A DNA stretch of 64,000 nucleotides, taken from the NCBI RefSeq assembly GCF_016592435.1, contig NZ_AP014545.1, positions 682,001 through 746,000 on the forward strand, in the 5' to 3' direction. Source of the stretch: Amphritea japonica ATCC BAA-1530. Its GTDB lineage: Bacteria; Pseudomonadota; Gammaproteobacteria; Pseudomonadales; Balneatricaceae. Position 1 is the stretch's first letter; every line of letters starts with the position of its first letter. The notes under the pieces are model-generated. The model was not told the DNA's origin. It saw only the letters and a program-made list of their open reading frames with translations, and searched no databases. Made by a program: the position numbers and the translations under genes. Below are positions 1 to 64,000 of this stretch, in pieces.

Positions 1-1
1 T

Positions 2-3409
<3,408 letters not shown>

Positions 3410-3422
3410 ATGGAGTGACTGA

Positions 3423-3998
3423 GTGAGATACAGACTGGTACAACTTTGTTTATTAAGTGCCTTGTTCCTGCAGGGATGCACTCAGATTACTCAGGTCGTT
3501 CCTGAACGCTTTATCACCCCGGACAATCCTTTCTGTCGCGGGCTTTATCAACATAATGACTGGCTAGATGCTGTGGTAACAACCGAGAGTCGCTGGGGGT
3601 TACCGCTGCATATAGCATTGGCAGAACTTAATATGCCCATCGGCACTGAGGCCAGTGAATACATTAGTCCCGATTCATCTGACTGGGAAGAGTATCGCCT
3701 GGCCACGGAGAACTGGAATGGTCAGTACTCTGACATTGAAACAGCGCTGGATTTCCTCGGTTGGCATGCGCAGATGGCAGCTCAGCGAAATAATTTGACA
3801 ATGGACCAGGCTGGTCAGCTTTATATTGCATCGCGAATCGGTCATGGCGGGCTACATAGAATGGAGAATGATTCGGATTTACGCTTAGTCCGTGAGTCGG
3901 TAAAGGTTGATCAACGTGCTCAACAATATCGGTCTGACCTCAAATACTGCCCACGGATCAGAGAGCGTGCAGGCAGCTTCTTTCGCTTGCCTTTTTAA
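3423..3998 (+). CDS. Putative lipoprotein of unknown function
   Basis: The gene starts with GTG 13 bp after ligA. Its 191-residue product has a lipoprotein signal peptide with lipobox LFLQGC, so C19 should be lipidated. The mature part contains a lytic-transglycosylase-like stretch (TTESRWGLPLHIALAELN, then YIASRIGHGG), but I cannot identify a convincing catalytic glutamate framework, so enzymatic activity is not claimed. The position directly after zipA-ligA resembles small lipoprotein genes found there in pseudomonads; this comparison is from memory and unsearched. It probably acts in the envelope. Confidence 0.7.
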   Translation: MRYRLVQLCLLSALFLQGCTQITQVVPERFITPDNPFCRGLYQHNDWLDAVVTTESRWGLPLHIALAELNMPIGTEASEYISPDSSDWEEYRLATENWNGQYSDIETALDFLGWHAQMAAQRNNLTMDQAGQLYIASRIGHGGLHRMENDSDLRLVRESVKVDQRAQQYRSDLKYCPRIRERAGSFFRLPF

Positions 3999-4000
3999 CC

Positions 4001-4213
4001 GTGATAATTCCTTGGGAGCAAGTCAGTTCAGAAACCCTGACGTCAATGATTGAGGAGTTTGTTACCCGTGATGGCACCGATTATGGTGATGTTGAGGTGG
4101 GGCTTGAGACGCGCGTTGAGCAGGTTCGGTCTAAACTAAAGCAGGGTGTTGCTGTGATTTTGTTCAGCCAGAGTACAGGGCGGTGCAATATAGTAGCACG
4201 TGATAGTTTATAA
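4001..4213 (+). CDS. yheU: YheU family protein (UPF0270)
   Basis: This 70-residue protein starts with GTG 2 bp after the lipoprotein stop. The N-terminus (IIPWEQVSSETLTSMIEEFV), followed by the acidic TDYGDVEVGLE stretch and a short hydrophobic VAVILFS strand, matches the conserved pattern of the YheU/UPF0270 family. The family has no firmly assigned function. It is probably translated from the ligA-lipoprotein transcript. Confidence 0.85.
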   Translation: MIIPWEQVSSETLTSMIEEFVTRDGTDYGDVEVGLETRVEQVRSKLKQGVAVILFSQSTGRCNIVARDSL

Positions 4214-4266
4214 GCGCTTGGGTGTTCGTGTTATGTGCGCTTTAACTCAGTGCTGAGGGTGGCTTT

Positions 4267-4926
4267 ATGGATCAGTTAGAACAGATTACCGCGTTAATTG
4301 CGTTGACTATGGGTGTTGGCTGGGCCAGCGGCATTAATTTATACGCTACTATTCTGATGCTCGGTGTCATGGCTAATATGGGTAACCTTCAACTTCCCGC
4401 TGAGTTAGAGATTCTGGCTGACCCCATGGTGCTGATGGCAGCAGGCTTCATGTATTGTGTTGAATTCTTTGCTGACAAAGTTCCGGGTGTGGATACCGGA
4501 TGGGATACGCTGCATACCTTTATCAGGATACCTGCGGGTGCTGCTTTGGCGGCTGGTGCGGTTGGTGATATGAACGGTGCGGTAGTACTCGCAGCGGCAC
4601 TGGTGGGCGGGTCGCTGTCGGCAACCAGTCATGCGCTTAAAGCAGGTGGCCGAGTGATGATTAACACTTCACCAGAGCCTGTCACTAACTGGACCGCTTC
4701 TATAACAGAAGATCTGGCAGTCTTCGGGGGGTTATGGGCTGCGTTCAACTACCCCATCGCCTTTTTGGTTGGGCTGGTACTGTTTATTGCTTTAGTGGTT
4801 TGGTTGTTGCCAAAAATCTGGCGTGGTGTAAAAAAAGTATTTGCTTTTCTGGCAGGACTTTTTGGACATAAATCTGAAACTGTACAAATAGATGAGGGGG
4901 GCGCGCTACCGCATCGGAAACCGTAG
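4267..4926 (+). CDS. DUF4126 family integral membrane protein
   Basis: The 219-residue protein has several hydrophobic, Gly/Ala-rich segments (for example ITALIALTMGVGWASGINLY near the N-terminus and FLVGLVLFIALVVWLLP near residue 170) and a basic cytoplasmic-like tail. The FFADKVPGVDTGWDTLHTF signature and GGSLSATSHALKAGGR resemble the DUF4126 family of inner membrane proteins with unknown role. It converges with the CBS-domain gene 29 bp downstream. Confidence 0.8.
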   Translation: MDQLEQITALIALTMGVGWASGINLYATILMLGVMANMGNLQLPAELEILADPMVLMAAGFMYCVEFFADKVPGVDTGWDTLHTFIRIPAGAALAAGAVGDMNGAVVLAAALVGGSLSATSHALKAGGRVMINTSPEPVTNWTASITEDLAVFGGLWAAFNYPIAFLVGLVLFIALVVWLLPKIWRGVKKVFAFLAGLFGHKSETVQIDEGGALPHRKP

Positions 4927-4955
4927 CCGCTCTCAACCCTGCAGTATCTACTGAT

Positions 4956-5627
4956 TTATGGTGCGCGGCTATCAAGCCACTCGTTGTTGATCAATGACTG
5001 AAGTAAATCAGTGCGTGTGATAATTCCGGTAAGGTTGCCATTATCCTGGGCAATTGGAATGCAGGTGAGTTGATGTTCAACACAACTGACGGCTAGCTGA
5101 CGAATATTGGTATCCGGTGTGGCGGTAATGATCTTTGTTGTGTAGCACTCTTCTATAGTGTCTTCCACAGTATGTAGCTGAGCGCCCTGAGTGCTTAAGT
5201 ATTGCAGTAGTAATTTTTCTGTTACAACACCCATGAGTCTGCCGGTGCCAGAGAGCACGATTAGATGGCTTATATCAAATTGCTTCATTTTGTATAAGGC
5301 GGACTGAATCTTACTACCTTGCAATACGGCCTGTACCGGGTGTGACATGATCAGAGAGGCCGGAATATAAGAGCGAGGGTGTTCTTCTGGAGTGCTGCTA
5401 CCGCTTGTTTCACTATATGCTGATGCAGCTTTTCGAGCGTTTCCTTTGCTCTGTGATCCCGCTTCCTGAAGCAGCATCTGGTCAATATGATCTTTTTCAT
5501 GGTCTTTGTCGCCGCCGGCGGGTGCGGTATTGGCGGCCGCTGTCATCTGCTCCACCCCACGCGGGGTGAACATAGATTTAACCGGTGTTTGTATACGATA
5601 TCCCTGATCGTAAATAACCAATGCCAT
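4956..5627 (-). CDS. CBS-domain pair protein
   Basis: The 223-residue protein has a poorly conserved, hydrophilic N-terminal half. The C-terminal half is a tandem CBS pair: roughly residues 90-150 (SLIMSHPVQAVLQGSKIQSA, then LMGVVTEKLLLQYL) and 155-220 (TKIITATPDTNIRQLA, then LTGIITRTDLLQSL). CBS pairs bind adenine nucleotides or similar ligands to regulate an attached or partner activity. Here no catalytic domain is attached, so the partner is unknown. It lies downstream of mnmC on the same strand. Confidence 0.8.
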   Translation of the reverse strand: MALVIYDQGYRIQTPVKSMFTPRGVEQMTAAANTAPAGGDKDHEKDHIDQMLLQEAGSQSKGNARKAASAYSETSGSSTPEEHPRSYIPASLIMSHPVQAVLQGSKIQSALYKMKQFDISHLIVLSGTGRLMGVVTEKLLLQYLSTQGAQLHTVEDTIEECYTTKIITATPDTNIRQLAVSCVEHQLTCIPIAQDNGNLTGIITRTDLLQSLINNEWLDSRAP

Positions 5628-5662
5628 AATTAACTTTCACTTTTTTCAAAGAACTATCGTTA

Positions 5663-7645
5663 TTATATCGTCCGCCGGATCAGATTCTTGATGATGAATC
5701 GTGCCGGATTTAGTATATCAATCAGTTCCTTTTCAATGGGTAACGGCTCATTTTCGAGCATGGCTGCAATAATCTCACCACTTATTGGACCACTAATCAG
5801 CCCTTTTGATCCATGGGCCAGGTTTGCGTACAGTCCTGGATAGTGTTTTGGCGGTGTATCGATAGCCTTTTTAGCGTCATGGCGCAGTTGTGCATAGTCC
5901 TCGACAAAAGCTTCATACACGGGCACTGCGCCTATCATCGGTAACTTATCTGGTGAAGCGCAACGAAAGCCTACACGCCCTGTTAAGCTATTATCAGTAT
6001 GGTATTGCTGTAGTGTATTTGCTAACTCCGGTGCCATTTCTGCAATTTTGGTGAGATTGTGCTGATGACCTGACTCGCGGATATCTGTGGCTTCGTCTTT
6101 AAGGTCGAATGTCGCACCAAAACAAAAGCGGCCCTCTTTTGATGGGGAAATATACCCTTGGCTACAGAGTACAGTGTTTAATGGGGGGGCTTGAATGTTC
6201 GACTGAGTTAGGGAAACCTGACCACGTATTTTCTGTACCGGTAGTTGTTTAAGTTGCTCAAGTAAGGTGCTGTCGGCTGCTGAAGCGACGACCACAATGC
6301 TTGCTGAGAGCGTTTGGTTCTCTTTTGTGAAGGCCGTCCAGTTGTTTTCTTTGTGCTCTAGCTTAGCAATGTGAGTCGAGGTTTTTATGGTGATGTTAGG
6401 GTGTTCTGTTAGCCATTTACACAACAGTGGCGGAGTTGCCCAGCCTGCTTCAGGAAAGAACAGGCCGCTATTGTTTACCGTGATGCCAGCAAGTTCAGAG
6501 GCTTTATCTTGCTCGACAAAGCGAACGATAGAATCGGGGTAATTACCAGAATCAGCAAGCTTTCGGTGTTTTAACCGCTCTTTTTCACTGGACGCTAACT
6601 GCAACAGGCCGCAAGGAGACCAAATATCAGGGCGGTCCGCTAAATTTTGTTTAAGGAAATTGCTGCTATAAAGAAATCCCGACAGATGAAAGCGACTCGC
6701 GGGGATAGGCTCGACGGGCAGTTTGGCGTAAAGCGCCCCTTGCCTATTCCCTGATCCTTCCGTTGCGATTGCGGAGTGCCGATCAACAAGCGTAACCTTC
6801 CAGCCTCTTTGGGCTAATGAACGCGCGGTAGAGCAACCGGCTACACCGGCGCCGATAATCAGCGCCGTTTTATCACTTGTATGTTTTGGGGGAAGTGAAA
6901 ACCATGAGGGTGTCTTTTCTTTGTTGTTTGTCTGCATTGGAGTGCCTGAAAAAGTACCGGAAAGCATCTCTCGTTTGAGGCCGAAGCCGGGTTTCTTATT
7001 AATAATAAATCCTGCCTGTGTAAGCCCATCTCTGACCACCCTGGCGCAGCTAAAGGTAGCAAAAGTGGTGTTAGATTTGCTGTGGTAAGCCATCAACTGG
7101 AATAGTTCTGGAGTCCACATGCCAGGGTTCTTAGCGGGTGAAAAACCGTCTAAAAACCACGCATCGACTTTAACGTTTAACTGACGATAACAATCTACCA
7201 CATCACCAAACATTAGCGTCAACACAACGCGTCCACCATCAAACCTTAACTGATGAAAACCAGAGTTGAGTTCAGGGTATTGAGTTAGAAGTTGGCCTGC
7301 TTCATGTTTAAGTTGCGGCCAGGCGGATAACGCCCGTGTCAGGTCATTTTTAGATAATGGGTATTTTTCAGCGCTAATGAAGTGAAGTGAACTTGAATTG
7401 GTTGAAGAGCTTTTCCAAAGCAACCAGGTGGTTAGAAAGTTGAGCCCGGTACCAAAGCCGGTTTCAGCGAGAGTGAATGTATTGTGCTTTAGTGAAGAGA
7501 ACCTTTCTCTCAGTTTGTTACTCTTAAGAAATACATAGTCGGTTTCGGCTAGACCGTCGTCAGTGGAAAAGTAGAAGTCATTGAAATGGACTGATTTGGG
7601 GCTTTCTGAGTCCCACTCGAGCGTCGCAGAGTTATGTCTGTTCAT
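5663..7645 (-). CDS. mnmC: tRNA U34 5-methylaminomethyl-2-thiouridine biosynthesis bifunctional protein MnmC
   Basis: MnmC completes the mnm5s2U wobble modification in tRNAs for Lys, Glu and Gln. The N-terminal SAM methyltransferase domain contains ETGFGTGLNFLTTWLL and DAWFLDGFSPAKNPGMWT. The C-terminal FAD oxidoreductase domain begins at ALIIGAGVAGCSTARSLA. The longest open frame begins with TTG at 7699, but I choose the ATG at 7645: it gives an N-terminus close to that of E. coli MnmC, and a TATAAT-like stretch lies right at the TTG. Either way it is full length (660-678 residues). Confidence 0.93.
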   Translation of the reverse strand: MNRHNSATLEWDSESPKSVHFNDFYFSTDDGLAETDYVFLKSNKLRERFSSLKHNTFTLAETGFGTGLNFLTTWLLWKSSSTNSSSLHFISAEKYPLSKNDLTRALSAWPQLKHEAGQLLTQYPELNSGFHQLRFDGGRVVLTLMFGDVVDCYRQLNVKVDAWFLDGFSPAKNPGMWTPELFQLMAYHSKSNTTFATFSCARVVRDGLTQAGFIINKKPGFGLKREMLSGTFSGTPMQTNNKEKTPSWFSLPPKHTSDKTALIIGAGVAGCSTARSLAQRGWKVTLVDRHSAIATEGSGNRQGALYAKLPVEPIPASRFHLSGFLYSSNFLKQNLADRPDIWSPCGLLQLASSEKERLKHRKLADSGNYPDSIVRFVEQDKASELAGITVNNSGLFFPEAGWATPPLLCKWLTEHPNITIKTSTHIAKLEHKENNWTAFTKENQTLSASIVVVASAADSTLLEQLKQLPVQKIRGQVSLTQSNIQAPPLNTVLCSQGYISPSKEGRFCFGATFDLKDEATDIRESGHQHNLTKIAEMAPELANTLQQYHTDNSLTGRVGFRCASPDKLPMIGAVPVYEAFVEDYAQLRHDAKKAIDTPPKHYPGLYANLAHGSKGLISGPISGEIIAAMLENEPLPIEKELIDILNPARFIIKNLIRRTI

Positions 7646-7699
7646 CGGCTTCAATTTTCGTAGTTTGATATCAGGTAATGTCGTACTTTGATGCGTCAA

Positions 7700-8001
7700 T
7701 TATATATAATGTCAAAATTTAGTGCTGATATTATAAGGTTCTGGAAGAATTCGCGATGTGGAAGACTGGGTACGAGTGAACCTTCTTTCTGAGAAGAACC
7801 GTAGCATCAGCTTTTACTTGATCGATAGCGAAATGCTAACGTCAAATTATCGGTAGTGGTAGTAAACAAATCAGCAGCAGGTGAAAACCCGAAGGAGCGC
7901 TTAAATGTGGAAGGTCCTAGGTAAGTAGATGGTGTTTTCGTGATTAATGGAATTGAGTTAAGTTTTTTTGATTCGTAAGAATGGTTTTAATAGGAAGTCA
8001 C
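7700..8001. other. Intergenic region between mnmC and the polysaccharide locus
   Basis: This 300-bp stretch separates the divergent mnmC and gmd genes. I see no convincing coding frame. It should hold both promoters. A weak sigma70-like pair upstream of gmd is TTGAGT at 7953-7958 and TAAGAA at 7976-7981 with a 17-bp spacer. A GGTAG-GGTAG pair at 7852-7861 faintly resembles an ops/JUMPstart anti-termination element but does not match it well. Confidence 0.4.
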
Positions 8002-9126
8002 ATGTTAAAGAATAAAGTTGCGTTGATTACTGGTATCACAGGGCAAGATGGCTCTTACCTTGCTGAGTTGTTATTAGAAAAAGGATATGAAGTACATGGA
8101 ATTAAGCGTCGCGCTTCATCATTAAATACTGAGCGTGTTGATCATATATATCAAGATAACCACGAGAAAAATCAAAAATTCTTTCTACATTATGGTGATT
8201 TAACCGATTCATCTAATTTGACTCGAATTATTAAAGATGTTCAACCGGATGAAGTATATAACCTTGGCGCGCAGTCACATGTAGCCGTTTCTTTTGAATG
8301 CCCAGAATACACCGCTGATGTTGATGCGATGGGGACGTTACGCTTACTCGAAGCTATTCGATTCTTAGGGCTGGAAAAGAAAACAAAATTTTACCAGGCA
8401 TCTACTTCTGAGTTGTACGGAGAAGTTCAAGAGATTCCGCAAAAAGAGACGACTCCGTTTCATCCGCGTTCCCCTTATGCTGTAGCAAAAATGTACGCCT
8501 ACTGGATAGTGGTAAATTACCGTGAATCATACGGCATGTATGCATGTAATGGGATTTTATTTAACCATGAGTCGCCACGTCGTGGTGAAACCTTTGTTAC
8601 CCGTAAAATTACCCGTGGAATCGCAAATATTTCACAAGGCTTAGAGAAGTGTTTGTATCTTGGTAATATGGACGCACTTCGTGACTGGGGCCATGCGAAA
8701 GATTATGTACGCATGCAATGGATGATGCTACAGCAAGAGACTGCTGATGATTATGTCATTGCTACAGGCAAGCAAATTTCTGTTCGTGAATTTGTCAAAC
8801 TCTCCGCAAACGAAGCAGGGATTGAGCTTGAATTTACAGGAGAAGGGCTCAACGAAGTAGCAACGGTTAAAGCCATTACAGGCGAGAATGCACCTGCGCT
8901 AAAAGTAGGCGATGTTATTGTTAAAGTAGATCCGCGTTATTTCCGTCCTGCTGAAGTCGAAACATTATTAGGAGACCCATCTAAAGCAAAGGAAAAATTA
9001 GGTTGGGTGCCGCAAATTAGTGTTGAAGAAATGTGTAGCGAAATGGTTGCTAGTGATTTAGATAAAGCAAAGCAACATGCTATTTTAAAAAATCATGGCT
9101 ACAACACTTCGATTACAGTTGAGTAG
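8002..9126 (+). CDS. gmd: GDP-mannose 4,6-dehydratase Gmd
   Basis: Gmd converts GDP-D-mannose to GDP-4-keto-6-deoxy-D-mannose, the shared precursor of GDP-fucose, GDP-colitose and related sugars. The protein is 374 residues when started at the ATG at 8002, which has AGGAAG at 7991-7996 as ribosome binding site; an upstream in-frame ATG at 7981 lacks one. The Rossmann motif is [11 protein letters not shown] and the active-site motif is [10 protein letters not shown] with STSELYGEV before it. It is the first gene of the polysaccharide locus. The donor GDP-mannose must come from manB/manC genes outside the window. Confidence 0.96.
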
Positions 9127-9132
9127 AAAACA

Positions 9133-10059
9133 ATGAAGATATTACTTACTGGCGCCAATGGAATGGTCGGTAAAAATATTCTTGCAGCTGCTATTAAGCA
9201 CCGTCATGAATTTTTATCACCTAGCAGCGCTGAGCTTAATTTACTCGATGGCAGCGCAGTAAATGACTACATAAGCATGCATTCTCCAGATATGGTTATC
9301 CATGCTGCAGGTATCGTTGGTGGCATTCAAGCCAACATGTCACAACCAGTTAAATTTTTAGTCGATAACATGCAAATGGGACTTAATATCCTAACGGCTT
9401 CAAATAGTTTTGGAGTGGCAAAGTTTTTAAACTTAAGTAGTTCTTGTATGTATCCACGTGATGCATGTAACCCGTTGTCAGAGGATTTAATTCTTAAAGG
9501 TGAGTTAGAGCCAACAAACGAAGGTTATGCACTCGCAAAAATAACGAGTACACGATTGTGTGAATACATAAATAAAGAAGATGGAAATCGTCAGTATAAA
9601 ACGATTATTCCGTGTAACTTGTATGGCTGTTTTGATAAGTTTGACCCTAATAATTCGCATATGATTCCTGCTGTTATTAGGAAAATATCGGAAGCTAAGA
9701 GAGATGATTTATCTGAAGTTGATATATGGGGTGATGGTGAAGCGCGCCGAGAATTTATGTATGCCGAAGATCTAGCTGAGTTTGTCTTCTATGCAATAGA
9801 TAATTTTAACAGAATGCCTCAGAATTTAAATGTAGGCTTGGGTAAAGATTTCAGTATTAATGAATATTATCAAGCTGTGGCAAATGTAGTGGGTTATACC
9901 GGAAAATTTAAACATGATTTAACCAAACCCGTTGGCATGAAACAAAAGCTAATTGATGATGAGAAGCTAAAAGAATTTGGTTGGACTTATAAAACTCAGT
10001 TAGAGTCCGGCATTCGGAAAACATACCAATTTTATTTAAGTGAGTACTGTAATGACTAA
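9133..10059 (+). CDS. GDP-sugar 3,5-epimerase/4-reductase: GDP-L-colitose synthase (ColC) or GDP-L-fucose synthase (Fcl)
   Basis: This 308-residue extended SDR starts 6 bp after gmd. It has the TGANGMVGKNI nucleotide-binding motif, SSSCMYP around the catalytic Ser, YALAK (Tyr-Lys pair) and the EPTNE and NSHMIPA motifs typical of GDP-fucose synthases. ColC and Fcl are homologous and perform the same epimerase/reductase chemistry on different keto sugars. The colD gene directly downstream, overlapping by 8 bp, favours ColC, but sequence alone does not settle it. Confidence 0.8.
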   Translation: MKILLTGANGMVGKNILAAAIKHRHEFLSPSSAELNLLDGSAVNDYISMHSPDMVIHAAGIVGGIQANMSQPVKFLVDNMQMGLNILTASNSFGVAKFLNLSSSCMYPRDACNPLSEDLILKGELEPTNEGYALAKITSTRLCEYINKEDGNRQYKTIIPCNLYGCFDKFDPNNSHMIPAVIRKISEAKRDDLSEVDIWGDGEARREFMYAEDLAEFVFYAIDNFNRMPQNLNVGLGKDFSINEYYQAVANVVGYTGKFKHDLTKPVGMKQKLIDDEKLKEFGWTYKTQLESGIRKTYQFYLSEYCND

Positions 10060-11224
10060 TTATGCACTAGCGAGTAGCACTTGGAATGAGAAAGAGTATT
10101 CTGCTATTCAACGCGTGATAGAGTCCGATATGTTTACTATGGGCAAAGAAGTGGCTCAGTATGAGAAGGACTTTGCTGATTTCTTTGGTTCTAAATATGC
10201 GTTAATGGTAAGTTCAGGTTCGACAGCAAATCTGTTGATGATAGCGTCGTTATTCTTTACAAAAAATTCAAAGTTAAAATTGAACCGTGGGGATGAAATA
10301 ATTGTCCCCGCTGTATCTTGGTCTACTACTTACTTTCCTCTTCAACAATATGGTTTGAAAGTTAAATTTGTTGATATAGATCGTAAAACTTTGAATATGG
10401 ATTTAGATAAGCTAGAAGCAGCGATTACTGACAAAACCAGAGCGATATTGTCAGTAAATTTGTTGGGTAATCCGAATGATTATGCCCGAATGAATGAAGT
10501 AATTGCTGGCCGGGATATCTATATATTAGAGGATAACTGTGAATCAATGGGTGCAACCATTGATGGTAAACAAGCCGGTACATTCGGAGTAATGGGTACA
10601 TATAGTTCCTTCTTTTCACACCATATAGCAACCATGGAAGGTGGTTGTATAGTTACGGATGATGAAGAGCTTTATCATATTTTACTTTGCATTCGAGCTC
10701 ATGGTTGGACACGTAACCTGCCAAAGTTTAATGAGGTCAGTGGCGAAAAAAGTGATGATCCTTTTGAAGAGTCATTTAAGTTTATGTTACCGGGCTATAA
10801 CGCACGACCATTAGAGATGAGTGGTGCGCTGGGTATTGAACAGCTTAAAAAATTGCCGGGCTTCATTGCAACCCGACGCAGCAATGCGCAGTTATTTCAA
10901 AGCTATTTTTCGGATCACCCATACATTGAGATACAGCAAGAAACTGGTTCAAGCAGTTGGTTTGGCTTTTCATTAATATTAAAAGAAAACGCACCCTATG
11001 ATAGAGCTGAATTAGTCAAGTTGCTTGTCAAAAATGGAATTGAATGTCGGCCAATTGTGACTGGGAATTTTTTAAAGAATAAAGAAGTTCTAGAGTATTT
11101 TGATTATGAAGTATCGGGTTCTTTAGACGCAGCAGAATATTTAGATACACACGGACTATTTGTAGGTAATCATCAAAATGGTATAGAGAATGAAATAAAA
11201 TTATTAGCTGAAGTTTTAGCATAA
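10052..11224 (+). CDS. colD: GDP-4-keto-6-deoxy-D-mannose 3-dehydratase ColD
   Basis: ColD is a PLP-dependent enzyme of the DegT/DnrJ/EryC1 fold that removes the 3-hydroxyl of GDP-4-keto-6-deoxymannose. In this branch the PLP-anchoring lysine of ordinary sugar aminotransferases is replaced by histidine, and that is seen here: the motif is SHHIATMEGG with the relevant His at residue 191. Other ColD-like blocks are RAHGWTRNLPK, LPGYNARPLEMSGA and ECRPIVTGNFLKNKEVL. The chosen ATG at 10052 overlaps the preceding stop; a GTG at 10040 is possible. The product is 390 residues. Confidence 0.92.
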   Translation: MTNYALASSTWNEKEYSAIQRVIESDMFTMGKEVAQYEKDFADFFGSKYALMVSSGSTANLLMIASLFFTKNSKLKLNRGDEIIVPAVSWSTTYFPLQQYGLKVKFVDIDRKTLNMDLDKLEAAITDKTRAILSVNLLGNPNDYARMNEVIAGRDIYILEDNCESMGATIDGKQAGTFGVMGTYSSFFSHHIATMEGGCIVTDDEELYHILLCIRAHGWTRNLPKFNEVSGEKSDDPFEESFKFMLPGYNARPLEMSGALGIEQLKKLPGFIATRRSNAQLFQSYFSDHPYIEIQQETGSSSWFGFSLILKENAPYDRAELVKLLVKNGIECRPIVTGNFLKNKEVLEYFDYEVSGSLDAAEYLDTHGLFVGNHQNGIENEIKLLAEVLA

Positions 11225-11256
11225 TAGAATATTTCAGGATGTGAAAATTATAACTT

Positions 11257-12018
11257 ATGCTTAAGATATCTATGATAATGCCGAACTATAATGGCGAGAA
11301 ATTCATTACTGATTCAATTAATGCATTTCTTGCTTCTGGTTGGGCAAATAAAGAGTTGATAATTGTGGATGGTAAATCTACAGATTTATCACATTCAATC
11401 ATTCGTGAGTTTTCAGAAGAAAATGAATGTATTAGATGGATAAATGAAATTGATTCAGGTATTTCTGATGCTATCAATATTGGCGTCCGCTCATGTAGTG
11501 GTGATGTGATTGGATATCTTGGGAGTGATGATCTGTTATTAAAAGAAACGCTTGAAAAAGTCTCCGAATATAAAAGCTTGTTAGATTTTGATGCGATATA
11601 TTTTGATTCGTATACGTATGACTATAAGGCCGGCACAACAAGAAATAGAAAATGCCCAGATGTGGATTTTACGAAACAGAACTTATTAAAGTTTGGTTCT
11701 ATAGTTGGGCTTCAGAATATATTCTTTGCAGCAAGGGTATATGATGATTATAAGTATGATGTTGAAAATAAATATAGCATGGATTATGATATTTATTTTA
11801 AAATAATAGAAAAATATCAGAATTTTGTATATATAAAAATACCCTCATCTATAAATATTTCACATGATAATGTTAGTAATTTGCTTTCTGAAAGGCAAAG
11901 GCAGGAAGCTTTTCAGGTGGCGAAAAAGAATGTAAGTTCAATTAAATGTTATTGTAATCTGTATTTTAATAGAAGAAATATAAAGCCAGCTTTAAATTAT
12001 TTTTGGAAAATAAAATGA
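11257..12018 (+). CDS. Glycosyltransferase family 2
   Basis: The 253-residue protein has a GT-A fold N-terminus: ISMIMPNYNGEKFI, then ELIIVDGKSTD and a DSGISDAINIGV segment followed by GYLGSDDLL, which carries the metal-binding acidic residues. It resembles WcaA-type transferases. No membrane segment is evident, so it is probably a cytoplasmic or peripheral enzyme extending the lipid-linked oligosaccharide. The sugar donor and acceptor cannot be read from sequence. The 3' end is strongly AT-rich and overlaps the next gene by ATGA. Confidence 0.85.
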   Translation: MLKISMIMPNYNGEKFITDSINAFLASGWANKELIIVDGKSTDLSHSIIREFSEENECIRWINEIDSGISDAINIGVRSCSGDVIGYLGSDDLLLKETLEKVSEYKSLLDFDAIYFDSYTYDYKAGTTRNRKCPDVDFTKQNLLKFGSIVGLQNIFFAARVYDDYKYDVENKYSMDYDIYFKIIEKYQNFVYIKIPSSINISHDNVSNLLSERQRQEAFQVAKKNVSSIKCYCNLYFNRRNIKPALNYFWKIK

Positions 12019-13041
12019 TCAAGGTTTGCTATTATTTAGAAGGATATTATAACAATATAATATTTGATCTAAGTGATAAGGGGATAAATAGAGATGATTA
12101 TGCATATAGTCACTATTTATTAAAGCTTAATGCTGAAGAAAAAGGTGTCAGTATCGCTACCCTTGATATAAATTCTAGGGAAAATTCGGATTATATTATT
12201 TATCATGATGTTTGTGACGATGAACTGGTGTCTGAACCTTCGAAGGTCAAAAAAATGGCTGATTTTGTTTGAGTCTTCTGTTATTTCGCCTAATAACTGG
12301 AATAGAGAAAGCCACAGATTTTTTGATAAAGTATTTACATGGAATGATGATCTTGTTGATAATAAAAAATACTTCAAAATTAATTTTTCACATAAATTCC
12401 CTAAAAAAAAGGAAGAGTATCGAGCTGGCTCAAGAGGTTTTAATAATAAAAAACTCTGTACATTAATCTCTGGAAATAAAAGAGTGAGTCATGAGCTCGA
12501 GCTCTATTCTGAGCGGGTAAAGACCATTCGTTGGTTCGAGAAGAATACAAGTGGAGGAGTATTTGAGTTTTATGGAGTAGGCTGGGATGACGTAATTACT
12601 AGAAATAGGTATGTGAATTTTCTAGTTAAAAAAATGAAAATCCTAAAATTATTTTTTTATAAATATAAAACATACAAGGGAGTTGTTGATAATAAAAAAA
12701 TAACTTTATCCGGATATAAGTTTGCCATTTGCTATGAAAATGCACAGATGATACCAGGATATATAACTGAAAAGATTTTCGATTGTTTTTTTGCTGGCTG
12801 TGTTCCAGTCTATTGGGGCGCGCCAAATGTGACAGATCATATCCCCGAAGGTTGTTTTATAGATCGTAGAAAGTTTAATTCTCACGAAGAGCTTTACTTA
12901 TATTTGACGGAAATGACCGAAGATCAGTATTTAGATATTCAAAAAAATATTGAATGCTATATTTTTTCTGAGAAAGCAGATCCATATAGAGCTGAAGTGT
13001 TTTCAAATACTCTCATCGGCCATATTCTAGATGAAAAATAA
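12015..13041 (+). pseudogene. GT10 family alpha-1,3-fucosyltransferase-like gene interrupted by a frameshift at an A7 tract
   Basis: The first frame starts at ATG 12015 and encodes about 85 residues (MIKVCYYLEGYYNN... to ...EPSKVKKM) before a TGA at 12270-12272. The second frame carries the rest of the family: WLILFESSVISPNNWN, FTWNDDLVD, then the donor-site block YITEKIFDCFFAGCVPVYWG. The break falls in seven A residues at 12249-12255. Removing one A joins ...VKK to WLILFES in one frame and restores an ordinary GT10 enzyme of about 341 residues. It could be a true pseudogene, phase-variable, rescued by slippage, or a sequencing error. The donor would be GDP-fucose or GDP-colitose. Confidence 0.85.
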
Positions 13042-14485
13042 TACTCGAGACTTTTGGGTTATTTTAATTGGTAAGGCTGCTCAAGTCTTACTTATGCTGC
13101 TGAGTTTAAAACTGTCTACATATTATTTAGATCCTTCAGTTATGGGTCAGATATACTTATTAACAACAATATATACTTTCTTTGTCTTTCTTCTTATTAG
13201 TCCTGTTGGTCAGTTTTTTAATCGTTACACTCATAAATGGTATGGAGAGAATGTTCTCTACGATCGGTTATGGCTATATTTGTTATATATAATTGTTGTT
13301 TGCATCATAGCTTCCATTGGAGCGGTAGTTATTCATAACTTGAGTGAATCAGCTAATATTTCTGTAGTGAGTTTTTCTCTATTAGTTGGTGGGCTTGTGT
13401 TAATAGTCAGTATAAATCAAACAGTTGTTCCTCTATTTAATATGCTGAACTATAGAATTTTATTTACTACGATGACGTTTTTTACTAGTTTTCTTGCGCT
13501 ATGTTTTAGCCTAGTTGTTATTTACTATGTAGATAAAAGTGCATCGAGTTGGCTACTGGGTATTCTGATAGGTAATGCAGTCATCATAGTCTTTGCTGTT
13601 TATATAATGCGAAGTATTTTGTCTGCTAATGAGGTAGTTAATAATTCATTGATTAGTTTGTGTGTATTTGATCAACAAAAAATCAATAAAATAATACGGT
13701 TTTCAGTACCGGTTTCATTGGCTACGGTCTTTATGTGGGCACAGAATTCAGGATATAGAATAAGTATAGAGAAATTAATTGGCCTAGAATACTTAGGTTT
13801 TTTGGGTGTTGGTTTGGTGTTGGCGACTCAAATATTTAGTGTGGTCGAATCAATATTAATGCAGTATTATCATCCTGGTTTCTATCGTAGTATTAAAAGT
13901 GAAAGCACTGAGTTAAGGTTGGCTGCTGTCAATTCTTATCTTAATTCTACTATTCCAGTCTATTTCTCTTTGGCACTGTTTCTTACATTCTCTATTGAAT
14001 ATATTTTCCCCATTTTAGTCAGTGGGGACTATGCTAAAGGATATGCTTTTTGCGTATTCGGTGTTTGGATTGAGTTTTTCAGAACAGTAACCAATTCAAT
14101 TAGTTCTATTGCTCACTCTGAAGTTAAAATGAAAGGATACATGTATCCCTATATATTTGGTGCGCTTGCTACCAACGCTTTGGTCTATATGGCAGCTCTT
14201 TATGTTAATGACATCAATTCAATACCGATGGCTTTAAACGTAGGTGCTTTAATAACTATGCTTTTGATGTATTTTAATATGAGAAAGATATTGCCATTTA
14301 CTATAAATTTTACTCTAGTAATGATTTTTTTAATAGCTGTGCTTCCGTCCTTACTATTCTTTCTTTTATTTCCTTTCCCTCAAAATATTGATGTCTATTA
14401 TATCTCTTCACTCTGTACGGGCGGAGTTCTGTTTCTTATTGGATTGTCCATGTCAGTTAAACTAGGTAAAAAAGCTAATGGTTAA
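13031..14485 (+). CDS. Wzx-like polysaccharide flippase (MATE/oligosaccharide flippase superfamily)
   Basis: The 484-residue protein is almost entirely hydrophobic, with about 12-14 predicted membrane segments by eye. It starts with a short basic segment (MKNNTRDFWVILIGKAAQVL) and has the length expected of O-unit flippases. Its place inside the O-antigen locus, overlapping the GT10 gene by 11 bp and the GT11 gene by 8 bp, supports a role in moving undecaprenyl-linked O-units across the inner membrane. A polymerase (Wzy) is less likely because it lacks a large periplasmic loop and has the flippase-like regular pattern. Confidence 0.75.
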   Translation: MKNNTRDFWVILIGKAAQVLLMLLSLKLSTYYLDPSVMGQIYLLTTIYTFFVFLLISPVGQFFNRYTHKWYGENVLYDRLWLYLLYIIVVCIIASIGAVVIHNLSESANISVVSFSLLVGGLVLIVSINQTVVPLFNMLNYRILFTTMTFFTSFLALCFSLVVIYYVDKSASSWLLGILIGNAVIIVFAVYIMRSILSANEVVNNSLISLCVFDQQKINKIIRFSVPVSLATVFMWAQNSGYRISIEKLIGLEYLGFLGVGLVLATQIFSVVESILMQYYHPGFYRSIKSESTELRLAAVNSYLNSTIPVYFSLALFLTFSIEYIFPILVSGDYAKGYAFCVFGVWIEFFRTVTNSISSIAHSEVKMKGYMYPYIFGALATNALVYMAALYVNDINSIPMALNVGALITMLLMYFNMRKILPFTINFTLVMIFLIAVLPSLLFFLLFPFPQNIDVYYISSLCTGGVLFLIGLSMSVKLGKKANG

Positions 14486-15341
14486 AATTAAAATTATTGG
14501 TGGCTTAGGGAATCAAATGTTTCAGTATGCGGCAGCAAAGTCGTTAGCGGTTCTTAATAATACCCGAGTTTCTGCAAATGTAAGTGTTTTTAGTAATTAC
14601 AAAACACACCCGTTACGTCTTAATAAGTTAAATTGTGACTGTGAGTTTGATTTTACTCGTGACTTTAGACTTGTGCTATCAGGTTTTCCTTTGTTAGGGA
14701 GCGCGTTTTCCAAAAAAAGTATGTTGCTTAATCACTACGTTGAAAAAGATCTTCTTTTTGATTCCAGTTTCTTCGATTTAGATGACAATGTGTTGTTATC
14801 TGGGTATTTTCAGTCAGAAAAGTATTTCAGTAACATAAGAGAATTGTTGATTCAAGAATTCTCATTAGATGATAGGCTTACAGAGGCTGAATTAGCAATT
14901 AATAATAAGATTGAGAGTTGTAATAGTATTGCTATACATATTCGTCGAGGAGATTATATAACTGATCTATCTGCTAATAATATTCATGGTATTTGTAGTG
15001 AGGAATACTTTGAAAAGGCATTAAATTACTTGGATAGTATAAACGTTTTGTCAGACCCTACTACTACACTGTTTATTTTTTCCGATGATATTTTGTGGTG
15101 TAAAGATAATCTGGCGTTTAAATATAGAACCGTATTTGTTGAGGGCAGTGTAGATCGGCCTGAGGTTGATATTCACCTAATGTCAAAGTGTAAGCATCAA
15201 GTCATTTCAAATAGTACTTTCAGTTGGTGGGGCGCTTGGTTAAATACGAATCTTGATAAATGTGTTATAGCTCCACTTAAATGGTTCAATTCACTACATG
15301 ATTCAACGGATATTGTTCCCAAGCAATGGATGCGATTATGA
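14478..15341 (+). CDS. GT11 family alpha-1,2-fucosyltransferase or colitosyltransferase
   Basis: The 287-residue protein carries the GT11 hallmarks: IKIIGGLGNQMFQYAAAKSL at the N-terminus, the GDP-binding HIRRGDY motif near residue 160, and SNSTFSWWGAWLN near the C-terminus. These enzymes transfer fucose, and in colitose-containing O-antigens also colitose, from the GDP-sugar. With the complete gmd-ColC/Fcl-ColD set upstream, either donor is possible. The start overlaps the flippase gene by 8 bp, so translation is probably coupled. Confidence 0.92.
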   Translation: MVKIKIIGGLGNQMFQYAAAKSLAVLNNTRVSANVSVFSNYKTHPLRLNKLNCDCEFDFTRDFRLVLSGFPLLGSAFSKKSMLLNHYVEKDLLFDSSFFDLDDNVLLSGYFQSEKYFSNIRELLIQEFSLDDRLTEAELAINNKIESCNSIAIHIRRGDYITDLSANNIHGICSEEYFEKALNYLDSINVLSDPTTTLFIFSDDILWCKDNLAFKYRTVFVEGSVDRPEVDIHLMSKCKHQVISNSTFSWWGAWLNTNLDKCVIAPLKWFNSLHDSTDIVPKQWMRL

Positions 15342-15390
15342 TAAACTATCTATTTCAGTCTATGAAAATGGCAATTGTATCGGGGGCTAA

Positions 15391-16314
15391 ATGCTGATTC
15401 TTGGTGGTGCTGGATTCATCGGTAGCAACTTAGTAAAAGCACTGTGTGCTTCAAATGCTAATGTAAAAGTACTAAATCATGGTCCGAATAAGCTTCCTGA
15501 TTATCCTACGTTAGAGTACATTCAAGGCTCAATATCGGACAAAGAAGTGTTAGGAAAGGCACTTGATGGAGTAACAACCGTATTTCATTTAATCAGCTCA
15601 ACAACGCCGAGTTCATCAAATAAAGATCCCGTGGCGGATATTGAAACGAATCTTGTCAATTTGATTGGTTTGCTGGATTTAATGAAAGAGAAGAGAATTT
15701 CTAAGATTATATTTATTTCCTCCGGTGGAACAGTTTATGGTGAGCCATTGTATACACCGATTGACATTAATCATCCATTAAACCCTATTTGTTCATATGG
15801 TGTTGTCAAAGTAGCTATGGAAAATTATATCAAGATGTATGGTCATCTTTATAATATTCAATCTGTGATTCTGAGAGTGGCTAACCCTTATGGTACAGGT
15901 CAGTCTACTTTAAAGGGGCAAGGTGTAATTACTGATTTTATGTACAAGATCCAAACGAATAGGACTATCGATGTTTGGGGAGATGGGAGCTCAATAAGAG
16001 ATTATATCTTTATTGATGATTTGATTTCTTTATGTATTAAAGCGAGCACCTCTGATATATATGGTACATTTAATGTCGGATCAGGATCTGGGTACTCGGT
16101 AAAACAGATCATATCATCGATTGAAAGTGTGACGGGTTTGAAAGCTACAATTAACTATATGAAACCTAGGTTGTTTGATGTAAAAAGTGTCGTCTTGGAT
16201 ATATCTGAAACTCAGGACAAGTTTTCATGGTCTACACAATATAACTTGATCCAAGGAATAAAAAAGTATCATGAAGAGCTGCTTGTATCAAATAACTCAG
16301 AACAATCATCGTAA
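15391..16314 (+). CDS. NAD-dependent nucleotide-sugar epimerase/dehydratase
   Basis: This 307-residue extended SDR has the Rossmann motif GGAGFIGSNLVKAL right at its N-terminus, SSGGTVYG around the catalytic Ser, and the Tyr-Lys pair in SYGVVK. It resembles UDP-glucose/UDP-GlcNAc 4-epimerases but is shorter. An in-frame TAA immediately precedes the ATG at 15391, so this start is fixed unless an upstream frameshift exists. It probably supplies a galacto-configured nucleotide sugar for the O-unit; the exact substrate is unknown. Confidence 0.8.
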   Translation: MLILGGAGFIGSNLVKALCASNANVKVLNHGPNKLPDYPTLEYIQGSISDKEVLGKALDGVTTVFHLISSTTPSSSNKDPVADIETNLVNLIGLLDLMKEKRISKIIFISSGGTVYGEPLYTPIDINHPLNPICSYGVVKVAMENYIKMYGHLYNIQSVILRVANPYGTGQSTLKGQGVITDFMYKIQTNRTIDVWGDGSSIRDYIFIDDLISLCIKASTSDIYGTFNVGSGSGYSVKQIISSIESVTGLKATINYMKPRLFDVKSVVLDISETQDKFSWSTQYNLIQGIKKYHEELLVSNNSEQSS

Positions 16315-16343
16315 GAACAAATTATTCTATCATTGGAATCTAT

Positions 16344-17243
16344 ATGTCTGATCCTATTATAAGTGTCATCCTGCCCATTTATAATGGAGAAAAGTATTTG
16401 CATGATGCTGTAGATTCTATTCTAAACCAAACATTTAGAGATTTTGAGCTGATTCTTATTGATGATGGTTCTTCAGACAGCTCGTTAAGTATTGCCCAGG
16501 AATATAAAAATAGTGATTCTAGAGTTGTTTTAATTACTCAAAAAAATGCTGGTTTGGTAGCAACTTTGAATAAAGGGATTTCTATCTCAAAGGGCCAGTA
16601 TATAGCCAGAATGGATCAAGATGATATATCCATGGCCAGTAGGTTTTTTGAGCAAGTTAAAGCATTGGAAAGTGGTAGTGATATATGCGGCTGTCACTTC
16701 TTGGTAATCGATGAGTCGAGTAGATTAATAGATTCATTTGTTATGCCACGTACTGATGAGTCTATTCTCGCTGTGTTAAGTCAGGGGCCTCCTTTTGCTC
16801 ATGGTTCGGTAATGTTTAAGCGTTCATTTTGGGATGCTCATAAGCTTAGTTATTCTGTTAGCAAGTATCCGCATGCAGAGGATTATTTTCTATGGGCACG
16901 TTTCTATGAATGTGGTGCTAAGTTTAGTAATGTTGATGATTTTCTGTTTAAATATCGTGTTTTCCCGTATTCATTATCAAAAGTAAATATGAGGGCAAAT
17001 AAAAAGGATGCTTATTCAATATCCAAATTTGTTATCAGAAATAACAAAGATAAGCTGTTAGAATCATTGTGTGTCGATTTTAATACCTTTACCCCCTTCG
17101 AACAGGAGCGTAGTTGCACTGCTCTACTATGCCTGTTTTTTATGTTTAAGTTTGATCGAAAATTATGTTTTCTTAAACAGTTTCCATTCAGAATAATGTT
17201 GGTGTCTATTTTTAGATCTATTCAAATAGTTCTCAAGGGTTGA
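16344..17243 (+). CDS. Glycosyltransferase family 2
   Basis: The 299-residue protein has a clear GT2 N-terminus: ISVILPIYNGEKYLHDAVDS, FELILIDDGSSDSS, NKGISISKGQYIARMDQDDI (DxD metal site) and a GSVMFKRSF acceptor-side segment. The C-terminal 60 residues are hydrophobic and basic, suggesting peripheral membrane association. Its specificity cannot be assigned. It is one of four GT2 genes in the locus. Confidence 0.88.
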   Translation: MSDPIISVILPIYNGEKYLHDAVDSILNQTFRDFELILIDDGSSDSSLSIAQEYKNSDSRVVLITQKNAGLVATLNKGISISKGQYIARMDQDDISMASRFFEQVKALESGSDICGCHFLVIDESSRLIDSFVMPRTDESILAVLSQGPPFAHGSVMFKRSFWDAHKLSYSVSKYPHAEDYFLWARFYECGAKFSNVDDFLFKYRVFPYSLSKVNMRANKKDAYSISKFVIRNNKDKLLESLCVDFNTFTPFEQERSCTALLCLFFMFKFDRKLCFLKQFPFRIMLVSIFRSIQIVLKG

Positions 17244-17284
17244 GTGGTTCAGTTGTTTTAATGTTTACTTTGAAAGTGTTTTAA

Positions 17285-18061
17285 ATGAAATTATCTATTG
17301 TTGTTCCAACATATAATTCTAAAAGCTCAATTGTTAATACGTTGGAAAGTATTTCGAAGCAAAAAAAACATGGCTTTCTTGTTGAGGTAATTGTCGTTGA
17401 TGATGCCAGTGAAGATGGTTCTATTGATGTCATATGCTCATACATTGATAACTATACAGGTGAATTAGTATTTAGATTGTTGAAAAATGAATTTAATCAA
17501 GGGGTTTCGAAATCTAGAAACGTTGGTATGGATAATAGTACTGGAGATTATGTTGTCTTTCTGGACTCGGATGATCGATTTCATGAAAGTAAATTAGCTA
17601 TAATTGAACCTCTGTTAGCCAATAATTCAATTGATTTTCTGTTTCATTCATTTAGTCATGAGGATTCAGTGGTAAATAAGGCTTCTCATTTATCGTTAGT
17701 TAAGTTAAATATATTTTTCCCTTTTTTAAACCTGATTAAGAATGTAATTTGTACTCCCTGCGTCGTTGTGAAAAATGTCAAGGATTATCGGTTTAACGAA
17801 TCAATGACTCATATGGAAGATCTTGAACTCTGGACTTCGATTATGTTGAAGCCTAAAGTTAATGTCTATCGACTAAAAGAAAAGTTGACCATTCTCGGAC
17901 ATGTGGCTAATGAAGGGGATGGGCTTTCCTCAAATCGTTCCGCGATGAGAAATATGGAGTTAGTAATGTTCTTATCCTTGGCAAATAAATTCATATCAGT
18001 TAAGTTATTGTTGCCAGTTTATTATCTAATGCATAAAATCAAGTCTATCCTTAAAGATTGA
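17285..18061 (+). CDS. Glycosyltransferase family 2
   Basis: The 258-residue protein begins LSIVVPTYNSKSSIVNTLES and shows VIVVDDASEDGSID, SRNVGMDNSTGDYVVFLDSD (the DSD metal site) and MTHMEDLELW. These are standard features of inverting GT2 enzymes that build O-units. The C-terminus is hydrophobic and basic. The donor and linkage are unknown. Confidence 0.87.
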   Translation: MKLSIVVPTYNSKSSIVNTLESISKQKKHGFLVEVIVVDDASEDGSIDVICSYIDNYTGELVFRLLKNEFNQGVSKSRNVGMDNSTGDYVVFLDSDDRFHESKLAIIEPLLANNSIDFLFHSFSHEDSVVNKASHLSLVKLNIFFPFLNLIKNVICTPCVVVKNVKDYRFNESMTHMEDLELWTSIMLKPKVNVYRLKEKLTILGHVANEGDGLSSNRSAMRNMELVMFLSLANKFISVKLLLPVYYLMHKIKSILKD

Positions 18062-18197
18062 ATGTTTGAGGTCTAAAGATTACTTAGAGGACTTTTCTTC
18101 GGTTAGAGTCATTTTTTATAATGATTATGTGATAACGGATGCGATTTTATATAGAAGTATTAGTGTTTCTTTTGGGTTTTTATTAAGGTTTATGATA

Positions 18198-18968
18198 ATG
18201 AATCATATGTACATCTCTATTGTTTCTCATGGAAATGATGATGATATAATTGATAATTTTAATCTGAAAGAAATTAACTCTCTTTCTAATGTTACTGTCA
18301 TTATTCGGGATAATCTATCTAGTCAGAGGTTGAGTGAATATTGTTCCACTCATGGTTTTGAATACAATTCCTCTGATTTATGTCTCGGGTTTGGTTCTAA
18401 TAATAATATTAATTTTAAAGTTTCTCGTGATCTTGGTATGAGTCACAATGATTGGTTTGTTGTATGTAATCCTGATCTAAATATATCTGAGAGTATGATT
18501 AATAACTTACTTTCTCGCGTTAATAGTCAATCTGGTAAGATCTATTCAATTAATCTTTTCTTTGATAAAGAGTTTTCTGTTATGGAATATTCATTGAGAA
18601 AATTTCCAACGTTTCTTTCCTTTTTTAACGTTTTAAAAGGTAGGTCTTTCACTGATTCGTACGAAAAGGCTGAACTACAAGATGGTTCAATAGTCGATTG
18701 GGCTGCAGGTTCATTCTTAGTTTTTAATGCTGATCTTTATGAGAATTTAGGTGGGTTTGATGAAAAGTATTTTATGTATTTTGAAGATGTAGATATCTGT
18801 TATAGAGCTAAGAAAATTTTTTTTCAGGATGTTGTTTATTTGAGAAATGTTGTAGCAATTCATCAAGGTGGCTATAAGAACCGTAATATTTTTTCACAAC
18901 ATTTTAGATGGTATTTTATTAGTCTGTTTAGATTTTTATTTAAAAGTACATTTGGATTAATGAAATGA
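18198..18968 (+). CDS. WbbL-like glycosyltransferase (GT2), possible rhamnosyltransferase
   Basis: Starting at ATG 18198 the protein is 256 residues. The sequence YISIVSHGNDDDI, LGFGSNNNINF, VVCNPDLNIS, YSLRKFPTFLSFF, VDWAAGSFLVF and GFDEKYFMYFEDVDIC closely follows the layout of E. coli WbbL, an O16 rhamnosyltransferase of similar length. The open frame extends upstream to a TTG at 18066, but that extension has no family similarity, and AAGG at 18185-18188 sits 9 bp before the chosen ATG. ATGs at 18192 and 18207 are alternatives. The donor may be dTDP-rhamnose, but no rml genes are in the window. Confidence 0.82.
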   Translation: MNHMYISIVSHGNDDDIIDNFNLKEINSLSNVTVIIRDNLSSQRLSEYCSTHGFEYNSSDLCLGFGSNNNINFKVSRDLGMSHNDWFVVCNPDLNISESMINNLLSRVNSQSGKIYSINLFFDKEFSVMEYSLRKFPTFLSFFNVLKGRSFTDSYEKAELQDGSIVDWAAGSFLVFNADLYENLGGFDEKYFMYFEDVDICYRAKKIFFQDVVYLRNVVAIHQGGYKNRNIFSQHFRWYFISLFRFLFKSTFGLMK

Positions 18969-19912
18969 GAATTTTGTTAACTGGGTCTACAGGATTCCTA
19001 GGTAGCGCCCTACAAGATGAATTAGTTATTAGAGATGTTGAATTAGTTACAATTGGTCGCGACAAAGAGAAACTAAAGAATCATGATTACATTTATACAG
19101 AAAATATTACTTCGGAATCTCAGTTCAATCTAGATCTTCATAAATGTGATGTGGCTATTCATTGTGCTGCCCGTGTTCACGTTATGAACGAAAGCAGTAT
19201 CAATCCTCTTGATGAGTTTCGTAAAGTGAATGTTTACGGAACCCTGGCTTTAGCCCAACAAGCTGCGGCTTCAGGTATTAAGCGTTTTATATTCATTAGC
19301 TCAATTAAAGTTAATGGTGAATCTACTAGTCATATACCTGCCTTCAATGAGCGCTCTGCACTTGTGCCAGAAGACCCGTATTCTCTTTCTAAAAAAGAAG
19401 CTGAAGATGGTTTGCAAAAAATATCACGTGATACCGGTATGGAAGTCGTTATACTACGACCTCCACTTGTCTATGGACCGGGGGTAAAGGCTAATTTTTA
19501 TAACTTATTGAAATTAGCAAATACGGGATTACCGTTACCTTTTGGCGTTGTGCATAACTTGCGAAGTATGATCTACGTAGGTAATTTGGTTGATTTTATT
19601 TTGAGATGTATTGATCATCCAGCGGCGGCAAATGAAACGTTTTTACTTTCAGATCGAAGGGATATGTCGCTTGCAGAATTGTTAATTTTATTACGTAAAA
19701 CTATGGGAAGACCTACTCGGCTGGTGCCCGTTCCTATTTGTGTGTTTCGTATAGCAGGTTTTATTACAGGTAAAGGTGCCTATATCGATCGTTTGGTAGG
19801 GTCGTTACAGATTGATGGCACTAAGTCGCAAGAGTTATTAGATTGGCAGCCGCCATTCACGGTTGAACAAGGCATTAAGGCGACAACTGACTATTTTTTA
19901 AAGGATAAATAG
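18965..19912 (+). CDS. Extended SDR, probable UDP-N-acetyl-quinovosamine/fucosamine 4-ketoreductase (WbpV/WreQ type)
   Basis: The 315-residue protein has RILLTGSTGFLGSALQ (NAD(P) binding), CAARVHVMNE, ISSIKVNGE and DPYSLSKKEAE with the Tyr-Lys pair. Reductases of this type stand next to a phosphoglycosyl transferase and a WbpM-type dehydratase, exactly as here, and reduce the 4-keto product of WbpM to UDP-QuiNAc or UDP-FucNAc. It overlaps the preceding transferase stop by 4 bp. The assignment to a precise sugar is inference from context. Confidence 0.78.
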   Translation: MRILLTGSTGFLGSALQDELVIRDVELVTIGRDKEKLKNHDYIYTENITSESQFNLDLHKCDVAIHCAARVHVMNESSINPLDEFRKVNVYGTLALAQQAAASGIKRFIFISSIKVNGESTSHIPAFNERSALVPEDPYSLSKKEAEDGLQKISRDTGMEVVILRPPLVYGPGVKANFYNLLKLANTGLPLPFGVVHNLRSMIYVGNLVDFILRCIDHPAAANETFLLSDRRDMSLAELLILLRKTMGRPTRLVPVPICVFRIAGFITGKGAYIDRLVGSLQIDGTKSQELLDWQPPFTVEQGIKATTDYFLKDK

Positions 19913-19916
19913 TAAT

Positions 19917-20465
19917 ATGCTACGTATGCTAGATGTTTCTTTTGCATTACTGGGGCTTTTTTTTGGTTTCCCTGTGTTATTGCTTATTTATATCATTGGT
20001 TTGTTTGATACTGGTTCTCCTCTTTTTCGCCAAGAAAGGATGGGGCGCTTTCAAAAGCCTTTCGTTTTAATTAAGTTCCGTACTATGGCGCTGGATACTG
20101 AGTCTGTAGCGACGCATTTGGCTTCTCGTGATTCCGTTACAAAATTTGGTAACTTTCTTCGTCGGTCAAAATTAGATGAACTTCCGCAACTGTGGAATGT
20201 GTTGAAAGGTGAGATGAGTCTGGTCGGCCCGCGCCCGGGATTACTTACTCAGAACAAGTTGATTCTAGAACGTGATAAACTAGGTATTTATGAAGCTCGT
20301 CCCGGTATTACTGGAATGGCTCAGGTTAATAAAATTGATATGTCGACTCCTGAGCTGTTAGCTAAATTTGACCAAAAAATGATAATGTCTATGTCACCTA
20401 AAAACTATTTCAGGTATCTGTTCCTGACGTTACTTGGCCATGGTTCTGGCGATAGAATTCAATGA
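19917..20465 (+). CDS. Small (monotopic) phosphoglycosyl transferase initiating O-unit synthesis
   Basis: The 182-residue protein belongs to the bacterial sugar transferase (PglC/WcaJ-type) family: an N-terminal hydrophobic re-entrant segment (DVSFALLGLFFGFPVLLLIY), then GSPLFRQERMG, FVLIKFRTM, LRRSKLDELPQLWNVLKG and SLVGPRPG, ending with YEARPGITGMAQV. It lacks the large N-terminal multi-spanning region of WcaJ/WbaP. It should transfer a sugar-1-phosphate, probably the QuiNAc/FucNAc made by its neighbours, to undecaprenyl phosphate at the inner membrane. Confidence 0.92.
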   Translation: MLRMLDVSFALLGLFFGFPVLLLIYIIGLFDTGSPLFRQERMGRFQKPFVLIKFRTMALDTESVATHLASRDSVTKFGNFLRRSKLDELPQLWNVLKGEMSLVGPRPGLLTQNKLILERDKLGIYEARPGITGMAQVNKIDMSTPELLAKFDQKMIMSMSPKNYFRYLFLTLLGHGSGDRIQ

Positions 20466-20494
20466 TATTATAGTTTATAGATTGGGGTTTAACT

Positions 20495-22414
20495 TTGCTT
20501 CAGAAGTTGCTTGATTCTAAGCGTAAGCTTAAAAAAACCATATTTGTCGCATTGGATCTGGTTCTATTACCGATATGTTGCTGGCTCAGTTATGCGCTAC
20601 GTTATGGTGATTGGACTGCTAATAACTTTGCTCATTGGCCGGCATATATCCTTGCTCCTATTATCTTTATTCCTATTTTTATTAGGATGGGAATGTATAG
20701 GGCGGTTATACGATACATAGGTTATCGTGCGCTTTGGACTGTTGTAAAGGCGGTTACGCTATCCTTATTAATTTGGGCTGTAGTCACTTACTTGCTAGGG
20801 CTCGAGTATAATACCCCACGCTCAGTTATTTTGATTTTCTGGATAGTCTCTGTGTTAGTCATCGGTGGTAGTCGTATGGTTGCGCGATGGCTTATTTTGC
20901 ATCAATTCCCTGGTGGTGAAGGTAACGCTAAGCTCTCTACTGAGCGTGTGCTTATTTATGGTGCTGGCTCTGCAGGTCGACAGCTGGCAACAGCGCTTTA
21001 TCATTCCAACGAGTTTTCTGCTATTGCGTTTATAGACGATGACAGCTCTCTTTCAGGAATGGATATTAACGGCGTTCGAATTTATAAGTCTGTAGATATT
21101 TCCTCATTAGTCGAACGCTTTGATATTGATTCTGTTTTGTTGGCGATCCCTTCTGCTTCCAGGCGTCGACGGAAAGAAGTTATAGATTCGCTTAATGAGC
21201 TCCATATAAGAGCTCTGACCCTCCCAGCCTTATCTGATATTGCGGGTGGTAAGATAAGTATGACAGATGTGCGTGAGGTTGATATTGCCGATCTGCTTGG
21301 GCGTGAGGAGGTTCTGCCCGATAAAACATTACTTGATGCCTGTATTCGGGGTCAGGTTGTTTTAGTCACGGGAGCTGGAGGGTCTATCGGTTCTGAGCTC
21401 TGTCGCCAAATTATCAAGCAAAAGCCTAGATGCATAGTTCTGTTTGATCAGTCTGAGTTTGGCCTTTATGGAATTGAGCGGGAGATGACTAAGCTTAGTG
21501 GGGCTGATATTTGCGTTGTTCCAGTGCTCGGATCTGTGCTTGATTCTTCTCATCTGATCAAGGTTATGCAGCAGTATGAAATTGATACGGTGTACCATGC
21601 GGCTGCATATAAGCACGTTCCTCTCGTTGAGAGTAACATGATTGCAGGCATCCGAAACAACCTGTTTGGTACCTGGCATACGGCAGAAGCCGCAATACAC
21701 TGTAAGGTTAAAAACTTTGTTCTAATTTCGACTGACAAAGCGGTACGTCCAACCAATGTCATGGGTGCAAGTAAGCGCTTTTCTGAGCTAGTTCTGCAAG
21801 CATTAAGTAAACGTGAACAGGAAAGCGATATTCGCTTCGCGATGGTCCGTTTTGGCAATGTATTGGGTTCTTCGGGCTCTGTGATTCCGCTTTTTCGTCA
21901 GCAGATAAGTGAAGGGGGGCCTATTACCGTTACAGATCCGGAGATTACCCGTTATTTTATGACAATACCTGAAGCCTCCTCTCTTGTCATTCAAGCGGGC
22001 TCAATGGGGTGTTCTGGTGATGTGTTTGTACTGGATATGGGTGAGCCCGTTAAAATAAAGAACCTTGCCAAGCAGATGATTAACCTGACAGGCCTGTCAG
22101 TGCGTGATGCCAATAATGCTGATGGCGATATTGAGATTATCTACACAGGTTTACGAGATGGTGAGAAGCTCTTTGAAGAGTTGCTTATAGGTGACAATGT
22201 TCAGGAAACTGATCATCCTATGATTATGCGGGCTGAGGAAGTTATGGTGGAGTGGGATGAGTTAAGGGTTGTCATTGAAAGAATGGAGCTTGCTCTCGAT
22301 AGTTTCGATCATGAGGAAGTTAGGCAGTTGTTACTCGGTACTGTTAATGGCTATAACCCTCAGCACGAGATTAAAGATCCTATGTTTACTCAAACCATAC
22401 CTTCCATTAATTAG
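20495..22414 (+). CDS. UDP-GlcNAc 4,6-dehydratase, WbpM/FlaA1-like membrane protein
   Basis: The 639-residue protein has four N-terminal membrane segments, a first Rossmann domain (VLIYGAGSAGRQLATAL) and a C-terminal catalytic SDR domain (VLVTGAGGSIGSELCRQI). The usual Tyr of the active site is replaced by Met in STDKAVRPTNVMGASK, which is the known Ser-Met-Lys arrangement of WbpM relatives. It makes UDP-4-keto-6-deoxy-GlcNAc, feeding the SDR upstream. The start is TTG with GGGG about 7 bp upstream. It is the last gene of the locus, as in many pseudomonad O-antigen clusters. Confidence 0.92.
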   Translation: MLQKLLDSKRKLKKTIFVALDLVLLPICCWLSYALRYGDWTANNFAHWPAYILAPIIFIPIFIRMGMYRAVIRYIGYRALWTVVKAVTLSLLIWAVVTYLLGLEYNTPRSVILIFWIVSVLVIGGSRMVARWLILHQFPGGEGNAKLSTERVLIYGAGSAGRQLATALYHSNEFSAIAFIDDDSSLSGMDINGVRIYKSVDISSLVERFDIDSVLLAIPSASRRRRKEVIDSLNELHIRALTLPALSDIAGGKISMTDVREVDIADLLGREEVLPDKTLLDACIRGQVVLVTGAGGSIGSELCRQIIKQKPRCIVLFDQSEFGLYGIEREMTKLSGADICVVPVLGSVLDSSHLIKVMQQYEIDTVYHAAAYKHVPLVESNMIAGIRNNLFGTWHTAEAAIHCKVKNFVLISTDKAVRPTNVMGASKRFSELVLQALSKREQESDIRFAMVRFGNVLGSSGSVIPLFRQQISEGGPITVTDPEITRYFMTIPEASSLVIQAGSMGCSGDVFVLDMGEPVKIKNLAKQMINLTGLSVRDANNADGDIEIIYTGLRDGEKLFEELLIGDNVQETDHPMIMRAEEVMVEWDELRVVIERMELALDSFDHEEVRQLLLGTVNGYNPQHEIKDPMFTQTIPSIN

Positions 22415-22551
22415 ATATTAATACCTCTGTTTATTTCCTATAAGCAGAGCTGCGGCAGGTCTGCCTCGCATAGTGAGTTATGTGTTTAGTCTTTCATAGC
22501 AAAAGGGTGATGCGCCTTGCAGGCTTTGAGCTTACGGTTGTCCACGCTATA
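22415..22551. other. Intergenic region between the WbpM-type gene and the tRNA-tail array
   Basis: These 137 bp separate the last polysaccharide gene from the repeat array, which faces it. I find no open frame and no convincing terminator with a T-run. Confidence 0.4.
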
Positions 22552-22993
22552 AGAGAGCTGAGTCGTGCTATTTCTGGTGATGATCTGGAAAGGAAATGGT
22601 GCCTCTTTCAGGACTTGAGTCTGAGACCTATCTATTCCTATTAGAGAGCTGAGTCGTGCTATTTCTGGTGATGATCTGGAAAAGAAATGGTGCCTCTTTC
22701 AGGACTTGAGTCTGAGACCTATCTATTCCTATTAGAGAGCTGAGTCGTGCTATTTCTGGTGATGATCTGGAAAGGAAAGGGTGCCTCTTTCAGGACTTGA
22801 GTCTGAGGCCTATCTATTCCTATTAGAGAGCTGAGTCGTGCTATTTCTGGTGATGATCTGGAAAGGAAGTGGTGCTTCTTTCAGGGCTTGAGCCTGAGAC
22901 CTATCTATCCCTATTAGAGAGCTGAGTCGTGCTATTTCTGGTGATGATCTGGAAAGGAAATGGTGCCTCTTTCAGGACTTGAACCTGAGACCT
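22552..22993 (-). repeat. 91-bp tandem array carrying repeated tRNA 3' ends
   Basis: Four 91-bp units start at 22552, 22643, 22734 and 22825, and a fifth copy of the first 78 bp (22916-22993) runs into the intact tRNA gene. Read on the minus strand, each unit holds 13 bp of spacer, 33 bp equal to the tRNA variable loop, T-arm, 3' acceptor strand and CCA, and 45 bp of tRNA 3' flank. The copies differ by few bases. The fourth unit (22825-22915) has changes on both sides of the T-stem. The array lies downstream of the tRNA in its direction of transcription. Confidence 0.93.
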
Positions 22994-23037
22994 ACCGATT
23001 ATGAGTCGGGTGCTCTAACCAACTGAGCTAAAGAGGC
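22961..23037 (-). tRNA. tRNA with CAT anticodon, probably tRNA-Ile2 (or elongator tRNA-Met)
   Basis: The 77-nt gene folds completely. It has a 7-bp acceptor stem, a D-arm with AGTTGGTTA loop, the anticodon loop CTCATAA (anticodon CAT), a 5-nt variable loop, a T-arm with loop TTCAAGT, and an encoded CCA at 22961-22963. The anticodon arm (CGACTCATAATCG core with a mismatch at the base of the stem) is closer to E. coli tRNA-Ile2 than to elongator tRNA-Met. E. coli also has an Ile2 gene (ileX) near rpoD. If it is Ile2, the C34 must be modified to lysidine by TilS. Confidence 0.9.
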
Positions 23038-23163
23038 GCATAGATGTGCAAACTGTTTGAACTTCAGTCCATTTGATATGGGCTTTAATTTAAAGATTTG
23101 AAGATGCTAGCCTATTGGCTGTAGCTCTGTTTAATCTTAAAAAGCCGCTCTAATGGAGAACGA

Positions 23164-23193
23164 CGCCCATAATACCACAGGATATTATGGGCG
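23164..23193 (-). terminator. Inverted repeat downstream of rpoD, possible terminator
   Basis: A perfect 10-bp stem (arms 23164-23173 and 23184-23193, core GCCCATAAT/ATTATGGGC) with a 10-nt loop lies about 22 bp after the rpoD stop. No T-run follows directly, so it may be a weak or Rho-assisted terminator or an mRNA 3' stabilising hairpin. Confidence 0.45.
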
Positions 23194-23215
23194 CAACGGT
23201 CTGATTTAAAAGATT

Positions 23216-25039
23216 TTAATGTTCGTCAAGGAAGCTGCGCAGATGGTCTGAGCGACTTGGGTGACGTAGCTTGCGAAGAGCTTTGGCTTCGATCTGCCGA
23301 ATACGCTCACGGGTAACATCAAACTGTTTACCAACCTCTTCCAAAGTGTGGTCAGTGTTCATGTTGATACCAAAACGCATGCGCAGTACTTTGGCTTCAC
23401 GGGCTGTCAGACCGGCCAGAACTTCTTTGGTTGCTTCCTGAAGGCCTTCGCCGGTGGCGGAGTCTACCGGGGAGCTGATGGTTACGTCTTCGATAAAGTC
23501 ACCCAGACTGGAATCTTCATCGTCTCCGATGGGGGTTTCCATAGAGATCGGCTCTTTAGCAATCTTCAGTACCTTACGAATCTTATCTTCAGGCATGTCC
23601 ATGCGCTCTGCCAGCTCTTCCGGAGAAGGCTCGCGGCCCATTTCCTGAAGCATTTGGCGAGAGATCCGGTTTAGCTTATTGATCGTTTCGATCATGTGAA
23701 CCGGAATACGTATGGTGCGTGCCTGGTCGGCAATGGAGCGTGTAATTGCCTGACGAATCCACCAGGTTGCATAGGTTGAGAATTTGTAACCACGGCGGTA
23801 TTCAAACTTATCAACCGCTTTCATCAAGCCGATGTTGCCTTCCTGAATAAGATCCAGGAATTGCAGGCCTCGGTTGGTGTATTTTTTAGCGATAGATATA
23901 ACCAGACGCAGGTTGGCCTCAACCATCTCTTTCTTCGCGCGCCGGGCACGAGCTTCGCCAATCGACATGCGACGGTTGACTTCTTTTATTTCGTTCAGGG
24001 TCAGGTGAATATCTTGTTCTGCCTGAACCAGTTTTTTCTGTGCTCTGCGGAGTTCTATTTCGTGACGCTTAAGAGGGCGTGCATATTCGGAATCAGAGTT
24101 GATCAGACCATCCAGCCATTCGCTGTTAGTCTCGTTGCCCGGGAATTCTTTAATGAACTGGCGACGCGGCATTTTTGCACGTTGAGTACAGATCTGCATG
24201 ATCATCCGCTCTTGCTTACGGATGTTCTCAATGGAGCTCCGGACATTGGTCACCAGCATATCGTAGTAGCGGGGTGCCAGTTTGATCGGTGAAAATGCTT
24301 CTGCAAGCTCTTCGAAAGCCTTGGCTGCGGTTTTACTACCGCGACCGTCTTTCTCAACAGCTTTTAGATAGGTTTTGTAGGTGCTGCGGATTAGTCCGTA
24401 GCGACGCTTGGCTTCCTCTGGGTCAGGCCCGCGTTCTTTCTCTTCTTCTTCATCGTCGTCATTACCGGCATTAGCGGCTGCTGCTTCTGCCTGTTGAGCT
24501 GCAGATGGTATCTCTGTGCCGTCATCCGGGTCGATATAGCCGCTGAAGATATCGCTCAGACGGCCTTCTTCTTCGACGGTTACATCGTAGGCTGTCAGAA
24601 TAGCTTCTACGGAGCCTGGGAATGCGGCCAATCCGGCCATTACTTCACGCAGACCTTCTTCGATACGCTTGGCGATTTCGATTTCGCCCTGGCGCGTCAG
24701 TAGTTCTACCGTACCCATTTCCCGCATGTACATGCGCACAGGATCTGTTGTGCGACCCGCATCAGATTCAACTGCTGCCAGTGCGGCAACAGCTTCTTCG
24801 TCAGCTTCTACTTCTGCTGAATCGCCTTCTGTCATCAGCAGGGTTTCTGCATCAGGGGCAACTTCAGTAACGGATATGCCCATATCGTTGATCATACGGA
24901 TGATGTCTTCGACTTGATCCGGATCGGCGATATCTTGTGGCAGATGGTCATTAACTTCAGCATAAGTAAGGTAGCCTTGCTCCTTACCTCGTGCGATCAG
25001 TTCCTTGAGGCGTGACTGCTGCTGTGAGGTATCTGACAT
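23216..25039 (-). CDS. rpoD: RNA polymerase primary sigma factor RpoD (sigma70)
   Basis: RpoD directs RNA polymerase to housekeeping promoters. The 607-residue protein has region 1.1 at the N-terminus, an acidic non-conserved region (around the DDDEEEEKE run), region 2 ([20 protein letters not shown], then [20 protein letters not shown]), region 3 and region 4.2 with [20 protein letters not shown]. The ATG is preceded by GAAGGG. It is the last gene of the rpsU-yqeY-dnaG-rpoD group and also has its own promoter-like sequence. Confidence 0.98.
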
Positions 25040-25082
25040 AGTTGCCCTTCAATGATGACGAAAGTGGAAAAATTAGCCCGAC

Positions 25083-25111
25083 ATTATAGCGACTGCGGGG
25101 GTTAAGTTCTA
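25083..25111 (-). promoter_or_regulatory. Probable rpoD-proximal promoter
   Basis: Read on the minus strand, a perfect TATAAT (25083-25088) follows a 17-bp spacer after TAGAAC (25106-25111), which matches the -35 consensus only partly. The predicted start near 25076 gives a leader of about 37 nt before the rpoD ATG. An additional rpoD promoter apart from the operon promoter is common in proteobacteria. Confidence 0.5.
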
Positions 25112-25258
25112 CAGATTACAGAGTCTTAAGCGTATATTTCATCTATAAAAAATAGACTATTTTTCAATGTGCTGGTGTGGAAATGTGAAAAAAATGTTCG
25201 CGTATGCTCTATAGCTGTTTAGGTGGGGGTAAATTAGTATATTTCAATGGTTTGGTGG

Positions 25259-27202
25259 TTATTTTTCAGGCGTTTTTCTTAATCGGCTGCCAGCTTGCTG
25301 CATGATTAGTTGATTCAGCTGTTTTTTGTCCTCTGTGCTGAGGTGGGGCTGTGACTTAAGCAGGAGTATTCGCCGGTCAAGGTGGCGCTCCTGGAGTCGG
25401 CTTAAGCAGTCAGTTAATACTTGCTGAGCATTACCGGTGACGATAATGGGGGCCTGGTGGGCAATTTCATTGAGTAGCTGAATTAAGGGTCTTAATAACT
25501 CACTTTCCTGCCAGTCCACAGCGAGGATGCCTGGAGTCATGCCGGGGTTTTCTTGTAGATAAAGGCTAAGTTGGTAAAGCAGCTGCTCTGCGGTATCGTC
25601 GGAGTCAGAGAGTATAGCAAGGTCGCCGCACTGAGGGGCTAGTGTTGGCAGGTGCAGTAAGATAGACACCGCTGTGCTGCTCGGGTTTATATGTACTGCT
25701 GATCCGCCGGGCGGCAGTGGGCGGGGCTTTTTGTTGCCTTTGCCGAATCTGCGGTCTTTTTTGTTGAACTTGCTCTGTTTGGTGTTTCCAAAATCCTGAT
25801 GGGAGTGTTCAGGCTGATATTCGAAGTATCCGTCTTCCTGGTAGGCTGGTTCTGCCGGATAGTAGTCCTGTTCTGATGCCGGTGGCGGGCTGGTTGCTTC
25901 CTGCAGGTTGTTGACGCTGATCAGCTGTTCCAGGCTGAGTCCGGTTAGTTCGGATATTTTTTCCTGCATCATCTGTTTAAGAATACCGGGTTGCATCTGG
26001 TCAATTAGCGGCAGTGCTTCATTGCTGAACCGGGCGCGTCCGTCCAGTGAGCTCATGTCAGCGCCTTCTTCAAGTGTCTTGAAGAAGAAGTCTGATAGCG
26101 GAAGGGCTTCGCGGATACGTTTTTCAAATAGATCACAGCCTTCTTGTCGGACCAGGCTATCGGGGTCTTCACCGTCAGGCAGGAACAGGAATCGTGCCTG
26201 CTTGCCATCGGTAATGACTGGCATTGTTGTGTCCAGTGCGCGCTTGGCTGCTTTTCTGCCGGCCTGGTCGCCATCGAAGCAAAAGATGACCTCGGGGACC
26301 ATTTTTAATAGACGTTCCAGGTGTTGGGCTGTCGTTGCGGTGCCCAGTGTTGCGACAGCATAGCCGATACCGTATTGGGCCAGGCCTACTACATCCATAT
26401 AGCCTTCGACGATAATTAGTCGATCAAGGCTTTGGTTGAATTTTCGTGCTTCGTACAATCCATAGAGTTCACGGCTTTTGTGAAAAGTATCGGTTTCAGG
26501 GGAGTTCAGATATTTTGGCTTCTCATCACCGAGAACTCGACCTCCGAAGGCGATAACACGCCCGCGCATATCACGGATAGGGAACATAATACGCTCCCTG
26601 AATCGATCATAGTAGCGCTCTGAATCCTCTTTATGGATGAGCATGCCAGCCTGCTCTAAACGTAGCTTTGTATCGTTGTCTCGAGCAAGTTTTTTTAGCA
26701 GGTTGTCCCAGCCAGGAGGGGCATAGCCGATGCCAAAGCGTGCAGCAAACTGGCCGGTAAGGCCTCTATTTTTCAGATAGTCTACAGCACTGTCTTTGGT
26801 GGAGTGTTCGCGCAACTGCTGTTGATAATATTCGCTGGCCTCTTCAAGTAGGGCGTATATATCTTTTATGCGTTGTTCGCGTTGGTGATCTACTGGTCCT
26901 TCTTGTTTGGGCATATCAATGCCGGCCAGTTTGGCAAGCTCTTCGACGGCTTCCGGGAAGCTTAGACGATCATGTTCCATCAGAAAGCCGAGAGAGTTGC
27001 CTCCGGCGCCACAGCCAAAGCAGTAATAAAACTGTTTTTCGTTATTGACAGTAAAGGAGGGCGACTTTTCTTTATGAAAGGGGCACAGGCCGGAATAGTT
27101 TTTCCCGGTACGCTTAAGCTTTACGCGGGCTTCAACGATATCAAGCACGTTGACGCGAGCGAGAAGGTCATCGATAAAGGCTTGTGGAATGCGTCCAGCC
27201 AT
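25259..27202 (-). CDS. dnaG: DNA primase DnaG
   Basis: DnaG makes RNA primers for replication. The 647-residue protein has a CHC2-type zinc-binding domain with C40, H43, C61 and C64, then the TOPRIM catalytic core, including IIVEGYMDVVGLAQYG and CFDGDQAGRKAAKRAL. A Pro/Gln-rich linker leads to the C-terminal helicase-binding region. It stands between yqeY and rpoD, the conserved macromolecular synthesis order. Confidence 0.97.
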   Translation of the reverse strand: MAGRIPQAFIDDLLARVNVLDIVEARVKLKRTGKNYSGLCPFHKEKSPSFTVNNEKQFYYCFGCGAGGNSLGFLMEHDRLSFPEAVEELAKLAGIDMPKQEGPVDHQREQRIKDIYALLEEASEYYQQQLREHSTKDSAVDYLKNRGLTGQFAARFGIGYAPPGWDNLLKKLARDNDTKLRLEQAGMLIHKEDSERYYDRFRERIMFPIRDMRGRVIAFGGRVLGDEKPKYLNSPETDTFHKSRELYGLYEARKFNQSLDRLIIVEGYMDVVGLAQYGIGYAVATLGTATTAQHLERLLKMVPEVIFCFDGDQAGRKAAKRALDTTMPVITDGKQARFLFLPDGEDPDSLVRQEGCDLFEKRIREALPLSDFFFKTLEEGADMSSLDGRARFSNEALPLIDQMQPGILKQMMQEKISELTGLSLEQLISVNNLQEATSPPPASEQDYYPAEPAYQEDGYFEYQPEHSHQDFGNTKQSKFNKKDRRFGKGNKKPRPLPPGGSAVHINPSSTAVSILLHLPTLAPQCGDLAILSDSDDTAEQLLYQLSLYLQENPGMTPGILAVDWQESELLRPLIQLLNEIAHQAPIIVTGNAQQVLTDCLSRLQERHLDRRILLLKSQPHLSTEDKKQLNQLIMQQAGSRLRKTPEK

Positions 27203-27244
27203 AATGAGTAGCTACCTGCTGATTATGAGGGTCCAGCAGTTATT

Positions 27245-27694
27245 TTAACTATTCAGGCGGTTTTTGACGAGTTGGCTAATAGCACCCATATCGGCGCGGC
27301 CTTGCACCTGAGGCTTAACCAGGGCCATAACTTTACCCATCTCTTGCATGCCTTGTGCGCCAGAGTCGGCCACAGCGGTATTAACAATAGCGGTAAGTTC
27401 GGCTTCGGTAAGAGGTTGAGGCAGGAACTCCTTGATAACAAGAAGCTCCTGTTGCTCAATATCGGCCAGATCATCTCGACTTGCAGCATTGAACTGCTCG
27501 ATCGAATCGCGGCGCTGTTTTTGCATTTTGTCCAGCGTCGCGAGTACGCGGGCATCATCCAGCTCAATACGCTCATCGACTTCGATGCGTTTGAGCTCAG
27601 CCAGAATCATGCGGATAGTGCCAAGGCGTGCTTTTGCTTTCGCGCGCATGGCTGCTTTCATCTCATCACTGATGCGTTGCTTCAGTTCAGACAT
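27245..27694 (-). CDS. yqeY: GatB/YqeY family protein
   Basis: The 149-residue protein resembles the YqeY family, related to the tRNA-binding tail of GatB: SELKQRISDEMKAAMRAKAK at the start, then LDKMQKQRRDSIEQF, EFLPQPLTEAEL and a C-terminal MGKVMALVKPQVQGRADMG motif. Its function is not firmly known; a role linked to tRNA or amidotransferases is proposed for the family. It is inserted between rpsU and dnaG, as in many non-enteric gammaproteobacteria. Confidence 0.93.
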   Translation of the reverse strand: MSELKQRISDEMKAAMRAKAKARLGTIRMILAELKRIEVDERIELDDARVLATLDKMQKQRRDSIEQFNAASRDDLADIEQQELLVIKEFLPQPLTEAELTAIVNTAVADSGAQGMQEMGKVMALVKPQVQGRADMGAISQLVKNRLNS

Positions 27695-27739
27695 TCCGCT
27701 CTCCTGGCTATTAGGGCTGTTTAATGCGTGGTGAAGATC

Positions 27740-27955
27740 TTAGTACAGACGAACGCGACGCTGGTTTTCGCGCTGAACTTTCTTCAGGTGACGCTTAACA
27801 GCAGCAGCAGCCTTGCGTTTACGGATAGAAGTAGGCTTCTCGTAGAATTCACGACGACGAACTTCAGCCAGAACACCGGCTTTTTCGCAAGAACGCTTGA
27901 AACGACGCAGAGCTACGTCAAATGGCTCGTTTTCTTTAACTTTAACTGCTGGCAT
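27740..27955 (-). CDS. rpsU: 30S ribosomal protein S21
   Basis: The 71-residue, highly basic protein ([20 protein letters not shown], ending in RRVRLY) is a standard S21. S21 helps the 30S subunit engage mRNA near the anti-Shine-Dalgarno region. It is the first gene of the macromolecular synthesis operon, preceded by a clear promoter and a short leader with a hairpin. Confidence 0.98.
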
Positions 27956-27995
27956 ATAAATACCTGTCCTTTAAGAATATTTGATGTCTGTTCCA

Positions 27996-28011
27996 CTGAG
28001 TTTAGACTCAG
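27996..28011 (-). promoter_or_regulatory. Hairpin in the rpsU leader
   Basis: CTGAGT and ACTCAG arms enclose a 4-nt loop, about 12 nt after the predicted transcription start and 40 nt before the rpsU ATG. It could be a leader hairpin controlling S21 synthesis or a DNA operator. It does not match a LexA box. Confidence 0.35.
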
Positions 28012-28030
28012 CTTGCCAATAAGGGCCGGT

Positions 28031-28059
28031 ATTTTATTCTTATGGACCTGCAGTGTAAA
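28031..28059 (-). promoter_or_regulatory. rpsU operon sigma70 promoter
   Basis: On the minus strand TTTACA (28054-28059) and TAAAAT (28031-28036) are separated by exactly 17 bp; each hexamer matches the consensus at five of six positions. It points to rpsU and would start transcription near 28024. Confidence 0.65.
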
Positions 28060-28170
28060 GCCTAAATACGATGAAATGATTGTTAAATTGAAGGATAATG
28101 GCGTCCTTCTAATGACTCAGCGATTTGAATCGCTGGCTTCTTTCTGTATTTGTAGTGAGAACAGTAACTA

Positions 28171-29205
28171 ATGCGCGTGTTAGGAATCGAAACCTCCTGT
28201 GATGAAACCGGTGTAGCTATTTATGATAGTGAGGCAGGGCTAATGGGTGATGCTCTCTATAGTCAGGTCGCTGTGCATGCGGAATATGGCGGTGTGGTCC
28301 CTGAGCTGGCTTCCCGGGATCATGTGCGTAAACTGCTGCCTTTGGTAAATGAGGTGCTGCTTTCTTCGGGAACGTCTGCCGATCAGATAGATGCGGTTGC
28401 GTATACTGCGGGTCCTGGTTTGATTGGTGCCTTGATGGTAGGAGCGTCTACCGGCAGGGCTATGGCGCTGGCATGGGGGGTGCCTGCAATTGGGGTACAT
28501 CATATGGAAGGTCATCTGTTGGCCCCGATGCTCGAAGAACAGCCGCCAGAGTTCCCTTTTGTGGCGTTGTTAGTTTCTGGGGGTCATACGCAGTTGGTTA
28601 AAGTCGAGGGGATTGGTGAATACAATTTGCTTGGAGAATCGTTGGACGATGCGGCTGGAGAGGCCTTCGATAAAGCAGCTAAAATGTTGGGTCTGGATTA
28701 TCCGGGTGGGCCTGAAGTTGCCCGTCTTGCTGAAAAAGGGGATCGAAAGCGGTTTCGTTTTCCGCGGCCAATGACGGATCGTCCCGGCGTTGATTTCAGT
28801 TTTAGTGGTCTGAAAACCTTTACCTTGAATACCGCAAATAAGTTGAAAGTGGATGGTGTGCTGTCTGAAACGGATCGTTGTGATATCGCGGCAGCGTTTG
28901 AAGAAGCTGTTGTCGATACTTTGGCGATAAAGTGCCGTCGCGCGCTCCAGCAGACCGGTTTCAAGGAGTTGGTTATTGCTGGGGGGGTCAGTGCAAACCA
29001 ACGTTTACGTGATCGTTTAGAAGTGATGGTAAAGAAGGAGAGAGCTCAGTTGTTCTATGCTCGCCCGCGCTTCTGTACAGATAACGGAGCGATGATCGCT
29101 TATGCAGGTTGCCAGCGCCTCATGGCAGGGCAGAGTAGTGACTTGTCCATCCAGTGTCAGCCACGCTGGCCGATGGACAGTTTGGAGCCTATAAAGCAAA
29201 AGTGA
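28171..29205 (+). CDS. tsaD: tRNA N6-adenosine threonylcarbamoyltransferase TsaD
   Basis: TsaD, with TsaB and TsaE, makes t6A37 in tRNAs reading ANN codons. The 344-residue protein has the N-terminal [16 protein letters not shown] motif, the metal-binding HMEGH (H111 and H115), [11 protein letters not shown] and the C-terminal [13 protein letters not shown] motif. It is transcribed divergently from rpsU, the conserved arrangement in gammaproteobacteria. Confidence 0.97.
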
Positions 29206-29218
29206 CAGAGAACCAGGG

Positions 29219-29809
29219 TTAAAGCTGGCTCTCTCTGCCATTCAATAGCTTTCGAATATTTTGATGATGGGTGGCTAATAATAAGCAACACATCATAATC
29301 ATAGGTAATAAAATTTGCGGAGTGAGTTGCCAACAGATAATCGGGCTGATAACTGCCATACCTACGGCGGCAAGCGATGAAATTCTTTGAATGACCAATA
29401 ATGATAACCAGATAGCGCATTGTGCAAGCCCCAGTCGGTAATCGAGAATCAGGCAACTCCCCAGCATTGTTGCAACGCCTTTACCACCGCCAAACCTTAG
29501 AAATATTGACCAGACATGTCCAATCAATGCGGATATACCCACTAATGCCTGGTTAAACAGGTCCAGTCCCAGCCATTGTGAAATTGAGACTGCCAGCATT
29601 CCTTTGCTCAGATCGCCAGTGAGCGTAAGCAGTGCTGCCGATCGACTTCCCACCCGTAATACATTCGTTGCACCGGGGTTGCCTGAGCCCTGTTGACGGG
29701 GGTCGCCTATCCCCATAAAGTGACAAACGAGAATCGCCGTGGGGATGGAGCCCAACAGATAAGCTGCGAACATGACGGAGAGTGTTATGGTGGCATCCGC
29801 TGCGATCAT
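29219..29809 (-). CDS. plsY: Acyl-phosphate glycerol-3-phosphate acyltransferase PlsY
   Basis: PlsY transfers the acyl group from acyl-phosphate to glycerol-3-phosphate, the first step of phospholipid synthesis. The 196-residue membrane protein shows the three family motifs: LGSIPTA near residue 20, GSGNPGATNVLR near residue 42, and GHVWSIFLRFGGGKGVAT near residue 95, with about five membrane segments. It converges with tsaD. Confidence 0.95.
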   Translation of the reverse strand: MIAADATITLSVMFAAYLLGSIPTAILVCHFMGIGDPRQQGSGNPGATNVLRVGSRSAALLTLTGDLSKGMLAVSISQWLGLDLFNQALVGISALIGHVWSIFLRFGGGKGVATMLGSCLILDYRLGLAQCAIWLSLLVIQRISSLAAVGMAVISPIICWQLTPQILLPMIMMCCLLLATHHQNIRKLLNGRESQL

Positions 29810-29913
29810 ATGTCTTACCGTGGTTTTAAGTTTTCTTTAATATAGTTATTGTATTTTATATAACGCACTTAGGCTCAGGATGAAAGCTATTGGTGCAGGA
29901 AAGAGGTTCAGGG

Positions 29914-30228
29914 ATGAAGAAGTTTATAGGCTTGATGATGATATTATTGGCCGATATGAGTTTTGCTGGCTTTAGAATGGATGATGGCAGTCGGGTTGGC
30001 GCGGGCGATAATATCAACCTTATCTACGCTCACTGGGGTCGGGAAACGATGCGGGTTAGTAGCAAAAAAACCTGCAATCGTATTATTAAGCTGAAGCGGG
30101 AGTATTGCTCAACTCGCCGACTTATCTGGCAAAAAGATGGGCGTTATATGATGGTCCAGATTAAAGGGCAGATGATCATAAAAACAGGCTGGACTCGCTC
30201 TCAGAGAGAGCTGAAAACTGTATTCTGA
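29914..30228 (+). CDS. Small secreted protein, DUF2845-like
   Basis: From the ATG at 29914 the product is 104 residues; the open frame extends to a TTG at 29890 but AGAGGTTCAGGG fits the ATG. It has a signal peptide (MKKFIGLMMILLADMSFAGF). The mature start, FRMDDGSRVGAGDNI, recalls the FRCG-x-LVSVGD opening of DUF2845 proteins, but the first Cys of that pattern is Met here. Two other cysteines remain (near residues 50 and 59). The function is unknown. Confidence 0.6.
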   Translation: MKKFIGLMMILLADMSFAGFRMDDGSRVGAGDNINLIYAHWGRETMRVSSKKTCNRIIKLKREYCSTRRLIWQKDGRYMMVQIKGQMIIKTGWTRSQRELKTVF

Positions 30229-30278
30229 CTTTTTTATTTCGGGGCTCAAATTAATTATTGTGTTGTAAGGGTTTTGTC

Positions 30279-30635
30279 TTGGATATTGTGTACATTGAGG
30301 GTTTACAGGTCGAAACCGTTATTGGAATTTACGACTGGGAGCGAGAGATTCGTCAGGTAGTTTGCCTGGATGTTCAGATGGCTACGGATATTCAAGCGGC
30401 GGCTGCTTCTGAAGATATTGATAGTACCCTTAACTATAAAACCGTATCTGACCGACTTATCAGCTTTATTGAAACCAGTGAATTTCTATTGGTAGAAACG
30501 ATGGCCGAAGAGATTGCTCAGATTGTGTTAAGTGAGTTTGGCGTGCGCTGGTTGAAGCTAAAGCTGGGTAAGCCAGGTGCAGTGCCCACTGCTCGAGATG
30601 TGGGTGTAATTATTGAACGGGGGGAGCGTTTCTGA
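30279..30635 (+). CDS. folB: Dihydroneopterin aldolase FolB
   Basis: FolB converts dihydroneopterin to 6-hydroxymethyl-dihydropterin in folate synthesis. The 118-residue protein has VYIEGLQVETVIGIYDWERE at the N-terminus, LNYKTVSDRLISFIE and VETMAEEIA, and the C-terminal LKLGKPGAVPTARDVGV segment. I place the start at TTG 30279, with TAAGGG about 7 bp upstream; the frame opens at TTG 30258. Its stop overlaps the folK start (TGATG), so the two are coupled. Confidence 0.93.
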   Translation: MDIVYIEGLQVETVIGIYDWEREIRQVVCLDVQMATDIQAAAASEDIDSTLNYKTVSDRLISFIETSEFLLVETMAEEIAQIVLSEFGVRWLKLKLGKPGAVPTARDVGVIIERGERF

Positions 30636-31144
30636 TGGCTCAGGTATTTGTCAGTATCGGTAGTAATGCCGATCGTGAATTATATATTGGACGTTGTCTG
30701 GATGCGCTGGATGCGCTGTTTGAAAAGCTGGAACTCTCTCCTGTTTATGAGAGTGAGTCAGTTGGGTTTGATGGTGATAATTTTTACAATCTGGTGGCGT
30801 CGTTTAAAACCGAACTGTCGGTCGGGGAGCTGAGTAAGCAGCTGAAACAGGTGGAGGATGATAATGATCGTTGTCGGACGTCGCCAAGGTTTAGTGGTCG
30901 TACGCTTGATATCGATCTCCTTACCTATGATGCTTTGATTGGTGATATTGAAGGTGTTTCTCTTCCCCGGGAAGAGATTACAGAGAATGCGTTTGTACTG
31001 TGGCCCTTAGCGGAGCTCGCCCCAAAAGAACGACATCCGGTGCTGGCGGAGACTTATCAGCAACTATGGCTGGATTATGATAAAGAGAAACAATTGTTAA
31101 ATCCTGTGTCTTTTATTTGGCATGAGAGAGACCTTTCTGCATGA
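30635..31144 (+). CDS. folK: 6-hydroxymethyl-dihydropterin pyrophosphokinase FolK
   Basis: FolK pyrophosphorylates hydroxymethyl-dihydropterin, the step after FolB. The 169-residue protein begins VFVSIGSNADRELYIGRCLD. It has YNLVASFKT and the characteristic SPRFSGRTLDIDLLTYD catalytic loop, then LPREEITENAFVLWPLAELA. The Arg/Asp pattern of the active site is intact. Confidence 0.94.
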   Translation: MAQVFVSIGSNADRELYIGRCLDALDALFEKLELSPVYESESVGFDGDNFYNLVASFKTELSVGELSKQLKQVEDDNDRCRTSPRFSGRTLDIDLLTYDALIGDIEGVSLPREEITENAFVLWPLAELAPKERHPVLAETYQQLWLDYDKEKQLLNPVSFIWHERDLSA

Positions 31145-31181
31145 ATAACTGACGGGTATTGGGAAAATAAAGGAGCTTATG

Positions 31182-31778
31182 ATGGGAACCGGATCACTCA
31201 TTTTTTTAGTTGTTATAGCAATACTAGTCTTTTATGTAGTGGCTATTTATAACCGCCTGGTAACGCTTAAAAATCGATTTCAGAACAGCTTTGCGCAGAT
31301 CGATGTGCAATTAAAGCGGCGCTACGATCTGATTCCAAATCTGGTTGAAACCGCTAAAGCTTATCTTGAGCATGAGCGTGGAACGCTGGAGGCGGTCATT
31401 GCTGCCCGAAATGAAGCGATGGCAGGACTTAAGGCCGCTGCAGCAAACCCGGAAAGTGCACAGGCATTGTCGCAACTTGCTAAAGCCGAGGGGGGCCTGC
31501 AAGGGGCGCTGGGTAAGTTAAGTATTGTGGTGGAGGATTATCCTGATCTGAAAGCCGATACCAATATGCGCCAGTTAAGTGAAGAGCTTACCTCAACTGA
31601 GAACCGTGTGTCCTTCGCTCGCCAGGCTTTTAATGATGCTGTCACTGACTACAATAGTTATAAGCAGAGCTTTCCTCCGGTGATTCTGGCAGGAACTTTT
31701 GGGCACGTTAAAGATGCGTCTTTATTAGAGTTTGCGGACAAAGAACAGCTTCAGGCTGCACCTAAAGTTAGTTTCTGA
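31182..31778 (+). CDS. lemA: LemA family protein
   Basis: The protein has an N-terminal membrane segment (LIFLVVIAILVFYVVAIYN) followed by the LemA helical domain: LKNRFQNSFAQIDVQLKRRYDLIPNLVET, AIAARNEAM-like helix and ENRVSFARQAFNDAVTDYN. Two ATGs (31179 and 31182) are possible; AGGAG at 31171-31175 favours the second. LemA genes often precede a membrane metallopeptidase, as here. The biochemical role of LemA proteins is unsettled. Confidence 0.93.
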   Translation: MGTGSLIFLVVIAILVFYVVAIYNRLVTLKNRFQNSFAQIDVQLKRRYDLIPNLVETAKAYLEHERGTLEAVIAARNEAMAGLKAAAANPESAQALSQLAKAEGGLQGALGKLSIVVEDYPDLKADTNMRQLSEELTSTENRVSFARQAFNDAVTDYNSYKQSFPPVILAGTFGHVKDASLLEFADKEQLQAAPKVSF

Positions 31779-31816
31779 AGGCTTTAAATTAGAGTGCTCC
31801 AATGTAGGTTCTGCAA

Positions 31817-33715
31817 ATGAATTTCTATGCGGCTCAAGATCAGGCCCGTAAGAGCAGTCGTGTGTTGTTACTGCTCTTTATTCTTCTTAATTTGGCAATG
31901 GTGTGCCTGATTAATCTCTTGTTTGCCTGGTATCTCTGGGTAAATGATGACCCTCTGTCTCTGCCGGACAGAGTATTTCTAGATTACCTCAGTTGGGAAC
32001 GTATTTTTATTGTGGCGACAGCGATAGGTCTGCTATTGATCTTTGCAGCCTGGCTGAAATGGCTTGATGTAAAGCAGGGAGGTGGCGCGGTTGCTGAACA
32101 GTTTGGCGGCAGTCAGATACTTCATTCGACGGCAGATAGTAGCGAAAGACAATTGCTTAATGTGGTAGAGGAGATGGCGTTGGCAGCAGGTGTGCCAGTG
32201 CCGCCTGTATATGTTATGCGTCAAGAGACGGGTATCAACGCTTTTGCAGCCGGTCTTGGTCTGACCGATGCTGCTATTTGTGTGACTCGGGGGGCTTTGG
32301 ATGGGCTTAACCGGGATCAATTGCAGGGCGTTATTGCCCACGAATTCAGTCATATACTTAACGGCGATATGCGTCTCAATATGCGTTTATTGATCATGCT
32401 GCATGGCATGGTGTTTTTCGGCGAGCTTGGACGAATGTTTGCCAGTAGCCGCACCAGTTGGTGGGTTGATTCAAGTAAGTCGCGTAACTCCAGTCGCGGC
32501 TATCTGGTGTTGCTGGGTTTGGGGCTGATGATTATCGGCTGGTGCGGGGTCTTGTTGGGTAACATGCTAAAAGCGGCGATTAGCCGGCAGCGTGAGTTTC
32601 TGGCGGATGCTTCGGCTGTGCAATTTACCCGTAATCCTGATGGTATAGGCGGGGCGCTGAAAGTGATTGGCGGAAGCTCGTTCCAGGGGCATATGAATCA
32701 CCCCAGCAGCCAGGAGGCAGGTCATCTGTTTTTTACGGCGGTGATGCCCGGGTGGTTATGGTCGACTCATCCGCCGCTGGATCAGCGTATTCGAAAGATA
32801 GAACCGCGCTGGAATGGTGAGTATCTTAATCCAGAACCGTTAGTGACAGACTCTACCCCTGATTTTGATCGAGCCAAGCCTAAAAAAGAAGTTGTTGATC
32901 GTCTGATTGGCACGCTTGCAGGTGTTGAGTTGATGGATTATGCGTCTGGGGAGTCGGAGGAAACGGGGGCATCAGGGGCATCAGGGGCTGACAGTGACCT
33001 GTATAGTCTGGCTCGTGATCCCTATGATGCCCGGATAGTATTGCTAGGATTACTGCTGGATGGTGATAGTGCTATCAAGGATAAGCAGCTGCACCTTATT
33101 ACGGAACAGGATATGGCGTTGTCAAAGCGTTTAGGGCGCTGCTTGCCCTTATTCGCAGGCCTTCCCCGTGAAGCGTACCTGCAGCTGATTGAGTTGACGA
33201 TTCCAGCTTTGAAGTCCCAGTCAGTTCATCAATATAAAGCGTTTAAACGACTGCTGCTTCAGGTTGTGCAAGCAGATCAGCAGATAGATCTGTTTGAATG
33301 GGTGCTTTATCAATTAGTGAGTCGCTATTGTGATGCGCATTTTGGCATGGCGAGAAAACGCGAGAATCGTCATAAAGTGCTGGATACCTTAAAAGAGCCT
33401 TACGCCCTGGTTACCTCTATGCTGGCTTATCATGGGGAGAGTTCTGAGGATATCAGCATTAAAGCCTTTACTCGCGGCGCTGGCGTGGCAGGTTTTTATA
33501 CGCTGAAACCGGTCTCTCAAGAAAAGTGCAATCGGGAATCTTTAGCTAAGGCAGTGTCCGAATTGGCGGCGGCAACTCCCTTTATACGTCAGCGATTGTT
33601 GAAAGGGATGGTGCAGGTGGTGCGGCTTGATGGACGGATTATGCCCGTTGAGCGTGAGTTGATTACTGCGGTAGCCGCGATAATGGAAAGTCCGTTGATA
33701 GGTCTGGATGATTAA
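31817..33715 (+). CDS. M48 family membrane zinc metallopeptidase with long C-terminal domain
   Basis: The 632-residue protein has two N-terminal membrane segments, then an M48 domain with the zinc-binding HEFSH at residues 175-179 and two further hydrophobic segments. The HtpX-like REFLADASAVQFTRNPDG segment supplies the third ligand. The last 300 residues (after about 340) form an extra soluble-looking domain that includes RQRLLKGMVQVVRLDGRIMP, reminiscent of a TerB-like helical module. It follows lemA by 38 bp. Substrates are unknown; membrane protein quality control is the usual role of the family. Confidence 0.9.
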   Translation: MNFYAAQDQARKSSRVLLLLFILLNLAMVCLINLLFAWYLWVNDDPLSLPDRVFLDYLSWERIFIVATAIGLLLIFAAWLKWLDVKQGGGAVAEQFGGSQILHSTADSSERQLLNVVEEMALAAGVPVPPVYVMRQETGINAFAAGLGLTDAAICVTRGALDGLNRDQLQGVIAHEFSHILNGDMRLNMRLLIMLHGMVFFGELGRMFASSRTSWWVDSSKSRNSSRGYLVLLGLGLMIIGWCGVLLGNMLKAAISRQREFLADASAVQFTRNPDGIGGALKVIGGSSFQGHMNHPSSQEAGHLFFTAVMPGWLWSTHPPLDQRIRKIEPRWNGEYLNPEPLVTDSTPDFDRAKPKKEVVDRLIGTLAGVELMDYASGESEETGASGASGADSDLYSLARDPYDARIVLLGLLLDGDSAIKDKQLHLITEQDMALSKRLGRCLPLFAGLPREAYLQLIELTIPALKSQSVHQYKAFKRLLLQVVQADQQIDLFEWVLYQLVSRYCDAHFGMARKRENRHKVLDTLKEPYALVTSMLAYHGESSEDISIKAFTRGAGVAGFYTLKPVSQEKCNRESLAKAVSELAAATPFIRQRLLKGMVQVVRLDGRIMPVERELITAVAAIMESPLIGLDD

Positions 33716-33731
33716 GCTGTACCAATTTCAA

Positions 33732-34472
33732 CTAGTGACTATAAAGGGACTTTCCGCCATCCACGGCGATAATCTGACCTGTAATAAAGTTCTGGCGAGC
33801 CAAAAATAACAAGGTTTCAGCGATATCTTCCGGTGACCCAGTCCGCTTCAGCAGAGTTTTATTCACTATGGCGGTCTGTTCTTCAGGGCTAATGCTTGCT
33901 GCTTGTTCTGGCCATAGAATCGGACCGGGAGCAATGCCATTGACCCGTACTTCAGGAGCCAGCTCTTTCGCCAGACTTATCGTCATCATCTGAAGCCCTG
34001 CTTTAGCGATGGAATAAATTGGGTAACCAGGTAGCGCTCGTTGCGCATGGATGTCCACCAAATTAATAATCGAGCCTTGCTGCTGCTTTAAACTACCTGC
34101 TAGTTGTGCTGAGAGAAAGTAGGCCGCTTTCAGATTGCTGTTGATGAGATCGTCCCACTGTTGGTCTGTGCTCTCTTGCAGGGGGGTAGGGTAGAATGAA
34201 GAGGCGTTGTTGATCAGTAGATCTACCCGTCCCCAGTAAACCAGTGCCTGTTCTGCCAATTTTGAAATTTCTGGCGGATGATTCAGGTCAGCTTGTATGA
34301 CGAGGGCGCTATCGGCTCGGTCGTTATTTAAACGTTGTGCGAGCTTTTCTGCGTCGGAGATCGAGTGGTTGCAGTGGATAATTACCCGATAGCCCTGTTG
34401 CCACAGTTTGTGGGCTATTGTAGCGCCAATTCTTCGGGCTGCTCCGGTGACCAGGGCAACAGGTTGATTCAT
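33732..34472 (-). CDS. FolM-like short-chain dehydrogenase (pteridine reductase type)
   Basis: The 246-residue classical SDR starts at an ATG overlapping the cca stop by ATGA; an upstream in-frame start at 34511 lies inside cca. The nucleotide motif is TGAARRIG, where the Arg is typical of FolM and trypanosomatid pteridine reductases. NNASSF and the catalytic YSIAK follow. FolM reduces dihydromonapterin or dihydrofolate. The substrate assignment is inferred from the motif. Confidence 0.82.
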   Translation of the reverse strand: MNQPVALVTGAARRIGATIAHKLWQQGYRVIIHCNHSISDAEKLAQRLNNDRADSALVIQADLNHPPEISKLAEQALVYWGRVDLLINNASSFYPTPLQESTDQQWDDLINSNLKAAYFLSAQLAGSLKQQQGSIINLVDIHAQRALPGYPIYSIAKAGLQMMTISLAKELAPEVRVNGIAPGPILWPEQAASISPEEQTAIVNKTLLKRTGSPEDIAETLLFLARQNFITGQIIAVDGGKSLYSH

Positions 34473-35599
34473 TCTAACGTACCCTCTATCTGTTGCTGGC
34501 AAATATTCCATTGAGCCTGGGTGATGGCGTCTCCCAATGCTTTCCCCTTGAAACCTTGTTTCATGAGCTGTTGCGGGTTGATCTGCTGTAACAGCTCCAG
34601 TAGCTCAGGAAGTTGTTTTTTAGCGGTTAGCTCCTCATCGCAGATTTGTTCACAGCCTTGCAATAGTAGTGGTAAGTGCTCACTTCGCCGTAATAACCCT
34701 AGTTCAGAAATGAGCGTAAGCCGTTCCGTCGCATCTAACTGAGAAAACCGGCATAGACGGTCTGACTGGGTGCAGAGCTGAAGTGCTAGGTCTCGGTATG
34801 CATTGGGCGTCCTGTGAATATCACAAAAAGTTTTGATTTTTTGAATGCTCAGTTCAGTATGGGATGCACCTTTAATGAAAGCGGTACGTAATAAAATGGC
34901 AAAGCGTACTTTTGCATCGCTAGCCTGACGGATCGCTGTGAGTGTCGGCAGGTGGTTAGCGGCTGTCGTCAGCTCGGGAAATAACGCTTCTAGAGCGTTG
35001 GATTCTTGTAAGGCGATGAGAAAGGCTTCGGGTGAGGTCTCGCCCAGTGCCCGCTGAAATTCCTGCCACACCCGTTCAGCTGTCAGGTGCTCCAGTTCAT
35101 CTCCAGCGGCAAGCGTCTGCATCAGCGTCATTGTTTCCGGGGCGATACTAAATCCCATTGAGGCATAACGAGCAAGAAAGCGGGCTACGCGGAGTACGCG
35201 CAGAGGGTCTTCAGAAAAAGCCGGAGAGACATGCCGCAGGACCTTGGCGTTCAGGTCTGCTTGTCCTTGGTAGGGATCGGTGATTTTTCCTTGATCGTCC
35301 ATCGCCATTGCGTTGATCGTAAGATCGCGGCGAATGAGATCCTGTTCCAGGGTGACATCAGGGCTAGCGTGATATTGAAAACCGGTATAACCCTTACCAG
35401 ATTTACGTTCGGTACGGGCCAGGGCGTATTCTTCGCCGCTATCAGGGTGGATAAAGACGGGGAAATCTTTACCTACCGGGCGAAACCCCAGTTCAAGCAT
35501 TTTATCAGGACTGGCGCCCACGACCACCCAGTCCCGATCGTAGATTGGATAGCCTAATAAGGTATCCCGGACGGCTCCTCCAACCAGAAAGGTTTGCAT
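34469..35599 (-). CDS. cca: CCA tRNA nucleotidyltransferase
   Basis: Cca adds or repairs the 3' CCA of tRNAs. The 376-residue protein has the class II head domain: FLVGGAVRDTLLG, then the metal-binding DRDWVVVGA, RRDLTINAMAMD and FSEDPLRVLRVARFLARY. It is shorter than the E. coli enzyme, and I see no HD phosphohydrolase domain at its C-terminus. It is followed by the FolM-like gene with a 4-bp overlap. Confidence 0.95.
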   Translation of the reverse strand: MQTFLVGGAVRDTLLGYPIYDRDWVVVGASPDKMLELGFRPVGKDFPVFIHPDSGEEYALARTERKSGKGYTGFQYHASPDVTLEQDLIRRDLTINAMAMDDQGKITDPYQGQADLNAKVLRHVSPAFSEDPLRVLRVARFLARYASMGFSIAPETMTLMQTLAAGDELEHLTAERVWQEFQRALGETSPEAFLIALQESNALEALFPELTTAANHLPTLTAIRQASDAKVRFAILLRTAFIKGASHTELSIQKIKTFCDIHRTPNAYRDLALQLCTQSDRLCRFSQLDATERLTLISELGLLRRSEHLPLLLQGCEQICDEELTAKKQLPELLELLQQINPQQLMKQGFKGKALGDAITQAQWNICQQQIEGTLE

Positions 35600-35602
35600 G
35601 CT

Positions 35603-35923
35603 TTAGTCGCTGGAACACTGGTCGGGACGACTGGCCTGCCAGAGTTCAAAGCCGCCATCGAGACTATATACCTGATCAAAACCCTGTTGGATCAGAAAGC
35701 CCGCAGCTGATTGACTGCTGAAACCGTGATAGCAGCATATAATTAAGGGGGCATCCATATCAGCAGATTGGGTGAATTCATGGAGCGAATCGTTGCTCAG
35801 GTGAACGGCGTTAATGATATGGCTCTCTTGGTAACTTTGCGGGTCACGAATGTCAGCGACCACGGCGCCTTCAGCAATGAGTTGTTCAGCTTGAGCGATA
35901 TTGATACATTCAAAGTTATCCAT
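35603..35923 (-). CDS. glpE: Thiosulfate sulfurtransferase GlpE (single-domain rhodanese)
   Basis: The 106-residue protein is a single rhodanese domain: FECINIAQAEQLI, VADIRDPQSYQESHI and the active-site loop CYHGFSS with catalytic C64, then VYSLDGGFELWQ. Length and motifs match E. coli GlpE, which transfers sulfur from thiosulfate to cyanide or thioredoxin. It follows apaH with a 1-bp overlap, although in E. coli glpE lies elsewhere. Confidence 0.92.
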   Translation of the reverse strand: MDNFECINIAQAEQLIAEGAVVADIRDPQSYQESHIINAVHLSNDSLHEFTQSADMDAPLIICCYHGFSSQSAAGFLIQQGFDQVYSLDGGFELWQASRPDQCSSD

Positions 35924-36744
35924 CAGTTGCCGTACCTCTTTTTGCTTTTTACAGAAAACAATTCTTTATCATCCAGCCGGAGAGCTGTTAGCTTATTTCC
36001 CCAGACGCAGCCGGTATCTAAGGCATATATGTTAGCTTTGTCTACTTTTCCTTCCAGGGCTGCCCAGTGCCCGAAAATAAGATGGTTTTTCCTGATGGCT
36101 TTGCTCTTATGGTTGAACCAGGGCATGAAGCCCGCTGGCTGGCTGGCCAGTGTGCCTTTGGCTGAGAATTCCATTTTACCTTCGCTGTCGCAAAAGCGCA
36201 TCCGGGTAAAGTAGTTGGTAATCGTTCTAAGTCGGTCCCAGCCTTCCAGTTCACCGGACCAGCTGGTGGGTTGGTTGCCGTACATATGCCTGAAAAATTC
36301 CTTAGCCAGAGTTCCTTGTAGTACGGTTTCAACTTCGCGGGCGCGCCGGTGTGCTTTTTTGAGTGACCACTGGGGAGGGATGCCAGCGTGGACCATCGTG
36401 AATCCTAATTTCTCATCGGTCGCAAGCAGGGGTTGGAAACGCAGCCAGTTGATCAGTTTAGGGGCATCGGGAGCCGTTAGAATATCAGAGAATGTATCAG
36501 ATCGTTTAGTTTTGATGACGCCATAATAGACCGCCAGCATATGCAGATCGTGGTTGCCCAGTACGATTGTGACTTGATCCCCCAGCGAATACAAAAAACG
36601 TAGCGTTTCCAGAGATTTAGGGCCCCGGTTAACTAGGTCTCCAGCCAGCCATAGCCTGTCGTTGTCACTGAAATCAACCTTCTCCAGTAACGCCTGAAGT
36701 TCATCGTAACAGCCTTGGATATCCCCGATTGCATAAGTTGCCAT
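35923..36744 (-). CDS. apaH: Diadenosine tetraphosphatase ApaH
   Basis: ApaH cleaves Ap4A and related caps symmetrically to ADP. The 273-residue phosphoesterase has TYAIGDIQGCYDELQALLEK, LAGDLVNRGPKSLETLRFL and VLGNHDLHMLA (metal ligands), then MVHAGIPPQW and GHWAALEG. It is next to apaG, as usual. Confidence 0.96.
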   Translation of the reverse strand: MATYAIGDIQGCYDELQALLEKVDFSDNDRLWLAGDLVNRGPKSLETLRFLYSLGDQVTIVLGNHDLHMLAVYYGVIKTKRSDTFSDILTAPDAPKLINWLRFQPLLATDEKLGFTMVHAGIPPQWSLKKAHRRAREVETVLQGTLAKEFFRHMYGNQPTSWSGELEGWDRLRTITNYFTRMRFCDSEGKMEFSAKGTLASQPAGFMPWFNHKSKAIRKNHLIFGHWAALEGKVDKANIYALDTGCVWGNKLTALRLDDKELFSVKSKKRYGN

Positions 36745-36751
36745 GTGTTCC

Positions 36752-37138
36752 TCAGTGCAGAGCGTTCGGTTGAGCTAAAGTAAATGGCTCAATATCAGCA
36801 TTAAAGGTTTGGCCATCGTTTGTTTGCATTTGATAGTGTCCTTGCATACTACCGACCCGGGTACTCAGTACGGTTCCACTGGTATAGCTATAGCTTTGCT
36901 GTGGCTCGATTACGGGCTGCTCTCCGATCACCCCCTCACCTTCGACTTCCTGGATTTTCTCATCGCCATCGACGATTAACCACCGCCGCCGGAGTAGTTG
37001 CACCGGTTGCTGATCGTTATTTGTGATGGTGATGTGGTAGGAAAAAACATAGCGTTTTTTTGCCGGATCAGACTGATCCGGCAGGTATGCTGTTTCTACA
37101 TTAATGGCGATATTATTAGCTGTTTCTGAGAAGATCAT
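36752..37138 (-). CDS. apaG: ApaG (Co2+/Mg2+ efflux-associated, fibronectin-like fold)
   Basis: The 128-residue protein shows the ApaG pattern: YVFSYHITITNNDQQPVQL, RRRWLIVDGDEKIQEVEGEG, GEQPVIEPQQSYSYTSGT and GSMQGHYQM. Its function is not well defined; mutants affect cobalt resistance in enterics. It lies between rsmA and apaH. Confidence 0.95.
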   Translation of the reverse strand: MIFSETANNIAINVETAYLPDQSDPAKKRYVFSYHITITNNDQQPVQLLRRRWLIVDGDEKIQEVEGEGVIGEQPVIEPQQSYSYTSGTVLSTRVGSMQGHYQMQTNDGQTFNADIEPFTLAQPNALH

Positions 37139-37149
37139 ATAGCGTCGTT

Positions 37150-37956
37150 TTATAGTTGTTTGCTGCTCAGATAATCACTTATCTGGATAAAGTCTGTCAG
37201 GGCAAGTCGTTCCGGACGTAAGCCAGGGTCGATGCCAAGCGCTTCTATTTCATCACCGGAGAGCAGAGGTTTGAGATTGTTACGCAATGTTTTTCTGCGC
37301 TGGCCAAAGGCAGTACGCACAACGATTGCCAGTTTGTCTATATCTTTAGCCGGGTGAGGTAGCTCTTTGTAAGGTATCAGGCGGACAATGGCAGAATCAA
37401 CCTTTGGGGCGGGATCGAAGGCATGGGGTGGTACCAGAAATAGCGGTTCTACATGGCAATAGTATTGAGCCATGATGCCCAGGCGACCGTAAGCGCTTTC
37501 GCCTGGCTGAGCGGCCAGCCGGTCTACGACCTCTTTTTGCAGCATAAAGTGCATGTCTTCAATCTGATCAGCAAAGCTTAAAAGATGGAAAATTAACGGT
37601 GTGGATATGTTATAGGGCAGGTTGCCGACAACACGTAACTGCTCATCTTGCTGCTGCAGGGAGCTGAAATCAAATTTCAGGGCATCGCCTTCATGGATGG
37701 TAAATTTTTCTGCATAGCTGAAGAACTTGGTTCGTAGAATAGGTATCAGGTCTCGATCAAGTTCGACTACATCCAGGCGCTGGCAAAGATCTAATAATTC
37801 TTCTGTTATCGCGCCGAGTCCAGGGCCGATCTCGATCAGATGCTGTGTTTCACCTGGGGCTATAGCCCGGACGATACGGCGGATAATACCTTGATCCTGA
37901 AGGAAATTCTGACCAAATCTTTTGCGCGCTTTGTGGCCTGCTGGCTTGTTACTCAT
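37150..37956 (-). CDS. rsmA: 16S rRNA dimethyladenosine transferase RsmA (KsgA)
   Basis: RsmA dimethylates A1518 and A1519 of 16S rRNA late in 30S assembly. The 268-residue protein has [17 protein letters not shown], the SAM motif [27 protein letters not shown] and the catalytic [14 protein letters not shown]. The start overlaps the pdxA end by 8 bp. Confidence 0.97.
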
Positions 37957-38956
37957 TCATTATTCCGGTGTTATAACGATTACTTGCCATTTCGGCAGCA
38001 TAATTGATGGCGGTTAGTAAGCTGCCGCTGTCGGCTTGGCCGCTTCCGGCAAGATCCAGAGCGGTGCCATGATCAACTGAGGTGCGGATAATAGGCATCC
38101 CCAGGGTGATATTAACTGCGCGGCCAAAGCCCTTATATTTGAGTACAGGAAGTCCCTGATCATGATACATGGCCAGTACCGCATCAGCGGTATTGAGTAA
38201 TTTATCAGTAAATAATGTATCAGCGGGCAATGGGTCGCTAAGATTGAAATTCTGTTGCCTCAACCGATCAATAACGGGCTGTATCACCTCTATCTCTTCC
38301 CTGCCCATATGGCCGCCTTCACCGGCATGAGGGTTGAGCCCGGCAATTAAAATTCTGGGATTCTTCAAACCAAAACTTTGTTGGAGGTCCTGTTGCAGAA
38401 CTGATAATACCTCTTCAAGCAGAGGCTGGGTAATGGCAGCAGGGACTTCTGTAAGAGGGAGGTGGGTCGTTGCTAAAGCAACTCGTAGTCCTTCCGTTGC
38501 CAGCATCATCACGACTTTACTTGTGTGAGTGAGTTGTTCGAGAAACTCGGTATGCCCGCTGAAGGGGATGCCCGCATCGTTGATCACCCCTTTGTGCACA
38601 GGAGCAGTGACTAATGCGGCAAATTCCTTACTCTGACAACCCTGTGTGGCCCGGGTTAGAGTCTCTAGAATGTAGCTGGCATTGGCTGAATTGAGTTGTC
38701 CGGGTATTGCTGCTTCGGTAAGGTTGACTGGAGATATCCAGAGTGATCCTGCAGGCGTAGCACAGACTTGTTCTTCTTCTGAGTATGGCAGTAGTGTCAG
38801 CGGCAGATTGAGCGCTTGAGCGCGCTGCTGCATCATTTCCGGATCGGCAATGACCACTAATTGGTGGTCATGGCCCTGCTGAGCTATCTGAATACAGAGA
38901 TCAGGCCCGATTCCGGCGGGTTCACCCGGGGTCAGGGCTAGTCTATAGGATTGCAT
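37949..38956 (-). CDS. pdxA: 4-hydroxythreonine-4-phosphate dehydrogenase PdxA
   Basis: PdxA works in the DXP-dependent pyridoxal phosphate pathway. The 335-residue protein begins [18 protein letters not shown] and shows [36 protein letters not shown] and [17 protein letters not shown] (metal-binding His residues), ending with [13 protein letters not shown]. It is in the order surA-pdxA-rsmA, conserved in enterics. Confidence 0.97.
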
Positions 38957-38961
38957 CTGTA

Positions 38962-40254
38962 TTACTTAAGCTCGATGTAAGCTTGGGAACGGATTTCACG
39001 TAACCAGTTCTGCAGTTCTTCATTGAACTTACGCTGACGTATCGTAGCTCGAGCTTGATTGGTCTGCATTTCATCACCCATATCCTGCTCACGACTATCT
39101 TCTACTTTGAGGATATGCCAGCCAAACCGGGATTCAAAGGGTGCACTGAACTGATCCTTGGCTGTATTAAACATTACCTGCTCAAATTCAGGCACCATCT
39201 GGCCAGCTTGTGTCCACCCTAAGTCACCGCCTAATGAGCCGCTGCCAGGGTCATCGCTATGTTGTTTCGCCAGTTCATCAAAAGGAACGCCTTCCTTTAT
39301 TTTTTGATAGATCGACTCTATCTCACGACGGGTCTGGGCCGGAGAACGTATCTCGTTGGGGCTTAGAAGAATGTGGCTAACCTTAACCTGTTTAACCAGC
39401 TGAACAGTGCCGCCCTGCTTGTCCATGACTTTCAGTATGTGAAAGCCGCTAGGACTGCGTAGCGGATTACTAAACTCACCAGTCTTGAGTGTCTTCACCA
39501 CAGAAGCAAACTCTTCCGGCATCTCGTTGAGTTTACGCCAGCCAATCGCGCCGCCTTTCAGTGCGTTTGGACCTTTGGAGTGCGATATCGCTGTTTCTGC
39601 GAAATTAGCCCCACCTTCCAGTTGTACAAATATCTCATTAGCACGTTGTTGAGCCGACTGGATCATTGTAGCAGTCGCTTGCAATGGAACCGCAATAAGG
39701 ACTTGGGAGATATTGTAACGTTCAGAGCTCAGCTGTTGTCCCTGTTGAGACTCAAGGTAGTTATTGATCTCTTGTTGGGAGACATTGATACGGCTGTTGA
39801 CAATGCGCTGTTGAATTCGCTGGATCAGCATCTCATTGCGGATCTGTTGACGTGCCTGAGCGTAATCCTGCCCTTCGGCGATTAAAGCCTCACGGAACTG
39901 CTCCAGTGTTAGTTTTGAGCCTGCAGCTATTCGCTCCATTGAGGCGTTCAGCTCGCTATCGCTGATTCTGATGCCTCTTTCTTTACCAATCTGCAATTGA
40001 ATATTGTCTAGAATCAATCGGTCCAATACCTGACCTTGTAGTACTTGCTCATCGGGGATTCCGCGTCCCTGAGCATTCAGTCGGGCTTTGATGATCGCTT
40101 CACGATTACTGAGTTCGCTCTGTAAAACGATATCATCATTTACGATAGCGATGATGCGATCAATAGGAGTGTCTATGGCACTGGCCGAGACGCTTAATCC
40201 CAGTAATAGGGCAGCCACACTTGGCTTTAGTTTATTCATGAGCTTAGTAGTCAT
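38962..40254 (-). CDS. surA: Periplasmic chaperone/peptidyl-prolyl isomerase SurA
   Basis: SurA escorts outer-membrane proteins, including LptD, through the periplasm. I choose the ATG at 40254 (GAAGAG upstream), which gives 430 residues and a signal peptide ending near SVSASA. The frame is open further up to 40314 inside lptD. An N-terminal chaperone domain is followed by two parvulin domains (around [12 protein letters not shown]... and [12 protein letters not shown]...), each with a G-x-LGW-type end such as [17 protein letters not shown]. It overlaps lptD by 11 bp. Confidence 0.94.
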
Positions 40255-42877
40255 TATTCTCTTCACGTTCTTTAAAGCCAAAAATACCTTCCAGGGCGGA
40301 GCTGTCATTACCAATCCCGCCTAACCCTTTTAGGACAAATTGCAGGAATAGAGCGGTGTCTTCTTTCCCATCGCTATCATCCTCTATCCACCGTCGTGCG
40401 GCAACCCGAACTTTCCAACAGCAACTGGCGTACTCTAACCCAAGCAATGCTTCAGGTGTTTGAGAGTTTTCCAGGTCTTTTTGCCATAGTCCCATTGCAC
40501 TCCATTCAGGTGAGAGCGGCCAGATAAAAGTTGCTTCAGCCTGATTTCGTACCTCTTCCCGGTAGCGATAACTGAAACTAATCGCTTTATTGGGAGCTGG
40601 GGTGAAGCGCACTTTAAAATTGTTTTCTAGTGGGTCTAATGATTGTTTATCCAGCTCCGTATCAATTGATAGCTGGAGATCTGAATAGGGGCTCCAGCTG
40701 GCTTCAGCGGCAAAGTTTGATTGCGCTTCAGTATCGACACTTGTATCGCCGTTAAGTTGCACGGTACGGTCGGCAAAGTAATAGGCTTGTGCCAGTCCCA
40801 GTCGGGCTTTTTCACTACCGTCATTTCGATAGAACGCAGAGCTAATACCAAAAGATACCTGTTGGTTATCGCCAACTTTATCCAGTCCGGTAAAACGATT
40901 TTCACGGAATAAGCCTTGGTAGCTAAAGTCTGTTTCAGCCGTATCAAAGTCAGGAATGCCCTGTTGATCTTCTTCCTGGCTGTAAAGGGCAAATAGCCGG
41001 GGCTCCAGTGTTTGAGTGTAGCGGCCAGCCTGACGCTCAAAAACCAGCCCGGAATCAAAACTAAACAGACCTACCGCGCGGCTGATACTGTCGTCTTGTC
41101 CGACAATCTGATCTTCCAGATTATACTGGCTAAGCCAGGCTGTTACCTTAGGTGTCATGTAGCCCCAGCTCCAAACTGTAGGCATGCTTAGAGAGGGCTG
41201 CAGGTGTAGACGACTGCCGGTGACCCGGTCAATACCTGTCAAACCATCGATTTTCCGGTCAAACAAAGTAGTATCAGCCAGATAACTGTAGACTATCTCT
41301 TGTCCCTGATTCTGGCTGTAGCTCCCTTCCAGCTGGAGCTGCGGCATTCGTTGATAAGGAGATTTGCTGTTATTAATAGTTTGATAACTATGCGCCCTGA
41401 GTTTCGCTGACCAGTGTCGGCTGCTGTATCGTACTTCAGCCTGTTGATTCAGGTGATTGGAGCGATCAACATCCAGGCTAGAGCCAAGATCATCAAAGTA
41501 GTCATCATCACTGATAGCGTTGTAATCGACCAGAGTGCTCCAGGCTTCCTTGTGACCGGAATGATTGAGGCCCAGGGCCCAACGGTCGCGATTGGCCTGG
41601 TTATCATCAACCAATAAACCGGTACTAAGCGTTTGTTTACCGTAATTGTCCAGGTAACGGAATTCATTTTCGAGCAACAATCCTCGTTTAGTAAACACTT
41701 TAGGTGTCAGTGTGTCGTCGAAGTTGGGAGCTAAATTGAAATAGTAGGGGATAGCCGCTTCAATTCCATCTTCGTTTGAGTAGCCGAAGGATGGGAACAG
41801 AAAACCTGAGTGGCGCTGGTCATCAATTGGGAATTCCAGATAAGGAAAGTAGAATACTGGGGTGTCAGCAACTCTGAGAGTAGCGTGGCGGGCGGTGCCA
41901 AAGCCACGACTGGGGTCCAGTACCAGGGAGTCTGCTGCGATTTCCCAGCTCTCATCGTTGGGCGGGCACGTGGTATATGTGCTCTCTTCCATCCTGATCC
42001 GGTTATCCTGCATGCGGATAATCCGGCTTGCATCACCCCGCAAGGATCGCTCATGTACGACATAGTCGGCATGACTAACGACTGTTTCACCGGATATTGC
42101 GTTGGTTTGGGCCTGGGTACCGCGGAGTAACATCCCTGGCTCTCTGTATTGTACGTTGCCTACCATACTGATCTGGTTAGATATCTGATCGAACTGAGCA
42201 GAATTACTTCGCAAATAACGGCCTTGCTGACGTAGCTCAACATTACCTTCGAGTCGGGTTAATCCGCCTAACTGCGTTTCTGATCGGTCGGCATCTAGTT
42301 GTAACTTATCTTGATTTAGTGATGAGCTTAATTGTGTACTGCTGTGTGACTCAGGCTCAAGATAGATACCGTGACAAGCTTTTGTCGCTCCGGATACCGG
42401 GTACCAGTCAAGATTTTCGTGGCGCCTGTCTGTCAGGTCGGCCTGTGCTGCCCGGTCTGGTTTAAGTGTCTTGGCTGAAAGGAGTGGAGCACTGGTTACT
42501 GCTACTGCCTTTTCTGTAGATGATTTACCTGGTTCTGAAGTCACGGTGGGAGCTGTGTTGTCAAGACATGACCAGCCACCGACAGCGTTTGCTTCGCAGG
42601 ACCAGGTACCATTTATTTGCTGACTTGACGTGAACGAACCAGATTTTATGGGTTGTTCTTGTTTAATTTCAGCTGACGGTTTTTCCTGCTCGGTTGCTGT
42701 AGGTAGATTATTATCCTGATTCGGATGGCCGCACTGCCAGTCCTGACCATCTTCCATGGTACAGGTCCAGAGGGCATTCTGGATATCTGGATCCAAATTA
42801 GCCGCGTGCAGGATGGCTGGCATTGCGGCAATAACGGCCAGTGTCAGTGTGTAAGAAGAACGTCTTGAGAACGGCAT
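40244..42877 (-). CDS. lptD: LPS-assembly outer membrane protein LptD
   Basis: LptD with LptE inserts LPS into the outer leaflet. The 877-residue protein has a signal peptide (to about residue 25) and an N-terminal extension with two short Trp-Cys repeats (ALWTCTMEDGQDWQCG and GTWSCEANAVGGWSCL). The periplasmic beta-jellyroll (LEGNVELRQQGRYLRSNSAQ) and the large C-terminal barrel follow, with a CC pair in YASCCWKVR, the usual disulfide partner. The extra Cys-rich N-terminal repeats are unlike E. coli LptD and seem lineage-specific. Confidence 0.95.
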   Translation of the reverse strand: MPFSRRSSYTLTLAVIAAMPAILHAANLDPDIQNALWTCTMEDGQDWQCGHPNQDNNLPTATEQEKPSAEIKQEQPIKSGSFTSSQQINGTWSCEANAVGGWSCLDNTAPTVTSEPGKSSTEKAVAVTSAPLLSAKTLKPDRAAQADLTDRRHENLDWYPVSGATKACHGIYLEPESHSSTQLSSSLNQDKLQLDADRSETQLGGLTRLEGNVELRQQGRYLRSNSAQFDQISNQISMVGNVQYREPGMLLRGTQAQTNAISGETVVSHADYVVHERSLRGDASRIIRMQDNRIRMEESTYTTCPPNDESWEIAADSLVLDPSRGFGTARHATLRVADTPVFYFPYLEFPIDDQRHSGFLFPSFGYSNEDGIEAAIPYYFNLAPNFDDTLTPKVFTKRGLLLENEFRYLDNYGKQTLSTGLLVDDNQANRDRWALGLNHSGHKEAWSTLVDYNAISDDDYFDDLGSSLDVDRSNHLNQQAEVRYSSRHWSAKLRAHSYQTINNSKSPYQRMPQLQLEGSYSQNQGQEIVYSYLADTTLFDRKIDGLTGIDRVTGSRLHLQPSLSMPTVWSWGYMTPKVTAWLSQYNLEDQIVGQDDSISRAVGLFSFDSGLVFERQAGRYTQTLEPRLFALYSQEEDQQGIPDFDTAETDFSYQGLFRENRFTGLDKVGDNQQVSFGISSAFYRNDGSEKARLGLAQAYYFADRTVQLNGDTSVDTEAQSNFAAEASWSPYSDLQLSIDTELDKQSLDPLENNFKVRFTPAPNKAISFSYRYREEVRNQAEATFIWPLSPEWSAMGLWQKDLENSQTPEALLGLEYASCCWKVRVAARRWIEDDSDGKEDTALFLQFVLKGLGGIGNDSSALEGIFGFKEREENNDY

Positions 42878-43009
42878 TCAGATTGTCCATTAGTCTGCGA
42901 AGAAAAACATCTATTTCTCTTATCGCTAAACCTTGATTCGAGTAACATACCCTATAGAGCATGGCATGATAAAACATTCGGCTATAACAACGCTAGGGGA
43001 TTGATAAAT

Positions 43010-45589
<2,580 letters not shown>

Positions 45590-45617
45590 TATCACGGATG
45601 AGTAGGAGAAAGCACCC

Positions 45618-46676
45618 TTAGCTTCCCGGTGTGAGAACCATCGGTTCTGCTTTTGAAGGGAGGGCTGGTACCAGGGGTTCTTTATCCAGAATTCGATTTT
45701 TTAAAATACCTCGTAGTTGGCGGGTTAGCCAGAGTGGCTCCCTACGTGGATCGTTGCTGCGCTGATTTAGTCGCACCTGCTGATAACCCTTATTACTCGA
45801 TCGAAGGGCGGCGCGCTTACGTAGCTCTGCTTGCTGCCGTTTGTACTGGTTACGGTTAAACCATAGATCCAACACCGGGGCTTCAGTGTCTGCGATCATT
45901 TTTAGCAGGTTTGGGGCTGAATCGTCCCTTGGCTGAACGGCATCTAATAGCACCAGAAAACGATCTTCCTGTTTCTCGTCTTGAGTAAAATAGTGCATGG
46001 CCCAGGTGGCACCTTCGCCGATCCCCAGAATAATCGTTAACTTTCCGTCCAGATTACTTAATTGGTCAGTTGCCAGCTGCCCCAGTTCAATAATCTGTGT
46101 GTTGTAGTTTGCAATCTGGCCTTCATCCTGTGATGTTGCTTGAGTTGTGACTTGAGTCGTATCGGTAGTCGAAGTGGCCGTTTCTTCTGTTGATTCCGTC
46201 ACCTCTTCAGCAGTGTCTGTTGTTTGAATCAGACCTCTTGCCTGTAATGCAGGGAGTGTGCGCTGAGGAATAACTGTAGGGGGGTGTTCTGGAAGGGAAA
46301 GGCTCAGGGTATTCCATTCAAATGCGGTCATCTGGGTACGGAGGGGATGAACAATAGATGGCCAGTCTGCTCCGGTATCCCGGTCAGGAAAGATCATTAT
46401 GCTGCCGACAGGGGATGCACTGGCTGCTTTCTGAAGCAACGCCAGTTGCTTTTGGTTATTTAGTTCCAGCCATATTGCTTCAGTTTCAATATCTTGTTCT
46501 AGTGCTAAGTCAGCCTGGCGTTGCTGAGTTGGTTTTGGCATAACGCGGGTAATATCAGTGCTTTCACTGGCCGCAGGCACTGCTGATGGTGTTTCGGCCT
46601 CAGTGTCTTCTGCTGCAGATAGAGCAACTGCAGGGCTTAAAAAAAGTGTAAAAATCAGGGGCTTAATTAGTTTCAT
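45618..46676 (-). CDS. DUF3530 family secreted protein (alpha/beta-hydrolase-like)
   Basis: The 352-residue protein has a signal peptide ending near LSAAED. The body resembles DUF3530 proteins: GSIMIFPDRDTGADWPSIVH, LRTQMTAFEWNTLSLSLP and IILGIGEGATWAMHYF, where a G-x-G-x-G element takes the place of the usual nucleophile elbow. A Thr/Glu-rich low-complexity stretch interrupts the fold around residue 160-180. The function is unknown. Confidence 0.8.
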   Translation of the reverse strand: MKLIKPLIFTLFLSPAVALSAAEDTEAETPSAVPAASESTDITRVMPKPTQQRQADLALEQDIETEAIWLELNNQKQLALLQKAASASPVGSIMIFPDRDTGADWPSIVHPLRTQMTAFEWNTLSLSLPEHPPTVIPQRTLPALQARGLIQTTDTAEEVTESTEETATSTTDTTQVTTQATSQDEGQIANYNTQIIELGQLATDQLSNLDGKLTIILGIGEGATWAMHYFTQDEKQEDRFLVLLDAVQPRDDSAPNLLKMIADTEAPVLDLWFNRNQYKRQQAELRKRAALRSSNKGYQQVRLNQRSNDPRREPLWLTRQLRGILKNRILDKEPLVPALPSKAEPMVLTPGS

Positions 46677-46784
46677 GCTTCGATTATTAAAGAGCCAGCA
46701 GATATTAGCAAGAACAAAGCTGGTTGAGTTTCAAAGCGGGGAAAGTACAATAGCCGGATTCCTCTCTCTATTACATTCCGAGTT

Positions 46785-47459
46785 ATGCTAATGGCTGATT
46801 TTAAGATTGCTCCATCTATTCTCTCTGCAGATTTTGCCCGTCTGGGTGAAGAGGTAGAAAACGTCCTTGCAGCAGGTGCTGACTACGTACATTTTGATGT
46901 GATGGATAATCACTATGTGCCTAATCTGACCATCGGCCCTATGGTGTGTAAAGCGTTGCGCAATCATGGTATTAAAGCCCCGATTGATGTTCATCTGATG
47001 GTGAAGCCAGTGGATCGTATGATTGGTGACTTTATTGAAGCCGGTGCCAGTATTATTACTTTTCATCCTGAGGCTTCTGAGCATATTGATCGTTCATTGC
47101 AGATGATCCGCGAGGGTGGATGTAAGTCAGGGTTAGTGTTTAATCCGGCAACACCATTGAGCTATCTGGAATACGTCATGGATAAGGTTGATATGGTGCT
47201 GTTGATGTCGGTCAACCCGGGTTTTGGTGGTCAGAAGTTTATTCCGGCGACGCTGGATAAGCTGAAACAAGCTCGCAAGCTCATCGACCAGAGTGGTTAC
47301 GACATCCGTCTCGAGGTTGACGGTGGAGTGACCGTGGGAAATATTGCTGAGATTGCTGCGGCTGGCGCGGATACTTTTGTCGCGGGTTCTGCCATTTTTA
47401 ATACCAATGACTACCAGGCGACTATCGATAAGATGCGTGCTGAGCTGGCTGCGGTCTGA
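46785..47459 (+). CDS. rpe: Ribulose-phosphate 3-epimerase
   Basis: Rpe interconverts ribulose-5-phosphate and xylulose-5-phosphate. The 224-residue TIM barrel has [18 protein letters not shown], the metal-binding [39 protein letters not shown] and [13 protein letters not shown] second ATG at 46791 is equally possible. rpe-gph is a common pair leading to trpE in pseudomonads, which partly holds here. Confidence 0.97.
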
Positions 47460-47473
47460 GTGGGTTAACCGCT

Positions 47474-48157
47474 TTGAAAGAGTTATTTAAGGGGGAGTTT
47501 CCCCGATTAGTCCTCTTTGATCTGGACGGTACTCTGCTGGACAGTGTGCCTGATCTGGCACTTGCTGTTGATCGCATGTTGGCCGCTATGGGGATGCCGG
47601 AAGCCGGCGAAGGCAGAGTACGAAACTGGGTCGGCAATGGTGCTCAGATGTTAGTGAAACGTGCACTGACTGGCCTCGACTCTCCTGTGGGAAATGAACC
47701 TGAGCTTGTTCTTCTTGACCGAGCCTATGAGCTGTTTTTAGAGCACTATGGCACCTGTTGTTCCGAGAAAAGCAGGTTGTACCCCGGTGTTATCGAAGTG
47801 CTAACGGCCTTGCAGGCGGCGCAGGTTAATATGGGCCTGGTTACCAACAAACCCCTGAGTTTTACTGATGCTTTGATGGGTGAGTTTAGTCTTAACGATT
47901 ACTTTTCTATTACCTTAGGTGGTGACAGCCTGGCTGAGAAAAAGCCACACCCGTTGCCTTTGCTGCATGCAATGGAAGTATCCGGCGTCAGTCCTGAGCA
48001 TACTTTGATGGTGGGAGATTCCCGCAGCGATATTAAAGCTGCGCAGGCGGCAGGGTGTAAAGTTGCTGCCGTTACCTATGGTTATAATCATGGTGAACCT
48101 GTTGCTCGTTATGCTCCAGACCTCATTATTGATAACCTGAAAGAGCTGATTAACTAA
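47474..48157 (+). CDS. gph: Phosphoglycolate phosphatase Gph
   Basis: Gph dephosphorylates 2-phosphoglycolate, a by-product of oxidative DNA damage repair. The 227-residue HAD hydrolase has FDLDGTLLDSVPDLALAVDR (nucleophile Asp), NWVGNGAQMLVKRAL, LVTNKP and MVGDSRSDIKAAQAAG. The start is TTG, 14 bp after rpe. There is no closer ATG. Confidence 0.94.
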   Translation: MKELFKGEFPRLVLFDLDGTLLDSVPDLALAVDRMLAAMGMPEAGEGRVRNWVGNGAQMLVKRALTGLDSPVGNEPELVLLDRAYELFLEHYGTCCSEKSRLYPGVIEVLTALQAAQVNMGLVTNKPLSFTDALMGEFSLNDYFSITLGGDSLAEKKPHPLPLLHAMEVSGVSPEHTLMVGDSRSDIKAAQAAGCKVAAVTYGYNHGEPVARYAPDLIIDNLKELIN

Positions 48158-49072
48158 TCAGCTCTTTTCCGTTTTATCGAGTTCTTCGAAAAGAGCCGTT
48201 CTGGCTGAATTGCATACCGCAAGCACACCGGGGTGGCTGACTCTGCGTTCAAGTGAAATCGCATAAAACCGTTCCCTTATATCATCCATGCGACCGATAA
48301 CCTCTACACCATATTGGCGAGTCATCTGCTGTGCTATAACAGTTGGTGCGCAAAAAATTCCGGCGCCAGAAAGACCAAAAGCCTCAATCAATGCTGTGTC
48401 TGCGCACTCGACCTGAATATCTGGTCGTATTTTGTGGCGTTCAAACCACCGCTTAAGGCCTGACCCCCGTTCGGTTTCGGCTGATGGCATCAGCATTGGA
48501 GCACCTTCTAAAGAGGCTGGAAAGTTTGCCCGGTAAGTTGCTGCGACATCTGGAGTAGCAAAAAAACTCAGTCCGCATTCGCCTAATAGGTGGTTATAGC
48601 CACGAATATGGAAGCTAGCATCCAGTGGCCTGTCAGCTAGCACCAGATCAAGCTTCTGGGTTGCGAGGTCGGCCAGGAGATTTGGCAGTGGGCCTTCTTC
48701 GCATATTAATCTACTGGAATCAGACTGCTTTAAGGCGGGTTCTAAAAGGTGATAAGTGATCAGTTTTGGTAGCACATCGGCAATACCAATAGTAAAGCGC
48801 TGTTGCTTGAGTGTGGTTGCATTATTGATACTCTGTTTGAGCTCGTCCCCTAACAGAAAGATATCTTCGGCATAGTTGAGAGCATGTTGACCAGCTTTAG
48901 TTAATTTAAGATTCCTCCCTCGTTTTTTAAATAGCGCAGTTCCCAGTTCTTGCTCGAGTAGTTTGATCTGTCCGCTGATCGTTTGCGGGGTTAGATGAAG
49001 CTTTTCACTGGCTCGATTAATACTGCCTTCCTGAGCTACTGCAAGAAAATAACGTAGGTGTTTAAAGTTCAT
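48158..49072 (-). CDS. nhaR: LysR-family transcriptional regulator, NhaR-like
   Basis: The 304-residue protein has the LysR winged-helix DNA-binding domain (FLAVAQEGSINRASEKLHLT, then QTISGQIKLLEQELGTALF). Its effector domain resembles NhaR (QRFTIGIADVLPKLITYHLL and LLADLATQKLDLVLADRPL), an activator responding to sodium in enterics. No antiporter gene lies next to it. It converges with gph. Confidence 0.78.
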   Translation of the reverse strand: MNFKHLRYFLAVAQEGSINRASEKLHLTPQTISGQIKLLEQELGTALFKKRGRNLKLTKAGQHALNYAEDIFLLGDELKQSINNATTLKQQRFTIGIADVLPKLITYHLLEPALKQSDSSRLICEEGPLPNLLADLATQKLDLVLADRPLDASFHIRGYNHLLGECGLSFFATPDVAATYRANFPASLEGAPMLMPSAETERGSGLKRWFERHKIRPDIQVECADTALIEAFGLSGAGIFCAPTVIAQQMTRQYGVEVIGRMDDIRERFYAISLERRVSHPGVLAVCNSARTALFEELDKTEKS

Positions 49073-49163
49073 TAGGGCACCGAAAATTCATATAATGGTT
49101 CGTATAAATCTTACTGTTTATATAATAAATTCGTATTTTATTTATAGTTTACTCGACTATACT

Positions 49164-49340
49164 GTGACTTATCGAGTTTGTCATGACTTCTCAGGTTCTC
49201 CCCTAAAGGGTCAGGGTAAGCGAGTTGTTAGAAGGTTGTAAGAAGTTGTTTAGTAAATTGTTGTAAGGCTTTCCTCATGCCTATTATGTAAGTGGACTCT
49301 CATCCAAACCTTATCCCGGCTCCCAAGGCCGGTTTTTTTT
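49164..49340 (+). ncRNA. Candidate small RNA or leader RNA ending at a strong terminator
   Basis: The 600-bp gap between the regulator and trpE has no convincing coding frame but contains a strong intrinsic terminator at its middle. A TATACT box at 49158-49163 could serve as -10, although its -35 is poor. Between them lies a run of GTTGT/AAG-rich near-repeats around 49220-49268. The 5' end is a guess. I do not recognise a known RNA family. Confidence 0.35.
49316..49340 (+). terminator. Rho-independent terminator
   Basis: CCGGC (49316-49320), a 7-nt loop and GCCGG (49328-49332) form a GC-rich stem followed by eight T residues (49333-49340). It points in the plus direction and has no upstream plus-strand gene for more than 1 kb, so it must end an RNA started within the gap or transcripts running on from gph. 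Confidence 0.8.
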
Positions 49341-49691
49341 GTCTGCAGATTGAAAAACAAGGTGTGAATTGAGTTTCTTAAGTCGGAAAGTGAGGTAGAG
49401 CTTTCTGCAGGGTTAATAAAATAGCTATCGAGCCACCGCCTGAGTTGATTCAGGGGTGAGGCTGCTATAAAGTTGAGTTTCTTGAATCAATGATTGCCTG
49501 GAAACACCGTGTCAGATTTGCTAACCCCAATAGAGATAGTTCTGTGCACCCGCTATGGCGGAGAGCGTTGGCGATGGCGTAACTGAACCCCGCATTTCAG
49601 TTATGGTGTCCGACCTGCTTTGAAACAAGCAAACGGAATATATTTTAAATACTCTGATGATAAAGTCTCAGGGTAGCAACGAGTACAAACG
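49341..49691. other. trpE upstream region
   Basis: This 350-bp stretch holds no clear gene. A perfect 8-bp inverted repeat (49580-49587 and 49596-49603, loop 8 nt) lies about 90 bp before the trpE ATG. I see no leader peptide with consecutive Trp codons, so classical ribosome-mediated attenuation is not supported. Confidence 0.45.
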
Positions 49692-51176
49692 ATGAGTCCT
49701 GAACAATTTTCTGAATTAGCTGCACAAAACTTTAATCGTATCCCGGTTGTCCGCGAAGTCTTAGCGGATTTGGATACCCCTTTGTCTACTTATATGAAAC
49801 TGGCAAATCAGCCCTATAGCTATCTGCTAGAGTCAGTTGAAGGCGGAGAAAAGTGGGGTCGGTATTCCATTATCGGGTTGCCTTGTAGAACGGTACTTAA
49901 AGTCTTTGGTCATAACATCCGGGTTGAAACTGACGGTGAGATTGTTGAACAAGCTGAGGTTTCGGATCCTCTTGAGTTTGTTGAGCAATTCCAGGCCCGT
50001 TATCGTGCGGCTGAGCTACCAGGTTTGCCCCGGTTTAACGGTGGATTGGTAGGCTATTTCGGTTACGATTGTGTTCGCTATGTGGAAAAAAGACTGGCGG
50101 ACTCTGCGCCGGATGATGTTATCGGTACGCCGGATATCCTGTTGATGGTATCCGATGAGGTTGTTGTTTTTGATAACCTGAGTGGCAAGCTGATACTGAT
50201 CAGTCATGCGGATCCTGCTGTAGAAGACGCGTTAGATGAAGCGCAGTTGAGGCTTGATGAACTCGTTAGTCGATTGCGTTTCTCGGTCCCACAGCAAGAT
50301 ACCCAACCGTCAGAACGGAGAGAAGTATCCGAATCAGAATTTAAATCCAGTTTTGGCGAACAGCAATATAAGGATTCTGTTGATCGTATCAAAGAATACA
50401 TTCTCTCTGGAGATGTAATGCAGACGGTTATCTCGCAACGGATGACAATTCCTTTTACCAGCAGTCCTCTTGATCTTTATCGTGCTCTGCGTTGCCTGAA
50501 CCCTTCGCCATATATGTATGTCTTGCATCTGGACGATCATCATGTCGTAGGCTCTTCTCCAGAAATTCTGGCACGGGTAGAGGATAACGTCGTTACGGTT
50601 CGACCGATTGCTGGAACCCGCCCGCGGGGGGCAACCGAGGCCGAGGATCAGGCGTTGGAAAAAGATCTGCTGGAAGATCCTAAAGAGATCGCTGAGCACC
50701 TGATGCTGATTGATTTGGGACGTAATGATGTGGGTCGTGTTGCAGAGATTGGCAAAGTTGAGCTGACGACCCAGATGGCTGTAGAGCGTTATTCACATGT
50801 AATGCATATTGTCTCTAATGTGATAGGTCATCTGAAACCAAATGTGTCGGCTATGGATGTATTGCGTGCAACCCTACCTGCAGGAACTCTGAGTGGGGCG
50901 CCTAAGGTACGGGCGATGGAAATTATTGATGAATTAGAACCGGTAAAACGGGGTATCTATGGTGGTGCTGTAGGCTATCTTTCTTGGAACGGTAATATGG
51001 ACACGGCCATAGCAATTCGTACCGCTGTGATTGAAAACGGCCAGCTACATATACAAGCCGGCGCCGGTATTGTAGCTGATTCTGTGCCCAGCTCTGAATG
51101 GGATGAAACCATGAATAAAGGCCGGGCTATATTCAAGGCTGTAGCCATGGTGGAACAAGGATTAGACAATCTCTGA
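49692..51176 (+). CDS. trpE: Anthranilate synthase component I TrpE
   Basis: TrpE makes anthranilate from chorismate, the first step of tryptophan synthesis. The 494-residue protein has the feedback-site [20 protein letters not shown] region near residue 40 and the chorismate-binding core: [48 protein letters not shown] and [13 protein letters not shown] terminator follows directly and no trpG is adjacent, so trpE is transcribed on its own here. Confidence 0.97.
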
Positions 51177-51195
51177 TTGCTGTTTTGAGCGATAG

Positions 51196-51220
51196 AAAGC
51201 CTCCCTTTGGAGGTTTTTTT
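51196..51220 (+). terminator. Rho-independent terminator after trpE
   Basis: CCTCC (51200-51204), a 4-nt loop and GGAGG (51209-51213) form a stem that can extend by A-T pairs and is followed by seven T residues, about 20 bp after the trpE stop. Confidence 0.85.
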
Positions 51221-51368
51221 ATACCGCTTTCATTGGTAAATAAATGCCTTGTCAGATACTTTCCTCTGATCTGGATCGGTTGACCTGCGCGTCAGATTAT
51301 GGCCCAATGTGCGCTGTTGAAAACATGGATTGTTTTACTTAGGAAGTATCGACTATGGATGGTTTGCG

Positions 51369-52712
51369 GTGAAGATTAGACTTACTCTGATTGCTTTCAG
51401 GGGGATAGCTCCGGCAAGAAAAGTAGAAAAGGTCTTTTCCGGTGAAGAGTTTACTCTGGGTAGGGCTGACGATAATGACATCGTCCTGGAAGACCCGGAT
51501 CGTTACTGTTCACGATATCATGCCCGGTGTTATCTCATTTCGGGCAGCTACTACCTCGAAGATACAAGTTCTCCTGGTACCCAGTTAAATACAGGCCAGT
51601 TTATTACTCGTGGTCAGCGTCATAAACTGCAGGATGGGGATCGGCTTGTCGTAGGCGAAAATCAACTGCTAGTGACCGTCGAAGAAGATCAACCTGTACG
51701 ATTGCAGCAGGCATCGGTTGATTCTTTCTCAATAGATGATTTCTTTGCAGAGCATGAAGCTGAACTGCACGAATCTCAGCCTCCAGCCAGAACCGCTCCA
51801 CTACCGAATATTCCTTTAGGTCATGCTGATGATTATTATCGCTCCCCTAAATCTCATTCTATCGCGCCACAGCAAGAGCAAGAACCTTTTGATTTTTCAG
51901 ATCTTTCAAATTTCATGTCGGGATCGGAAACAGACACGCTCTCGGTTGAAGAAGAACCGCTTAACGAGATTGCTCCGGCCTCAGTAGCTGTCATTGAAAG
52001 AACTGTTTCCGTAGAAGAGTCTGAGTCATCTGGAGCGCTGGCAAATGATAGCCAGGCTCCTGCGGAAGTAATGGAAAAACCATCGGTGAAGGCTGAATCA
52101 GCGTCGGATCAGATGACCTCAGGTAGCGAATTACACATTGATAGTCGAGCGATCCGTAGCTTTCTGGAAGGTCTGGGGTTAAACCCCAAAGATTTAATCG
52201 GTAAAAATAAAGTCGAAATCATGCGCGCCGCGGGTGAGATGCTGAACATCCTGACGAAAGGAACAATGGATATTTTGCAGACTCGTAACGATATAAAACG
52301 GGAATTTGGTATGGATGTAACCCGTATTGGCGCTGTCCGTAATAATCCGCTGAAGTTTTGTAGCAACGTAGATGAAGCGATGCTGATTATGCTGACTCAT
52401 TCAGAAGGTTATCTGGGGCCACAGGAATCGGTTTTGGAAGGTGTGGTTGATGTTAAGGCTCATCAGGTTGCGGTGATGTCAGGTATGCAAGCTGCGTTGA
52501 CATCATTGTTAGAGCGCTTCGAGCCAGTCACTCTTGAGTCGCAGTTGACGACTCGTTTTACCTTGTCGAAAAAGAGCCGTTACTGGGATATGTACACAAC
52601 GGCATATCAGCAGCTGCAACTTGAAGCTCAGGATAATTTTCACGGTCTGTTTGGTGAAGAGTTTTCTCGTGTATATGAAGAGCAAGTAAGACAAATTAAT
52701 CGAGTTTTGTAG
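51369..52712 (+). CDS. FHA-domain protein of the type VI secretion-associated TagH/ImpI family
   Basis: The frame opens at TTG 51330, but I choose GTG 51369, which begins KIRLTLIAF as expected; this gives 447 residues. An N-terminal forkhead-associated domain (FTLGRADDNDIVLEDP, then SRYHARC) should bind phosphothreonine. After a long acidic linker, the C-terminal domain (IRSFLEGLGLNPKDLI, FGMDVTRIGAVRNNPLKF, EGVVDVKAHQVAVMSGM, LLERFEPVTLE) matches the region conserved in type VI secretion FHA proteins. No other type VI gene is in the window; it precedes a two-partner secretion pair instead. Confidence 0.85.
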   Translation: MKIRLTLIAFRGIAPARKVEKVFSGEEFTLGRADDNDIVLEDPDRYCSRYHARCYLISGSYYLEDTSSPGTQLNTGQFITRGQRHKLQDGDRLVVGENQLLVTVEEDQPVRLQQASVDSFSIDDFFAEHEAELHESQPPARTAPLPNIPLGHADDYYRSPKSHSIAPQQEQEPFDFSDLSNFMSGSETDTLSVEEEPLNEIAPASVAVIERTVSVEESESSGALANDSQAPAEVMEKPSVKAESASDQMTSGSELHIDSRAIRSFLEGLGLNPKDLIGKNKVEIMRAAGEMLNILTKGTMDILQTRNDIKREFGMDVTRIGAVRNNPLKFCSNVDEAMLIMLTHSEGYLGPQESVLEGVVDVKAHQVAVMSGMQAALTSLLERFEPVTLESQLTTRFTLSKKSRYWDMYTTAYQQLQLEAQDNFHGLFGEEFSRVYEEQVRQINRVL

Positions 52713-52796
52713 ATTGTTGGCTCGCAGCGTAGCTATTGTTCAGACGCTGTAGAGGACAAGGAATGTTTAACGGCTTATAGGGATGAAAGCGCAAAG

Positions 52797-54590
52797 ATGA
52801 TTAAAACTAAAGGGTTAAAAACTCTATTTAGTGGCATGGTTACGGGGGTAGCAGTTGGAGTACTGACGTGTTCAGTATCAGCTGCACCTGTTTTGCCTGA
52901 TGCGGCTACCACTGGCGGCTCGAGTCCTCGGGAGCTGAATAAATCACTACAGCAGCCTAAAGAGCTTGATCTGACTATTCCTCCACGTAAAGAGCGGCCT
53001 GTTGACCTGGAAGCGGGTCCCCAGTTTGATGTGAATCTGCTTAATTTATATCTACTTATACCTTCTCAGAAAAGTAAAAAATTGGTTGATGATGAAGTCG
53101 TCGTCAATATGCTGATGGATGCTATGGTGAAATATAAGGCTCGCTTCACGCTGGGGCGTTTACAGCAACTGGCTGACCAGGTAACCAACTACTATCGATC
53201 GCAGGGGTATGTATTAGCGACGTCGTATGTTCCTGCGCAGGATGTTGTTGATAACACTGTTGAGTTACACCTTTTAATGGGAGAGTTAGGGAGTGTAGAG
53301 GTTTCTGGTGAGTCCTCTTTCGACGCTGAATTGATTACCCGTGTTTTTGCCGATCAGATTGGAAAACCGCTGGAAAAGTCTGAGATTGAATCGGCTTTGC
53401 TGACCGTGCTGGATTATCCAGGCCTGGATATCTCTGGCGTACTTGAGCCTGGTGATGCAGTGGGCTTAACCCAGATGGTTATTAATATTAATAGCGAAGA
53501 TAGGGTATCTGGAGATATCTATCTCGATAATAAGGGATCGCAATACTCGGGTGAGGAACGACTAGGCCTGGATCTGTATGTTAATAACCCTCTGGGGCTG
53601 GCTGATAAGTTAGCACTTAATTTTATTCTACAGAATAAGCCTGATGTTGAGGGTGATTACTCTGTTGATAATGCTAAGTATGCGGGTGTTACCTATGACT
53701 TTAGCCCGGTCGATTCCGATTATATTGTTTCATTGCATCTGCATAAAAGTGATTATGAAGTAGGTCGTGATCTGGCCGCTTTTGCTTTTGCCGGAGAATC
53801 AACGCAGTGGAAGGTCGGTCTTAGAAAGCAACTGGTGCGAAGCCGCACTAAAAACAGCTATGTTGAAGCTGAACTGATTCATGATCAGGTAAAGAATACG
53901 CAGGCCTCTATCGAGAGTAACGTTGACGATCTGACTGCACTGGCGGTCCGTTATGGTTTTGATTTTTCGGATAACCTCTTTGGTGGTGGCTTCACCCGAG
54001 GGGCTTTCGCTGCTGAACATGGTTTCGCTGATGTTCTGGGCGCGATGGGAAATAATGATGCTAACGCCAGCAGATCCTCATCTGAAGGGCCCGCCCCAGC
54101 AGAATTTAACCTGGTTGAGTTTGATATTGCCCGTTACCAGCGTTTGTCTGATAACAATGCCCTGATTTTTAAGTTTAACGGCCAATACTCTGCTGATCCT
54201 TTATTTTCAGTTAAACAGTTTGGGCTGGGTGGTTTCGATAGCGTGAGGGGTTATCCGAGTGGCGAGTACTTGGCGGATAAAGGGTTTTATACAGGTATTG
54301 AGCTGATTAGTAATGCCCCCGGATTTAGCGATAAGCCTGCGTTTAATGACCGAAGTTGGGGTGAGCTATTACAACTGATGTTGTTTGTCGATTACGCGCA
54401 TGGCTATAAAAATTTACCGCTTATCACTGAAGAGTCCCAGTTGGAACTGAGTTCTGTGGGTATTGGGTTAAGGTTAACCCCCGCCGAATCATTTACTGCA
54501 ACATTGACTGCAGCGAAGCCTCTAGGTGATAGAGCAGCGTCGAATAATCGTGATACACAACTGTATGGCGAACTGAACTACTTGTTCTGA
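52797..54590 (+). CDS. Two-partner secretion transporter TpsB (ShlB/FhaC/HecB family)
   Basis: The 597-residue protein has a signal peptide (to about residue 29, ending SVSAAP), a POTRA region (FDVNLLNLYLLIPSQ; LADQVTNYYRSQGYVLATSY; VELHLLMGELGSVEVSG) and a C-terminal 16-strand-type barrel with the conserved VRGYPSGEYLADKGFY loop (the FhaC VRGY motif). It should export the giant exoprotein encoded 83 bp downstream across the outer membrane. The family alone could include haemolysin exporters, but the downstream partner indicates an adhesin-type substrate. Confidence 0.95.
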   Translation: MIKTKGLKTLFSGMVTGVAVGVLTCSVSAAPVLPDAATTGGSSPRELNKSLQQPKELDLTIPPRKERPVDLEAGPQFDVNLLNLYLLIPSQKSKKLVDDEVVVNMLMDAMVKYKARFTLGRLQQLADQVTNYYRSQGYVLATSYVPAQDVVDNTVELHLLMGELGSVEVSGESSFDAELITRVFADQIGKPLEKSEIESALLTVLDYPGLDISGVLEPGDAVGLTQMVININSEDRVSGDIYLDNKGSQYSGEERLGLDLYVNNPLGLADKLALNFILQNKPDVEGDYSVDNAKYAGVTYDFSPVDSDYIVSLHLHKSDYEVGRDLAAFAFAGESTQWKVGLRKQLVRSRTKNSYVEAELIHDQVKNTQASIESNVDDLTALAVRYGFDFSDNLFGGGFTRGAFAAEHGFADVLGAMGNNDANASRSSSEGPAPAEFNLVEFDIARYQRLSDNNALIFKFNGQYSADPLFSVKQFGLGGFDSVRGYPSGEYLADKGFYTGIELISNAPGFSDKPAFNDRSWGELLQLMLFVDYAHGYKNLPLITEESQLELSSVGIGLRLTPAESFTATLTAAKPLGDRAASNNRDTQLYGELNYLF

Positions 54591-54622
54591 TAGATTTACG
54601 ACGACATCAGGGATGAAAACTA

Positions 54623-54650
54623 ACGGGCACAGAATATTCTCTGTGCCCGT
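54623..54650 (+). promoter_or_regulatory. Perfect hairpin between tpsB and tpsA
   Basis: An 11-bp perfect stem (arms 54623-54633 and 54640-54650, core GGGCACAGA/TCTGTGCCC) with a 6-nt loop sits 32 bp after tpsB and 23 bp before the tpsA ATG. No T-run follows, so it is not a classical terminator; it may protect or process the mRNA or tune the tpsB:tpsA ratio. Confidence 0.55.
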
Positions 54651-54673
54651 AAAACGTTAAAGGGATTTGCTCC

Positions 54674-57600
54674 ATGGAATGGAAACTAAAGCCGCTCGTA
54701 CAAGTTATTAAAGCGTTTAGTGCGACAAGTGTTGGTACTGTCATGTTGCTCAACGGTGCTCAGGCGTCAGTTGACGATTTTGCAGTGACGCTTGGTGCAG
54801 GAAACATCGCTATACCTGATAACAATACCAACATTGTTACCCAGACTAGTAAAGTGATGATCGCGACTGTGAGTCGATTGGATCTAACCAGTAATGAATT
54901 GTTGCAACACAATGCCCAGCTTTCCGGATCATCCGTTCTGTATAAGATCCAGGATGTAAAAGCGTCTGATATCCAGGGGCGGATTGAGGGAAATGCAAAC
55001 CTCAAACTAATGGTATTACAAAACCGTAATGGGATGGTGTTCGGTCCTGACTCGACGGTCAATGTTAACTCCTTCGTAGCGACCACCCTTGATATTGACG
55101 ATACAGCTTTCCAGACCGGGCAGTTGCTCATGGATGCGAATGGCAGTACCGGTGTAATTGTAAACCAGGGGTTGATTCAGGCGGCAACCGGCGGATCAGT
55201 CGTGCTGGTGGCGGGCCAGGTTGAAAACCAGGGCGTTATTCTGGCAGAAAAAGGCCGTGTTGAACTCGCTTCCGGTAGTGCGGTAACTATCGATTTTGAT
55301 GGTGATGGCTTACTGCAGTTGCGTGTGGATGAGGCAACTTCATCCGGTACTGGTGATGCTGTCACAAATACTGGGTTGATCGAAGCGAATGGTGGTGAAG
55401 TCTATCTAACTGCTAAAGCCGCGCGGGATGTCTTTACCCGTGTTGTGAACAATAGCGGTGTGATTCGGGCCGGTGGCGTTGAGAATCAGGATGGGGTTAT
55501 CCGCTTGGTTGGTGAGGGTGGTGATACCTTTAACAGCGGTAGTTTGATCGCTAATTCAGCCGATGGTCGGGGTGGGGTTATCGATGTGCTCGGTGAACGA
55601 GTCGCCCTAACCGGCAATGCCCTTATTGATGCCTCAGGTAAAACAGGAGGTGGCCAGGTGCGGATTGGCGGGGATTATCAGGGAAGCAACCCGGATATCA
55701 CCAATGCCTCCGATACGTTTGTGGGTTCGGAAGTTGAAATCAAAGCTGATGCTACAGATAGCGGTGATGGTGGCCGGGTGATTGTCTGGGCTGATAACCG
55801 TACCAACTATCAGGGCGAAATTAGCGCCAGAGGCGCTGGGAATAACGGAAACGGTGGATTTGCCGAGGTGTCCGGTAAACAGTCGTTGAGCTTTACCGGT
55901 GATGCTGATCTGGGCGCTGAAAACGGTAGTAATGGCCAGTTATTGCTTGATCCTGAAAATCTTAGCATTGTAGCGGATGACGGTATTGCTCCAGGTCTTC
56001 CGGGGATTGATGAAACTGATTTTGAGTTTTCTGGAACAACGAATAGCATCGATAACGATACTATTACTAAACTGCTTTTAACTACAGATCTGACTCTGCA
56101 GGCCCATGATGATATTACAGTTGCTGTCGGAGTCAGTATTGATACCGGCAATAGCCTGACGTTAGAAGCGGGCGATGATATTCATATCAATGCAACTATC
56201 AGTAATACAGGTAGTGGTGATCTGCGTTTTATAGCAGGTTCTGCAAGTGCAGCGCCTGTTAATCCTGACGGGGATGCTCAGATTGTATTAGGGGCTGATG
56301 TTTCTAGCCTCGGCAATCAGACCTACGATGGAGCTATCATCCTGAGTGACGATGTAGCACTTACCGCAACTGGAATGGGAAGTGCGGTAAACCTGAATGG
56401 CACAATGGATGGACTACAGAATCTGGTAGTGACTGGTACGTTAAACAGTGCCGGTGCGGTTGATATTAATGACTTGAGCGTCAGTTCAGATGCAACGCTG
56501 TCCTCCACCGTGAAGGCAGGTTCAATCGGCATTGATGGTAACGTGATCATCAATGATGTGGTGACCGCTGATAGTCTGGCTGTGACCGGGACGACTGATC
56601 TGGCTGCTGATGTGACCACCACAGGCACGCAGAACTACACCGGCACGGTATCCCTGACGAACGGAGTTACCCTGACAGGCACTACCGTGACTGCTAATGG
56701 AGTGACCGGGGTGCATAACCTGACAGTGGCCGGTGATGCCGATTTGAATGGAGCGGTATCAGTCAATGATCTGAGTGTCAGTGGCGATGCCGCCTTCGCC
56801 TCCACACTGGATGCAGATGCAGTAACTGTTGGCGGTAATGCTTCTATTGGTGATACAGCAACCGTAGATAGTCTGGACATTACCGGGACGACTGATCTGG
56901 CTGCCGATGTGACCACCACAGGCACTCAGAACTATACCGGCGCGGTATCCCTGACGAACGAAGTTACCCTGACAGGCACTACCGTGATCGCTAACGCAGT
57001 GACCGGGGTGCATAACCTGGCAGTGGCCGGTGATACCGATCTTAATGGAGCGGTATCCGTTAATGATCTGAGTGTCAGTGGCGATGCAGCCTTTGCCTCT
57101 ACACTGGATGCAGATGCAGTAACCGTTGGTGGCAATGCAATGGTTGGTGGCACAATTACAGCGGATAGCCTGAACATCACTGGTACCACCGATCTGGGGG
57201 CTGATGTTACGAGCACAGGGGACCAAACCTACGGTGGCAATACCACCCTGAGCAGCGATGTGGTACTGACGGCAACCGGCATGGGCAGTGCGGTAAACCT
57301 GGGTGGCACAGTGGATGGTGCTCAGCGATTGGAGCTGAATGCTGACGGTATTAATCTCTCGGGTGATGTGGGAGGGACCACTGCGCTGACAGAAATTGTC
57401 TTTGATAAAGCGGTTGCGCTGGGCGTGGATATCACCGCGGGTGTCCAGAGCTTTCTGAACAGCCTGACGCTGAGCGACCATGTTACTTTGACCGGTGGTG
57501 TCTCGACGCAGTCAATTGCAGGGTCACAGAATCTGGTAGTGACTGGCACGCTTAACAGTGTCGGTGCCGTTGATATTAATGACCTGAGCGTCAGTTCAGA

Positions 57601-60600
57601 TGCAACGCTGTCATCCACCGTGAATGCAGGCTCAATCGGTATTGGTGGTAATGCGATCATCAGTGATGTGGTGACCGCTGATAGTCTGGCTATTACCGGG
57701 ATGACTGATCTAGGTGCTGATGTTACTACCAATGCCGATCAGACCTACGTCGGCAATACCACCCTGAGCAACGATGTGGTACTGACGGCAACCGGCATGG
57801 GTAGTGCGGTAAACCTGGGTGGAACAGTGGATGGTGCTCAGCGACTGGAGCTGAATGCTGAGGGCATTAACCTCTCCGGTGATGTGGGAGGGACCGCCGC
57901 ACTGACAGAAATCGTCTTTGATAAAGCGGTTGCGCTGGGCGTGGATATAACAGCGGGTGTCCAGAGCTTTCTGAACAGCCTGACGCTGAGCGAGCATGTT
58001 GCCTTGACTGGTGATGTCTCGACGCAGTCAATTACAGGGCCACAGAATCTGATGGTTACTGGCACGCTTAACAGTGTCGGTGCCGTTGATATTAATGACC
58101 TGAGCGTCAGTTCAGATGCAACGCTGTCCTCCACCGTGAATGCAGGCTCAATCGGTATTGGAGGTAATGCGATCATCAATGATGTGGTGACTGCTGGTAG
58201 TCTGGCTATTACCGGAACGACTGATCTGGCTGCCGATGTGACGACTACGGGCACTCAGAACTATGTTGGCGTGGTAACTCTGGCTAATGGGGTAACCCTA
58301 GCCGGGACCACTGTTACAGCTAATGCGGTGACCGGGGCGAATAATCTGACAGTGACAGGTGATGCCGACCTGAATGGAACGGTGATGGTTCGTGACCTGG
58401 CAGTCAGTGGCGATGCAGCTTTTGCATCTACGCTCATTACGGACCTGTTAACGGTCGGCGGTAATGCCGTGATCGAAGGTGCCATTCTCGCTGATAGTCT
58501 GTCCATCGGCGGTATGACTAATTTAGGTGCGGATGTCACTACGGACACTACGCAAACCTACGGCGGAGATGTAAGCCTGACCGGTGATTCGACGCTAACC
58601 GGCTCAGCAGTGAACTTTAATGGGGCCGTGGATGGTCATCATCAACTCATCCTGAATGCGGTTGTTAATCTGTCGGACGATGTAGGAACCACGGAAGAGT
58701 TGAGTGAGATTGTCTTTACTAAGGCAGCTGATCTGGCTGTGGATATCTATGCCGACATGCAAACCTATATGGGTAACTTGACCCTTAGTGATAACGTTAT
58801 CCTGACCGGTAATGTTGGTACTCAGTCAGTTACCGGGCTGCATAATCTGACGGTTAACGGCGTACTGAACAGTGCCGGTGCGGTTGATGTTCATGATCTG
58901 ACAATCAGTACAGATGCCATCTTTGGTTCGACGGTCACTGGCGATGCGATCAGTATCGGCGGCGATGCAGTTATTACCGATCTGGTGACGGCGGACAGTC
59001 TGGATATCGCCGGAACTACAGCTCTGGCCGCTAATGTCACCACCAGTGGTACGCAGAACTATACCGGTGCAGTGGCACTGAATAACGACGTGATCCTGAC
59101 AGGAACGACGGTTACCGCTAATGCTGTCACCGGTGCACATAACCTTACCTTGGCTGGTAATGCCGATATTAACGGTGTGATGGATGTGAATGATCTGTCG
59201 GTTAGCGGTGCGGCGACGTTTGCTGCCGCCCTTTATGCTGACGCGATCAGTATTGGTGGCGCTGCCGAGTTTGATGGGGCAGTTATCGCAGATAGCCTGG
59301 CCGTTACCGGCAATACAAATACTGCTGCAGATATCACCACAACCGCGACGCAAAACTATGGTGGCACCCTTGTGTTAACGGACGCCGTTACTCTGATGGC
59401 CACTACCGTCACAACTGAGGCAATCAGTGGCGCCCACAACCTGACGGTGACTGGCAGTGCGGATATCAATGGGGCTGTTGCGGTCAATGACCTGTCGGTC
59501 AGTGGTAATAGTGCATTTGCCACCACCGTCAATGCAAAAGCTATGACACTTAATGGTACTGCAAGTTTTAATGGTGCAGTCACCGCAGATAGTCTGGTAA
59601 TCAGCGGCGCTGCTGATTTGGGTGCCGATGTGACTACTACGGGCACGCAACATTACATCGGTGCCGTCAGTCTGCTGACTGACCTGAATCTAACCGGCAG
59701 CAAGGTTATGACCAACGCCCTCACGGGTGCGCATAACCTAACGGTAAGCGGTATAGCGGAGATCAATGACGCGGTAAATATCAGTGATCTTACCGTTAGT
59801 GAGGATGCAAGCTTTGCTTCGACTGTGACAGCGAATGCAATCAGTATCGGCGGTGACGCGGTTGTTAGCGATGTAGTGTCAGCCAGTAGTCTGGATATCA
59901 TCGGTAGTACTGGTCTAGGTGCGAATGTTACGACCATTGGTACGCAGAACTATACCGGTGCGGTAACCCTGACCAACGGGGTTACTCTGGCGGGCACTGC
60001 GGTCACCATGAATACCGTCACCGGTGCCCAGAATCTTACCGTAAACGGTGAGGCCGATATCAACGGAGTTATGAATGTTAATGATCTTTCGGTTACTGGT
60101 GCAGCGGCGTTTGCGACAGCCCTGTATGCCGATGCGATCAGCATTGGCGGCGCTGCCGAGTTTGAGGATGCGGTAATTGCTGACAGCCTGACAGTCACCG
60201 GCAGTACAAATACTGCAGCAGATATCACCACAACCGCTGCGCAAAACTATAATGGAGCCGTTTCACTTACGGATGCCGTTACGCTGACGGCAACCACCGT
60301 CACAACTAATGCTATTAATGGAGCCCATAACCTAACAGTCACCGGTGATGCGGATATCAATGGAGCTGTTGCAGTCAATGACCTTACTGTTAGTGGTGAT
60401 AGTGCATTCGCCTCCACCCTGAATACAGACGTCATCAGTATCGGCGGCGACGCTATCATCAATGACATCGTGACCGCCGACAGCCTGGATATCACCGGTA
60501 CGAGCAGCATCGGAGCAAACATAACTACCACTGGTACTCAGAACTATACCGGCGCGATAACTCTGGCTAATGGGGTAACCCTAGCCGGGACCACTGTTAC

Positions 60601-63600
60601 AGCTAATGCGGTGACCGGGGCGAATAATCTGACAGTGACGGGTGATGCCGACCTGAATGGAACGGTGATGGTTCGTGATCTGGCAGTCAGTGGCGATGCA
60701 GCTTTTGCATCTGCGCTCATTACGGACCTGTTAACGGTCGGCGGTAATGCCGTGATCGAAGGTGCCATTCTCGCCGATAGTCTGTCCATCGGCGGTATGA
60801 CTAATTTAGGTGCGGATGTCACTACGGACACTACGCAAACCTACGGCGGAGATGTAAGCCTGACCGGTGATTCGACGCTAACCGGCTCAGCAGTGAACTT
60901 TAATGGGGCCGTGGATGGTCATCATCAACTCATCCTGAATGCGGTTGTTAATCTGTCGGGCGATGTAGGAACCACGGAACAGTTGAGTGAGATTGTCTTT
61001 ACTAAGGCAACTGATCTGGCTGTGGATATCTATGCTGACATGCAAACCTATATGGGTAACCTGACCCTTAGTGACAACGTTATCCTGACCGGTAATGTTG
61101 GTACTCAGTCAGTTACCGGACTAAATAATCTGACGGTTAACGGCGTACTGAACAGTGCTGGTGCGGTTGATGTTCATGATCTGACAATCAGTACAGATGC
61201 CATCTTTGATTCGACGGTCACTGGCGATGCGATCAGTATCGGCGGCGATGCAGTTATTACCGATCTGGTGACGGCGGACAGTCTGGATATCGCCGGAACT
61301 ACAGCTCTGGCCGCTAATGTCACCACCAGTGGTACGCAGAACTATACCGGTGCAGTGGCACTGAATAACGACGTGATCCTGACAGGAACGACGGTTACCG
61401 CCAATGCGGTCACCGGTGCACATAACCTTACCCTGGCTGGTAATGCCGATATTAACGGTGTGATGGATGTGAATGATCTGTCGGTTAGCGGTGCGGCGGC
61501 GTTTGCTGCCGCCCTTTATGCTGACGCGATCAGTATTGGTGGCGCTGCCGAGTTTGATGGGGCAGTTATCGCAGATAGCCTGGCCGTTACCGGCAGTACA
61601 AATACTGCTGCAGATATCACCACAACCGCGACGCAAAACTATGGTGGCCCCCTTGTGTTAACGGACGCCGTTACTCTGATGGCCACTACCGTCACAACTG
61701 AGGCAATCAGTGGTGCTCACAACCTGACGGTGACCGGTAATGCGGATATCAATGGGGCTGTTGCGGTTAATGATCTGTTGGTCAGTGGGGATAGTGCATT
61801 CGCCTCCACCGTCAATGCAAAAGTTATGACACTTGATGGTACTGCGCTGATCAATGGTGTTGTCACTGCGGACAGCCTGGTCATCAATGGTACAGCTGAT
61901 TTGGGGGCGGATGTAACCACCACGGGCGCGCAACATTACATCGGTGCCGTCAGTCTGCTGACTGACCTGAATCTAACCGGCAGCAAGGTTACAACCAATG
62001 CCCTCACGGGCGCTCATAACCTGACGGTAACCGGTGTAGCAGATATTAATGATGCGGTGAATATCCGTGACCTGACTGTTAGCGAGGATGCAACTTTTAC
62101 TTCCACAGTGACAGCCAGTGATATCAGTATCGGTGGTGATGCTGTCATTAACGATGTAGTGGTAGCCGATAGTCTGAGTGTCGCGGGTACTTCGGATCTG
62201 GCCGCGGATGTTACCACCAGTAGTACGCAGAGCTATACCGGTGCGATGGCATTGAACAACGACGTGATTCTGACGGGAACGACGATTACCACCGATGCTG
62301 TCACCGGTGCACATAATCTTATCCTGGCCGGTAATGCCTATATTAACGGTGTAATGAATGTTAATGATCTCTCTATTACTGGTGCAGCGGCGTTTGCTAC
62401 CGCCTTGTATGCCGATGCGATCAGCATTGGCGGTACTGCTGATTTTGACGGTGCGGTAAGTGCGGATAGTCTGGCTATCACCGGTAATACCCATGCCGGA
62501 GCAGATATCACTACCATAACTGTTCAAAACTATAATGGCGCCGTTGTCCTGACTGACGCTATTACTCTGAAGGCAACCACCGTCACGACTAATGCTATTA
62601 ATGGAGCTCATAACCTGACGGTCACCGGCAATGCGGATATCAACGGGGCTGTTGCGGTTAATGATTTATCGGTAAGCGGTAATAGCACATTCGCTGCCAT
62701 CGTGAATGCGGACACGATCGACATTGGTGGCAATGCGATCATCAATGAAGTTGTGACTGCACACAGTCTGGATATCGCTGGAACAAGCAGTATCGGAGCC
62801 GATATAACCACTACAGGTACTCAGAACTATACCGGTGCGCTAGCCCTGACCGATGGAGTGACTTTAGCGGGTACTACTGTCACCGCTAATTCAGTGACCG
62901 GAGCGCATAATCTCAGCGTAAGTGGTAATGCTGATCTGAATGGGCGTGTGATTGTTAGCGATCTTATCGTTAGTGGTGATGTGGTGATCGAGGGTGCTAT
63001 TCTGGCCGACAGTCTGTCCATCGGTGGTATGACTGATTTAGGTGCGAATGTCACTACGGACACTACGCAAACCTACGGCGGAGATGTAAGCCTGACCGGT
63101 GATTCGACGCTAACCGGCTCAGCAGTGAACTTTAATGGGGCCGTGGATGGTCATCATCAACTCATCCTGAATGCGGTTGTTAATCTGTCGGGCGATGTAG
63201 GAACCACGGAACAGTTGAGTGAGATTGTCTTTACTAAGGCAACTGATCTGGCTGTGGATATCTATGCTGACATGCAAACCTATATGGGTAACCTGACCCT
63301 TAGTGACAACGTTATCCTGACCGGTAATGTTGGTACTCAGTCAGTTACCGGGCTGCATAATCTGACGGTTAACGGCGTACTGAACAGTGCCGGAGCGGTT
63401 GATGTTCATGATCTGACAATCAGTACAGATGCCATCTTTGATTCGACGGTCACTGGCGATGCGATCAGTATCGGCGGCGATGCAGTTATTACCGATCTGG
63501 TGACGGCGGACAGTCTGGATATCGCCGGAGCTACAGCTCTGGCCGCTAATGTCACCACCAGTGGTACCCAGAACTATACCGGTGCAGTGGCACTGAATAA

Positions 63601-64000
63601 CGACGTGATCCTGACAGGAACGACGGTTACCGCCAATGCGGTCACCGGTGCGCATAACCTTACCCTGGCTGGTAATGCCGATATTAACGGTGTGATGGAT
63701 GTGAATGATCTGTCGGTTAGCGGCGCAGCGGCGTTTGCTACCGCCCTTTATGCTGACGCGATCAGTATTGGTGGCGCTGCCGAGTTTAAGGGGACCGTCA
63801 TCGCAGATAGCCTGGCCGTTACCGGCAATACAAATACTGCTGCAGATATCACCACAACCGCTACACAAAACTATGGCGGTGCGCTTGTCCTAATGGATGG
63901 TGTCACACTGACAGCGACGACTGTTACAGCCGAGGCTATCAGTGGCGCCCACAACCTAGCAGTCACCGGCAATGCTGATATCAATGGGGCTGTTGCTGTC
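54674..64000 (+). CDS. Giant two-partner secretion exoprotein TpsA (filamentous haemagglutinin-like), 3' end beyond the window
   Basis: From the ATG at 54674 (AAAGGGAT upstream) the frame is open to base 64000, 3,109 codons, with no stop. I translated the first ~3.3 kb and spot-checked later positions, including the last codons, which stay in frame. The signal peptide (to about residue 31, NGAQAS) is followed by the TPS domain with the secretion motif QNRNGMVFGPDSTV near residue 120, glycine-rich beta-helix repeats and LLLDPENLSIV near residue 420. From about residue 550 on there is a long array of near-identical repeats. It probably forms a surface adhesin exported by the upstream TpsB. Minus-strand open frames over this region are by-products of the repeats. 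Confidence 0.94.
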   Translation, partial: MEWKLKPLVQVIKAFSATSVGTVMLLNGAQASVDDFAVTLGAGNIAIPDNNTNIVTQTSKVMIATVSRLDLTSNELLQHNAQLSGSSVLYKIQDVKASDIQGRIEGNANLKLMVLQNRNGMVFGPDSTVNVNSFVATTLDIDDTAFQTGQLLMDANGSTGVIVNQGLIQAATGGSVVLVAGQVENQGVILAEKGRVELASGSAVTIDFDGDGLLQLRVDEATSSGTGDAVTNTGLIEANGGEVYLTAKAARDVFTRVVNNSGVIRAGGVENQDGVIRLVGEGGDTFNSGSLIANSADGRGGVIDVLGERVALTGNALIDASGKTGGGQVRIGGDYQGSNPDITNASDTFVGSEVEIKADATDSGDGGRVIVWADNRTNYQGEISARGAGNNGNGGFAEVSGKQSLSFTGDADLGAENGSNGQLLLDPENLSIVADDGIAPGLPGIDETDFEFSGTTNSIDNDTITKLLLTTDLTLQAHDDITVAVGVSIDTGNSLTLEAGDDIHINATISNTGSGDLRFIAGSASAAPVNPDGDAQIVLGADVSSLGNQTYDGAIILSDDVALTATGMGSAVNLNGTMDGLQNLVVTGTLNSAGAVDINDLSVSSDATLSSTVKAGSIGIDGNVIINDVVTADSLAVTGTTDLAADVTTTGTQNYTGTVSLTNGVTLTGTTVTANGVTGVHNLTVAGDADLNGAVSVNDLSVSGDAAFASTLDADAVTVGGNASIGDTATVDSLDITGTTDLAADVTTTGTQNYTGAVSLTNEVTLTGTTVIANAVTGVHNLAVAGDTDLNGAVSVNDLSVSGDAAFASTLDADAVTVGGNAMVGGTITADSLNITGTTDLGADVTSTGDQTYGGNTTLSSDVVLTATGMGSAVNLGGTVDGAQRLELNADGINLSGDVGGTTALTEIVFDKAVALGVDITAGVQSFLNSLTLSDHVTLTGGVSTQSIAGSQNLVVTGTLNSVGAVDINDLSVSSDATLSSTVNAGSIGIGGNAIISDVVTADSLAITGMTDLGADVTTNADQTYVGNTTLSNDVVLTATGMGSAVNLGGTVDGAQRLELNAEGINLSGDVGGTAALTEIVFDKAVALGVDITAGVQSFLNSLTLSEHVALTGDVSTQSITGPQNLMVTGTLNSVGAVDINDLSVSSDATLSSTVNAGSIGIGGNAIINDVVTAGSLAITGTTDLAADVTTTGTQNYVGVVTLANGVTLAGTTVTANAVTGANNLTVTGDADLNGTVMVRDLAVSGDAAFASTLITDLLTVGGNAVIEGAILADSLSIGGMTNLGADVTTDTTQTYGGDVSLTGDSTLTGSAVNFNGAVDGHHQLILNAVVNLSDDVGTTEELSEIVFTKAADLAVDIYADMQTYMGNLTLSDNVILTGNVGTQSVTGLHNLTVNGVLNSAGAVDVHDLTISTDAIFGSTVTGDAISIGGDAVITDLVTADSLDIAGTTALAANVTTSGTQNYTGAVALNNDVILTGTTVTANAVTGAHNLTLAGNADINGVMDVNDLSVSGAATFAAALYADAISIGGAAEFDGAVIADSLAVTGNTNTAADITTTATQNYGGTLVLTDAVTLMATTVTTEAISGAHNLTVTGSADINGAVAVNDLSVSGNSAFATTVNAKAMTLNGTASFNGAVTADSLVISGAADLGADVTTTGTQHYIGAVSLLTDLNLTGSKVMTNALTGAHNLTVSGIAEINDAVNISDLTVSEDASFASTVTANAISIGGDAVVSDVVSASSLDIIGSTGLGANVTTIGTQNYTGAVTLTNGVTLAGTAVTMNTVTGAQNLTVNGEADINGVMNVNDLSVTGAAAFATALYADAISIGGAAEFEDAVIADSLTVTGSTNTAADITTTAAQNYNGAVSLTDAVTLTATTVTTNAINGAHNLTVTGDADINGAVAVNDLTVSGDSAFASTLNTDVISIGGDAIINDIVTADSLDITGTSSIGANITTTGTQNYTGAITLANGVTLAGTTVTANAVTGANNLTVTGDADLNGTVMVRDLAVSGDAAFASALITDLLTVGGNAVIEGAILADSLSIGGMTNLGADVTTDTTQTYGGDVSLTGDSTLTGSAVNFNGAVDGHHQLILNAVVNLSGDVGTTEQLSEIVFTKATDLAVDIYADMQTYMGNLTLSDNVILTGNVGTQSVTGLNNLTVNGVLNSAGAVDVHDLTISTDAIFDSTVTGDAISIGGDAVITDLVTADSLDIAGTTALAANVTTSGTQNYTGAVALNNDVILTGTTVTANAVTGAHNLTLAGNADINGVMDVNDLSVSGAAAFAAALYADAISIGGAAEFDGAVIADSLAVTGSTNTAADITTTATQNYGGPLVLTDAVTLMATTVTTEAISGAHNLTVTGNADINGAVAVNDLLVSGDSAFASTVNAKVMTLDGTALINGVVTADSLVINGTADLGADVTTTGAQHYIGAVSLLTDLNLTGSKVTTNALTGAHNLTVTGVADINDAVNIRDLTVSEDATFTSTVTASDISIGGDAVINDVVVADSLSVAGTSDLAADVTTSSTQSYTGAMALNNDVILTGTTITTDAVTGAHNLILAGNAYINGVMNVNDLSITGAAAFATALYADAISIGGTADFDGAVSADSLAITGNTHAGADITTITVQNYNGAVVLTDAITLKATTVTTNAINGAHNLTVTGNADINGAVAVNDLSVSGNSTFAAIVNADTIDIGGNAIINEVVTAHSLDIAGTSSIGADITTTGTQNYTGALALTDGVTLAGTTVTANSVTGAHNLSVSGNADLNGRVIVSDLIVSGDVVIEGAILADSLSIGGMTDLGANVTTDTTQTYGGDVSLTGDSTLTGSAVNFNGAVDGHHQLILNAVVNLSGDVGTTEQLSEIVFTKATDLAVDIYADMQTYMGNLTLSDNVILTGNVGTQSVTGLHNLTVNGVLNSAGAVDVHDLTISTDAIFDSTVTGDAISIGGDAVITDLVTADSLDIAGATALAANVTTSGTQNYTGAVALNNDVILTGTTVTANAVTGAHNLTLAGNADINGVMDVNDLSVSGAAAFATALYADAISIGGAAEFKGTVIADSLAVTGNTNTAADITTTATQNYGGALVLMDGVTLTATTVTAEAISGAHNLAVTGNADINGAVAV
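56318..64000 (+). repeat. Modular tandem repeats within TpsA (297-bp units and longer 501/516-bp units)
   Basis: Aligning on the recurrent TQNY/DQTY codons gives module starts at 56318, 56630, 56927, 57224, 57740, 58256, 58553, 59054, 59351, 59648, 59945, 60242, 60539, 60836, 61337, 61634, 61931, 62228, 62525, 62822, 63068, 63569 and 63866. Most are exactly 297 bp (99 residues). Those at 57224 and 57740 are 516 bp, those at 58553, 60836 and 63068 are 501 bp, the first is 312 bp, and the one at 62822 is 246 bp. All lengths are multiples of 3. The protein pattern is GTQNYTGAVTLTNGVTLAGT and similar, as in a beta-solenoid. Confidence 0.93.
58276..64000 (+). repeat. 2,283-bp higher-order tandem repeat in tpsA
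   Basis: Segments starting near 58276, 60559 and 62842 repeat each other in order. The offset is 2,283 bp between the first and second copies. It is again 2,283 bp into the start of the third copy, dropping to 2,232 bp after a 51-bp (17-residue) deletion between 62822 and 63056. One copy equals six 297-bp modules plus one 501-bp module. The third copy is cut by the window end. Confidence 0.92.

Follow-up and report, generated by a model that had tools for sequence, protein, structure and literature searches.

Why should a tRNA gene be followed by a row of copies of its own 3′ end, and can such copies still do anything that a tRNA does? The question is raised by a locus beside rpoD in Amphritea japonica, lying within the 64,000-nucleotide stretch of the chromosome that was analysed as a whole (the window). 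Tail repeats of this kind are best described at tyrT. A sequence-only reading of the locus had noticed a tandem array behind a tRNA with a CAT anticodon and proposed that its units, if transcribed, could act as decoys by mimicking the T arm and the CCA end, or yield small RNAs.

The array is real. Tandem Repeats Finder (TRF) reports a single array at 22547–22994 (period 91, 4.9 copies, 95% matches, score 819), and a second repeat search places the copies exactly 91 nt apart. Four full 91-nt units follow the tRNA on the minus strand, at 22597–22960 and all in the same orientation, as had been stated, and after them comes a decayed fifth (Table 1). The repeated block had been described as the 33-nt tRNA tail with its flank; the tail does recur, but the block that is repeated comprises the whole 91 nt, and each unit also contains a further piece of the tRNA, AGCACGACTCA, together with an insert by which the anticodon loop is disrupted. 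Chance is an inadequate explanation, since the scores of tRNA tails against their own downstream regions lie far above those of comparisons with other loci in the genome, and since related species, assembled independently, have units behind this tRNA as well. The order on the minus strand is dnaG, rpoD, and tRNA-Ile2, and transcription reading through beyond the array would enter the convergent gene in antisense. A promoter scan reported no promoter-like site for tRNA-Ile2; the segment TTGCGC-N16-TATTAT at 23169–23196 may be read as a candidate promoter of its own.

Table 1. Features of the tRNA-Ile2 array and its neighbours in the window.
Feature	Position	Strand	Remarks
tRNA-Ile2 (assigned by sequence)	22961..23037	-	anticodon CAU; ileX homologue; ARAGORN label tRNA-Met
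Unit 1	22870..22960	-	91 nt; terminal CCA; base 54 is C
Unit 1, spacer	22934..22960	-	27 nt; little conservation across species
Unit 1, anticodon-arm 5′ side	22923..22933	-	AGCACGACTCA; recurs 91, 182, and 273 nt further
Unit 1, insert	22904..22922	-	GCTCTCTAATAGGGATAGA; splits the anticodon loop; position shared by all units
Unit 2	22779..22869	-	terminal CCC; A53–C61 mismatch; base 54 is C
Unit 3	22688..22778	-	terminal CCA; A53–C61 mismatch; base 54 is C
Unit 4	22597..22687	-	terminal CCA; A53–C61 mismatch; base 54 is C
Fifth unit, decayed	22508..22596	-	tail relic at about 22508–22536
rpoD	23216..25039	-	upstream neighbour
Convergent gene	20495..22414	+	nucleotide-sugar enzyme-like; best NCBIfam model PseB, under the model cut-off

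By its sequence, the CAT tRNA is tRNA-Ile2(CAU), not tRNA-Met. Compared with E. coli genes, it is identical at 62 positions to ileX, at 56 to metT, and at 43 to metZ; the genome, a single contig, was found to have six CAT tRNAs, and no other among them is of the tRNA-Ile2 type. Its genomic place is also that of ileX, because dnaG and rpoD adjoin both here and in E. coli, where the order is dnaG-rpoD-mug-ileX with mug lying between rpoD and ileX.

The anatomy of the units became clear when 55 of them from 16 genomes were aligned (one 224-nt stretch of genome G013 was skipped). Each is a 5′-truncated pseudo-tRNA with a broken anticodon loop, without a 5′ acceptor strand and with little left of the D arm, and composed, in order, of a variable spacer, the anticodon arm's 5′ side (mostly CGACTCA), an insert, the variable region, the T arm, the 3′ acceptor strand, and CCA. 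The insert starts with (N)CTCT in most units and interrupts both the loop and the stem of the anticodon arm. The intact loop string GACTCATAA is present in none of the 55 units from the 16 genomes. No functional tRNA was found in the array, ARAGORN giving just one gene in the window. Conservation is unevenly distributed along the unit: between species of group A, the spacer reaches an identity of 0.42, the CGACTCA core 0.89, the insert 0.74, and the tail 0.81; in the same order, the values are 0.30, 0.86, 0.51, and 0.74 within group B and 0.17, 0.68, 0.45, and 0.71 between Amphritea and the other genera. Groups A and B are set by likeness of the units, and G008 belongs to B though the rpoD tree puts it beside G000, a member of A. 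A hairpin within the insert was considered as a conserved element, given that CTCT and AGAG are able to pair in several species; it is not claimed, since the pairing is broken in G000, G013, G005, and many of the initiator tRNA-Met (fMet) units described below, and no compensating changes were seen by eye.

The array is a regular companion of this tRNA within the genus. Of 116 genomes of the family, 84 gave a match to the tRNA-Ile2 pattern, as did 13 of 17 in Amphritea (G001, G009, G011, and G012 gave none and stand outside the 13), and at least one unit follows the gene in 12 of these 13, with a TRF array in 11. G014 has decayed units only, and in G010 an integrase element takes the place of the array behind tRNA-Ile2. 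Arrays are borne by genomes that match A. balenae, A. atlantica, A. opalescens, and A. sp. 1_MG-2023, and by A. pacifica, where the array is cut by the contig end, and copy number ranges from about 2 to 10 across genomes. Outside the genus, arrays of the same plan occur in two genomes of genus g8 (G046 and G048) and in Microbulbifer sp. HZ11. In an rpoD tree of 74 rows, built without G010, G016, and Microbulbifer, the 12 Amphritea rows, every one of which has units, form a single clade with 100/100 support, and G046 and G048 are placed away from it. Searching relatives for the same unit had been suggested earlier, and, far from being absent from all of them, it was found.

With a strict unit pattern, 19 stretches were matched in a collection of genome contigs: five in Amphritea, one in a g8 metagenome-assembled genome (MAG), one in Microbulbifer, two on near-identical MAG contigs carrying a single unit, and ten read as chance, among which a Microvirga stretch with a tRNA-like tail was counted. 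The same pattern matched in one of 390 genomes of the order; such counts are low because the pattern misses even the window's own array, where the T loops are changed. A pattern made for the fMet units matched in one of 369 genomes of the class, namely the window's own. The two near-identical contigs come from a Cellvibrionaceae MAG and an Aestuariirhabdus MAG; they are nearly the same in sequence at the single unit-like stretch, and neither has a tRNA gene in the 8 kb covered. Three genomes of genus g5 (G027, G030, and G031) have another array behind tRNA-Ile2, with a period of 124 or 242 bp, in which the tRNA is represented by no more than about its final 13 nt; it is apparently of independent origin. 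Searches of open-licence papers brought up no description of the Ile2 array.

Sequence change in the units lags behind that of the tRNA they accompany. The T stem varies between species, and units mostly bear the version of the tRNA that they accompany. Older or foreign versions persist nevertheless: the tail relic of the fifth unit in the window scores 30 and 26 against GGGCCTT-type Ile2 tails of sister species (G004 and G008, respectively) and 20 against its own tRNA, and unit 2 of G046 has a different T stem, yet a fully paired one. Since units of older or other tail types persist, the tRNA has probably been exchanged or converted during the life of the array. Within species, tails differ by 0.091 on average and spacers by 0.215 (means taken without the composite arrays of G008 and G046), and such a low difference between tails is expected from constraint and from conversion alike. 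In G014, the interval between rpoD and tRNA-Ile2 holds a hybrid of a GGGCCTT-type 5′ half and an array insert, upstream of a tRNA of the GCCTCTT type; its arrangement suggests that the tRNA was replaced after the array arose.

Are the repeated tails, then, maintained as tRNA mimics? Each unit had been said to keep a T-arm hairpin and a CCA. In the window, CCA ends three of the four units, which bears out that part of the statement for all but unit 2; the hairpin is compromised by the A53–C61 mismatch in units 2–4 and by C54 in all four. Across the genomes, after setting aside four truncated last units, the T stem is fully paired in 28 of 51 units, the T loop is canonical in 25, and the terminal CCA is present in 34; scoring used a fixed register from the 3′ end, which underrates the few units that contain indels. 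Among 47 changed T-stem pairs in these units, 30 are broken and 17 still pair. Counted by position (50 units, G046 unit 2 also being dropped), 91 species-level events were found, the most changed position being 54 with 10 events in 8 species, followed by position 49 with 7. T54 is lost in 18 of the 50 units, and a uniform model, in which relatedness is ignored, gives p = 0.013 for the excess at this position; the loss would fit, weakly, a disarming of the units. Nor do the units fold more stably than shuffled sequences, with z-scores of +1.02 and +0.97 for two Ile2 units of the window, +1.98 for one fMet unit, and −0.18 for one Leu unit. The decay of T54, the T stem, and CCA, together with these folds, counts against tRNA-like decoys, and the T-arm decoy proposed earlier was dropped as the main reading for that decay.

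The Ile2 locus does not stand alone. For 13 of the 71 tRNAs in the genome, at 10 loci, a repeat of the tRNA's own tail lies no more than 500 nt downstream (score of at least 30), against a background of 18 in 4728 comparisons of a tail with another locus. These are Tyr (181-bp period), initiator Met at two loci (137 bp), Leu(CAA) (155 bp), Lys (two genes pointing to one repeat), Phe (two loci), Val(GAC), Asp (three genes of one cluster), and Ile2 itself with its 91-bp unit. The covariance model of the RtT RNA scores 66 bits at tRNA-Lys and 53 at tRNA-Tyr; tRNA-Val(GAC), with 42.6, falls just below the cut-off of 45 bits, and no match was listed at the Ile2 array (E up to 10 in one scan and up to 1 in a second) or at fMet, Leu, Phe, and Asp. 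The comparison with tyrT and its rtT RNA drawn in the sequence-only reading was thus apt, the same genome having an RtT-like array at Tyr, an RtT match at Lys, and tail repeats elsewhere. In one Tyr, one Lys, and one E. coli RtT unit, the tail closes a long helix (z of −1.78, −1.81, and −2.05), which is absent from both window Ile2 units folded.

A likeness to the Ile2 units is found at the initiator tRNA-Met. In 15 genomes of the genus, 71 fMet rows are broken at the same point of the anticodon loop; at least one looks like a chance match (G014, GGGCTG...), and the rows give no independent count of exceptions, because contexts with an intact loop were skipped, which removed real tRNAs. Comparing the Ile2 insert of this genome with its fMet insert gives 12 matching positions out of 19 in fixed register (p about 0.0008; 0.007 by local alignment); the Leu insert is not significantly similar to either (p from 0.32 to 0.99). 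Ile2, fMet, and Leu units are broken at the anticodon loop, and in Tyr-type units the break lies, by eye, at the T loop. Several other structures deserve mention. In genome G003, 13.3 copies of a 141-bp pseudo-tRNA unit follow an initiator tRNA-Met (positions 529–2396 of the stretch C1:469500–473500). A tRNA cluster of G000 (C1:2167300–2171600) has an 83-bp, 2.6-copy repeat that resembles tRNA-Asp, is altered in the anticodon region, and lacks CCA. In G014 (C59:37500–52500), tRNA-Leu(CAA) is separated from a displaced array unit by a type I restriction-modification set (HsdM, HsdS, and HsdR by Pfam) with a DUF6538 protein.

It is tempting to see in all this a genome-wide set of transcribed, deliberately disabled tRNA copies that bacteria of the genus maintain and that would form a new class of tRNA-derived repeat RNA. 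Its members would be the tandem fMet and Ile2 pseudo-tRNAs, with one kind of insert shared at the same anticodon-loop position, the Leu units interrupted at the matching place, and the RtT-type Tyr, Lys, and Val repeats, and the functional part would be the insert, not the T arm. We consider such a class unlikely. The loci provide a natural series for asking whether the repeats serve the end of transcription, act as a source of small RNA, or merely persist, and the recurrent interruption of the loop gives a testable hint that selection keeps the dead copies of tRNA inactive.

What the loci may have in common is the end of a transcript. The tyrT repeats constitute a region of Rho-dependent termination. 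At all eight of the other array loci inspected, an intrinsic terminator is present, its T run starting 27–38 nt past the tRNA, and it recurs downstream. The Asp locus, which is outside these eight, has no terminator within 150 nt after the last tRNA, so the division into loci with a terminator and loci with a Rho-type region is not neat. Behind tRNA-Ile2, no intrinsic terminator was found within 200 nt in 14 of the 16 array genomes, and the trailer is richer in C than in G (mean skew 0.27); in the window's genome, this skew ranks 7th of 31 terminal tRNAs, and for 15 of these 31 a terminator lies within 150 nt. Such a trailer does not require the array, since relatives without one show the same: 54 of 63 genomes lack a terminator, with a skew of 0.24 (p = 0.19 for the difference), in a set from which G010, G075, G062b, G027, G030, G031, and loci with less than 200 nt downstream were left out. 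The spacing of C residues that is typical of rut-like sites does not consistently exceed that of shuffles in Ile2 trailers.

The anticodon loop at which the units are broken is also a place where mobile elements enter. In G010 (C7:142700–148008) and G075 (C17:142500–148500), an element of about 3.4 kb encodes a tyrosine integrase (PF00589) and two small genes, for which Pfam gives no match in the G010 copy. At its ends lie a tRNA-Ile2 5′ half, ...CATAAT|TT, and a complete tRNA-Ile2 in the opposite orientation. Four other genomes (G043, G055, G060, and G065) have a tRNA-Ile2 5′ half some 30–40 nt before the complete gene, as if elements that split the tRNA brought a full replacement with them. 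A phage origin of the unit was also considered and rejected: the strict pattern matches three stretches of viral contigs, none of which is an array by eye over about 160 nt. At least 120 viral stretches match the 5′ pattern of a tRNA, and the 120 read over about 85 nt look by eye like complete tRNA genes, with a single exception (L226).

Taken together, the units look like repeats of a transcript-end region unable to act as tRNA, not like working decoys, and the account that we prefer is an RtT-like tandem amplification of a disabled tRNA-Ile2 with its trailer, which would lengthen a C-rich termination region, possibly of the Rho type. The units would be transcribed as the 3′ trailer of tRNA-Ile2, each repeating the C-rich, G-poor stretch whose counterpart at other tRNAs is the intrinsic terminator, and the array would thereby extend the zone where transcription stops ahead of the convergent gene. 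Recombination between the tRNA and the units would keep the tails alike, and selection would hold the units incapable of acting as tRNAs. The simplest account common to the loci would then be that each array repeats the region in which its tRNA transcript ends, the copies being separated by disabled remnants of the tRNA; at Ile2, that region would be of the Rho type. We give the preferred account a probability of just under one half (about 0.48), because of the similar trailer in array-less relatives and the rut-like spacing that does not consistently exceed shuffles. For the same reasons, its main rival, a neutral by-product, is a real if doubtful possibility: one duplication of the tRNA 3′ end would have been amplified by unequal crossing-over, its tails being kept similar by tRNA-to-unit conversion, with no function at all. 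The variable copy number, the decayed remains in G014, the erosion of the T arm and CCA, the trailer shared with array-less genomes, and the different arrays at the same tRNA in g5 are what such a process would leave. It accounts less well for the presence of units in 12 of the 13 genus genomes that have tRNA-Ile2, for a loop interrupted in 55 of 55 units, for the greater likeness of insert and core than of spacer, and for ten tail-repeat loci in one genome.

Two further explanations appear improbable. Processed units might bind tRNA-processing or tRNA-binding factors, as decoys or small RNAs, for which the resemblance of the unit tails and CCA to tRNA ends speaks; the losses in T stem, T54, and CCA, folds no better than shuffles in Ile2, fMet, and Leu units, and the missing RtT match at Ile2 all tell against it. 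No better placed is the view that the units are integration scars, i.e., eroded attachment sites of elements whose recombination site is the tRNA-Ile2 anticodon loop. The integrase elements of G010 and G075, the 5′ halves ending in ...CATAAT beside a complete tRNA, and the position of the break in the Ile2, fMet, and Leu units are in its favour, but the element junctions come after ...CATAAT and the units diverge after GACTCA, tRNA sequence flanks the insert on both sides, the units are near-identical tandem copies, and the three viral matches do not look like arrays over the roughly 160 nt read.

Among known systems, the tRNA fragments left at island attachment sites resemble the units in being 3′ portions of a tRNA that lie downstream of a tRNA gene. 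A repeat of this type is provided by a 57-nt tRNA-Leu copy in G007, attachment-site-like and about 35 kb away, which is uninterrupted and distant, whereas the Ile2 units are interrupted and head-to-tail, and no integrase lies within the window's array. In Bacillus cereus, tRNA-Other is a tRNA-like gene without a function in translation (PMC3399842); it is described there as a predicted pseudo-tRNA beside an island, with effects of its deletion, and not as a tandem array of truncated copies. In Salmonella Paratyphi A, an rtT variable-number tandem repeat differs by a 175-bp length change between two strains (PMC2658671); it is of the RtT type and belongs to a tRNA other than Ile2, the change in repeat length being the point of likeness. 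An increase of RtT at 10 degrees has been reported for a Thioalkalivibrio (PMC8092127). The nearest relative is RtT RNA itself (RF00391; rttR at E. coli tyrT-tyrV), whose tandem units, like those of the Ile2 array, lie on the same strand after a tRNA and bear its 3′ end with CCA. The two differ in period (178 bp in E. coli, 91 bp here), in the covariance match, which the Ile2 array lacks at the 45-bit cut-off, in the site of the break (the anticodon loop in Ile2, not the T loop), in the fold, the two Ile2 units folded showing no helix closed between the tail and upstream sequence, and in the terminator, which the Ile2 array does not have in each unit. The best reading of the kinship is that the Ile2 array and the tyrT repeats are of the same broad kind, the former being one of about ten tail-repeat loci in its genome.
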